Assembly: GCA_022566265.1 (NCBI GenBank)
Contig: JADFJG010000012.1
Location: forward strand, 1-46,821
Reading direction: 5' to 3'
Origin: Pseudomonadota bacterium
GTDB lineage: Bacteria > Pseudomonadota > Alphaproteobacteria > SMXQ01
Length of the DNA stretch: 46,821 bases
In this document: positions 1 through 46,821 of the stretch, piece by piece
How positions within the stretch are numbered: the first letter of the stretch is position 1
How the letters are laid out: every line of letters starts with the position of its first letter
Notes under the pieces: generated by a model
The model's input: the letters and a program-made list of their open reading frames with translations, nothing else
Told to the model about the DNA's origin: nothing
Databases searched by the model: none
Made by a program: the position numbers and the translations under genes

Positions 1-385
1 CCAAAAACCTTCGTCGCGAAAAGCCAATCACCGCCAGTCGGCGGAAAAACCGGACTCGCCATGCCAAAGAAACCTCGCCGGAACCAAAATCAAGCGATTC
101 CCCAGCTTCATGAAATATCCGGGCTAGCGCTTGCTCGGTCTCAGCATCGGAGAAAAGTTCCACGTCGCGGGCGGCGCGGATACATGCTTTCGGCGAGCCG
201 AGGTCCACGCCCTCCCGCGACAACAGGTAACGCTGGGAGGTCTTCCACACGGCTTCGAAGGTATTTTTGAAGCGCTGCAGGGCGGCGTCGCGCTCGATCG
301 CCGAGGGACGTTCGAGGCCGGCAAGCTCCTGCAACGTGGCCAGCGCCCGGCCGGCCAGCTTCAGGCGTTGTCGGAGGCGGTCCAA
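1..385 (-). pseudogene. HEPN-domain partner (HI0074-like), partial, C-terminus aberrant
   Basis: This frame is not listed in the ORF track and was translated by hand. It starts at a TTG (385) that overlaps the last 25 bases of the MNT gene and stays open to the window edge. The N-terminal half reads like the HI0074 family of nucleotidyltransferase substrate-binding (HEPN) proteins: RDAALQRFKNTFEAVWKT, then a GSPKACIRAARD segment and LFSDAETEQ. The family normally continues into an RNxxxH motif. Here the sequence goes to ARIFHEAGESLDF and no frame restores RNxxxH, so the second half seems replaced or degenerate. In the family the HEPN protein pairs with the MNT protein as a toxin-antitoxin-like module. 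The start and the pseudogene status are inferences, and the gene may run past the window. Confidence 0.5.
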
Positions 386-720
386 ACCACTCCTTCCTTT
401 CGCACGCGTCGGCGGAAGATGGGATCGACGTCGCGCAAATCGACGACGTCCACGTGACAGGGGATGGTGCTCTCTTCGAGCGCCTCGCGCAACCGGGGGA
501 GCACGCCAGCCGGCAAGGGCCGGGCAGGATCGATGGCGATGTCTATGTCGCTCAGGCGGTGTTTTTTGCCGCCGGCGCTGGAGCCGAAGAGATACACGGT
601 CGCAAAATTCGGGCCGAGCACCGTGAACACGATGTCCCTTACCCGCGCGAGCACGGTGTCGGTGCCGCTAACCATATTCCCGACCCACTCCCTATCGGCC
701 GAAATTCCAGACCAGGACAT
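361..720 (-). CDS. MNT-type nucleotidyltransferase (HI0073-like)
   Basis: A 119-residue minimal nucleotidyltransferase. The signature GSSAGGKKHRLSDIDIAID holds the GS motif and the DxD metal-binding pair, and a third acidic stretch (HVDVVDL) follows about 35 residues later, as expected for pol-beta-type MNT proteins. Such proteins pair with HEPN partners and in studied cases act as the antitoxin by modifying the HEPN toxin. Here the partner follows directly with an overlap. The start could instead be the ATG at 675 (MVSGTD), which has a purine-rich stretch upstream; the ATG at 720 has no visible ribosome binding site. Whether this gene does anything is unclear because its partner looks damaged. 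Confidence 0.75.
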   Translation of the reverse strand: MSWSGISADREWVGNMVSGTDTVLARVRDIVFTVLGPNFATVYLFGSSAGGKKHRLSDIDIAIDPARPLPAGVLPRLREALEESTIPCHVDVVDLRDVDPIFRRRVRKEGVVWTASDNA

Positions 721-774
721 GATAACACGGCCAATGACCCCGCCGCCAAACCGAGTCTCCCGCCTCGCGGCCCC

Positions 775-4423
<3,649 letters not shown>

Positions 4424-4440
<17 letters not shown>

Positions 4441-4568
4441 GTCGCGGTACTTCGGCTGAAACCATTTGCCCCGGCGCGAGTGTGGGGCGCTGGCGCCACC
4501 GCGTCAAGGAAGGGCGGCGGTGGCGTCGGCGCGCGGCGCGGGCTATATCTCCCCCCTGCCATGATCGA
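4424..4568. repeat. Composite divergent promoter repeat, copy A (L-core-R)
   Basis: The region between the oxoprolinase and the ligase, including the first codons of both. Its left part (to about 4520) matches 6844-6945 at roughly 80 per cent by eye. Its right part (4521-4568) matches 8791-8838 at 45 of 48 bases. A central core, cgcgtcaaggaa, occurs in all three copies (4500, 6924, 8696). Only this copy has both halves, so it is the complete form of the element. Confidence 0.8.
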
Positions 4569-5931
4569 GCGCCCCCCGACCCTTCCGGAAATCGCCAGAG
4601 CGGTGAAACCGGGCAGCCGCGGCGCCAAGCTGCTCGCCGTCCTCGAGCGGCTCGACAAAAGCCAGTGGTGGTCGGGCGAGGCGCTGCGAGAGCATCAGTT
4701 CCGGCAACTCGGCGAATTGCTCGCCCACGCCGCGCGGACCGTGCCTTTCTATCACCAGCGCTTCGAAACCGCCAAGGTCGACGCGGCGGGGCCGATGGGG
4801 CCCGACGTTTGGAGGAAAATCCCGCTGCTCACGCGCAGGGACATCCAGAAAGCCGGGAATAGTTTACGCAGCCGCAAGGTACCGGCGGGCCATGGCAGGC
4901 TTGGCGTGGCCCAGACCTCGGGATCCACCGGCATGCCGGTGAAGCTCAATACCACCGAACGCACCCGATTCCTTTGGAACGCCTTCATGATACGGGACCA
5001 CCTCTGGCATCGCCGCGTCTTCGGCGAGAAATATGCGGCCATCCGTAAGTTCCCAAGTCATGTCGCATCCTATCCGAAGGGGAAACACGCCAAAAGCTGG
5101 TCCCCGGCCATCGGCGGTCTCTTCGGGAGCGGTCCCGCGGCGGGCCTGGGAATCGACGCCAGCGTGAAACAGCAGGCCGAGTGGCTGGGCCGGGAGGATC
5201 CGGTTTATCTTCAGACCTACCCGTCCAATCTCCGGCATCTGGCGGTGTACTGCGAACGCCACGGGATCGAACTGGCGCGGCTTGCGGAGGTCATCACGTT
5301 CGGAGAATTGTTCGATCCGGAAACGCGCGAGATTTGCCGAAGGGTTTGGAATGTGCCGGTGACGGACATGTACAGCTCGGAGGAAGTGGGCTACATCGCG
5401 CTGCAATGCCCCGATCACGCGCATTATCACGTGCAGGCCGAAAATGTCCTGGTAGAGATACTCGATGACGGCGGCGAGCCCTCGGCGCCGGGCGAGATCG
5501 GCAAGGTGGTCGTCACACATTTGCACAATTACGCATCGCCGTTCATTCGTTACGACATCGGCGATTTCGCCGAAGTCGGCGAGGACTGCGCTTGCGGCAG
5601 GCGCCTTCCGGTCCTGCGAAGCATCCTCGGACGGACCCGCAACATGCTCCAGACACCAAGCGGCGATCGCTACTGGCCATTCTTTGGGGCACGAACCTTC
5701 ACCGAGATCGCGCCCATCCTCCAGCATCAGTTCGTGCAAAAGACGGCCGATGTCATCGAAGGCCGCCTTGTCGCCGAACGGGCCTTGACCGAGCACGAAG
5801 AGGAGCGGCTACGCCGGCATATCCTTTCCCGGCTGCCTTACCCGTTCAAACTTGTCTTCACCTACCACGACGAGATTCCCCGGAGCGCCGGCGGCAAGTA
5901 CGAGGACTTTATCTCGGAAATCGCCGGGTGA
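4561..5931 (+). CDS. PaaK/CapK-family AMP-forming acyl-CoA ligase-like protein
   Basis: A 456-residue adenylate-forming enzyme of the phenylacetate-CoA ligase (PaaK/CapK) type. It has the ATP-binding loop QTSGSTGMPVK (residues 118-128), a MYSSEEVG segment, a YDIGDFAEV segment and the family's CACGRRLP motif before the GRTRNML hinge. PaaK enzymes activate an aryl or acyl acid with ATP and load it on CoA; CapK relatives act in polysaccharide pathways, so the substrate is unknown. The ATG at 4561 is chosen because the upstream part of the 1632-residue ORF is antisense to the oxoprolinase. The first three codons (MIE) and 40 upstream bases match those of the amidase at 8831. It converges on the methyltransferase. 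Confidence 0.85.
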   Translation: MIERPPTLPEIARAVKPGSRGAKLLAVLERLDKSQWWSGEALREHQFRQLGELLAHAARTVPFYHQRFETAKVDAAGPMGPDVWRKIPLLTRRDIQKAGNSLRSRKVPAGHGRLGVAQTSGSTGMPVKLNTTERTRFLWNAFMIRDHLWHRRVFGEKYAAIRKFPSHVASYPKGKHAKSWSPAIGGLFGSGPAAGLGIDASVKQQAEWLGREDPVYLQTYPSNLRHLAVYCERHGIELARLAEVITFGELFDPETREICRRVWNVPVTDMYSSEEVGYIALQCPDHAHYHVQAENVLVEILDDGGEPSAPGEIGKVVVTHLHNYASPFIRYDIGDFAEVGEDCACGRRLPVLRSILGRTRNMLQTPSGDRYWPFFGARTFTEIAPILQHQFVQKTADVIEGRLVAERALTEHEEERLRRHILSRLPYPFKLVFTYHDEIPRSAGGKYEDFISEIAG

Positions 5932-5952
5932 ACCACCCGCCGGGCCAGTGCC

Positions 5953-6864
5953 CTACTTTCGCAGAAGGATAATGTAGGCGAAGGCACCCTCCCCCGGCGC
6001 ATACGGCCCGGACGGTCGCGTGCCCATTCGGCGCTCGACGCTGGCCGAATGAAAATGCTCGACCGAAAACCCGCCTCCCTCGAAGAGCTCGACGAGCTCC
6101 TCGCGCGACCGAACGGGGTGGATCTTGAGGCGCTCGGTGAAGATGCGCGCTCCTTCCACCAGCTCTTCGGGACTAATATCCAGCGAGTCCTTCACCTTCT
6201 CCGCCTGGCGCGAGACTCTGCCCCGGAAGGCGGCTGCCTGCTCCGCCGTAAATCTCATAAGCTTGCCACTGCTCGCCGGGCGAATGCGGTGGATGGTGAC
6301 GACCTTACCGCCGGGCCGCAGCAGGTTGTGCCATTTCGCCATCAGCCGGCGCCGCTCCGTGGGATCGAAAAACCCCAGAAAGGAATGGGTGCAGATGACG
6401 TCGAATGTCTGGGCGGCGTCGAAATCGAGGATATTGAAGGCCTTCGTGTGGACTTCCGCGCCTTGGCGCTCCGCATACCAGCGACAGAGGAACAACGGCG
6501 TTTCGCACCTGTCGACCACCGTCACATCGCAGGCAGCGTTCTCTTTTCGGTAGGCGTAGAGGATTTGCGCATACATCGAGTAATCGGCGGTGCCCGAGAC
6601 AAGAACGCGCCCGTATCCGCCATCGCCGGCGAGCGCTTCGAGGGTCCGCGAGAAGAACCGGCCGTGCTCGCGCGGGGCCGAGACGATGTCCAGCATCCGC
6701 AGATATTGCCAAATGCCATGGTACCAGGCGCAGTCCTCTCCCGAGACCGGATCTCGGCGGCAAAGATCGGGGGCCATCCGTCTGGCGAGCGGCGCGCTCT
6801 CGGACAACGGCTCCTCGTGCGCCGGTGGCGATCGCGGGGCGGCGTTGTCGTCCATTTCCGGCAT
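5953..6864 (-). CDS. Class I SAM-dependent methyltransferase-like protein
   Basis: A 303-residue protein. The segment GRVLVSGTADYSMYAQIL (about residues 84-101) stands where motif I lies in class I methyltransferases, although the usual GxGxG is loosened to SGTAD. Then follow VTVVDRCETPL (motif II, acidic residue), FDVICTHSFLGFF (motif post-II/IV) and WHNLLRPGGKVVTIHRI (the post-methylation-site LRPGG turn). The substrate is unknown. It lies tail to tail with the PaaK-like gene, 21 bases apart, and the pair may have arrived together. Its first residues (MPEMDDNAAP) nearly repeat those of the 5-oxoprolinase ([10 protein letters not shown]), so its 5' end appears to be copied. Confidence 0.8.
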   Translation of the reverse strand: MPEMDDNAAPRSPPAHEEPLSESAPLARRMAPDLCRRDPVSGEDCAWYHGIWQYLRMLDIVSAPREHGRFFSRTLEALAGDGGYGRVLVSGTADYSMYAQILYAYRKENAACDVTVVDRCETPLFLCRWYAERQGAEVHTKAFNILDFDAAQTFDVICTHSFLGFFDPTERRRLMAKWHNLLRPGGKVVTIHRIRPASSGKLMRFTAEQAAAFRGRVSRQAEKVKDSLDISPEELVEGARIFTERLKIHPVRSREELVELFEGGGFSVEHFHSASVERRMGTRPSGPYAPGEGAFAYIILLRK

Positions 6865-6945
6865 GTCGAGGTTATGTTGCTGAAGCGATTTGACCCGGCG
6901 CGAGTGTGCAGAGGTGCGCCAGCCGCGTCAAGGAACGGCGGCGCC
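6844..6945. repeat. Promoter repeat, copy B (L-core)
   Basis: A direct copy of 4424-4520. Identical stretches include tttccggcatgtcg, which contains the reverse start codon, ccggcgcgagtgtg, and gcgtcaaggaa. It supplies the leader and the first codons of the methyltransferase. Similarity to copy A fades at about 6945, 30 bases before the padR stop. Confidence 0.78.
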
Positions 6946-6974
6946 GGGCAGCGACGCCAGCCACGCAACAGTAG

Positions 6975-7283
6975 TCATAGCGGGTTCTCGAAAAGCTCGC
7001 CAAAAAGCTCCTTGACCTTCCCTTTAGCCGCGCGGAGTGCCGATTTTCCCTTGGGTGTGATCACATAAAATCGACGCATGCGTTTGCCTTCACGTTCTCT
7101 CCAAGACCGAAGGTAGCCTTTCCGTTCGAGGCCGTGGAGCATGGGATAGAGCGTTCCCGGACTCAGCTCATAACCGTGCCTGCGCAGTTCCTCCATCACC
7201 CAGCCGCCATATACCGGGCCTTCGGCGGCATGATGAAGGATATGAAGTCGGATCAGACCGGCGTAAAGGTCCTTGTCATCCAT
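6975..7283 (-). CDS. PadR-family winged-helix transcriptional regulator
   Basis: A 102-residue protein with the PadR N-terminal domain: MDDKDLYAGLIRLHILHHA (helix 1), the recognition region YGGWVMEELRRHGYELSPGTLYPMLHGLERKGYL, and the wing YVITPKGK. The short C-terminal helix is typical of small PadR proteins. The ORF track begins earlier, but homology places the start at the ATG at 7283. AAGGAG lies 19 bases upstream, which is rather far. It follows chrA by 41 bases on the same strand, so it is likely co-transcribed and autoregulatory. The AT-rich palindromes at 8578-8600 upstream of chrA are the obvious candidate operator. Confidence 0.88.
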   Translation of the reverse strand: MDDKDLYAGLIRLHILHHAAEGPVYGGWVMEELRRHGYELSPGTLYPMLHGLERKGYLRSWREREGKRMRRFYVITPKGKSALRAAKGKVKELFGELFENPL

Positions 7284-7324
7284 AGTCCGCGACCGTGGTG
7301 TACTCCTTTGCTTCTCGGCTCGCC

Positions 7325-8566
7325 TCATGCCGGCAAGGGTGGCAGGGTTGCCATTATCCAAGCACCAGCCGCTGTCAGGATCACAACCAACCAAGGCGGC
7401 ACCTTCCAGAAGACAAGCAGCGTGAATGCGGCCAGCGCCAATCCGAAATCGCCCGGCGACAGGATGCCGCTCGTCCATACCGGATTGTAGAGGGCGGCGA
7501 GCAGGAGCCCCACAACCGCCGCATTGATGCCGAGAAGGGCATTCCGCATCACTGTAAAACGCCGCAACGCATCCCAGAACGGAAGGGTGCCGACGACAAG
7601 CAGAAACGACGGCGCGAAGATCGCGAGAAGACAAATGACCGCGCCTACGGCCCCGTTTGGCTGGGGACCCATCACGGTCCCAAGATAGGCCGAGAATGTG
7701 AAGAGTGGGCCGGGAACCGCTTGTGCCGCTCCGTAACCGGCAAGGAAGGCATCGTTCGAAACCCAGCCGGGTGGAACGACTTCGGACTGCAGGAGTGGCA
7801 GGACGACGTGTCCGCCGCCAAATACCAATGATCCAGACCGATAGAAGCTGTCAACCAGAGCGACCGCGTGCGACGGGTAAGCGGCGGCGAGCATCGGCAG
7901 CCCAATCAAACCCGCGAAGAATAATAACAGTGACGCGACCGCAAGGCCGCGGCTGACGTCAACCCCAAGCGTAACGTGTTCCGTACGTGTCTCGGCGCGG
8001 AAAAAGATGAGCCCCACCGCTCCTCCGAAGACGATCACGCCAACCTGAACGAGCGGTATAGGAAAGGCTAGCACGCCGATCGCCGCGAGAACCGCCACGG
8101 TAACGCGTTGCGCGTCCGGACACAGCGTTCGCGCCATCGCCCAGACGGCCTGAGCCACGACTGCCACGGCGACCACTTTTAGCCCGTGAATGGCGCCAGA
8201 ATCGATAACATCCTCAAATGCGACGACGCCATAGCCGAACACCATCAAGGCAATGGCCGACGGCGTTGTAAATGCGAACCAAGCGGCGAACGCACCGAGA
8301 AAGCCAGCTTTCGCCAAACCAATGCCGATACCGACTTGGCTCGAAGCCGGACCGGGTAGGAATTGGCAAAGCGCTACGAGATCGGCGTAGGCGCGTTCCT
8401 CGATCCATTTGCGGCGCGTCACGAACTCGTCATGGAAATATCCGAGATGCGCGATGGGGCCGCCGAAGGAGGTGAACCCCAAACGTAGGAAGGCGAGGAA
8501 GACGCGGGCGGCCGGCACGCGCGCCACAGGCGTCGTATGCAAATTCCGCCGCGATCCTTCAGACAA
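7325..8566 (-). CDS. chrA: ChrA-family chromate transporter
   Basis: A 413-residue membrane protein with two homologous CHR halves. The first carries RLGFTSFGGPIAHLGYF (from residue 28) and QFLPGPASSQVGIGIG. The second carries GSLVFGGGHVVLPLL and AAQAVPGPLFTFSAYLG. About ten to twelve hydrophobic segments are visible. ChrA proteins export chromate from the cytoplasm, using the proton motive force in studied cases; specificity here is inferred from family membership. The start is TTG at 8566, because the frame is closed by TGA just upstream and no good ATG follows; a GTG a few codons in is possible. The downstream padR and the block's position between two repeat cores suggest acquisition as a unit. 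Confidence 0.88.
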   Translation of the reverse strand: MSEGSRRNLHTTPVARVPAARVFLAFLRLGFTSFGGPIAHLGYFHDEFVTRRKWIEERAYADLVALCQFLPGPASSQVGIGIGLAKAGFLGAFAAWFAFTTPSAIALMVFGYGVVAFEDVIDSGAIHGLKVVAVAVVAQAVWAMARTLCPDAQRVTVAVLAAIGVLAFPIPLVQVGVIVFGGAVGLIFFRAETRTEHVTLGVDVSRGLAVASLLLFFAGLIGLPMLAAAYPSHAVALVDSFYRSGSLVFGGGHVVLPLLQSEVVPPGWVSNDAFLAGYGAAQAVPGPLFTFSAYLGTVMGPQPNGAVGAVICLLAIFAPSFLLVVGTLPFWDALRRFTVMRNALLGINAAVVGLLLAALYNPVWTSGILSPGDFGLALAAFTLLVFWKVPPWLVVILTAAGAWIMATLPPLPA

Positions 8567-8577
8567 TGGCTTTTCTC

Positions 8578-8627
8578 ATATATCGATATTCGATATCGAG
8601 ATTCGATTAATAAACGCCATTTGTCAA
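8578..8627 (-). promoter_or_regulatory. chrA-padR promoter with AT-rich palindromic operator (putative PadR site)
   Basis: On the minus strand a perfect TTGACA (8622-8627) lies upstream of two adjoining perfect palindromes, TCGATATCGA (8590-8599) and ATATCGATAT (8580-8589). These end 13 bases before the chrA start. The AT-rich dyad stands out from the GC-rich surroundings and resembles PadR-family operators. A clear -10 at 17 bases is lacking (GAATCT), so the exact promoter is uncertain. Binding by the neighbouring PadR protein is inference. Confidence 0.6.
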
Positions 8628-8685
8628 TTGGGCTCTTAAGGCGTGACATCTCACAGGCAAGTCGAGGTGCCGCAACGAATAAATG

Positions 8686-8838
8686 TGGGATCTGCCGCCG
8701 CCTCAAGGAACGGCGGGGTGGGGTGTGGGAAAGACGCCCCCACCCATCCTCCGGGACCGGACCGGCCCACTGAACGCCCGCCGGCCCGGCTGGCGCCGGC
8801 GCGCGGCGCGGTCTATATATCCCCCCTGCCATGATCGA
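8686..8838. repeat. Promoter repeat, copy C (core-R)
   Basis: Contains the core (gcctcaaggaacggcgg, 8699-8715) and, after about 75 unrelated bases, a 48-base block (8791-8838) that differs from 4521-4568 at three positions. The block runs through the ribosome binding region into the first eight bases of the amidase gene. Together, copies B and C look like one copy of the element interrupted at the core by padR-chrA. Confidence 0.75.
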
Positions 8839-9559
8839 ATACCCCTCGCCCAATTTCGGCCCCCGGCCCACCGATGCCGTCATCGACATGCTGGTGGTCC
8901 ATTACACCGGCATGGCGGGCGCCGAGGAAGCGCTGGCGCGGCTGTGCGATCCCGGATCACAAGTCAGCGCCCATTATGTGATCGATGAGGACGGCACGAC
9001 CTATCGCCTCGTCGATGAGGAGGAACGCGCCTGGCACGCCGGGGAGGCCTCCTGGGCCGGGGCCACGAACATCAACGACGTCTCCATCGGCGTCGAGTTG
9101 GTCAATCCCGGCCATGAGTTCGGCTACCTGCCTTTCACCCAGGCGCAGATGGACGTGTTCACCGATCTCGCCACCGGCGTGATCGGACGCCACCCGATCC
9201 CGCCCAAGCGCGTGCTCGGCCATTCGGACGTGGCGCCGGGGCGCAAGACCGATCCCGGCGAGTTGTTCGACTGGCGGGGCGCGGCGCATGCCGGCATCGG
9301 CCTTTGGCCCGAGGTGCCGGGCGCGGTGGATGATGGCGAAATCCTCTTCGCGCCGGGCGAGAAGGGACCGGTCATCGTCGAGATCCAGCGCCAGCTTGCC
9401 GCCTTCGGCTATGGCGTCGGCATGGGCGGTATCCTCGATAACCCGACCCGCGAAGTGGTGGCCGCGTTCCAGCGCCACTTCCGGCCCGAGAAGATCGACG
9501 GCGTCATCGACCGCGCGACCCTGCGCCGCCTCGAGGCCTTGATCCGCCTTACCGCTTGA
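8831..9559 (+). CDS. N-acetylmuramoyl-L-alanine amidase, AmpD/amidase_2 type, with C-terminal peptidoglycan-binding domain
   Basis: A 242-residue zinc amidase. Expected metal and catalytic residues are present: His24 in VVHYTGM, Glu89 in IGVEL, and His131, Lys139 and Asp141 in LGHSDVAPGRKTDPG. From about residue 180 a peptidoglycan-binding_1 repeat follows (VIVEIQRQLAAFGY and VVAAFQRHF). The family cleaves the lactyl-L-Ala bond in muropeptides or peptidoglycan. No signal peptide is visible, which points to a cytosolic AmpD-like recycling role, although the binding domain is more usual in AmiD-like periplasmic enzymes. Its stop codon lies inside the 20-bp tandem repeat that forms the rnpB promoter. 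Confidence 0.9.
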   Translation: MIEYPSPNFGPRPTDAVIDMLVVHYTGMAGAEEALARLCDPGSQVSAHYVIDEDGTTYRLVDEEERAWHAGEASWAGATNINDVSIGVELVNPGHEFGYLPFTQAQMDVFTDLATGVIGRHPIPPKRVLGHSDVAPGRKTDPGELFDWRGAAHAGIGLWPEVPGAVDDGEILFAPGEKGPVIVEIQRQLAAFGYGVGMGGILDNPTREVVAAFQRHFRPEKIDGVIDRATLRRLEALIRLTA

Positions 9560-9580
9560 CGATCCGCCTTACCGCTTGAC
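9541..9580. repeat. 20-bp perfect tandem duplication spanning the ampD stop
   Basis: gatccgccttaccgcttgac occurs twice in tandem (9541-9560 and 9561-9580) with no mismatch. The first copy encodes the last codons and stop of the amidase; the second lies in the intergenic region. Each copy ends in cttgac followed by g, so each provides a TTGACG hexamer. Confidence 0.97.
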
Positions 9581-9604
9581 GCCGGGGGTTTTCGGTCTTA
9601 CCTA
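9576..9604 (+). promoter_or_regulatory. rnpB promoter (TTGACG - 17 - TACCTA)
   Basis: TTGACG at 9576-9581, a 17-base spacer, and TACCTA at 9599-9604. Seven bases after the -10 comes 9611, which is exactly the first base of the P1 helix of RNase P RNA. A second TTGACG lies 20 bases upstream (9556-9561) because of the tandem duplication, but would give a 37-base spacer and should not work with the same -10. Confidence 0.7.
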
Positions 9605-9610
9605 AAAATT

Positions 9611-10002
<392 letters not shown>

Positions 10003-10145
10003 TTTTCTTTTCTATTACCGGTTACAATCGGCGCTTGCGGGCGGTGTTTCGTCGAACCGCCGCGTCGCACGTGGCATGCGCCTCCCGGCCAGACCGATCC
10101 TGACCGCAACCGGCGCGTCCAGACGAAACCCGGAGAAAGGGTGTC

Positions 10146-10421
10146 ATGAGCGAGGACAAGAAAGCAGACCAAACGCTTTACTGCTCGTTCTGCGGCTTAA
10201 GCGAGCACGAGGTCAAAAAACTTATCGCCGGTCTAAATGTCTTCATCTGCGATGAATGCACTTATTTGTGCTTCTGCATCGTGGTGGAAGATGTCCCCCT
10301 CGACAGTAAGAATCTCGATGAATTTCTTGCCAAGCTGCCGAACCGGATCGCGGCGTTGATTAAAAGGCAGCAACCCGCCGAGCAAGATGACGGCGGAAGC
10401 GATGGCGGGGACCAAGACTGA
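10146..10421 (+). CDS. Free-standing ClpX-type C4 zinc finger protein
   Basis: A 91-residue protein. The first 45 residues match the N-terminal zinc-binding domain of ClpX: Cys13, Cys16, Cys35 and Cys38 in YCSFCG and FICDEC, spaced as CX2C-X18-CX2C, with the [11 protein letters not shown] helix between them. The AAA+ ATPase region of ClpX is absent. The rest is a short helical stretch and an acidic, glutamine- and glycine-rich tail. In ClpX this domain dimerises and binds substrates and adaptors, so a free copy could act as adaptor, decoy or unrelated zinc protein; that is inference. GGAGAAAGGG lies just before the ATG. It sits alone between rnpB and mraZ and is less GC-rich than its neighbours. 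Confidence 0.85.
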
Positions 10422-10528
10422 GGCCGACGCCCTTTAGAAAACTTATCGTCGTGATGCCGGAGAAAATGCCGGGGACAGAACCCGGTCCGAAGACGCGCGC
10501 GGGGCCGATTGGGCGAAAATCCACAAAA

Positions 10529-10543
10529 GAACATAGATAGAAC
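10529..10543. promoter_or_regulatory. Putative LexA (SOS) box, GAAC-N7-GAAC
   Basis: GAACATAGATAGAAC is an exact fit to the alphaproteobacterial LexA box (GAAC-N7-GAAC, equal to GTTC-N7-GTTC on the other strand). It lies about 110 bases after the zinc finger gene and about 155 bases upstream of the mraZ -35. No SOS gene starts right beside it on either strand, so the target is unknown. Confidence 0.5.
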
Positions 10544-10585
10544 ATAATTTCGCCTTATTTCGCCCCAAGGCTATTTGGCGGTGCC

Positions 10586-10653
10586 AAAGTCGGCGACTCG
10601 GATTGACTGCTCTTCTACATGTAGTAGCCCAATCGGTGTCGCGCCGAGACTTT
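10586..10653. other. Large imperfect inverted repeat upstream of mraZ
   Basis: aaagtc...ggcg...gattg on the left (10586-10605) is mirrored by caatcgg...cgccgagacttt on the right (10632-10653), with small bulges. The centre contains the perfect palindrome CTACATGTAG (10615-10624). No run of T follows, so it is a weak terminator candidate. It could instead be a protein-binding site or a remnant of a small mobile element. The remainder of 10422-10683 shows no gene; a 15-base string ggggacagaacccgg at about 10471 repeats part of rnpB. Confidence 0.5.
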
Positions 10654-10683
10654 GTATTGCCCAATTTTTACTATGAATAACCA

Positions 10684-10723
10684 TTGACGCCCATAAAAAC
10701 CCATGCTATCCCATGCACTCCCA
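10684..10723 (+). promoter_or_regulatory. mraZ/dcw promoter with four phased MraZ boxes
   Basis: TTGACG (10684-10689), a 17-base spacer and TATCCC (10707-10712, preceded by TGC) form a likely sigma-70 promoter with the start near 10719. The hexad CCCA (TGGG on the other strand) occurs at 10690, 10700, 10710 and 10720, exactly 10 bases apart. Phased TGGG repeats are the known type of MraZ operator. These cover the promoter from the spacer to about +5, so MraZ would repress the dcw operon by occlusion. Confidence 0.75.
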
Positions 10724-10805
10724 ATGAGGGACGGCCCTCGCCATCGGCGGCGGCGTGCCTCGCAAGGGGGAGACAGTTGAACACTCGAGCGCACTGGGGG
10801 TCAAG

Positions 10806-11264
10806 GTGGTGTTGTTCCTTTCCACCTTCATCAACAAAGTCGACCGTAAGGGCCGGGTATCGGTCCCTGCGCCGTTTCGCGCCGCCCTGGCGGGGCAGGT
10901 GTTCAACGGCATCGTCGCCTTTCGCTCCTACCGCCTACCCGCCATCGAGGGCAGTGGCATCGACCGCATGGAGCGGCTCAGCGACAGCATCGATGAGTTG
11001 GAGCTGTTTTCCGAGGCGCGCGACGACCTCGCCTCGACCATCTTCGCCGACGCCCACCAGCTTTCCTTCGATGGCGAGGGACGCATCATCCTGCCGCCGT
11101 TATTGGCCGAGCATGCCGGCATCACCGAGATCGCCGCCTTCGTCGGCCGCGGCGCGACCTTCCAGATCTGGGAGCCCGACGCCTTCACCACCCACCAGCA
11201 AGAGGCGCGGGCGCGGGCGCGGGCCAACGGCGCGACGCTGCGCCTCCGCCGCCCCGATGAATGA
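10806..11264 (+). CDS. mraZ: Transcriptional regulator MraZ
   Basis: A DNA-binding protein made of two SpoVT/AbrB-like halves, seen as FLSTFINKVDRKGRVSVPAPFR near the N-terminus and LSFDGEGRIILPPLLAEHAGI in the second half. MraZ forms rings and represses its own dcw operon. The ORF track begins at a GTG at 10755, but the family starts just before FLSTF, so a GTG at 10806 or 10809 (or TTG 10812) is more likely, giving about 150 residues; the exact choice is uncertain. The stop overlaps the rsmH start. Phased TGGG boxes lie in the promoter upstream. Confidence 0.9.
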   Translation: MVLFLSTFINKVDRKGRVSVPAPFRAALAGQVFNGIVAFRSYRLPAIEGSGIDRMERLSDSIDELELFSEARDDLASTIFADAHQLSFDGEGRIILPPLLAEHAGITEIAAFVGRGATFQIWEPDAFTTHQQEARARARANGATLRLRRPDE

Positions 11265-12318
11265 GCCCGGCAATGAGTGGATGAAGATGGACCCAGCCAG
11301 TCCCAAGCCGAGCGATAAGAGCGCCGCCGGCGCGCACCACACGCCGGTGCTGCTCGCCGAAGTCCTCGCCGCCCTGGCGCCGAAGGACGGCGAAATCTAC
11401 ATCGACGGCACCTTCGGCGCCGGCGGTTACGCCAAGGCGTTGCTCGAGGCCGCCGACTGCACGGTCTGGGGCCTCGACCGCGACCCCAAGGCTGTCGCGC
11501 TCGGCAACACGGTGGCGCGGCACTACGCCGGTCGCCTCGGCGTCGTCGCCGGGCGTTACGGCGACATGGAAGAGTTGTTGGCGCCGGTCGGCGTCGATGC
11601 GGTCGACGGTGTCGCCTTCGATCTCGGCGCCTCGTCGATGCAGCTGGACGACGCCGGGCGGGGTTTTTCCTTCCGCCACGACGGGCCGCTCAATATGCGC
11701 ATGGAGGCGACCGGGGCCACCGCCGCCGATGCCGTCAATTCCCTCGGCGAAGGCGAGCTTTCCGACATCATATATAACTACGGCGAAGATCGGGCGGCCC
11801 GGCGCATCGCCAAGGCGATCGTCAGGGCCCGGGACCGCGCGCCGATCGAGCGCACCGGCGCGCTCGCCGATATCGTCCGGGGCGCGCTGCGGGCGAAAGG
11901 GGCTGGCGGCGGCAAACGCCGGGGCGCCATCGATCCCGCGACCCGGACCTTTCAGGCCCTACGCATTTACGTCAACGATGAACTGAACGAGCTCGACCGC
12001 GGTCTTCTCGCCGCGGAAGCGATGCTCAGGCCCGGCGGCAGGCTTGCCGTCGTCGCCTTCCATTCCCTTGAGGACCGCAGGGTCAAGTCGTTTTTTTCGA
12101 TCCGCTGCGGCGCCTCGGCGCGGCCCTCGCGTCATACACCGTCCCTTTCCTCCCGGGGGACGTCGCGAGCGGCCGCGCCATCCTTTCATCTGCTGAACCG
12201 CCGGGTGATCAAGCCCGGGCCTGAGGAGATCGCCCGCAACCCCAGGGCCCGTTCGGCCCGTCTGCGCGCCGCGGTCAGGACCGAGGCCCCGCCGTGGCCG
12301 GCGAGCGCGGCCCAATGA
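11257..12318 (+). CDS. rsmH: 16S rRNA (cytosine-1402-N4)-methyltransferase RsmH (MraW)
   Basis: A 353-residue SAM methyltransferase that modifies C1402 in the ribosomal decoding centre. Visible family motifs: HTPVLLAEVL near the N-terminus, the SAM loop YIDGTFGAGGYAKALLE, GVAFDLGASSMQLD, FSFRHDGPLNMRM and VVAFHSLEDRRVK, with the ARSARLRA end. The ATG at 11257 overlaps the mraZ stop; ATGs at 11281 and 11287 are alternatives. The larger ORF from 10684 is only an open upstream extension antiphase to mraZ. The segment between VKSFF and FHLLNRR is serine- and arginine-rich and slightly atypical. Confidence 0.95.
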   Translation: MNEPGNEWMKMDPASPKPSDKSAAGAHHTPVLLAEVLAALAPKDGEIYIDGTFGAGGYAKALLEAADCTVWGLDRDPKAVALGNTVARHYAGRLGVVAGRYGDMEELLAPVGVDAVDGVAFDLGASSMQLDDAGRGFSFRHDGPLNMRMEATGATAADAVNSLGEGELSDIIYNYGEDRAARRIAKAIVRARDRAPIERTGALADIVRGALRAKGAGGGKRRGAIDPATRTFQALRIYVNDELNELDRGLLAAEAMLRPGGRLAVVAFHSLEDRRVKSFFSIRCGASARPSRHTPSLSSRGTSRAAAPSFHLLNRRVIKPGPEEIARNPRARSARLRAAVRTEAPPWPASAAQ

Positions 12319-12716
12319 GGGGACGTTCCACCTTCCTGTGGCTCACCTTGGCCATCATCGTCGGGTTCGGCCTGTTCCACGTCAAGTATCAGGTGCAGGA
12401 GCTCGAGGAAGAGCTTGCCCGGCTCAACGCCGCGATCCTGAAGGAGCAGCAGCAGATCCACGTCCTCCGCGCCGAGTGGAGCTATCTGAACACGCCCTCT
12501 CGTCTCGAGGAACTTGCCGCGCGCCACCTCGATCTCGGGCCGGTCCAGACGGCGCAGATCGGCTCCGTCTCCAGCCTTCCGTGGCGCCCGGCATTCCGTT
12601 CCCGCCCGGCGCCCGCCGGCGCCGGGATGAAGCCGGGATCGCCGGCCAAGGTGAGGCCACCCGGCCCGACCTTGCGCCCGAGGCCCGCCCTGGCACACAC
12701 CTCCGAGGCGGACTAA
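12315..12716 (+). CDS. ftsL: Cell division protein FtsL
   Basis: A small bitopic division protein: one membrane segment (FLWLTLAIIVGFGLFHV) followed by a coiled coil (VQELEEELARLNAAILKEQQ) and the LRAEWSYLNTPSRLEELA segment typical of FtsL. It links FtsQ/FtsB to FtsWI at the septum. The ATG at 12315 overlaps the rsmH stop in ATGA; an upstream GTG at 12294 is possible. With 133 residues it carries a proline- and alanine-rich tail of about 45 residues beyond the usual core. The stop is two bases before ftsI. Confidence 0.88.
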   Translation: MRGRSTFLWLTLAIIVGFGLFHVKYQVQELEEELARLNAAILKEQQQIHVLRAEWSYLNTPSRLEELAARHLDLGPVQTAQIGSVSSLPWRPAFRSRPAPAGAGMKPGSPAKVRPPGPTLRPRPALAHTSEAD

Positions 12717-12718
12717 AA

Positions 12719-14473
12719 ATGGCGGGAGGCGGGTACGGAGACGTGGCCAACTCCCTGCCCGGCGGCCGGGCGGGCGTCGGCGACCATGAGCACCGCATGC
12801 GCCTCGAGGGGGTGCGCAAGCAAGTCATCGAAACCGGCCGCAACCGGCTTTTGGTGATCGGCGCGCTGTTCGGATTCGGATTCCTCGTCATCGCCGGACG
12901 CCTGGCCGACGTCACCATCTTCAAACAAGGCAACGAACCGCGCCTCGCCCAAGCCGTTCCGGTATCGACCTGGAAGGCCGAACGGGCCGACATCGTCGAC
13001 CGCAACGGCGTCCTGTTGGCGACGTCCCTGGCGACCGCTTCGCTCTATGCCAACCCGCGCCACATTCTCGACGCCGGTGAAGCCGCCCGCCAATTGACCC
13101 GCCTGTTGCCGGAACTGAACCCGGCCGAGGTCAGGAGCAAGCTGACATCGAACCGCGGCTTCGTCTGGCTGCGCCGGCACCTTACGCCGAGGCAGCAATA
13201 TGCGGTCAACCGGCTCGGCATTCCCGGCCTCTATTTCCAGCGCGAGGAGCGCCAGGTCTATCCCCACGGGCGGTTGCTGTCCCACGTGCTGGGCTTCGTC
13301 GGCGTCGACAACCGCGGCCTTGCCGGCGTCGAGAAATCATTCGACGAGACCTTGCGCCAAAGTATCTCCGCGCTCCAGCTTTCGCTCGACGTGCGCTTGC
13401 AACACATCATGCGCCAGGAATTGGCGGCGGCGATGGCGACGTTCGGCGCCATCGGCGCCGCCGGGATCATGCTCGACGTCCGTTCGGGCGAGGTGCTGGC
13501 GATGGTGTCGCTGCCTGATTTCGACCCCAACAATCCGGCCGCCGGGCCGGTGGAGGACACCTTCAACCGCAATACCCATGGCGTCTACGAGATGGGCTCG
13601 ACCTTCAAGATCTTCACCACGGCGATGGCGCTGGACACCGGCACCGCGACGCTGAACAGCGGCTACGACGCCACCAAGCCGATTCGCATCTCCCGCTTCG
13701 TCATCACCGACTACAAGCCCAAGAAGCGGTGGCTGTCGGTACCGGAGATCTTCGTTTATTCGTCGAACATCGGCGCCGTGAAGATGGCGCTCGACGTCGG
13801 CACGGCGAACCAGAAAGCCTACCTCGCCAGGCTCGGCCTGTTGCGTCCGGCGGCCATCGAACTGCCCGAGGTCGGCGCTCCCATCGTCCCCTCGCCATGG
13901 GGCAAGGTCCATACCATGACCATCGCCTTCGGCCACGGCATCGCCGTCAGCCCGGTGCAGCTGGTCTCCGCGGTCGCCGCCATCGTCAACGGCGGCATCA
14001 TGCGTCCGGCGACTTTGATCCGGCGCGGTCCCGGCGAACGCGATCCGGGCGTGCGCGTCATTTCCGCCCGTACGTCCGAGCGCATGCGCCGGCTGCTGCG
14101 TCAGGTGGTGGTGCAAGGCACCGGGCGCAAGGCGGCGGTCAACGGTTATATGGTGGGCGGCAAGACCGGCACGTCGGAGAAGGTCGGCGCGCGCGGCTAC
14201 CGGCGAAAGGCGCTGTTGTCCTCCTTCGTCGGCGTCTTTCCCATGGACGATCCCCGCTACGTCGTCTTCGCCCTCCTCGATGAGCCCCGCGGCACGACGC
14301 AAACCTTCGGTTACGCCACCGGCGGCTGGGTCGCCGCGCCCATCGTCGGACGCACCATCGCGCGCGCGGCGCCGTTGCTGGGAGTCGCGCCGGTCGATGA
14401 AACGGCGCCCCAAATCCGCCGCAAAATGTACGTCAGGATCAATTCGCGAGATCCCAGAGTTGCGTCTTATTGA
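12719..14473 (+). CDS. ftsI: Peptidoglycan D,D-transpeptidase FtsI (PBP3)
   Basis: The septal class B penicillin-binding protein, 584 residues. A cytoplasmic N-terminus and membrane anchor (LLVIGALFGFGFLVIAGRL) precede the pedestal (RADIVDRNGVLLATSL) and the transpeptidase domain. Active-site motifs are present: STFK (in MGSTFKIF), SSN (in YSSNIGAV) and KTG (in GGKTGTSEK). It crosslinks septal peptidoglycan made by FtsW. The ATG at 12719 fits the family; the ORF track entry runs further upstream antiphase to ftsL. The last 14 bases overlap the proposed murE start. Confidence 0.96.
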   Translation: MAGGGYGDVANSLPGGRAGVGDHEHRMRLEGVRKQVIETGRNRLLVIGALFGFGFLVIAGRLADVTIFKQGNEPRLAQAVPVSTWKAERADIVDRNGVLLATSLATASLYANPRHILDAGEAARQLTRLLPELNPAEVRSKLTSNRGFVWLRRHLTPRQQYAVNRLGIPGLYFQREERQVYPHGRLLSHVLGFVGVDNRGLAGVEKSFDETLRQSISALQLSLDVRLQHIMRQELAAAMATFGAIGAAGIMLDVRSGEVLAMVSLPDFDPNNPAAGPVEDTFNRNTHGVYEMGSTFKIFTTAMALDTGTATLNSGYDATKPIRISRFVITDYKPKKRWLSVPEIFVYSSNIGAVKMALDVGTANQKAYLARLGLLRPAAIELPEVGAPIVPSPWGKVHTMTIAFGHGIAVSPVQLVSAVAAIVNGGIMRPATLIRRGPGERDPGVRVISARTSERMRRLLRQVVVQGTGRKAAVNGYMVGGKTGTSEKVGARGYRRKALLSSFVGVFPMDDPRYVVFALLDEPRGTTQTFGYATGGWVAAPIVGRTIARAAPLLGVAPVDETAPQIRRKMYVRINSRDPRVASY

Positions 14474-15965
14474 ACTGTTGAGCGGTGAGGCACCCGGGTT
14501 GGAATCGAACACGGCGGCAAGGGATGTGGAAATTCTCGGCCTGACCTCCGATTCCCGCGAGGTCCGGCCCGGCTATCTGTTCGCCGCGATCAAGGGAAGC
14601 CGCGCCGACGGCGGGGATTTCATTGGCGATGCCCTGGCCCGGGGCGCCGCCGCCGTCCTCGGCCCGCCGGGCACGCGCGTCCCCGAGTCCATGATCGAGC
14701 CAGGGTCGCGGCCGGTCCCGGTGATCGCCGATGACAATCCGCGCCGCCGGCTTGCCCTGATGGCGGCGCGTTTTTTCGGCCCCCAGCCCGCCACCATCGC
14801 GGCGGTGACCGGCACCAACGGCAAGACCTCGGTGGTCTCCTTCCTGCGCCAGATCTGGTCGCGCCTCGACCGAAGGGCGGCCAGCCTCGGCACCCTTGGC
14901 CTCGACGCGCCGGATATCGACGTCGCCGGCGTCACCGACCCGGGGGCGCTGACGACCCCCGATCCGGTGGCGCTGCACCACTGCCTCAACGATCTCAAGC
15001 AAAGCGGCGTCGATCACCTGGCGCTCGAGGCATCGAGCCACGGGTTGGATCAGTACCGGCTCGACGGCGTTCGGGTGACGGCGGCGGCCTTCACCAACAT
15101 CTCGCGCGATCATCTCGACTATCACGGCACCAAAGAGGCCTATCTCGCGGCCAAGGTCCGGCTGTTCGACACCATCCTGGCGCCGGATGGCGTCGCCGTG
15201 CTCAACGCCGACGTCCCGGAATTCGGGCCGCTCAAGGAACGCTGCGAGGCGCGCGGGCAGCGCGTCATCGGTTTCGGGCGGAACGGCGAAGACGTGAAGG
15301 TGATCGGGCTCGATCCTCTCGCCGACGGACTGAAGCTCGACCTCGAGATCGCCGGCGGGCGATTCGCCGTAAGGCTCGGGTTGGTCGGCGACTTCCAGGC
15401 GATGAACGCGGTTTGCGCCCTCGCCCTCGCCATCGCCACCGGCGAGGACGCCGAGGCGTCGGTTAGCGCGCTTGCCGAGCTTGAAGGGGCGCCCGGACGC
15501 ATGGAGCTTGCCGCGCGCCACCCCAACGGCGCCGCCATATACGTCGATTACGCCCATACCCCGGACGCCCTGGCCCAGGTCCTCGGCGCGCTCAGGCCCC
15601 ATCTCACGGGTAGGCTTGGCGTCGTCTTCGGCTGCGGCGGCGACCGCGACCCGGGCAAGCGCCCGGAAATGGGAAGGATCGCCACCGAGCTCGCCGATCT
15701 CGTCGTCATCACCGACGACAACCCCCGCGGCGAGGACGCCGCCCATATCCGCCGCCAGATCCTCGACGCCGCGCCCGGCGCGCGCGAGATCGGCGACCGC
15801 GCCCGGGCCATCAATGAGACCATCGCCATCCTCGAGCCGGACGATATCTTGGTGGTGGCGGGCAAGGGTCACGAGACGGGCCAGATCGTCGGCGGCGAGA
15901 TCATTCCCTTCGACGACCGCGATCAGGTGCGACGCGCGGTCGCCGGCATCGGAGGCGCGTCATGA
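14460..15965 (+). CDS. murE: UDP-MurNAc-L-Ala-D-Glu:meso-diaminopimelate ligase
   Basis: A Mur ligase of about 501 residues that adds the third stem amino acid. Motifs: GLTSDSREVRPGYLFAA (UMP-binding N-domain), GTNGKTS (P-loop), YVDYAHTPDAL and the ITDDNPRGED segment. The DNPR tetrad is the known determinant for meso-diaminopimelate over lysine, which fits a Gram-negative wall. The ORF track opens upstream inside ftsI. No ATG fits, and the best start by homology is TTG at 14460 (reading MRLIELLSGE), overlapping the ftsI stop. The stop overlaps murF by four bases. Confidence 0.94.
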   Translation: MRLIELLSGEAPGLESNTAARDVEILGLTSDSREVRPGYLFAAIKGSRADGGDFIGDALARGAAAVLGPPGTRVPESMIEPGSRPVPVIADDNPRRRLALMAARFFGPQPATIAAVTGTNGKTSVVSFLRQIWSRLDRRAASLGTLGLDAPDIDVAGVTDPGALTTPDPVALHHCLNDLKQSGVDHLALEASSHGLDQYRLDGVRVTAAAFTNISRDHLDYHGTKEAYLAAKVRLFDTILAPDGVAVLNADVPEFGPLKERCEARGQRVIGFGRNGEDVKVIGLDPLADGLKLDLEIAGGRFAVRLGLVGDFQAMNAVCALALAIATGEDAEASVSALAELEGAPGRMELAARHPNGAAIYVDYAHTPDALAQVLGALRPHLTGRLGVVFGCGGDRDPGKRPEMGRIATELADLVVITDDNPRGEDAAHIRRQILDAAPGAREIGDRARAINETIAILEPDDILVVAGKGHETGQIVGGEIIPFDDRDQVRRAVAGIGGAS

Positions 15966-17395
15966 TGGCGGCGCCGGCACCCGCCTTGTGGACCTCCGCC
16001 GAGGCCGACGCCGCGACCGGCGGTTACAGCACCGGCGCCTGGCAGGCCCAGGGCGTCTCCATCGACAGCCGCACGCTTCATCCCGGCGATCTCTTCATCG
16101 TCGTCAAGGGCCCCAAATACGATGCCCACGAGTTCGTCGCCAGGGCGATCGAGGGCGGCGCGGCGTCGGCGATGGTGAGCCGCATCCCCCAGGGCCTGCC
16201 CCAGAACACGCCGCTGTTGATCGTCAACGACACCATGAAGGGGCTCAACGATCTCGCCCGCGCCGCCCGCGCGCGCACCTCGGCCCACGTCATCGCGATC
16301 ACCGGAAGCGTCGGCAAGACCAGCACCAAGGAAGCCCTCAAGGCGGTGCTCGCGCCCCAGGGCGTCACCGCCGCCAGCGAGGGCAGCTACAACAACCGGT
16401 GGGGCGTGCCGCTGTCGCTCGCCCGTATGCCCAAGGACGCCGACTTCGGCGTCTTGGAGATCGGCATGAACCATCCCGGCGAGATCACGCCGCTGAGCAA
16501 GCTCGCCCGCCCCGACACCGCCCTCATCACCACCATACAAGGCGTGCACACGGCCTATTTCGGCTCGCTCTCGGAGATCGCCGCCGCCAAGGCGGAGATC
16601 TTCCGCGGCATGGACGGCGGCACCGCCATTCTGTATCGCGACAACGCGCATTTCGACGCCCTCGCCGGCGCCGCGAAATCCGAGGGTATCGGACGCATCA
16701 TCGGTTTCGGCGCCGGCGAAGCCTGCGAAGCACGCCTGATGAACTATCGGATCGAGCGCGACGGCAGCCGGGTCGAAGCCAAGATTTCCGGCCGCCGCCT
16801 TTCCTACCGGCTCGGCGCGCCGGGACGCCACTGGGCGATGAACAGCCTGGCGGTGCTTTCCGCCGTCGAGGCGGCGGGTGGCGATGTCGAGGCCGCGGCC
16901 AAGGCGCTCAAGGCGGTGAAAGCCCCCAAGGGGCGCGGCGACCAGCACCGGGTGCTCCTCCCCGGCGGCGCCTTCACCTTGGTTGATGAGAGTTACAACG
17001 CATCGCCCGCGTCCATGGCCGCCGCCTTCGAGGTCCTGGCCGCGGCCGAGACCGATGCCGGCGGACGCCGCATCGCGGTTCTCGGCGACATGCTCGAGCT
17101 CGGCCCGGACTCGGCGAAGATCCACGCCGCCCTGGCCAAGGATCTCATCGAGTTGGGGATCGACCTGGTGTGCACCGCGGGCAAGGACATGGTGCATCTC
17201 CAAGACGCCCTGCCGCGCAAGATGCGGGGCGGGCACGCCTCCAAGGCGGAAGAGTTGGCGCCCCTGGTCGGCAATCTGGTCAGGCCGGGCGACGTGGTCA
17301 CGGTCAAGGGGTCGCGGGCGAGCCGCATGAGCTTCATCGCCGAGGGGCTGCTTGGCGGCCGCGCGACCCCCAAAATCGCCGCCAACGACAACTGA
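15962..17395 (+). CDS. murF: UDP-MurNAc-tripeptide:D-Ala-D-Ala ligase MurF
   Basis: A 477-residue Mur ligase adding D-Ala-D-Ala to complete the pentapeptide in the cytosol. It shows the N-terminal SIDSRTLHPGDLFIV segment, the ATP loop TGSVGKTSTKE, the SEGSYNNRWGVPLSL motif and the DESYNASPASM motif specific to MurF, followed by the C-domain GDMLELG. ATGA overlap with murE suggests translational coupling. The N-terminus has a short extra stretch (MMAAPAPALWTSAEA). It ends 15 bases before mraY. Confidence 0.96.
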   Translation: MMAAPAPALWTSAEADAATGGYSTGAWQAQGVSIDSRTLHPGDLFIVVKGPKYDAHEFVARAIEGGAASAMVSRIPQGLPQNTPLLIVNDTMKGLNDLARAARARTSAHVIAITGSVGKTSTKEALKAVLAPQGVTAASEGSYNNRWGVPLSLARMPKDADFGVLEIGMNHPGEITPLSKLARPDTALITTIQGVHTAYFGSLSEIAAAKAEIFRGMDGGTAILYRDNAHFDALAGAAKSEGIGRIIGFGAGEACEARLMNYRIERDGSRVEAKISGRRLSYRLGAPGRHWAMNSLAVLSAVEAAGGDVEAAAKALKAVKAPKGRGDQHRVLLPGGAFTLVDESYNASPASMAAAFEVLAAAETDAGGRRIAVLGDMLELGPDSAKIHAALAKDLIELGIDLVCTAGKDMVHLQDALPRKMRGGHASKAEELAPLVGNLVRPGDVVTVKGSRASRMSFIAEGLLGGRATPKIAANDN

Positions 17396-17410
17396 GGAGG
17401 TCATACCGGG

Positions 17411-18499
17411 ATGCTGTTTCACCTCCTCTTTCCCCTGTCCGATCAGATCGGCGTCTTCAACCTGTTCCGCTACATCACCTTCAGGACCGGCGGCGCGATC
17501 GTCACCGCGCTGATCGTCAGCTTCATCGTCGGACCGGTCGTGATCAAATGGCTGCGCAAGCATCAACAGAATGGCCAGCCGATCCGCGCGGATGGGCCGG
17601 AGGAACACCTGCTGACCAAGCAGGGCACCCCCACCATGGGCGGCGTCATCATCCTCCTCGGCCTCGCCATCGGCACCCTTCTGTGGTCCGATCTCACGAA
17701 CGGCTATGTCTGGGCGGTGTTGATCGTGACCCTCGGTTTCGGCGCCATCGGCGCCGTCGACGACTATCTGAAACTGGTCCGCCAGAGCCACCACGGCCTG
17801 CCCGCCAGGTTCAAGATCATCTCCCAGATCCTGGTCGCCGCGATCGCCACCCTGTGGATCATGGCGATCACCCGCGAGCCTTTGTCCACCAGCCTCGCCG
17901 TACCTTTCTTCAAGAACGTGCTGATCGACCTCGGTTGGGGGTTCCTGCCCTTCGCCATACTGGTGATGGTGGGGGCGTCGAACGCGGTCAATCTCACCGA
18001 CGGCCTCGACGGGCTCGCCATCGGTCCGGTGATGATCGCTGCCGGGTGCTTCGTCCTCATCTCCTATCTCACCGGCAACGTCGTCTTCGCCAATTATCTG
18101 CAGATTCAACTGGTGCCGGGCGCCGGCGAACTCGCCATCTTCTGCGGCGCGCTGGTCGGCGCGGGGTTGGGGTTCCTCTGGTACAACGCCCCGCCCGCCA
18201 TGGTGTTCATGGGCGACACCGGCTCGCTCTCGGTCGGCGGCGCCTTGGGCGCGATCAGCGTCATCACCAAACACGAACTGGTGCTCGTCATCATCGGCGG
18301 GCTGTTCGTGCTGGAGACCGTCTCGGTGATCGTCCAGGTCGTCTCCTTCAAGCTCACCGGCAAGCGTGTCTTCCGCATGGCGCCCTTGCACCATCACTTC
18401 GAGAAGAAGGGCTGGGCCGAACCGACCATCGTCATCCGCTTCTGGATCATCGCGTCGATACTGGCGCTCGCCGGGCTGGCGACCCTGAAGCTGAGGTAA
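17411..18499 (+). CDS. mraY: Phospho-N-acetylmuramoyl-pentapeptide transferase MraY
   Basis: A 362-residue integral membrane enzyme that transfers phospho-MurNAc-pentapeptide to undecaprenyl phosphate, making lipid I. About ten hydrophobic segments alternate with cytosolic loops carrying [11 protein letters not shown], the Mg-binding [32 protein letters not shown] and the histidine motif [12 protein letters not shown]. Length and motifs match the family closely. GAGGAGG lies just upstream of the ATG. It is co-directional and tightly spaced with murF and murD. Confidence 0.97.
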
Positions 18500-18515
18500 G
18501 GAGCGAGAGGCCGCC

Positions 18516-19919
18516 ATGATTCCCTTACCTAGCGCGTCGGGCTCGAAGATCGCCGTGCTCGGCCTCGGCCACTCGGGATTTGCCGCGGCGCGGGCGCTGG
18601 TCGCCAGCGGCGCCCGTGTGCTGGCGTGGGACGACGACGGGGACAAGCGCCAAGCGGCGGTGGCGGCCGAGGTGCCGATCGCCGATCTCTACGAAACCGA
18701 TCTCTCCGCCGTCGCGACCCTCGTGCTCAGTCCCGGGATTCCCCACACCCATCCGAAACCCCATCCGGTCGCGGCGAAGGCGCGCGCCGGCGGGCTCGAG
18801 ATCATCTGCGACATCGAGCTCATGGCGCGGGCCGAGACCGGCGCCCGGTTCATCGGCGTCACCGGCACCAACGGCAAGTCCACGGTCACGGCGCTGATCG
18901 GCCACATCTTCGAAGCCGCCGGCAAGAAGGCGGCGATCGGCGGCAATTTCGGGCCGCCGGTGCTGGCGCTCGATCCGCTCGGCGCCTCGGGCACCTATAT
19001 CCTCGAACTCTCGTCGTATCAACTCGAGCTCATCGTCTCGGACATGTTCGACATCACGGTGTTGATCAACATCTCGCCCGACCACATCGACCGTCACGGC
19101 ACCATGGATGGTTACGTCGCCGCCAAGCGCCGGGTCTTCGACCGCGGCCACGCCAACGCCATCGCCGTCATCGGCGTCGACGACGAGCACTGCCGGAAGA
19201 TCCGCGCCCTCCTCGAAGCCCGGGACGATCGCAGGATCATCCCGATCTCGGCCGACGGTCCGGTGGCCGGCGGGGTCTATGTGCTTGACGGCGAACTCTA
19301 TGACGACACCGAGGGGCGGGACGCGCGCATCGGGACGCTAACCACCGCCAAGGCGCTTCCCGGCGCCCACAATTGGCAGAACGCGGCCTGCGCTTTCGCC
19401 GTCGCCCGCGCCGTGGGAATCGGCACCGACCTCATCGCCGCCGCGCTTTCGAGCTTCCCCGGCCTGCCCCACCGCCAGGAGCTGGTCGGCACCGTCGATG
19501 GCGTCCGTTACGTCAACGACAGCAAGGCGACCAACGCCGCGGCCGCGGCCAAGGCGCTGGCGTGCTATCGGGACATCTATTGGATCGCCGGCGGCGAGCC
19601 CAAGGAAGGCGGCATCGCGTCGCTCGAGCCGCTTTTCCCCAGCATCGTCCATGCCTTCCTCATCGGCGAGGCGGCGGAGTCCTTCGCCCGATGCTTGGAC
19701 GGCAAGGTCGCCTACACCATCGCCGGCGAGCTGGAAACCGCCCTCGACGGCGCCCGCCGGCTGGCCGCCAGCGAGGCCCGCGCCGACGCCGTCGTGCTGC
19801 TTTCCCCGGCCGCGGCGTCGTTCGACCAGTTCGCCAATTTCGGAGCCAGGGGCGACGCCTTCCGCCGCCTGGTGCTGGCGTTTTCCGGTGAGCCCGGGGC
19901 AACGGAGCGGCGCCAATGA
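18516..19919 (+). CDS. murD: UDP-MurNAc-L-alanine:D-glutamate ligase MurD
   Basis: A 467-residue cytosolic Mur ligase adding D-glutamate. The N-domain has AVLGLGHSGFAAARAL, followed by LVLSPGIP, the ATP loop GVTGTNGKSTVTALIG, the GNFGPPVL and LELSSYQLE segments and the C-domain YVNDSKATNAAAAAKAL, all typical of MurD. The C-terminal LLSPAAASFDQFANFGARGDAF is the usual conserved end. It starts 17 bases after mraY and overlaps ftsW by four bases (ATGA). Confidence 0.96.
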   Translation: MIPLPSASGSKIAVLGLGHSGFAAARALVASGARVLAWDDDGDKRQAAVAAEVPIADLYETDLSAVATLVLSPGIPHTHPKPHPVAAKARAGGLEIICDIELMARAETGARFIGVTGTNGKSTVTALIGHIFEAAGKKAAIGGNFGPPVLALDPLGASGTYILELSSYQLELIVSDMFDITVLINISPDHIDRHGTMDGYVAAKRRVFDRGHANAIAVIGVDDEHCRKIRALLEARDDRRIIPISADGPVAGGVYVLDGELYDDTEGRDARIGTLTTAKALPGAHNWQNAACAFAVARAVGIGTDLIAAALSSFPGLPHRQELVGTVDGVRYVNDSKATNAAAAAKALACYRDIYWIAGGEPKEGGIASLEPLFPSIVHAFLIGEAAESFARCLDGKVAYTIAGELETALDGARRLAASEARADAVVLLSPAAASFDQFANFGARGDAFRRLVLAFSGEPGATERRQ

Positions 19920-21037
19920 TCGGCTTCGCGCGCACCGACAACTCCGTCCTCAGCCGCTGGTGGTGGACGGTCGACCGCTGGACCCTGGCGGCTCTCGTAA
20001 CGCTGATCTGTTTCGGCCTGATGTTGACCCTGGCGGCGTCACCGGCGGTGGCCGAGCGCCTCGGCCTCGAATCCTTGCATTTCGTACGCCGCCAGTTGGC
20101 CTTTCTGGGGCCTGCCTTGGCCACCATCGTCGCGGTCTCGTTGCTGAGCCCCCGCGACGTGCGCCGTCTCGGCACCATCGTCTTCGCCGTGGCGCTGGTA
20201 CTGATGGCGCTGACCCTCGTCGCCGGCACCGAAATCAACGGCGCGAAGCGGTGGCTCGACATCCTCGGCCTGTCCCTGCAGCCCTCGGAGATCTTGAAGC
20301 CGGGCTTCGTCGTACTCGCCGCCTGGATGATCTCGGCCGGCCGGCTCCATGGCAATTTCCCCGGCTACCTGATCATCGCCGCGCTTTATCTCCTGGTCAT
20401 GGCGTTGCTGCTGATGCAGCCCGACATGGGCATGGCCGGCGTCATCTCGGTGGTGCTGTTCGCGCAGTTCTTCCTTGCCGGGCCGCCGCTATTGTGGGTG
20501 GGGCTGGTCATCGTGCTGGGCCTGATGGCGCTGGTCGGGGCGTACTACGCCTTTCCCCACGTCGCCAGCCGCGTCGACAGTTTCCTCGACCCCAGCGCCG
20601 GCGACAGTTACCAGGTGAACACCGCGCTCGAGGCCTTCATGAACGGTGGCGTGCTGGGGCGCGGCCCCGGCGAAGGCACGATCAAGGAGATCCTTCCCGA
20701 CGCCCACAGCGACTTCATATTCGCCGTCGCCGGCGAGGAACTCGGCCTCTTCGCCTGTCTCGTGATCGTGGCGTTGTTCGCCTTCGTGGTGCTGCGCGGA
20801 TTTTCCCGCATGCTCCAGGAAAACAACCTGTTCGTCCTGCTCGCCGTCACCGGGCTGTTGGTCCAGTTCGGCTTGCAAACGGCGATCCACATGGCGACGA
20901 CGCTGAAGCTGATGCCGACCAAGGGCATGACGCTGCCGTTGATCTCCTATGGCGGATCGTCGCTCTTCGGAATTGCGCTGGCCATGGGCATGGTGCTGGC
21001 CCTGACGCGGCGGCGTGTCGGCCCGAGAGGGGTGTGA
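19916..21037 (+). CDS. ftsW: Septal peptidoglycan glycosyltransferase FtsW
   Basis: A 373-residue SEDS-family membrane protein that polymerises lipid II at the septum with FtsI. Around ten membrane segments are visible. Family markers include INGAKRWLDILGLSLQPSE, LLMQPDMGMAGV, SYQVNTALEAFMNGGVLGRGPGEG, LPDAHSDFIFAVAGEELG and the C-terminal TKGMTLPLISYGGSSL. It sits between murD and murG, with a four-base overlap at its start and a one-base TGATG overlap at its end. Confidence 0.97.
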   Translation: MIGFARTDNSVLSRWWWTVDRWTLAALVTLICFGLMLTLAASPAVAERLGLESLHFVRRQLAFLGPALATIVAVSLLSPRDVRRLGTIVFAVALVLMALTLVAGTEINGAKRWLDILGLSLQPSEILKPGFVVLAAWMISAGRLHGNFPGYLIIAALYLLVMALLLMQPDMGMAGVISVVLFAQFFLAGPPLLWVGLVIVLGLMALVGAYYAFPHVASRVDSFLDPSAGDSYQVNTALEAFMNGGVLGRGPGEGTIKEILPDAHSDFIFAVAGEELGLFACLVIVALFAFVVLRGFSRMLQENNLFVLLAVTGLLVQFGLQTAIHMATTLKLMPTKGMTLPLISYGGSSLFGIALAMGMVLALTRRRVGPRGV

Positions 21038-22212
21038 TGGCGGCCGAAATCGACACCCTGCGCGTCAACCCCATTATCCTGGTCGCCGGCGGCACCGGCG
21101 GGCACGTGTTTCCCGCCCAGGCCCTGGCCAGTGAGTTAAAGGGACGCGATTGCACCCTGGCGCTTTTCACCGACCGGCGCGGCGGCACCTGGAGCAATGA
21201 GCTCAAGGGGGTCGATTACCACCACATCCGCGCCGGCCAGGTCACGACCGGCAGTCTGATCGCCCGCGCGCGGGGGGGCCTGGCCTCGTTCTTCGGGCTG
21301 CTCAAGGCGCGCCGGCTGTTGCGCGAACTCAAGCCGAACATCGTCGTCGGCTTCGGCAGCTACGCCTCGGTTCCGGCGATGATAGCGGCGACCAGGCTCG
21401 GCATTCCCACCGTGATCCACGAACAGAATGCGCTGCTCGGGCGCGCCAATCGGATCCTCGCCCCCCACGTCAGCGCCATCGCCACCTCGTTCCCGGAGGT
21501 CGCCGGGATCGAGCCCGAGGACCAAGACAAGGTGCGCCTGACCGGCAATCCCGTGCGCCAGAGCATTCGGGCGCTGGCCGAAAAACCCTATCCGCCACTG
21601 ACCGCGAGCGGGCCGATCCATCTCCTGGTGCTCGGCGGCAGTCAGGGGGCCACGGTGTTCAGCGAGGTGATCCCCGAGGCCCTCTCGCGGTTGACCAAGG
21701 AAATGCGGGCGCGCCTCAAGGTCAGCCAGCAATGCCGGCCGGAGGACATCGATAAGGTCCGGGATACCTACGACCGTCTCCGCCTCAAGGCCGAACTCGC
21801 CACCTTTTTCGACGATGTGCCCGAACGGATCAGCCAGGCCCATTGCGTGATCAGCCGTTCCGGCGCCTCGACCACGGCCGAACTGACGGTCGCCGGCAGA
21901 CCGGCGATCCTGGTGCCCTACCCTCACGCCACCGGCGATCATCAGACCCTCAACGCCCGCGCCATCGAGGCCGCGGGCGCCGCCTTGGTGATGCCGGAAT
22001 CGAATTTCACCGCCCAGACGCTTTCGGCCCGTCTCAAACTGCTGCTCAGCTATCCGATCGACCTCGGCCGCATGGCCGAGCGCGCCTCCAGAATCGGCCG
22101 GGTCAACGCGGCGGCGACGCTGGCTGATCTGGTCATTGCCATGTGCCCCATCAACGGCCGGGAGACGCCGGCGCCCAATCCGGGCCGGAGCGGAAGGGAG
22201 GCGGCGGCATGA
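21037..22212 (+). CDS. murG: UDP-GlcNAc:lipid I N-acetylglucosaminyltransferase MurG
   Basis: A 391-residue GT28 glycosyltransferase acting at the inner face of the membrane to turn lipid I into lipid II. It shows the glycine-rich loop [52 protein letters not shown] and the donor-binding [35 protein letters not shown]. The start at ATG 21037 shares one base with the ftsW stop. A C-terminal tail of some 20 residues (after LADLVIA) is longer than in most relatives and overlaps the start of murC by four bases. Confidence 0.96.
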
Positions 22213-23651
22213 GGGCACTGCCACTTTCCATCGGCACCATCCACTTCGTCGGTATCGGCGGCATCGGCATGAGCGGCATCGCCGAGATTCTCCATAATCT
22301 CGGCTATACGGTTCAGGGCAGCGACGTTGCCGAGAACGCCAATGTCAAACGCCTCGCCGAGATCGGTATTCCCGTCTCCATCGGCCATGACGCGAGCAAT
22401 TTGGGCGACGCCCAGGTGGTGGTGGTCTCCTCCGCCATCAAAATGGACAACCCCGAGGTCATCGCCGCCAATGCCCGGCTCATCGCCGTCGTGCGCCGCG
22501 CCGAGATGCTGGCCGAGCTCATGCGGCTCAAATGGTCGATCGCGGTCGGCGGCACCCATGGCAAGACGACGACCACGTCCCTGGTCGCGGCGATGCTCGA
22601 GCTCGCCGGCCTCGACCCGACGGTGATCATCGGCGGCATCCTCAACGCCTATGGCTCGAACGCGCGGCTCGGCGCCGGCGACTGGATGGTGGTGGAAGCC
22701 GATGAATCGGACGGCACCTTCGTCAAGCTCAACGCCACCATCGCGGTGGTCACCAACATCGATCCCGAGCACCTGGATTTCTACGGTGATTTCGATGCCC
22801 TGCGCCAAGCCTTCGTATCCTTCACCGAGAACATCCCGTTCTACGGTTTCGCGGCGATGTGCATCGACCACCCCGAGGTCCAGGCGATGATCCCCCGGAT
22901 CTCGGACCGCAAGATCGTGACCTACGGCCTGAGCGCCCAGGCGGACGTCCGCGCCGTCGATATCACCATCACCGAAGCCGGCACCGTGTTCGACGTCATC
23001 ATCGCCGATCGGAACACCGACGCGGTCAGGACGCTGGAGCGGATCGAGCTGGCGATGCTCGGCGAGCACAATGTCCAGAACGCCCTGGCCGCCATCGCGG
23101 TGGCCAGCGAGATGGGGATCGAGGATGAGGTGCTGCGCCGGTCCCTGGCCGAGTTCTCCGGCATCAAGCGCCGCTTCACCAAGACCGGGGAGTTCGCCGG
23201 CATCACCGTGATCGACGATTACGGCCATCACCCGGTCGAGATCACGGCGGTGCTGAAGGCGTCGCGGGCGGCCTATGGCGGCAGCATCATCGCCGTCGTC
23301 CAGCCCCACCGTTACTCGAGGCTGGAGGCGCTGTTCGAGGATTTCTGCACCTGCTTCAACGACGCCGATACCGTCATCGTCGCCGATATCTACGCCGCCG
23401 GCGAGACGCCGATCGAGGGCGTCAGCCGGGACCGCCTGATCGAGGGCCTGCGCACCCACGGCCATCGCAACGTCGTCGCGCTGGATAATCCCGAAGCCCT
23501 GGCGCCCCTCGTCCTCGACATCGCCAAGCGCGGGGATCTGGTGCTTTGCCTCGGCGCCGGCTCCATCACCAACTGGGCCCAGGCCTTGCCCGGCGAGCTC
23601 GAGCGCCTCGCCGGCGAGGCGGGACATTCGGGCGCGAGGGCGCGGAAATGA
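22209..23651 (+). CDS. murC: UDP-N-acetylmuramate:L-alanine ligase MurC
   Basis: A 480-residue Mur ligase that adds the first stem residue. Motifs are clear: [16 protein letters not shown] at the N-terminus, the ATP loop [24 protein letters not shown], the [12 protein letters not shown] segment, [15 protein letters not shown] and [10 protein letters not shown]. The ATG at 22209 overlaps the murG stop; the ORF track entry begins further upstream inside murG. The stop overlaps murB by four bases (ATGA). Confidence 0.96.
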
Positions 23652-24610
23652 TGCCCGGGATCAAACCGAGCGACGCCCTGATCGACCGCCTGCCCGCGGT
23701 GCGCGGACGGTTGAGCGAGAACGCCGACCTCTCACGCATTACCTGGTTCAGGGTCGGCGGCGCCGCCGAGGTCATGTTCCGGCCGGTGGATTTGGACGAT
23801 CTCGTCGGCTTCCTGGCGGCCAAACCGGCCGATGTGCCGGTGACGGTGATCGGCGTGGGGTCGAACATCATCGTCCGCGACGGCGGTATCGGCGGCGTCG
23901 TCATCCGATTGGGCCGGGGATTCGCCAACATCGGGATTTCCGGCACCGAGGTCACCGCCGGCGCCTCGGCGATGGATGTCAACGTCGCCATGGCGTGTCG
24001 CGATTCCGGCGTCGGCGGGCTCGAGTTCCTGTGCGGCATCCCCGGCACCATCGGCGGCGCGCTCGGCATGAACGCCGGCGCTTATGGCGCTGAGATGAAG
24101 GACGTGACGGTTTCGGCCACGGCGGTGGACCCGGGCGGCGAGGTCCACGAGATCGGCCACCGGGAGCTCGGATTTTCCTACCGCCACTCGGCGGTCCCGG
24201 AGGACTGGATCTTCACCGGCGCCGTGCTCAAGGGCGAACCCGGCGAGAAGCGGGACATCGCCCGGCGCATGAACGAGATCAAGCAGGCGCGGGGCGAGAC
24301 CCAGCCGGTGCGCATGCGGACCGGCGGCTCCACCTTCGTCAATCCCTCGGTCCCGGAGGCCGAAGGCCGAAAGGCATGGCAGTTGGTCGAGGCCGCCGGC
24401 TGCCGGGGACTGCGGATCGGCGGCGCCATGGTGTCCGAACAGCACTGCAACTTCCTGATCAACACCGGCGACGCCACCGCCGCCGACATCGAGGCCCTCG
24501 GCGAAGAGGTCCGCCGCCGGGTTCACGAGGACACGGGTGTTCGCCTCGAGTGGGAAATCCGCCGCATCGGCCGGCCCGCCGGTGGCGGCCTCGAGAGGGT
24601 GGAGCCATGA
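23648..24610 (+). CDS. murB: UDP-N-acetylenolpyruvoylglucosamine reductase MurB
   Basis: A 320-residue FAD enzyme that reduces UDP-GlcNAc-enolpyruvate to UDP-MurNAc with NADPH. It carries [16 protein letters not shown], the FAD-binding [45 protein letters not shown], the catalytic serine in [10 protein letters not shown] and [23 protein letters not shown]. Length and gene order between murC and ddl are as in other alphaproteobacteria. The start pair ATGATG at 23648 overlaps the murC stop. Confidence 0.96.
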
Positions 24611-25521
24611 CCAAGCATGTCGCGGTGCTCTACGGCGGATGGTCGAGCGAACGCGAGGTCTCGCTGGTCAGCGGCCGGAACTGCGCCGAGGCGCTCGAGG
24701 GGTCGGGCTACGAGGTGACCTTGATCGACGTCGAGCACGACTTGACGGCACTTATCGCCGCCCTCGACCCGGCGCCGGACGTCGTCTTCAACGCGCTGCA
24801 CGGGCGCCACGGCGAGGACGGCAAGATCCAGGGTCTGCTCGATATCCTGGAGATTCCCTATACCCATTCCGGCATGCTCGCCTCGGCGCTGGCGATGGAC
24901 AAGCCGATGGCGAAGCGACTGTTCGCGACCGTCGCCATTCCCTGCCCCGACGGTCGCGTCGTGCGCCGCGAGGAGCTGGCGAACGGCCCGGTGATCGACC
25001 CGCCCTATGTGATCAAGCCGCCGAACGAGGGCTCGAGCGTCGGCGTGCGTATCGTCCTCGAAGGCGACAACCGCCCACCGCTCGACGATTGGCCGTTCGG
25101 CGATGCCGTGCTGGTCGAAAGCTACATCCCAGGCCGTGAATTGACTGTCGCGGTGATGGGCGACAGGGCGCTCGGCGTCACCGAACTGAAGACGCGCGAA
25201 GGTTTCTACGATTACGCCGCCAAGTACGAGGAGGGCCGCGCGACCCATCTATGCCCGGCGCCGGTTCCCGACGAGATCGCGGATTTGGCCATGGAGTATG
25301 CCCTGAAGGCCCACGAAACCCTGGGATGCCGCGGGGTCAGCCGCGCCGACTTGCGCTACGACGATACCGGCGGCCAACCCGGCGATTTGTACATGCTGGA
25401 GATCAATACCCAGCCCGGCATGACGCCGCTGTCCCTGGTGCCCGAAGTCGCCGCCCATGCCGGAATCGATTTCCCTCGGCTGGTTTCCTGGATCGTGGAG
25501 GACGCATCATGCCCCCGCTGA
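24607..25521 (+). CDS. ddl: D-alanine:D-alanine ligase
   Basis: A 304-residue ATP-grasp enzyme producing D-Ala-D-Ala for MurF. Motifs: VAVLYGGWSSEREVSLVSG at the N-terminus, FNALHGRHGEDGKIQG, YVIKPPNEGSSVGV (ATP-grasp lysine), VLVESYIPGRELTVAV and the C-terminal metal site LEINTQPGMTPLSLVPE. The ATG at 24607 overlaps the murB stop. The 3' end overlaps the proposed ftsQ start by 13 bases, so the two are probably coupled. Confidence 0.96.
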   Translation: MTKHVAVLYGGWSSEREVSLVSGRNCAEALEGSGYEVTLIDVEHDLTALIAALDPAPDVVFNALHGRHGEDGKIQGLLDILEIPYTHSGMLASALAMDKPMAKRLFATVAIPCPDGRVVRREELANGPVIDPPYVIKPPNEGSSVGVRIVLEGDNRPPLDDWPFGDAVLVESYIPGRELTVAVMGDRALGVTELKTREGFYDYAAKYEEGRATHLCPAPVPDEIADLAMEYALKAHETLGCRGVSRADLRYDDTGGQPGDLYMLEINTQPGMTPLSLVPEVAAHAGIDFPRLVSWIVEDASCPR

Positions 25522-26369
25522 GGCCACCGATATCGAGACGCCGGCGGGACACCGGCCGCAAGATGAGACCCCGCTTGCTGGTGTCGCGCTGGCTGAGGGC
25601 GTCGCGCAAATTCGCCGGCGCCGGCCTTGCCCTTGGCATCTTGATCGGCGGTCCGGCCTGGATCTGGTACTCCGGCTGGGCCGAGAGGACCATCGAGCGG
25701 GTTTACCACCAGACCCTGGAGGCGACGGCGCGGGTGGGCTTCGCCGTCACCGACGTCCGCGCCAGCGGCCGCCGGGAGACCTCCCGCAAACAGGTGCTGG
25801 CGGCGTTGGACCTGCGCATCGGCCAGCCGATCTTCGCCTTCGATCCTTACCGGGCGAAGGCGGGACTGGAACGGCTGGCGTGGATCAAGACGGCGATCGT
25901 CGAACGGCGCCTGCCCGATACCGTACTGGTGTCGATCGTAGAGCGGACGCCGATGGCGCTGTGGCAGAGAAACGGCAAACTGGCGCTGATCGACCGCCAA
26001 GGCGTCGTCATCCAGAAACACGGCCTGGCGCGGTTCGCCGATCTTCCCGTCGTCGTCGGCGACGACGCGCCGGCCCTGACCCAGGATCTTCTCATCATCC
26101 TGCGCACGCAACCGAAGCTCTTTCGGCGCGTCGAGGCCATGGTCCGCGTCGGCGGGCGGCGTTGGGACCTGCGGATGAAAAACGGCATCAGCGTCCGCCT
26201 GCCCGAGCGGAACGTGGAACTGGCGTGGGCGCGGCTCGCCGAGGCGGAGCACCGCCAGAAGCTGTTCCGCCGCGACGTCATCTTGATCGATCTCCGGCTC
26301 GACGACCGGATGGTGGTGCGTATCGCGCCCGAGGCGATGCGCCGCCGCGTCGCCGGCAAGGATACCTAA
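25509..26369 (+). CDS. ftsQ: Cell division protein FtsQ
   Basis: A 286-residue bitopic division protein. A basic cytoplasmic tail (RRRRDTGRKMRPR) is followed by one membrane segment (GAGLALGILIGGPAWIWY). Then come a POTRA domain (VTDVRASGRRETSRKQVLAALDL) and the beta domain (LPDTVLVSIVERTPMALWQ, LIDRQGVVI). FtsQ recruits FtsL/FtsB to the septum. The ATG at 25509 lies inside the end of ddl and fits the usual length. The ftsA start follows after 68 bases. Confidence 0.93.
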   Translation: MPPLRPPISRRRRDTGRKMRPRLLVSRWLRASRKFAGAGLALGILIGGPAWIWYSGWAERTIERVYHQTLEATARVGFAVTDVRASGRRETSRKQVLAALDLRIGQPIFAFDPYRAKAGLERLAWIKTAIVERRLPDTVLVSIVERTPMALWQRNGKLALIDRQGVVIQKHGLARFADLPVVVGDDAPALTQDLLIILRTQPKLFRRVEAMVRVGGRRWDLRMKNGISVRLPERNVELAWARLAEAEHRQKLFRRDVILIDLRLDDRMVVRIAPEAMRRRVAGKDT

Positions 26370-26437
26370 CGGATGGGTTCTCGCCGCCCCAGGCCGCGAT
26401 GGCCCCGGCGGCGGCGCCCATCGGACGAGGATAAGGA

Positions 26438-27709
26438 GTGAGGAAGGTTTTGGCCCAAACGAAGAACGGACTGATCGCGGCGCTCGATGTCGGCAGCACC
26501 AAGGTGTGCTGCTTCATCGCGCGGGCGGATGAAGAGGGCAATCTGCGCATCATCGGCATTGGCCACCAGGTCTCGGACGGCGTGCGCGCCGGCGCCATCG
26601 TCGATATGGAGGCGGCGGAGACATCGATCATGAACACCGTCCATGCCACCGAGCAGATGGCCGGAGAGACCATTCACGACGTCATCGTCAACCTCTCCGC
26701 CGGCTTCCCCACGTCCCATACCCTCAACTTCGAGGTCGCCATCGCCGGCCATGAGATCAGCGCCGGCGATGTCCGGCGCGTCCTCGGTCAGGGCCGCGCC
26801 AAGTACGAAAACGGCGAACGGGAACTCGTCCACTGCATCCCGGTCGGCTACATGATCGACGGCAGCCGGGGGATCCGCGATCCCAGGGGCATGTACGGCG
26901 AGCGCTTCGGCGTCGACATGCTCATGATCACGGCGACCGCCGGCGCGGTACGCACCCTGACCACCTGCGTCGCCCGCTCCCATCTCGATGTCGCATCACT
27001 GGTGGTCTCGCCTTTCGCCGCCGGGCTCGCATGCCTGGTCGAGGACGAAATGAATCTGGGCGCCACCGTCATCGACATGGGCGGCGGCACCACCTCCCTG
27101 GCGGTATTCTACGACGGCAAGCTGATGCACGCCGACAGCGTGCCGATCGGCGGCAGCCACGTCACCAGCGATATCGCCCGTGGGCTCTCCACCCCGGTCG
27201 CCCACGCCGAGCGCATGAAGACCCTTTATGGCTCGGCCATGGCGTCGCCGTCGGACGAAAGGGAAACCATCGATGTGCCCCTGGTCGGCGAGGAGAACCG
27301 GTCGGAAGCCAACCATGTACCGCGCTCGATCCTGGTCAGCATCATCCGGCCGCGGATCGAGGAGATTTTCGAACTCATCCGTTCCCGCCTCGAAGCCAGC
27401 GGCTTCGACCGCGTGGCCGGCCGCCGCGTGGTGCTCACCGGCGGCGCCAGTCAACTCCAGGGCGTCGCCGAGTTGGCCCGCCAGGTACTGGACAAACAGG
27501 TGCGCCAGGGCCGGCCGCTGCGGATCAGCGGCCTCGCCGAGGCGACCGGCGGACCGGCCTTCGCGACCTGCGCCGGCCTTCTCAGTTACGCCATGAGGAA
27601 TCGCGGCGGGATAGGCGCCGGGTCCCTCGATTTCCAGGGCCCCGGCGCGATGGAGGAGCCGGACGGCCGCTTCGGCCGTCTCGGCCTGTGGTTACGTGAG
27701 AATTTTTGA
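26438..27709 (+). CDS. ftsA: Cell division protein FtsA
   Basis: A 423-residue actin-like ATPase that tethers FtsZ to the membrane. It has IAALDVGSTKVCCFIA (phosphate 1), a 1C-type subdomain around HCIPVGYMIDG, TVIDMGGGTTSLAVF (phosphate 2), VVLTGGASQLQGV (adenosine motif) and a C-terminal amphipathic tail ending FGRLGLWLRENF that would insert in the membrane. The start is a GTG at 26438, with AAGGAG just before it. It is followed by 103 non-coding bases before ftsZ. Confidence 0.96.
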   Translation: MRKVLAQTKNGLIAALDVGSTKVCCFIARADEEGNLRIIGIGHQVSDGVRAGAIVDMEAAETSIMNTVHATEQMAGETIHDVIVNLSAGFPTSHTLNFEVAIAGHEISAGDVRRVLGQGRAKYENGERELVHCIPVGYMIDGSRGIRDPRGMYGERFGVDMLMITATAGAVRTLTTCVARSHLDVASLVVSPFAAGLACLVEDEMNLGATVIDMGGGTTSLAVFYDGKLMHADSVPIGGSHVTSDIARGLSTPVAHAERMKTLYGSAMASPSDERETIDVPLVGEENRSEANHVPRSILVSIIRPRIEEIFELIRSRLEASGFDRVAGRRVVLTGGASQLQGVAELARQVLDKQVRQGRPLRISGLAEATGGPAFATCAGLLSYAMRNRGGIGAGSLDFQGPGAMEEPDGRFGRLGLWLRENF

Positions 27710-27812
27710 GCCAACCCCCGCGGCCCCCGGGAAAAAGCCATCGGGGCATAGGATTTTTTCACCCGCCGGTCCGGCAGCCGGCGAATTATGAGTATGATTA
27801 TCGGAGGTTAAC

Positions 27813-29465
27813 ATGACGATCAATCTGAGCATGCCGAAGACGGAGCCCGATCTTAAGCCTCGTATCACCGTGGTCGGCGTCGGCGGCGCCGGCGGCAACG
27901 CGGTCAACAACATGATCAAATGCGATCTGGAGGGCGTCGAATTCATTGTCTCGAACACCGACGCCCAGGCGCTCGCCAATTCCGCCGCCGAGCGGACGAT
28001 CCAGTTGGGCCGCAACATCACCCAGGGCCTCGGCGCCGGCTCGCGCCCCGACGTCGGCCGCGCCGCCGCCGAGGAAGCGATCGATGAGATCAACGAGCAG
28101 CTCCAGGGTTGCAACATGGTGTTCATCACCGCCGGCATGGGCGGTGGCACCGGAACCGGCGCCGCGCCGGTGATCGCCCGCGCCGCCCGCGAGCAGGGAA
28201 TCCTCACCGTCGGCGTCGTGACCAAGCCGTTCCAGTTCGAAGGGCTCAGTCGCATGCGGATCAGCGAAGCCGGCCTCGATGAGTTGCAGCAATATGTCGA
28301 TACGTTGATCATCATCCCCAACCAGAACCTGTTCAGGGTCGCCAACGAGAAGACGACCTTCGCCGAAGCCTTCAAGATGGCGGACGACGTGCTCTATTCC
28401 GGGGTCCGCGGCGTCACCGACCTCATGGTGATGCCGGGACTGATCAACCTCGATTTCGCCGACATCCGCCAGGTGATGTGCGAGATGGGTAAGGCGATGA
28501 TGGGAACCGGTGAAGCCGAAGGCGAGAAACGCGCCCTCGATTCGGCCGAGGCCGCCATTTCCAACCCGCTGCTCGAGGACGTCTCGATGGCGGGCGCGCA
28601 TGGCGTTCTCATCAACATCACCGGCGGTTTGGACATGACCCTGTTCGAGGTCGACGAGGCCGCCAACCGCATCCGCGACGAAGTCGATCCCAATGCCAAC
28701 ATCATCTTCGGTTCGACCTTCGATGAAACGTTGGAGGGCCGCATGCGGATCTCGGTGATCGCCACCGGCATCGACGCCGAGGCCAGGGCGGCGGTGCTCC
28801 CGCCGAAGAGGCTGAGCCTGGTGTCGGACAACATCCAGGCGGACGCCGGCGGCGGTGACACGGCACCGGCGGCGATGGCGGCGCCGGACGCCGGGGAACA
28901 ATCGCCCCTGGCGATCCCCGATACCGCGCCGGCGGAAGCAAGCGTGGAATCTTCGCAAGAGGGTGCCGGCACCGGTGTCGAGGCGCCGGCGGATGACCAA
29001 GCCGAGCAACCCTCGCTCAGCGCGCAATGGGAAGCATCGGCGCCGGCATCCCTCGCCAAGAGCGGGTCCGGCGAGCCCGCCGGCGAACCCTTCATGCCGC
29101 CACCGCCGGTCGAGCCGGTGGCGGAGGCGTCAACGGCCGCCGAGCCTTTCGCCGCCGCCGCCATGGCGAACGGCGGTCCAGGGGGCGTCAAGGCCGGGCG
29201 CCGCGGTCCCTCCCTTTTCGAACGGGTCACCGGCACCGGCCGCGCCCGGCAGGCCAAGGTCCCGGTGACCGCGGCGGCGACCGCCGCCGCGGCTGCCATG
29301 ACGGCGCCCACGACCGAGATCCCGCCGGCGCCCGAAACCGCGGCGGAAACCACCCCCGAGGCGGCCCAGCCCAAACTCGGCGAGTTGGACGCGGCGGAGA
29401 AAGGGACGGGGATCGGGGAAGACCTTCTCGACATTCCCGCGTTCCTCCGCCGCCAGGCCAACTGA
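27813..29465 (+). CDS. ftsZ: Cell division GTPase FtsZ
   Basis: The tubulin-like GTPase that forms the Z ring, 550 residues. The GTPase core has [15 protein letters not shown] (residues 20-34), the tubulin signature GGGTGTG (110-116), and [11 protein letters not shown] for the T7 loop. From about residue 335 to 530 there is a long low-complexity linker rich in alanine, proline and glutamate, typical of alphaproteobacterial FtsZ. The conserved FtsA-binding tail is [11 protein letters not shown] at the end. GGAGG sits six bases before the ATG. The 103 bases upstream contain an inverted gccgg/ccggc stretch but no clear promoter. Confidence 0.97.
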
Positions 29466-29516
29466 GGAGGCGCGATTCGGCCGTAACTTTTTGTAACAAT
29501 TAGTGATTTGAGTGCT

Positions 29517-29544
29517 CCGGGGGATGTTGCTAAACATTCCCCGG
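29517..29544. terminator. Strong hairpin between ftsZ and lpxC, no T tract
   Basis: ccgggggatgtt (29517-29528), loop gcta, aacattccccgg (29533-29544): a 12-pair stem with one G-T pair. It is not followed by a run of T, so it is at best an attenuator, RNA-stability element or inefficient terminator separating ftsZ from lpxC. The rest of the 193-base gap shows no gene. Confidence 0.55.
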
Positions 29545-29658
29545 CGCGCAATTGGGACAATGGTTGCGTGTATTGGTTCGAGTACCGAGGAGCCTTGACG
29601 AAACACACCGCGGGTCGAGTTCGCGCATAAGTGTTTCGATGGGTTGAAGCAGGAGGCT

Positions 29659-30615
29659 ATGGGGGACGTCATCCAGCAACGCACGCTGAAGAACGCGATC
29701 GGGTGTCGCGGCACCGGTCTGCACACCGGCGACAAGGTGGCGATGACCTTGCGTCCGGGCGAGCCCCATACCGGTATCGTGTTCATACGCACCGACATCC
29801 CGGGCGCCCAGGCGACGATCGCCGCGTCATGGAAGAATGTCAGCGATTCGCACCTGAGCACGACGCTCAAGAATGACCGGGGCACCGTCGTCGGGACGGT
29901 CGAGCACCTGTTGGCGGCGCTCGCCGGTTGCCGGATCGACAATGCCGTGATCGAAATCAACGGCCCGGAAGTGCCGATCATGGACGGCAGCGCCGCGCCG
30001 TTCGTCTTCCTGATCGAATGCGCCGGCATCACCGAGCAGGCGGCGGCGCGCCGCATGATCATGATCCACAAGCCGATTTCGGTCGACAAAAAGAATGGGC
30101 GGGTATCCTTGAACCCGGGCACCGGCTTCTCCATCGAGTTCGCCATCGATTTTCCAAACCCGATGGTCGCCCGGCAGGAATACTATTTCGCCCACGTCGA
30201 CGGCGCCTTCAAGACCGACCTCGCCCGCGCCCGCACCTTCGGATTCGAGCACGAGGTCGTCGAGATGCGCACCGCCGGAATGCTGCGCGGCGGCTCTCTG
30301 GACAATGCCATCGTGGTCAGCGGCGAGACGGTGCTGAACGAGGGTGGTTTGCGCTATGGCGATGAGTTCGTGCGCCACAAGATTCTCGATTGCCTAGGTG
30401 ATCTCTATCTCGCCGGGGCGCCGCTGTTGGGCCATGTCCAGGGTTTACGCTCGGGCCATAAGCTGAACCACCAGCTGTTGCGGGCGCTGTTCGCCGACGC
30501 CGACGCCTGGTCCTACGTCGACGCCAGATCGGACGACGGCTTCAACGGGGCCGGGCGGGCGCGACTGGTAAACGGCGTGGTGCTCAAGCCGCCGCCGATC
30601 GCCGCCACCGCCTGA
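29659..30615 (+). CDS. lpxC: UDP-3-O-acyl-N-acetylglucosamine deacetylase LpxC
   Basis: A 318-residue zinc deacetylase that commits the cell to lipid A synthesis. Family motifs are QRTLKNAIGCRGTGLHTG, VEHLLAAL (zinc His83), EINGPEVPIMDGSAAPFV, FVRHKILDCLGDLYLAG (zinc His and Asp) and GHKLNHQLLRAL (catalytic His). ATG 29659 is chosen over the TTG at 29644 because the family starts just before QRTLKN. AGGAGG is close, only two bases from the ATG, so the TTG start cannot be excluded. Confidence 0.95.
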   Translation: MGDVIQQRTLKNAIGCRGTGLHTGDKVAMTLRPGEPHTGIVFIRTDIPGAQATIAASWKNVSDSHLSTTLKNDRGTVVGTVEHLLAALAGCRIDNAVIEINGPEVPIMDGSAAPFVFLIECAGITEQAAARRMIMIHKPISVDKKNGRVSLNPGTGFSIEFAIDFPNPMVARQEYYFAHVDGAFKTDLARARTFGFEHEVVEMRTAGMLRGGSLDNAIVVSGETVLNEGGLRYGDEFVRHKILDCLGDLYLAGAPLLGHVQGLRSGHKLNHQLLRALFADADAWSYVDARSDDGFNGAGRARLVNGVVLKPPPIAATA

Positions 30616-30721
30616 CCTTTCCCATAGTAGAGTCAAATTAGAGGACTATCCGTCCCATCGGACGGCGGGTTGTCGTATGGACGCGCCCTGGATCGCCGGG
30701 ACCCGAAGATCCCACACGGTC

Positions 30722-30752
30722 TTGCGGCATCCGGCCCCGCCCATGCTATAGT
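30722..30752 (+). promoter_or_regulatory. Putative bamD promoter with extended -10
   Basis: TGCTATAGT (30744-30752) is an extended -10 match. TTGCGG at 30722 gives a 19-base spacer, which is long. The start would be near 30759, 58 bases before the bamD ATG. A small hairpin (ccgtcc-catc-ggacgg, 30650-30665) lies upstream between lpxC and this site. Confidence 0.4.
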
Positions 30753-30816
30753 GACGGCGTGAAATCGCAGGGCGTGGAGCGCAAGGATCGCGCTGGGCCC
30801 CGGGGCACTATCCGCC

Positions 30817-31656
30817 ATGAGACAACCGCCGAGCGCCATTCGCCGTTACCTGATTGCCTTCGCCGCGGCCTTCGTCGTGACGGCGCTGACCGGCGCCTGC
30901 GAGGTGATTGGCCAGGGCCCGGAAGAGGCCCCGGAAGGTCCGCCGGAGAAGCTTTACAATATGGCGATGGACCTTCTGCTCGGCGACAACCCGGTGGCGG
31001 CGGCGGCGGTGTTCGACGAGGTCGACCGCCAGCACCCTTACTCGGTATGGGCCGACAAGGCGCAGATCATGGCCGCCTACGCACTCTACAAACGCAACAA
31101 ATATGACGATGCGGTCGTCGCGCTGGAGCGGTTCATCCAACTCCACCCGGGAAGCCGTGACGCGCCCTACGCCTATTATCTCAAGGCGCTCTGCTATTAC
31201 GAGCGGATCACCGACGTCGGCCGGGATCAGGATCTGACGCGCCGCGCCATGGCGGCGCTGGACGAGGTCGTGCGCCGCTATCCCAAGAGCAAATATGCCC
31301 GCGACGCCCGGCTCAAGAGGGATCTGACCAACGATCATCTCGCCGGCTCGGAGATGGGAATCGGCCGCTTCTATCTCAAGAAGAAACAGTATCTCGCGGC
31401 CATCAACCGTTTCCGCGGCGTCGTCGACAATTACCAGACCACCTCCCACGTGCCCGAAGCGCTGCACCGCCTGACCGAGGCCTATCTCGCGCTCGGCCTC
31501 AAGGACGAGGCACAGGCCACGGCGGCGGTGCTTGGCCACAACTTCCCCGGCAGCGATTGGTATGAGGACAGCTATGCGCTGATCACCGGGACCAGGACCG
31601 CCACCAAGAAGGAGGAGCGGTCATGGATCGGCCGGGCGTGGAATTCGGTATTCTGA
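30817..31656 (+). CDS. bamD: Outer membrane assembly lipoprotein BamD
   Basis: A 279-residue lipoprotein of the Bam complex, which folds beta-barrel proteins into the outer membrane. The signal peptide ends in the lipobox LTGAC with Cys28. Five TPR-like helical repeats follow, including LYNMAMDLLLGDNPVAAAAVFDEV and ALYKRNKYDDAVVALERFIQ, and the conserved PYAYYLKALCYY and GRFYLKKKQYLAAINRF segments. The C-terminus is short and basic. recN begins six bases after the stop, an arrangement that recurs in alphaproteobacteria. Confidence 0.94.
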   Translation: MRQPPSAIRRYLIAFAAAFVVTALTGACEVIGQGPEEAPEGPPEKLYNMAMDLLLGDNPVAAAAVFDEVDRQHPYSVWADKAQIMAAYALYKRNKYDDAVVALERFIQLHPGSRDAPYAYYLKALCYYERITDVGRDQDLTRRAMAALDEVVRRYPKSKYARDARLKRDLTNDHLAGSEMGIGRFYLKKKQYLAAINRFRGVVDNYQTTSHVPEALHRLTEAYLALGLKDEAQATAAVLGHNFPGSDWYEDSYALITGTRTATKKEERSWIGRAWNSVF

Positions 31657-31662
31657 ACCCTC

Positions 31663-35774
<4,112 letters not shown>

Positions 35775-35778
<4 letters not shown>

Positions 35779-37862
35779 CCCACCGGCCGGGTGGCGGCGG
35801 CGAGCCAGGCCAGGGTCTCGGCGTCAAGGGAGGGCGACAGCACCTCGCGCACGCGGCGGTGATAGGCGTCGAGCCAGGCGATCTCTTCGGCGCCCAGCAG
35901 ATCGACCTCGACCAGCGCCAGATCGATCGGCGCCCAGGTCAGGGTCTCGAACTCGAGCATCCGGCGCTCTTCCCCGGGGTTCGCATCGCTCGTCCTGACG
36001 GTCACCAGGCTCTCGATGCGGATGCCATAGGCGCCCTGCTTGTAATAGCCGGGCTCGTTCGAGATCACCATGCCGGGCATCAGCGCCACCGTGTTGGGGC
36101 CCTTGGCGATGCGCTGGGGACCTTCATGGACGCCGAGATAGGCGCCGACCCCATGACCGGTGCCATGATCGTAGTCCAGCCCCGCCCGCCACAGGGCCTG
36201 GCGCGCCAAGGTATCGAGCTGGGAGCCGGACGTGCCCTTGGGGAACCGGGCGCTAGCCAGGGCGATATGGCCCTTGAGCACGCGGGTGAAGTTGGCGCGC
36301 TGCTCAAGGCTTGGGCGGGCGCCGCCGTCAGCGATGAACAGCGTCCGGGTCACGTCGGTGGTGCCATCCAGATACTGGGCGCCGGAATCGAGGAGATACA
36401 TGCTGGCGGGCTCGATCAATCGGTTGGTCTTGGCGCTCGGCTGGTAATGGACGATGGCGCCGTTCGGTCCGGCGGCGGAAATGGTGGGGAAGCTCAGGCC
36501 CCGGAAATGGTCGTTCTCGCGCCGGAAAACCTCGAGCCGATCGGCCGCCGCGATCTCGCTCAACGACCCTTTCGGCGCCTCGGCCGAAAGCCAGGCGAGG
36601 AACCGCACCAGCGCCGCGCCGTCGCGCAAATGCGCGGCGCGGATGCCGTCGAGCTCGACCGGGTTCTTGCACGCCTTCGGCAGGGCGCACGGATCGTCGG
36701 CCTTGACGATGTTGGCGCCGGCGGCCTCGAGCCGGTCGAACACCCATGCCGGCGCCGTGGCGGGATCGGCCCGCACCTTGCGTGCCTCGCCGCCGAGCGC
36801 GTCCAGGGCGGGCCCGAACCGGTCCATATCCTCGATCCGCACCTCATCGGTAAGATGGGCGTCAAGACCGAGGGTGATCTTGCGCCGGTCGAGGAACAGC
36901 GCCACATGGGCGTCGGCGCCGAGGATCGCGAAGGCCAGCGGCAGCGGCGCGTAGGCGACATCGCCACCGCGTATATTGAGAAGCCAGGCGATGGAGGCGG
37001 GCAGCGTCAGCACCGCGGCATCGACCCCGTCGGCCATCAGTTGGCCGGCGATCTCGGTGCGCTTCTCGGCCGAGCCCTTGCCGGCGAACGCGTCGGGCTG
37101 GGCGACGATGGGCGCGATCGGCGCCGGCGGCTGGCGCGACCAGACGGCATCGATCGGATTGTCCTCGCAGGCGACCAATTCACCACCCGCCTTCTCGCAG
37201 CCGGCGCCGAGGCGGCTCAATTGGTCGGGCGTGTGCAGCCACGGATCGAAACCCACCTTCTGGCCGGGCGCGAGGTTCGCCCCTATCCAATCGGCGGCGG
37301 GCCGCTCGGTCGAATGAAGGGTGAGGAATAGCGATGAATCGACCTCGGCCTTGGCCTGCAGGGTGTAGCGCCCATCGGTGAAGAGCGCGGCGATCTCGGG
37401 CAGGACCACGGCCATCCCGGCGGTGCCGGTGAAGCCGGCGAGCCAAGGCAGCCGCCGGGCCCGGAGCGGCACGTACTCGCCGCGATGCTCGTCGCTTCTG
37501 GGCACGATGAAGCCGTCGATCCCCCGGCGCCTCAACTCCTGGCGCAGGTCGGCCAGACGCCGGTCCGGCGGCGTCTCGTCGTCGGCGATGCCGTCGCCGG
37601 CCGCCGTCGCCAATTCCGCCTTGAGCGCCGCCAACCGCTCTTTCAGCGCCGGGCCCGGGCCGGCCACCACCAGCTCCATCCAGGCGTCGGGGTCGGTCCC
37701 CTCGGGCGCGGCGAGGACGCCAATGATGAGCGCGCGCAGGGCCTCCGGCCCGGCGTCCGGCTGCCTGAGACGCCCCCTCGCCGCCGCCAGCAGGCGTTCG
37801 ATCGTCTCCTCGCCTTGATCCGTTAAGTCGTCAACCGGCACCGGCCCATCCTTTGCCGCCAA
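35775..37862 (-). CDS. pepP: Xaa-Pro aminopeptidase (M24B family), with N-terminal extension
   Basis: A 695-residue metallopeptidase removing N-terminal residues before proline. The creatinase-like N-domain (IDGFIVPRSDEHRGEYVP, FTGTAGMAVVL, FTDGRYTLQA) starts only at about residue 115. The catalytic domain has LLDSGAQYLDGTTDVTRT, DHGTGHGVGAYLGVHEGPQ and MVISNEPGYY with the usual metal ligands. The extra 90-100 residues at the N-terminus are not typical. The start at TTG 37862 is supported by GGGGGGAGG nine bases upstream, so the extension is probably translated. It lies on the same strand as prmA and uvrD, now separated by an accessory island. Confidence 0.9.
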
Positions 37863-37885
37863 ACCCGAATGCCTCCCCCCTTTAG

Positions 37886-38153
37886 CCCGGATTTCTCACC
37901 ATGGACAGGCGCGTCATCGCGTCGGGCGGCGTCCGGTCCACCAGGAGAAGGCCCGGGAGCGTAGCCTGGGCTACGGTCAAGGCCTTCGACGCCGTGGGCG
38001 GCCCGTGCCGTGCGCGACCCGAAGGGCGGTGGCTATCGCACGACAGGCGTCGTCGAAGCGCTTGCCCGATGTGCTGACATCGCGCCGCGCGCTTCTCCTG
38101 GCCTGTCGTGCGATAGCCACCGTGCCGCACCTGTCCATGGTGAGAAGTCCGGG
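37886..38153. repeat. Nested inverted-repeat element upstream of pepP
   Basis: Outer arms cccggatttctcaccatggacagg (37886-37909) and its mirror (38130-38153) match over 24 bases with one mismatch. Inner arms of 21 bases, ggtggctatcgcacgacaggc (38028-38048) and its mirror (38101-38121), match perfectly. The arms share one centre only loosely, so two stacked hairpins are possible. No transposase lies inside. The wider gap 37863-38397 holds no convincing gene; a short palindrome cgcgaggttctcgcg at about 38350 is also present. Confidence 0.75.
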
Positions 38154-38397
38154 CAAGTGCCCACTTTCATAGGAGGGGGCGCCGCGCGAGGCAAGCGCTA
38201 ACCGCCCGAGCTTCTTTTCACCCTCCCATGGAAGCAAGTACCCGGGACGAGGCGAGGAAAGCCATGCAAAATCCTCGGGCCTGGGGCGCAAAAAAGCCGC
38301 TGGTAACGGCGGGGCGATTCATTAGTTTTCTAAGCAGCAGCGCGGCCCTCGCGAGGTTCTCGCGAACCGCCCATCCGATCTACCAAGGAGTAAAAAT

Positions 38398-38679
38398 ATG
38401 GCGAAAAAGACCACGCCCGGTACGGGGCCCGAGCAGGTGCCTCTCGACAAGGGCTCCCAGGTCGTGAGCGACATACTCTATTTCTTCGGCCACCAGTTGC
38501 CGGGGATGTTCTCGCAGGGCATGGAAAGCAAGGAGCTTTTCGAGGGACTGTCCCGGCTCGACGATGCGGCGCTGGAGAAGCTCGGCATCCCGCGTTCGGA
38601 AATTCCGGCATATGTCGCCCGCAAGATGGATATCTTCCCCGCCAGGGGCCCCAAGACGGCGAGCGAAATCCAGCACTAG
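38398..38679 (+). CDS. Small hypothetical protein (93 residues)
   Basis: Not firmly recognised. AAGGAG lies about seven bases before the ATG, which supports expression. The protein begins basic (MAKKTTPGTGP), has a central hydrophobic SDILYFFGHQLPGMF stretch and ends with LSRLDDAALEKLGIPRSEIPAYVARKM. That last part loosely resembles the L-x-x-L-D-D-x-x-L-x-x-I-G-I-x-R segment of DUF1127 proteins. It is the first gene of the accessory island between pepP and prmA. The function is unknown; the DUF1127 link is a weak inference. Confidence 0.65.
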   Translation: MAKKTTPGTGPEQVPLDKGSQVVSDILYFFGHQLPGMFSQGMESKELFEGLSRLDDAALEKLGIPRSEIPAYVARKMDIFPARGPKTASEIQH

Positions 38680-38724
38680 GCTTGGGCCCGGGCGCGGCCC
38701 ATTGCGTTCACCCATCACCTGACC

Positions 38725-38754
38725 AAAAAAGCGGCGGTTCGATAACGAGCCGCC
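38725..38754 (-). terminator. Intrinsic terminator-like hairpin, T tract on the minus strand
   Basis: ggcggttcg (38733-38741), loop ataa, cgagccgcc (38746-38754), preceded on the plus strand by aaaaaa (38725-38730). Read on the minus strand this is a GC-rich stem followed by TTTTTT. It could stop leftward transcription entering the 93-residue gene, or act weakly in both directions. Confidence 0.55.
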
Positions 38755-38780
38755 GGTACCGCATGACCACGGGCCTTCGC

Positions 38781-38858
38781 AATTAAGGTGACACCATACT
38801 TAATTCCATAGTTGCCAAATTACCGAGACGGGGAATTAAGTATGGTGTCACTTTAATT
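38781..38858. repeat. REP-like element with 27-bp inverted arms
   Basis: aattaaggtgacaccatact... (38781-38807) and its mirror (38832-38858) match at 26 of 27 positions around a 24-base centre. The AT-rich arms contrast with the GC-rich surroundings. Strings of the gtgacaccatacttaatt type are common intergenic repeats in proteobacteria near REP-associated transposase genes, as I recall. The right arm cuts into the brnA remnant. Confidence 0.8.
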
Positions 38859-39102
38859 CGCTGAAACCGATGCGGATTTCTGGGCCAACGCCGAGTTGAT
38901 AGAGCCGGACAGAACCCAGCATGTGACCTTGCGGATCAAAAAATCCGTGCTCGATCATTTTAAGGCCGGGGGTAAGAAGGGCTACCAAACCCGCATTAAT
39001 GCGGTGCTGGAATCCTATTGTGCGAGCACAGGAAAAAAAACCGCGATGACTACCAGGGCCGGTGAAACACCATGCCTTGCCTTCCTCCATGTTCTGTGTT
39101 AA
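38857..39102 (+). pseudogene. brnA-type antitoxin remnant, 5' truncated
   Basis: The frame from 38857 reads as the C-terminal ribbon-helix-helix part of a BrnA antitoxin: DFWANAELIEPD, VTLRIKKSVLDHFKAGGKKGYQTRINAVLESY. BrnA proteins usually have about 25 more residues before this. Here the frame is closed by TAA (38854-38856) that belongs to the inverted repeat, so the gene was cut at the repeat. No brnT toxin is visible upstream. The last 20 residues after GKKT do not look family-like. A TTG at 38896 could start a short product, but the gene is most likely dead. Confidence 0.7.
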
Positions 39103-39103
39103 A

Positions 39104-39121
39104 ATGTGTACATTAGCACAT
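39104..39121. promoter_or_regulatory. Putative operator of the RHH/ParE module
   Basis: ATGTG-tacattag-CACAT is an inverted repeat placed 17 bases before the antitoxin start. Ribbon-helix-helix antitoxins usually repress from such sites over their own promoter. The region is AT-rich; no confident -35/-10 pair was assigned. Confidence 0.45.
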
Positions 39122-39138
39122 ACTGAGGATTTGACGAC

Positions 39139-39402
39139 ATGGCCAGCACGACCTTGACCGTCCGGCTAGCACCGGAACTCAAGGATCGCCTTGGCAAACT
39201 TGCCGAGCGGACCCGCCGTACCAAGTCATTCCTCGCCGGGGAAGCCATTGCCGGTTATGTCGAGCGCGAACTGGAAATCGTCTCGGGTATCGAGCGCGGC
39301 CTGGACGATATGAAGGCCGGACGCGTCGTTTCCCACGAAGACGTTATGGCCGACATTGACGCCACGATCAAAAAAGCAAAAACAAAGCGACCGAAGCGGT
39401 GA
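39139..39402 (+). CDS. Ribbon-helix-helix (CopG/ParD-like) antitoxin
   Basis: An 87-residue protein. The N-terminal ribbon TTLTVRLAPELKDRLGKLAERTRRTKSFLAGEAI is a clear RHH DNA-binding domain. The C-terminal half (DMKAGRVVSHEDVMADIDATI) is the type that wraps the toxin in ParD/RelB antitoxins. It lies directly before and overlaps (GTGA) a ParE-type toxin gene, so it should neutralise the toxin and repress the operon. The inverted repeat just upstream is a candidate operator. It is intact, in contrast to the modules on either side. Confidence 0.9.
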   Translation: MASTTLTVRLAPELKDRLGKLAERTRRTKSFLAGEAIAGYVERELEIVSGIERGLDDMKAGRVVSHEDVMADIDATIKKAKTKRPKR

Positions 39403-39707
39403 GGCCTGTTGTCTGGTCAAGGCACGCCCACAATGATTTTCGCGGCATCATCGGCACTATCGCGCGGGACGATCCCACCGCCGCCGACAACGTAGCCAAC
39501 CGTATCGATCAAACCATTCAAGCTCTCGCCGCCACGCCGACAGGCCGCAAAGGCCGGGTGTCCGGCAGCTATGAAAAAGTGGTGCGCGGTATGCCCTACA
39601 TCATCGCCTACGCCCTAGGCGATGAACCCAAGGGCCATGAGACCGTCACGATCCTGCGCGTCATTCACGGCGCGCGGGACTGGCGCGAAGAAAGCTGGCC
39701 AGCGTAA
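39399..39707 (+). CDS. ParE/RelE-superfamily toxin
   Basis: A 102-residue toxin of the ParE type, starting at a GTG (39399) that overlaps the antitoxin stop. Typical segments are VVWSRHAHNDFRGIIGTIARDDPTAADNVANRI, LAATPTGRKGR, VRGMPYIIAYAL and the C-terminal VTILRVIHGARDW. ParE toxins poison DNA gyrase and RelE toxins cleave mRNA; the end RVIHGARDW favours ParE but the target is not provable here. It appears complete. A 38-base repeat begins 11 bases after its stop. Confidence 0.9.
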   Translation: MRPVVWSRHAHNDFRGIIGTIARDDPTAADNVANRIDQTIQALAATPTGRKGRVSGSYEKVVRGMPYIIAYALGDEPKGHETVTILRVIHGARDWREESWPA

Positions 39708-39717
39708 CCGGCTCCGG

Positions 39718-39755
39718 TGAAGCACTATTGGTAATTCTGTCTCGAACCCGCCGCC
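39718..39755. repeat. 38-bp direct repeat, left copy
   Basis: tgaagcactattggtaattc and the following 18 bases match 40474-40511 at 34 of 38 positions, including 19 or more unbroken bases around ggtaattctgtctcgaac. The repeat period is 756 bases and the two copies bracket the higBA-type module. It follows the ParE toxin gene. Confidence 0.85.
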
Positions 39756-39842
39756 CCTTGCCGAGCAGGGCTAATGGGAGCGTCGGTGCGATGAAGAGCC
39801 ATGGGAAAATGGCTTAGGGATTAAAATTTGCCATTCCATACC

Positions 39843-39855
39843 ATATATGATATAT
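39843..39855. promoter_or_regulatory. AT-rich palindrome upstream of the higBA-type module
   Basis: ATATAT-g-ATATAT is a perfect odd palindrome, 10 bases before the ruined toxin start. XRE-type antitoxins bind such dyads over their own promoters. It could serve as operator and -10 region; no -35 was assigned. Confidence 0.4.
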
Positions 39856-39865
39856 TTCCTAGGTA

Positions 39866-40192
39866 ATCACATGGACTGTAGAAACGTTAAACCGCACGGT
39901 AGATCAAGAACTTGCGGCGCTTCCCGCCGATTTTCGCGCCCGGTGCTCCCGCATTGCCGAACTCATTGAAGCCGTCGGGTTGCCCCACGTCGGAGAGCCG
40001 CATGCAAAGCATATCCAGGGCCGACTTTGGGAAATCCGCCTGAAAGGAAAATCAGGTATCGCCCGTGCCCTTTAGGTCACCGCCAGCCCCGAGCGCCTCG
40101 TCGTTCTTCGTGTCTTTACCAGGAAGACGCGGAAGATTCCTAACCGCGAAATCCGGCTGGCGCTACGACGAGCGAAGGAGCTTGAACAATGA
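39866..40192 (+). pseudogene. HigB-like (Gp49 family) toxin, inactivated
   Basis: Translated by hand, because stops and the lack of a start keep it out of the ORF track. The frame runs 109 codons from 39866 to a TGA that overlaps the antitoxin ATG. It reads as a full phage-derived Gp49-like/HigB toxin: WTVETLN, ELAALPADFRARCSRI, HVGEPHAKHIQGRLWEIRLKGKSGIARAL, then RLVVLRVFTRKTRKIPNREI. Two lesions are visible. The expected ATG before TW is ATC (39866), and the tyrosine codon after ARAL is TAG (40073-40075). The rest is undamaged, so inactivation seems recent. Stop readthrough alone would not rescue it without a start. Confidence 0.8.
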
Positions 40193-40476
40193 CCAAGGTA
40201 AAAGACCTGCACGAAAAATGGATGGAAGAGCCGGGCTACAAATCCGCCTATGATGCCCTGGACGACGAATTTCAGTTGGCGAAAACCCTCATCGAGGCCC
40301 GCAAGCAGGCAGGACTTTCACAAGACCAGTTGGCCCGCCGGATGAAGACTTCCCAATCCTACGTTGCCCGCATCGAAAGCGGGCAGGTGCGCCCGTCCAC
40401 CAAGGCCCTTGAGCGCTTTGCCCGCGCCACCGGCACACGCCTCAAAATCACTTTCGAGCCCGCCGAAGCCCGCTGA
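40189..40476 (+). CDS. XRE-family antitoxin (HigA-like), now without an active toxin
   Basis: A 95-residue protein with a helix-turn-helix of the XRE type (LIEARKQAGLSQDQLARRMKTSQSYVARIESGQVRPS) followed by a helical TKALERFARATGTRLKITFE end, common in HigA-like antitoxins. The ATG at 40189 overlaps the toxin-frame stop. GGAG lies eight bases upstream. The gene is intact although the toxin frame is broken. It may persist as a stand-alone regulator or protect against related toxins; that is inference. Confidence 0.88.
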   Translation: MTKVKDLHEKWMEEPGYKSAYDALDDEFQLAKTLIEARKQAGLSQDQLARRMKTSQSYVARIESGQVRPSTKALERFARATGTRLKITFEPAEAR

Positions 40477-40511
40477 AACGCTATGGGTAATTCTGTCTCG
40501 AACACGCCGCC
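40474..40511. repeat. 38-bp direct repeat, right copy
   Basis: Begins at the stop codon of the HigA-like gene and matches 39718-39755 at 34 of 38 positions. Just after it, gccaggac (40509-40516) and gtcctggc (40536-40543) form an 8-pair inverted repeat that could end transcription of the module or of prmA. Confidence 0.85.
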
Positions 40512-40562
40512 AGGACGGCGCGGACCCCGTGCATGGTCCTGGCCTATACGGGATAAATCGCC

Positions 40563-41444
40563 TCAGCGGCCGAGGGTCAGGGTCGTCCAGTCGCCGAGCC
40601 GGTGCCGCCGGATGAGCCGGGCGCCCTGGGCCCGGTAGGCGGCGATCAGGGCGGCCTGGTCCGAATGAAGAAGACCGGAGAGGATGGCGACGCCGCCCTT
40701 TCGCAGCGCGCCCACCAGATCGGGCGCCAGGCGGACAAGCGGCCGGGCGAGGATATTGGCGACGATCAGATCGAACGGCGCCCGGCGGCGGATTTCCCGG
40801 CCCGAGAAACCGTCCCCTGGCGCCACCCGGACGAGGGCGCCGAGACCGTTGGACCGGGCGTTCGCCGCCGCCGTCCTGACCGCCCAATCGTCGATATCGA
40901 CGGCCAGGACCGGGCGCTTCATCGCCCGGGCGATGGCCAACGCCAGGATGCCGGAGCCGCAGCCGAGATCGAGTGAATTGAGGAACCGCCGCCGCTTGGC
41001 AAGCCTGTCGATGGCGATGAGGCAGCCCCGCGTGGTCTCGTGGGTCCCCGACCCGAAGGCGGGGCCGGCCTCGAGCTCGATCGTCAGCGCGCCCGGCGGC
41101 TTGATGCCCTCATAGCCGGCGCCATGGATGAAGAACCGCCCGGCGGTAATGGGGGGAAAGCGGCGGCGGTTGTCCGCCAGCCAGCCGTCCGCCGGCACCC
41201 TTTCGATGCGCGCCCTTGGCGGCTCGATCCCCTGAGCGGCGCCGGTCGTCGCCAGCATGAGGTCGAGCGCCGACGCATCGGGCTCCCCGGCGCCGATCGC
41301 CGTAAGACGGCGTGCGCCCTTGCCATCGGTCTCGAAGCACGAGATCGAATCGCCGAAGGGGGCGACGGCGTCGGCGAACGCCGCCGCCGCGCCTTCGGGC
41401 ACGGTGAACGATATGCGCCAGAGCTTCCCGTCCCCCGCCGTCAT
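40563..41444 (-). CDS. prmA: Ribosomal protein L11 methyltransferase PrmA
   Basis: A 293-residue SAM methyltransferase that trimethylates L11. It has the family's small N-terminal domain (LWRISFTVPEGAAAAFADAV). The catalytic domain shows RFFIHGAGYEG, AFGSGTHETTRGCL, the SAM loop LDLGCGSGILALA, VDIDDWAV and DLIVANILARPL. The ATG at 41444 is preferred because GGAG lies seven bases upstream; the ORF track uses a codon 12 bases earlier. It lies 104 bases downstream of the UvrD-type helicase on the same strand. In other alphaproteobacteria, as I recall, pepP often follows directly. Confidence 0.93.
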   Translation of the reverse strand: MTAGDGKLWRISFTVPEGAAAAFADAVAPFGDSISCFETDGKGARRLTAIGAGEPDASALDLMLATTGAAQGIEPPRARIERVPADGWLADNRRRFPPITAGRFFIHGAGYEGIKPPGALTIELEAGPAFGSGTHETTRGCLIAIDRLAKRRRFLNSLDLGCGSGILALAIARAMKRPVLAVDIDDWAVRTAAANARSNGLGALVRVAPGDGFSGREIRRRAPFDLIVANILARPLVRLAPDLVGALRKGGVAILSGLLHSDQAALIAAYRAQGARLIRRHRLGDWTTLTLGR

Positions 41445-41548
41445 GTCCCACTCCACCCGTCCCGGCGCCCTTCGAAACAGAATTCGTCGCCGCCGACGAG
41501 ACCGGCCAAGGCGGCGTCATCTTCGCCGGTTTCAGGCCGGCCCCGATC

Positions 41549-43825
41549 TCAGGCCGGTTTTACGAAACTGTCGATGACCTTCTTGATGCCGGCCTTCTCG
41601 AATATGATCTCGAGCTTGTTGAGATCGACCGCCAGGATGCGGCCGTAGCCGAACTTCTGGTGGAACACCCGGTCGCCGACGCCAACGATACCCGCGCCCC
41701 TTCGTTTCGCCGCCTCGAATCTGCGCGCATCGGCATCGATCGCAGGTCCCGGACGCGCGCGGGAGCGGAGGTTGGCGAAGGCCATGCCCATCTCCGAGAG
41801 ACCGGCGTCGGGGCCCCCTTGCCGCCCGGCGCCGCGCCCGGTGTAAAGGCCGGGGCTGGTCATGTGCTCGACATGGTCCGGCGGCAACTCGTCGATGAAG
41901 CGCGACGGGATGGCGCTCACCCACTGATTGAACAGGCGCCGGTTGGCGGCAAAGGAGATGCGGACCCGCTTGCGCGCCCGGGTGATGCCGACATAGGCGA
42001 GCCTGCGTTCCTCCTCGAGCCCGGCGTGGCCCGATTGATCGAGCGCCCTTGTATGGGGAAACAACCCCTCCTCCCATCCCGGCAGGAACACGGTGTCGAA
42101 CTCCAGCCCCTTGCCGGAATGGAGCGTCATCACATTGACGAGATCGCCGCCGGCGGCCCGGTCGTGGTCCATCACCAGGCTCACATGTTCGAGGAATTCC
42201 CCCACCGTTTCGAAATCCTCGAGCGCGGCGACGAACTCCTTGAGGTTATCGAGCCGGCCGGGCGCGTCGGCCGATTTGCCGTTCCGCCACATCCCGGTGT
42301 AGCCCGACTCGTCGAGCACCCCCTTGGCCAGGGCCGAAGGCGTCATGGTCTGGGCCTGGGCGCGCCAGCGGTCGAAGTCGTCGAGCAGCCGGGAAAGCGA
42401 TCCACGCGCCCTCGGCGCGATCTCGTCGGTCTCGACCAGGCGCCCGGCGGCAGTGGTCAAGGCGATGCCCTCGGCCCGCGCCAGGCGGTAGATCGTCTGT
42501 AGGCTCGCCTTGCCGATGCCCCGTCTCGGCACGTTGACGATGCGCTCGAACGCGAGGTCGTCGTCGGGCTGGGCGAGGACGCGCAAGTAGGCGACGGCGT
42601 CGCGGATCTCGTGGCGCTCGTAGAACCTGAGACCGCCGATCACCCGGTAGGGAATGCCCAGGAGGATGAAGCGTTCCTCGAACTCGCGGGTCTGGGCGCC
42701 GGCGCGCACCAAAATGGCCATATCGTCGAGCCGGCATCCCTGGCGCTGCAAGGCCTCGATCTCGTCGGCCACCATCCGCGCTTCCTCGGCGCCGTCCCAC
42801 ACCCCGCCGACGACGACCTTGTCGCCGTCCTCGCCCTCGGTCCAAAGGGTCTTGCCGAGCCGGCCTTCATTGTGGGCGATCAGGCCCGAGGCGGCGGCGA
42901 GGATATGCGGCGTCGAACGGTAGTTGCGCTCCAGGCGGACGATCCGGGCGCCGGCGAAGTCCTTCTCGAAGCGCAGGATGTTGCCGACCTCGGCGCCCCG
43001 CCAGCCATAGATCGACTGGTCGTCGTCGCCGACGCAGCAGATGTTGCCGCCGCCCTGGGCGAGCAGGCGCAACCACAGATACTGGGCGACGTTGCTGTCC
43101 TGGTACTCATCGACGAGGATATATTTGAAGCGCCGCTGGTAGTCCGCCAGCACCTCCGGATTCCGGGTGAACAGCGTGAGGGAGTGGAGCAGCAGATCGC
43201 CGAAGTCCGCCGCGTTCAGGGTGCGAAGCCGTTCCTGGTATTGCCCGTAGAGCTCCAGCGCCCGGCCATTGGCGAACTCGGACGCGGCGGAGGCCGGCAC
43301 CTTGGCGGGCGCCAGCCCCTTGTCCTTCCAGCGCTGGATCACCGTCACCAGGGCGCGGGCCGGCCACTTCTTCTCGTCGATATTCGCCGCCTCGAGGACC
43401 TGCTTGGCGAGCCTGATCTGGTCGTCGGTATCGAGGATGGTGAAGCTCGGCTTGAGGCCGACGAGCTCGGCGTGGCGGCGCAGGATGCGCGCGCAGATGG
43501 CGTGAAAAGTGCCGAGCCACAGGCCCTGGGCGGAGGCGCCGACCAGCCCCTCGACCCGCTCGAACATCTCCCGCGCCGCCTTGTTGGTGAAGGTGACGGC
43601 AAGGATCTGGCCGGGAAACGCCCGCCCGGTGGCGAGGATATGGGCGAGGCGGGTGATCAGCACCCGGGTCTTGCCGGTGCCGGCGCCGGCGAGGACCAGA
43701 ACCGGCCCATCGAGCGCCTCCACCGCCACGCGCTGCTCCTCGTTCAGCGCCTGGAGGTAGGGAGTACCGCTTAGCGCCCCGGCGCGCACCGGCGCCGAAT
43801 TATCGGGTTCGGGGGATTCGGACAT
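41549..43825 (-). CDS. UvrD/PcrA-family superfamily 1 DNA helicase
   Basis: A 758-residue 3'-to-5' helicase of the UvrD/PcrA type used in repair and replication. Motifs: LNEEQRVAVEA (Q motif), Walker A AGAGTGKT (residues 46-53), TFTNKAAREM (Ia), VDEYQDSN (II), GDDDQSIYGWRGA (III), LERNYRST (IV), VMTLHSGKGLEFDTVFLPGWEEGLFP (V) and RLAYVGITRARKRV (VI). The C-terminus carries a Tudor-like PcrA end (VGDRVFHQKFGYGRI). The ORF track begins at 43957, but an extended -10 lies between that and the ATG at 43825, so 43825 is chosen. pcrA or uvrD2 would be possible names. Confidence 0.93.
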   Translation of the reverse strand: MSESPEPDNSAPVRAGALSGTPYLQALNEEQRVAVEALDGPVLVLAGAGTGKTRVLITRLAHILATGRAFPGQILAVTFTNKAAREMFERVEGLVGASAQGLWLGTFHAICARILRRHAELVGLKPSFTILDTDDQIRLAKQVLEAANIDEKKWPARALVTVIQRWKDKGLAPAKVPASAASEFANGRALELYGQYQERLRTLNAADFGDLLLHSLTLFTRNPEVLADYQRRFKYILVDEYQDSNVAQYLWLRLLAQGGGNICCVGDDDQSIYGWRGAEVGNILRFEKDFAGARIVRLERNYRSTPHILAAASGLIAHNEGRLGKTLWTEGEDGDKVVVGGVWDGAEEARMVADEIEALQRQGCRLDDMAILVRAGAQTREFEERFILLGIPYRVIGGLRFYERHEIRDAVAYLRVLAQPDDDLAFERIVNVPRRGIGKASLQTIYRLARAEGIALTTAAGRLVETDEIAPRARGSLSRLLDDFDRWRAQAQTMTPSALAKGVLDESGYTGMWRNGKSADAPGRLDNLKEFVAALEDFETVGEFLEHVSLVMDHDRAAGGDLVNVMTLHSGKGLEFDTVFLPGWEEGLFPHTRALDQSGHAGLEEERRLAYVGITRARKRVRISFAANRRLFNQWVSAIPSRFIDELPPDHVEHMTSPGLYTGRGAGRQGGPDAGLSEMGMAFANLRSRARPGPAIDADARRFEAAKRRGAGIVGVGDRVFHQKFGYGRILAVDLNKLEIIFEKAGIKKVIDSFVKPA

Positions 43826-43843
43826 ACCACATTCCAGAGGCTT

Positions 43844-43852
43844 ATTATAACA
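43844..43852 (-). promoter_or_regulatory. Extended -10 promoter of the helicase gene
   Basis: On the minus strand the sequence is TGTTATAAT, a perfect -10 with the TGn extension. The start would be near 43837, leaving a leader of about 12 bases before the ATG at 43825. No good -35 is visible, as expected for extended -10 promoters. Confidence 0.55.
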
Positions 43853-43971
43853 CGTCCCTCGCCCGGTTCCATGGCCGAGAAGCGGATCGGCGGGATCATC
43901 TTCCAATTCCGCGTCGCATCGAAATGCGAAATCGTGTAAGCTTCCCCATCGCGCCATCGTGGGAGGGTTCC

Positions 43972-45021
43972 GTGTCCGGCGTTTCCAAAACTGTTTCGAT
44001 CGCCCTTGCAGGTTTGACCCGGCTTCGCCTGGCCATCGCTTCGCTGTCGATGATGGCGGCGATGGTCGCGCTTGCGCCGCCGGCCCTGGCGGCGAAAGAC
44101 GCCGGCGAGATGACCGTGGATAAGCTGCTTCAGGCGGTGGTCAAGGTGCACACCAGGGTGCCGGCCCAAGCCCGCACGGCGAGGGGCCTCGGCACCGAGC
44201 GCGAGGGCTCCGGCGTCATCATCGCCAAGGACGGCCTTATCGTCACCATCGGTTATCTGATCTTGGAGGCCACCGAGATCGATGTCGTCGATCACCGGGG
44301 GCGGACCCGGCCGGCGGAGTTCGTCGGTTACGACCACGATTCGGGCTTCGGCCTGATCCGCATGCGCGGCGCGGCCGATGTCGAACCCCTCGAATTCGGC
44401 GATTCGTCCAAGCTCACCGAACGCCAGCCGGTGATGGTGGCGAGCTTCGCCGGCGCCAAGGACGCCATCCCCGCGGTGGTGGTCTCCCGGCGCGAGTTCG
44501 CCGGCTATTGGGAATACCTGCTGGACAACGCCATCTTCACCTCGCCGCCCCATTACAACTGGGGCGGCGCGGCCCTGATCGGCGCCGACGGGCGGTTGCT
44601 CGGCATCGGCTCGCTGATCGTCGGCGACGCGGTGGAGGGGCAGCAGGTGCCCGGCAACATGTTCGTGCCGATCGACCTCCTCAAGCCGATCATGGGGGAC
44701 CTGTTAGCCAAGGGACGCGCCGCCAAACTGCCGAAGCCCTGGCTCGGCATGCACACCGAGGAGATCAGGGGAAGGGTGTTCGTCACCCGGGTCACCGCCG
44801 CCGGTCCGGCGCAGAAGGCCGGCATCGAGCCCGGCGACATCGTCATCGGCATCGGCGATGCCGGCGTCAGCTCGATGGCCGATCTCTACCGCAAGATGTG
44901 GGCGCTGGGAACGGCCGGGGTCGAGGTGCCGCTCAAGATCCTTCACGGCACCGATGTTCAGGAACGCGTCGTCCACTCCGCCGACCGCTACCAGTTCCTG
45001 AAATTGCGGCCGAGTTACTGA
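43972..45021 (+). CDS. DegP/HtrA-like S1C protein with PDZ domain, catalytic triad lost
   Basis: A 349-residue exported protein. A signal peptide is seen (LRLAIASLSMMAAMVALAPPALA, cleavage near residue 41). A trypsin-like fold follows (GSGVIIAKDGLIVT) and a PDZ domain from about residue 255 (WLGMHTEEIRG, AGPAQKAGIEPGDIVIGIGD). The triad is missing: the TNAHVV position reads TIGYLI (Tyr95 for His), the Asp region is DHDSGFGLIR, and GNSGG is YNWGG (Trp197 for Ser). It is probably not a protease but a periplasmic binding or scaffold protein. GTG 43972 is chosen because GGGAGG lies five bases upstream; ATG 43924 lacks this. It is divergent from the helicase. Confidence 0.85.
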   Translation: MSGVSKTVSIALAGLTRLRLAIASLSMMAAMVALAPPALAAKDAGEMTVDKLLQAVVKVHTRVPAQARTARGLGTEREGSGVIIAKDGLIVTIGYLILEATEIDVVDHRGRTRPAEFVGYDHDSGFGLIRMRGAADVEPLEFGDSSKLTERQPVMVASFAGAKDAIPAVVVSRREFAGYWEYLLDNAIFTSPPHYNWGGAALIGADGRLLGIGSLIVGDAVEGQQVPGNMFVPIDLLKPIMGDLLAKGRAAKLPKPWLGMHTEEIRGRVFVTRVTAAGPAQKAGIEPGDIVIGIGDAGVSSMADLYRKMWALGTAGVEVPLKILHGTDVQERVVHSADRYQFLKLRPSY

Positions 45022-45141
45022 TTCCGCCGCGGCGGTTTGACCCGCCCTTGCCGCCGCCTACCTGGCGCCGCGCCTGGCACGGCGTAAATCATTGAAAATA
45101 AGTCTCATTCACGTCCCGCCCGCCTTGATTTTTGCCGCCAA

Positions 45142-45247
45142 TTCCGGCATTATGGAACCATTCCTGGGAGGGTCCCGAAAGGGGCTGAAAAGGGCCTGAA
45201 AGGTCGCGTTTTTTAACGCCTTAGATGGCGGAAAACCCTCCAGCCCC
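45142..45247 (+). repeat. Upstream element, copy 1 (before the beta-propeller gene)
   Basis: ttccggcattatggaa, then ggGAGGGtccc, GGGGC, gCCTGAAAGG, CGC and TTTAA follow in the same order and spacing as in 46610-46717. The gap 45022-45343 otherwise holds no gene. A T run (gttttttaacgcc) and a GC-rich stretch precede the leader of the next gene. Confidence 0.65.
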
Positions 45248-45343
45248 GGGGCGGGCGGCAGGCCGGGCCCCGGGATAAAGATAAACGAGGTGGAGCGCCG
45301 TTCGACCCCCCGGCCGGCGACCCGCCTTTACAGGGAGAGAGTC

Positions 45344-46453
45344 ATGAGGAAGTTTTTCCTAATACCGCTACTCGCGTTCGCGGCCATGCTGCTGCTGGCG
45401 CCGAGTTTCATCAATGACGCGGTCGCCGACAGCGGCATCGTCATCAAGCCCAACGGGGCGAAAAAGTTCGCCGTGATGCCCGCTGGGGCAACCAATCCCG
45501 AAGGAATTACGATCACCTCCAACGGCGATGTCGTTGTCGGTACTTTCGGAGCTGCGGTCAGCCTCGTCAGATTTGACAGCGCAGGCAATCTGATTGCCAC
45601 GGCCACGATTAGCGGCGGGCCTCTGCTGGGCATTGCCTATAATCCTGCTGACGACAAGGTTTATATCTGCGCTGCTGGCGACCTCAGTGGGAATCCTCCT
45701 TCCAGGATTCGCCGCATCGACGCCGACTTTACCGATGGCTCGAGCGTCGTGGATGTCGCCGAAGTTCCGTTTATCGGGGCGCCGGGCGATCGGACAGTGG
45801 GCAATCCCGACGGTAGTTCGGACACGATCGAGTTCGGTAATTTTGCCCGGGCGCCCAACGACCTGACGTTTGACGGTGCCGACCTCTATTATTCGGACTC
45901 CTTCCAGGGCGCCGTGTTCAGGATTAACGACGCGGCGGCTTGCCCCGGCGTGTGTTCGACCGACACCATCTCCCATGATCCGCTTTTGGCGACGGCGGGC
46001 TTCCCAGCCTTCGGCGCCAACGGCGTTGCCATCAGGGGCGACACCCTGTTCGTCGCCAACACCGGCGATGACACGGTCCTCAAGATCGACTTGACGGACA
46101 CGCCTTTCCCGATCACACCTACAGTCCTGGCCCAGAGCATCAACGGCGCCGACGGCATCATTTACGACAGCAATAACGATCTGCTGTGGGTGGCGGCCAA
46201 CCAGGCCGATCAGGTGGTGGCCATCGACCCAGACACCGGCCGCGTGGTCGCCGAGATCGGCGAGTTCCTGGGGATTAATCCGGACGGTTCGGCCCGCGGG
46301 CTTTTATTCCCCGCCAGCCTGGTCGAAGCGGCCAACGGAAAGATCCTGGTCACCAACCTGGCGGCCGCATTGATCGGAGACGGCTCGGAACCGGAAGGAG
46401 ACGTCACCACCTACACCGTGTCCTTCATCAACATTCCCGAGTTCGACGACTAA
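45344..46453 (+). CDS. Secreted beta-propeller-like protein (NHL/SMP-30-type repeats)
   Basis: A 369-residue exported protein. The signal peptide MRKFFLIPLLAFAAMLLLAPSF ... AVA ends near residue 28. The mature part repeats beta-blade patterns: NPEGITITSNGDVVVGTFGA, LGIAYNPADDKVYICAAG, PNDLTFDGADLYYSDSFQGAVFRI, GVAIRGDTLFVANTGDDTVLKID and ADGIIYDSNNDLLWVAANQADQVVAID, like NHL or SMP-30/gluconolactonase propellers. One cysteine pair lies in ACPGVC. The catalytic function and ligand are unknown. The start is ATG 45344 with GGGAGAGAG upstream. A strong terminator follows. Confidence 0.8.
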   Translation: MRKFFLIPLLAFAAMLLLAPSFINDAVADSGIVIKPNGAKKFAVMPAGATNPEGITITSNGDVVVGTFGAAVSLVRFDSAGNLIATATISGGPLLGIAYNPADDKVYICAAGDLSGNPPSRIRRIDADFTDGSSVVDVAEVPFIGAPGDRTVGNPDGSSDTIEFGNFARAPNDLTFDGADLYYSDSFQGAVFRINDAAACPGVCSTDTISHDPLLATAGFPAFGANGVAIRGDTLFVANTGDDTVLKIDLTDTPFPITPTVLAQSINGADGIIYDSNNDLLWVAANQADQVVAIDPDTGRVVAEIGEFLGINPDGSARGLLFPASLVEAANGKILVTNLAAALIGDGSEPEGDVTTYTVSFINIPEFDD

Positions 46454-46480
46454 GCAACAACAATCCTGTACGAACCGGGG

Positions 46481-46511
46481 ACGGCCGGGGCCTCATCGCC
46501 CCGGCCGTTTT
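46481..46511 (+). terminator. Rho-independent terminator of the beta-propeller gene
   Basis: acggccggggc (46481-46491), loop ctcatc, gccccggccgt (46498-46508), then a short T run to 46511. An 11-pair perfect GC-rich stem 28 bases after the stop codon. Confidence 0.85.
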
Positions 46512-46609
46512 CATGTCCGCGCCGGCATGCGCCTTACCTTGCGCGCGCGACCGATGCACCACCCCTCTGTCGTGGCGTCATCATCATCTGTTGCATTGAC
46601 GGCGGCCTG

Positions 46610-46717
46610 TTCCTGCATTACAGGATGGCTCCAGGGAGGGGCCCGATTGGGGCGGAAACCCGCCTGAAAGGCCGCTATTTAATGCCGCCCGAGGTTGAAG
46701 AACCGCTCCGGCGGCAC
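46610..46717 (+). repeat. Upstream element, copy 2 (before the edge gene)
   Basis: Contains ttcctgcattacagga (with TCCTG-catta-CAGGA as a perfect inverted repeat), then GGGAGGGgcccg, GGGGC, GCCTGAAAGG, CCGC and TTTAA, and a loosely matching 3' part. It lies about 90 bases before the next start codon. The rest of 46454-46808 holds only the terminator and this element. Confidence 0.65.
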
Positions 46718-46781
46718 CCCTTGCCGAGGGCGGCAACGGGCGATCCATTGCGAAATCAGCCCCGGTTATCGAATTTCATGG

Positions 46782-46821
46782 TATAGTCATTCAGTTAGGA
46801 GTGACGCCATGGCGACGAAGA
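46782..46821 (+). CDS. Start of a further gene at the window edge, with promoter
   Basis: An extended -10, TGGTATAGT, ends at 46787, and AGGAG (46797-46801) precedes an ATG at 46809 (ATGGCGACGAAGA, reading MATK). Only four codons lie in the window, so nothing can be said of the product; the coding part is 46809-46821. Confidence 0.4.

Follow-up and report, generated by a model that had tools for sequence, protein, structure and literature searches.

A duplicated divergent promoter junction around a ligase–methyltransferase insert and the probable capture of its promoters and first codons by incoming genes

It is an open question how a new host comes to express the genes that it acquires, and laboratory work points to promoter capture by duplication; to our knowledge, natural cases in which both ends are preserved have rarely been laid out clearly. 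The locus analyzed here bears on this question. The window, that is, the whole stretch of DNA under analysis (46.8 kb), corresponds to contig C138 of an alphaproteobacterial draft genome (3.55 Mb in 173 contigs), and its genes of interest are ordered hyu (−), lig (+), mt (−), padR (−), chrA (−), and ami (+). The resident gene on the left of the junction, hyu (775-4440, minus strand), encodes a 5-oxoprolinase/hydantoinase A+B fusion (Pfam Hydantoinase_B 2e-207, Hydantoinase_A 3e-111), and its orthologue adjoins the amidase gene in many alphaproteobacteria. The resident gene on the right, ami (8831-9559, plus strand), encodes an N-acetylmuramoyl-L-alanine amidase with a peptidoglycan-binding domain (Pfam Amidase_2 1e-35, PG_binding_1 2e-12). 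Between them lie lig (4561-5931, plus strand), for an adenylate-forming PaaK-like CoA ligase identified by a profile match and by PDB PaaK-like ligases (the NCBIfam DVU1553-family AMP ligase profile matches at 3e-35, under its cut-off); mt (5953-6864, minus strand), for a SAM-dependent methyltransferase (Pfam Methyltransf_25 5e-8); a PadR-family regulator gene (6975-7283, minus strand; Pfam PadR 3e-18); and chrA (7325-8566, minus strand), for a chromate efflux transporter (Pfam Chromate_transp 1e-72; TIGR00937 7e-98, above its cut-off). Two matches to RNA elements in the region are sub-threshold and attributable to chance. Elsewhere in the window, a 76-bp direct repeat of 76% identity (15095-15170 and 19067-19142) lies within a cell-wall gene cluster and probably reflects related Mur ligase genes.

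The promoter regions of hyu, lig, mt, and ami represent a duplication of one divergent junction, J. The first copy, J1 (4413-4581, as delimited by alignment), is a whole divergent promoter junction that includes the first nine hyu codons and the first seven ligase codons. The left half and core of a second copy form J2 (6837-6943), which is 82% identical to 4413-4519 over 108 columns (E = 4e-22), and the right half of that second copy, with the amidase promoter-like element and first seven codons, forms J3 (8787-8851), in which 8791-8851 is 87% identical to 4521-4581 (53 of 61 bases; E = 5e-14). These left- and right-half pairs rank first and second among the direct repeats of the whole window; their local scores are 115 and 82, respectively, and at other positions of the window neither query scores above 31. 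In addition, a 20-bp core is found in three places (4498-4517, 6922-6941, and 8697-8716), the last of which matches J2 at 19 of 20 positions and J1 at 17 of 20. The core repeat alone is modest evidence: its score of 35, against a best of 24 elsewhere in one test, was also reached by 1 of 300 random segment comparisons. The three-copy alignment bears out the three related promoter regions noted in a preliminary description of this DNA, with corrected coordinates and a slightly larger extent, and likewise its count of 45 identical bases in 48 for the right half (4521-4568 against 8791-8838). The third copy had been described as core plus right half; both are indeed present, but 70 foreign bases (8717-8786), which have no J1 counterpart and appear as a gap in the J1 alignment, separate them. 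A stem-loop search of this 70-base segment returned an unremarkable z-score.

J matches its own genome only at these three places, the next match having an E value of 0.02 (the genome is a draft, with 5% missing). The element is thus not scattered at unrelated genes, a pattern that had been named as speaking against a local duplication. The ten other genomes searched from this order yielded no real match to J; the four short matches that were read out (in G002, G006, G008, and G009) are GC-rich or coding sequence, carry no promoter and start, and are attributable to chance.

Both halves of the junction run past start codons into coding sequence, as the preliminary description had proposed. The left half holds the starts and first codons of hyu and mt (nine hyu codons), with agreeing start codons and the residues MPE-DDN-A common to both proteins in the same frame. 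The right half holds the starts and first seven codons of lig and ami, whose products begin MIERPPT and MIEYPSP, respectively, with MIE-P in common, in frame and again with agreeing start codons. As a rule, members of the amidase family start with variants of (M)IERPSPN, and the MIERPP of the ligase therefore points to an amidase origin. Relatives of the ligase have unrelated, variable N-terminal tails, and their conserved block corresponds to the ligase from residue 8, directly after the end of J; in relatives of the methyltransferase the conserved block starts a few residues past the end of J. The alignments with these relatives indicate that the copied, junction-derived codons (1-7 of lig and, by N-terminal alignment, 1-9 of mt) replace the variable N-terminal tails of the two families. 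No ATG, GTG, or TTG occurs in lig between residue 1 and residue 15, which is inside the conserved block, and the ATG at 4561 is therefore its only plausible start. For mt, a downstream TTG at codon 20 is a possible alternative start. Since the N-terminal tails of hyu proteins also vary, the direction of copying from hyu to mt rests on parsimony.

The arrangement of the halves is that expected of captured promoters: lig lies directly behind an amidase-type half and mt directly behind a hyu-type half, while hyu and ami each keep a half with a start codon. The putative hyu promoter (4479-4507, minus strand) comprises a −35 element TTGACG (4502-4507), a 17-nt spacer, and a −10 element CACACT (4479-4484), followed by 38 nt to the ATG. 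Its hexamers and spacing recur in J2 as the candidate mt promoter (6903-6931, minus strand; −10 at 6903-6908, −35 at 6926-6931), and there the spacer differs from that of J1 by two compensating 1-bp indels, such that the 17-nt spacing is kept. On the other side, an amidase-derived promoter-like unit ahead of lig (4520-4548, plus strand), recognized by eye, has a weak −35 GTGGCG, a 17-nt spacer, and a −10-like CTATAT, with 12 nt to the ATG. The same layout is seen in J3, where CTATAT (8813-8818) also stands 12 nt from the amidase ATG; the weak −35-like hexamer reads GTGGCG or CTGGCG across the right halves. The −10 elements are too weak to satisfy the rule of a consensus promoter scan, which accordingly reported no site in J, and the assignment of these putative promoters, including the captured copies ahead of lig and mt, rests on the conservation of hexamers and spacing. 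Ahead of the start codons of hyu, lig, mt, and ami, no Shine-Dalgarno-like sequence is visible. Thus, of what the two incoming genes had been proposed to gain, the in-frame copies ahead of lig and mt agree with a gain of resident promoter regions and first codons, but a gain of resident ribosome binding sites is not supported. Transcription usually begins 6-8 nt behind the −10 element. A start at that distance from CTATAT would leave a leader of only ~5 bases. The right half may thus combine promoter and start codon for messages that are almost leaderless, a type known in alphaproteobacteria (PMC7566282).

The two pairs of inserted genes appear to differ in age of arrival. The first insert (4582-6836; 2,255 bp) contains the convergent bodies of lig and mt and reaches from the J1 match to the J2 match. 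The second (6944-8696; ~1.75 kb) contains padR-chrA with its own AT-rich upstream region and is flanked by the 20-bp core. The GC content at third codon positions (GC3) falls stepwise from the resident genes (hyu, 0.90; amidase, 0.85) to the first pair (ligase, 0.77; methyltransferase, 0.79) and then to the second (chrA, 0.68; padR, 0.59). In the core, J2 and J3 agree against J1 at two sites, and J1 and J3 against J2 at none; the bases common to J2 and J3 fit one second copy that was later split by padR-chrA. Base composition and core substitutions place the ligase–methyltransferase pair first and padR-chrA second, in line with the earlier proposal that the former lies between copies 1 and 2 and the latter inside copy 2, at its core. 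The region upstream of padR-chrA (8567-8696) has a GC content of 44%. Within it, 8567-8632 contains TTGACA on the minus strand together with tandem, partly palindromic ATATCGATATTCG/ATATCGAGATTCG repeats, which could be a candidate PadR operator.

The incoming pair is foreign to this order, as judged from its lower GC3 and from the other ten genomes of the order, in which no relatives of lig or mt were found. The closest ligase relative is 52% identical. A viral origin of the ligase was considered and rejected, no relative being present in viral contigs. Elsewhere in the class the two genes adjoin one another, in convergent orientation in G205 and G011 and in tandem in G176 and G272. PaaK-like ligase and methyltransferase genes recur in alphaproteobacteria (L179-L182), and in G176 and G272 the pair stands beside genes for a chorismate-binding enzyme (Pfam match in G176) and an unknown 261-aa protein, surroundings that suggest an undescribed small biosynthetic cluster.

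What did the junction look like before the insertions? An ancestral direct oxoprolinase/amidase junction had been assumed. Among ~72 distinct junctions in which hyu and the amidase gene are divergent, ~60 carry terB-dnaJ and usually EamA transporter genes between them, and this oxoprolinase/terB-dnaJ/EamA/amidase neighborhood is widely conserved in alphaproteobacteria, with variable cargo gathering next to the oxoprolinase gene. The only direct junction found is that of G021, a genome of another family, in which hyu and ami stand back to back, 90 bp apart. In the window's own family, none of the five resolved junctions (G003, G004, G005, G008, and G010) contains terB, and a terB search of the window's own genome returned a weak DnaJ-region match only. 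A direct hyu/ami junction is therefore plausible in this lineage. The assumed ancestral state finds a counterpart in G021, but most relatives carry terB and EamA between the two genes; a direct junction would accordingly be ancestral to this lineage only. The single same-genus genome examined gave no amidase match and a weak oxoprolinase match. Because no close relative with an empty J was found, we infer the preinsertion state.

A junction duplication of this type is present in 2 of the ~72 distinct junctions, that of the window and that of G026, a genome of another family whose oxoprolinase sequence had ranked as nearest in the first comparison. In G026 (L049, reverse complement 1064-4629), a 3.2-kb insert at the hyu junction lies between copies of a 167/170-bp segment with 75% identity. 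Its cargo encodes a 177-aa protein, two DUF1326 proteins, and a PpoB2 copper-chaperone-family protein. On the hyu side, the copy closes with the nine initial terB codons and continues into a 33-aa dead frame; the other copy runs into the real terB. The second copy contains no hyu codons, its start lying 115 bp upstream of that gene. Start-codon capture is a possible by-product of such an insertion, not a necessity. Taken together, the window and G026 indicate that insertion with target duplication has occurred at this junction at least twice. With only 2 of ~72 junctions affected, it is not a general rule of insertion there, and such a rule was rejected: tandem EamA paralogues, a minisatellite (L116), and a reverse-transcriptase neighborhood (L063) account for the other repeats. 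Our survey of 1.33 Mb of neighborhoods, done without gene calling, found no further cases, and older ones would be hidden by erosion. One candidate from the wider survey, L152, proved to be a palindromic dispersed-type repeat instead. Locus L063 (from G010) has a 127-bp direct repeat of 97% identity (1473-1599 and 1831-1957) between the oxoprolinase gene and a reverse-transcriptase gene (RVT_1, 2025-3341).

The history that we consider probable is an insertion with long target duplication and double promoter capture, followed by a padR-chrA split of J2. The resident hyu and ami genes would once have been divergent across a single short promoter region J of ~170 bp. Foreign, convergent ligase and methyltransferase genes would have entered J, leaving at each end a direct copy of J that extended past both start codons. 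The outer copies would still serve hyu and ami, while the ligase would have obtained its promoter and seven initial codons from the inner half of J1, and the methyltransferase its promoter and initial codons from the inner half of J2. A later insertion of padR-chrA, with its own upstream region, into the J2 core would have left the 20-bp core repeat and separated the half of J2 that precedes the methyltransferase from the half that precedes the amidase. The long duplication would have arisen together with the insertion, possibly by fill-in of a widely staggered break while the foreign DNA was joined; alternatively, a tandem duplication may have had its redundant middle replaced, and the data would fit either route. 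No position within a compact divergent promoter is neutral to insertion, which would explain why duplications are seen at such a site: insertions may survive here since the copied target spares both resident promoters.

The possible alternative that we take most seriously, although we hold it less probable, is that the event had two steps, with a larger tandem hyu-J-ami duplication whose convergent middle was then replaced by ligase–methyltransferase via illegitimate or one-sided homologous recombination, giving the same final sequence. The geometry fits, as the inner ami-> <-hyu is now lig-> <-mt. Spontaneous tandem duplications that provide promoter capture for a transferred gene (PMC11111574) and homology-facilitated illegitimate recombination (PMC3240628, PMC5361080) are both documented, the former experimentally. 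However, this route requires a pair of breakpoints that each fall only a few codons from a native start, the middle contains no further hyu or ami remnants, and the second copy in G026 starts 115 bp upstream of hyu without hyu codons. We regard it as improbable that ligase–methyltransferase came with promoters of its own and gained J later, by a separate recombination or gene conversion at each end. The halves differ in identity (82% versus 87%), which could mean two dates, but 19 of 108 and 8 of 61 differing columns could easily diverge to this degree by chance; a single event covers both ends, and J1 is whole and contiguous.

It is very improbable that J belongs to a family of mobile promoters or repeats dispersed in the genome and landed three times at this locus. 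Mobile promoters and REP-type elements do exist, and the surveyed locus L152 carries such a repeat, but copies of J at unrelated places were sought and not found in the genome (5% missing) or in ten other genomes of the order, and the copies include resident coding sequence in frame. Selection for common regulation, with convergent evolution of the promoters, would account for the full conservation of the core promoter hexamers; yet the likeness runs through spacers, leaders, and codons at an E value of 4e-22, and we give this explanation almost no weight. A broader proposal follows from the second case, namely that foreign DNA repeatedly enters the short divergent promoter before the oxoprolinase gene and leaves a ~170-bp target copy, the promoter thereby forming a slot that spares both residents and gives a convergent pair its promoter and first codons. 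We think this unlikely; if true, the near-equal lengths of the duplication in two independent cases (169 and 167/170 bp) would suggest a defined mechanism.

Under the insertion with target duplication, two genes would have been equipped at once, and the joins can be located to the base from the copied codons. Moreover, if long target duplication does rescue insertions in tight divergent promoters, split or doubled divergent junctions would reveal captured genes and their order of arrival elsewhere. The new element is the double capture including codons; promoter capture by duplication and serial insertion with remnants were already known.

Comparison with known systems shows where this locus stands. 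Transposons leave target-site duplications of roughly 2-14 bp, and here too direct repeats of host sequence flank an insert. In contrast to such duplications, the repeat at this locus is ~169 bp, there is no transposase among the genes, and no inverted-repeat pair was found at the insert ends beyond GC-rich noise. Near-identical promoter regions ahead of nonhomologous genes, as seen here, also characterize the putative mobile promoters of Matus-Garcia et al. (2012), in whose account of promoter propagation such regions are reportedly dispersed within one genome, whereas all copies of J are at one site and flank inserts. The effector modules of the Vibrio cholerae type VI secretion system arose by serial insertion with remnants, through homology-facilitated illegitimate recombination (PMC5361080). 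As in those modules, successive foreign segments entered at one site and left remnants of resident sequence, but no resident gene is displaced in the window, and the remnant is a whole promoter junction. Another known case is the experimental system in which promoter capture by tandem duplication activates horizontally transferred genes (Li and Bock; PMC11111574), where, as proposed here, duplication puts a resident promoter before an incoming gene without homologous sequences or a mobile element. Unlike that system, the promoter in the window is divergent, its halves would serve two new genes, and the start and first codons are included; and in contrast to a laboratory selection, the case described here is natural and old, its copies having diverged by 13-18%.

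Follow-up and report, generated by a model that had tools for sequence, protein, structure and literature searches.

The window analysed here, the 46,821-nt contig JADFJG010000012.1 of a Pseudomonadota bacterium (Alphaproteobacteria; SMXQ01; assembly GCA_022566265.1), encodes an HtrA-like protein in which the residues needed for proteolysis appear to be replaced. A preliminary description had read it as a DegP-like pseudoprotease with a retained binding role in the periplasm. This raises the question of whether the protein is a protease in decay, an enzyme with a displaced active site, or a protein kept for a function other than cutting. The explanation that we favour, at somewhat better than even odds, is that the gene product is exported, belongs to a conserved family of HtrA-derived pseudoproteases and binds clients without cutting them.

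Reading frame, export signal and fold

The open reading frame and the Pfam domains found in it confirm a real gene with a clean frame (Table 1), which is also open from an in-frame alternative ATG at position 43924. The GGGAGGG motif ahead of the GTG makes the start codon chosen in the preliminary description a sensible one. Residues are numbered according to the 365-aa reading (P0001). The N-terminus has a hydropathy of 2.21 across 15 residues and its hydrophobic stretch ends in ALA-A, in agreement with the earlier claim of an intact signal peptide; residues 7–34 form a helix in the AlphaFold2 model. The predicted signal peptide would direct the window protein to the cell envelope.

Table 1. 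Positions of the gene, its sequence features and its divergent neighbour in the window
Feature	Position	Strand	Evidence and remarks
uvrD/pcrA helicase, divergent neighbour	41549..43825	-	Pfam; context, not a demonstrated partner
Shine-Dalgarno-like GGGAGGG	43961..43967	+	Sequence; putative role; just 5' of GTG 43972
HtrA-like putative pseudoprotease, coding sequence	43972..45021	+	GTG start; ORF listing, translation, Pfam Trypsin_2 and PDZ
Sec-type signal peptide (predicted)	43972..44091	+	Hydropathy; predicted cleavage after ALA, residue 56 (365-aa reading)
Trypsin_2 (degenerate HtrA protease) domain	44206..44607	+	Pfam, E 1.1e-14
Tyr111 at the catalytic His position	44254..44256	+	Of 152 relatives, 149 have Y, 2 have F and 1 has a gap
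Gly141 at the catalytic Asp position	44344..44346	+	G in 152/152 relatives
GYWEY motif, residues 194–198, region of regulatory loop L3	44503..44517	+	W, E and Y invariant
Trp213 at the position of the Asn that precedes Ser; Gly214 at the catalytic Ser position	44560..44565	+	Family alignment
PDZ domain	44740..44964	+	Pfam PDZ_2; begins at the W-L-G-M carboxylate-binding loop

The protease domain is followed by a single PDZ domain (Pfam E-value 2e-11), with no other domain found by Pfam after it. Against the NCBIfam model degP_htrA_DO the protein scores 90 bits, below the cut-off of 416 bits. The carboxylate-binding loop of HtrA PDZ domains follows the pattern Arg/Lys-XXX-Gly-hydrophobic-Gly-hydrophobic (PMC11642142). 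The window protein retains the hydrophobic-Gly-hydrophobic part, but Trp replaces the first Gly. This W-L-G loop is nearly invariant in the family (W273 in 150/152 and G275 in 151/152 members), which together with the Pfam match bears out the description of the PDZ domain as intact.

An AlphaFold2 model of the whole protein, made with an alignment of 68 family sequences, reached a pLDDT of 91.3 and a pTM of 0.86. Its best PDB matches in Foldseek were DegQ and DegP (E about 1e-22, TM near 0.5), which are the best PDB matches by sequence as well. When the protease domain was modelled alone, the pLDDT was 94.8 and the TM to DegP/DegQ 0.78–0.81. Pfam, AlphaFold and Foldseek agree on a trypsin-type double beta-barrel plus a PDZ domain, so the HtrA fold is indeed intact. 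Since the TM is about 0.8 for the domain but about 0.5 for the whole protein, the model suggests that the protease and PDZ domains are arranged differently from those in DegP/DegQ.

The former active site

Conservation counts rest on 152 distinct relatives, and for some columns on 150. The family alignment shows neither His nor Asp at the corresponding triad sites in any of the 152 relatives; the Tyr in place of His and the Gly in the Asp region, both pointed out in the preliminary description, are present and shared by nearly all or all relatives (Table 1). For the third position, which had been described as Trp for Ser, a shift of one residue is needed. A gapless comparison of GNSGGAL with NWGGAAL places the catalytic Ser on Gly214 and the preceding Asn on Trp213, so that the Trp replaces Asn. 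Because the canonical DegPs have N in the Trp213 column of a profile HMM alignment and Ser occupies 214 in 17 of the 152 relatives (in most of them within WSGAA, and in all 17 without the His and Asp), Gly214 is taken as the Ser position, in a register that comes from alignment and not from coordinates. The window protein lacks Ser under either register.

Position 213 is aromatic in 150 relatives (Trp 107, Phe 36, Tyr 7) and His in 2. At position 214 Gly occurs in 105 relatives, Ser in 17, Ala in 16, Asn in 13 and Thr in 1, and Gly215 is found in all 152. The oxyanion position 212 is Asn in the window protein, with Gly in only 5/152 relatives. With the triad His and Asp absent throughout, the oxyanion Gly usually lost and no alternative His conserved, pseudoprotease status is strongly supported at the family level by the alignment, as had been proposed for the window protein. 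The latter is predicted to be unable to cut because the His, Asp, Ser and oxyanion Gly are all gone.

A cryptic enzyme with a displaced or minimal site could still be imagined, built for example from Ser230, Asp137 and Tyr111, since S230 and D137 are each found in 147/150 members and Y111 is fixed. We consider this very improbable. S230 belongs to the GSL strand that follows the L1 loop, outside the nucleophile loop, hardly any member keeps the oxyanion Gly, and a search for a conserved His column across the family found none (the best column reaches 101 of 150 members, the next 54). The lack of a conserved His makes a displaced triad unlikely too.

Family, selection and genomic context

A scan of genome contigs yielded at least 576 confirmed family loci. 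The distribution of bit scores is bimodal, with no intermediates: all relatives that score above 335 bits are without the triad, and the next homologues, which score below 136 bits (69–136), all retain it where covered. A family member was present in 71 of the 282 good genomes in an even sample of the Alphaproteobacteria, and many of these genomes had two. A phylum sample gave 32 positive genomes out of 293, of which only two were outside the Alphaproteobacteria. The loci listed include metagenome-assembled genomes labelled Desulfobacterales, Syntrophaceae, Gammaproteobacteria and Betaproteobacteria (labels and binning taken as given). The two members from outside the class in the phylum sample (L167 and L168, family f172) have His at position 213, in one case with an adjacent Ser (DHSGAGL). 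Members go by the names ‘S1C family serine protease’ or ‘signal protein PDZ’ in plasmid records. Database entries under these names from Pararhizobium, Neorhizobium and Phyllobacterium belong to the same family (about 45–48% identical); the name implies an active enzyme, but the triad is absent, and unlike the window protein they have no signal peptide.

A same-genus orthologue is identical at 317 of 349 residues (91%), and the pair gives dN 0.045–0.051, dS 0.16–0.29 and dN/dS 0.16–0.32. Judged from these values, selection on the window gene is purifying. Loss of all catalytic residues could also point to a decaying pseudogene of a DegP protease, but the frame is clean, dN/dS is well below 1, and identical substitutions are fixed in over 150 relatives from many families. 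Conservation in the family and the dN/dS rule out such decay for practical purposes. The check for conservation in homologues, proposed in the preliminary description, was carried out and found the site changes fixed in all relatives examined, which makes them more than chance; by this comparison they are old and fixed across the family.

The host genome contains four homologues, namely the window gene, a paralogue and two canonical DegPs, both of which carry His, Asp and Ser (HDS). The paralogue (L002; 1486–2460, G000 contig C95) is 48% identical to the window protein and has identical site changes, but no signal peptide. N-terminal hydropathy divides the family into the window type with a signal peptide and another branch without; L117, L134 and L002 are among the members that have an in-frame stop 12–30 codons upstream of the core and no hydrophobic stretch. 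Signal loss was mapped onto a tree that had the canonical DegPs as its root, after a correction of the signal labels by eye in which L148 was left out and the signal was taken as present in L056, L168 and, though ambiguous, L006. One loss maps to a clade that comprises 42 rows (SH-aLRT 87, not starred), the other to a Reyranella-type lineage whose sister bears a signal (SH-aLRT 96). Export has apparently been lost twice within the family. Because the signal peptide is missing, the signal-less branch including L002 is presumably cytosolic. The periplasmic location claimed earlier fits the window gene by its signal peptide, but not the family, in which a large branch including the host paralogue is signal-less.

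In the window, prmA lies beyond uvrD/pcrA, and a gene for an SMP-30-like protein lies downstream of the window gene. The uvrD adjacency recurs at 21 family loci and appears to reflect long-standing synteny, not an operon. Clustering of the neighbours at 96 loci showed that these differ by lineage; Azospirillaceae loci have a conserved block with nudix, cysteine-synthase-like and other genes (named by eye). As a search for an operon partner, this clustering returned lineage-specific synteny only and no functional partner. Elsewhere in the window, a cluster of small toxin-antitoxin-like ORFs was recognized by eye at 38896–40476, between pepP and prmA. It consists of a 68-aa ORF (38896–39102), a ribbon-helix-helix-like 87-aa ORF (39139–39402) that overlaps a ParE/RelE-like 102-aa ORF (39399–39707), and a 95-aa HTH ORF (40189–40476). 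In the block 37882–38330, GGYRTTG...LSCDSHR is read on both strands (37882–38130 minus, 38010–38201 plus), and the block looks like an inverted intergenic repeat.

Proposed binding without cutting and its precedents

Like HtrA, DegP, DegQ and DegS (MEROPS S1C), the window protein combines a trypsin fold with PDZ and an export signal, and DegQ and DegP are its top PDB matches. Unlike these proteases it has no triad and only one PDZ domain. Loops LA, LD, L1, L2 and L3 control HtrA activity (PMC11642142); in the window protein the L1 loop is remodelled and a motif of its own, GYWEY, takes the place of the L3 region. Within this motif W196, E197 and Y198 are invariant in both family subgroups.

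The closest experimental precedent is MamO, an HtrA-derived protein that has lost catalysis, promotes MamE proteolysis non-catalytically and binds metal, and in which a non-Gly residue 193 prevents formation of the oxyanion hole (PMC4794232). The window protein resembles MamO/LimO of magnetotactic Alphaproteobacteria as an HtrA-derived pseudoprotease with a non-Gly residue 193. However, MamO keeps His116 and Asp149, with Thr at the Ser position, whereas the window protein has none of these, and MamO has a C-terminal TauE domain, whereas here only PDZ follows the protease domain. MamO binds metal by a His pair (positions 148/263); in the columns of the window family's alignment no two conserved His were seen. 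Furthermore, the window gene lies outside a magnetosome island, with prmA, uvrD and the SMP-30-like gene as neighbours, and its family is far wider in distribution than MamO/LimO. Membership of the MamO group is not supported, as the TauE domain and the magnetosome island are missing; nor was a conserved His pair seen in the family.

Two alternatives follow the MamO example. Firstly, the protein could bind a metal or small ligand on the trypsin scaffold, as does the metal-binding side of MamO (PMC4794232). The conserved polar residues E115, D137 and E197 and the occurrence of His210 in two thirds of the members would fit this, but we regard it as improbable, since no His pair is conserved and Cys is essentially absent from the family. 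Secondly, it could be a regulatory subunit that joins or docks on canonical periplasmic DegP/DegQ and switches or targets the protease, similar to MamO and MamE. Two HDS DegPs are encoded in the same genome, the strongest invariance sits in the L3 region, a regulatory loop in HtrA proteases, and MamO/MamE provide a precedent (PMC4794232). Still, a regulator of this kind seems unlikely: the branch without a signal peptide shares the motifs although it has no access to DegP in the periplasm, neighbour clustering showed no linkage to degP genes, and activation by MamO needs the TauE domain that the window protein lacks.

Under the favoured explanation of an exported, client-binding pseudoprotease, Sec export would deliver a mature protein in which the double-barrel trypsin fold and the single PDZ domain are retained. 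In sequence, the old active-site region is now made up of the fixed Tyr, the aromatic residue at the former Asn194 position and the invariant WEY in the L3 region. The protein would most probably hold peptides of periplasmic clients, via the PDZ loop and/or the remodelled groove, and act without catalysis as an adaptor or holdase; the host's two active DegPs may work beside it. The retained binding role proposed earlier is plausible in view of the nearly invariant PDZ W-L-G and purifying selection; the short motif suggests that binding is PDZ-mediated. The signal-less sister branch would have to act elsewhere, as it lost the signal peptide. As a broader and more tentative possibility, the family may form a widespread alphaproteobacterial pseudoprotease system with exported and cytosolic paralogues, in which the HtrA fold was rebuilt as a peptide-binding adaptor with the old active site (Tyr111, aromatic 213, GYWEY) as its pocket. 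Such a system would work on either side of the inner membrane and would have moved from periplasm to cytosol twice.

In the open-access literature we found no description of this family, and the only paper there on a bacterial HtrA pseudoprotease concerns MamO; within this literature the family is apparently undescribed so far. In hundreds of genomes, most of them from Alphaproteobacteria (Rhizobium and Azospirillum among them), a protein that by sequence cannot be a serine protease is labelled as one. That non-catalytic motifs are fixed over so broad a range points to a binding function yet to be studied, and in the signal-less branch an HtrA-type protein would be at work outside the envelope.
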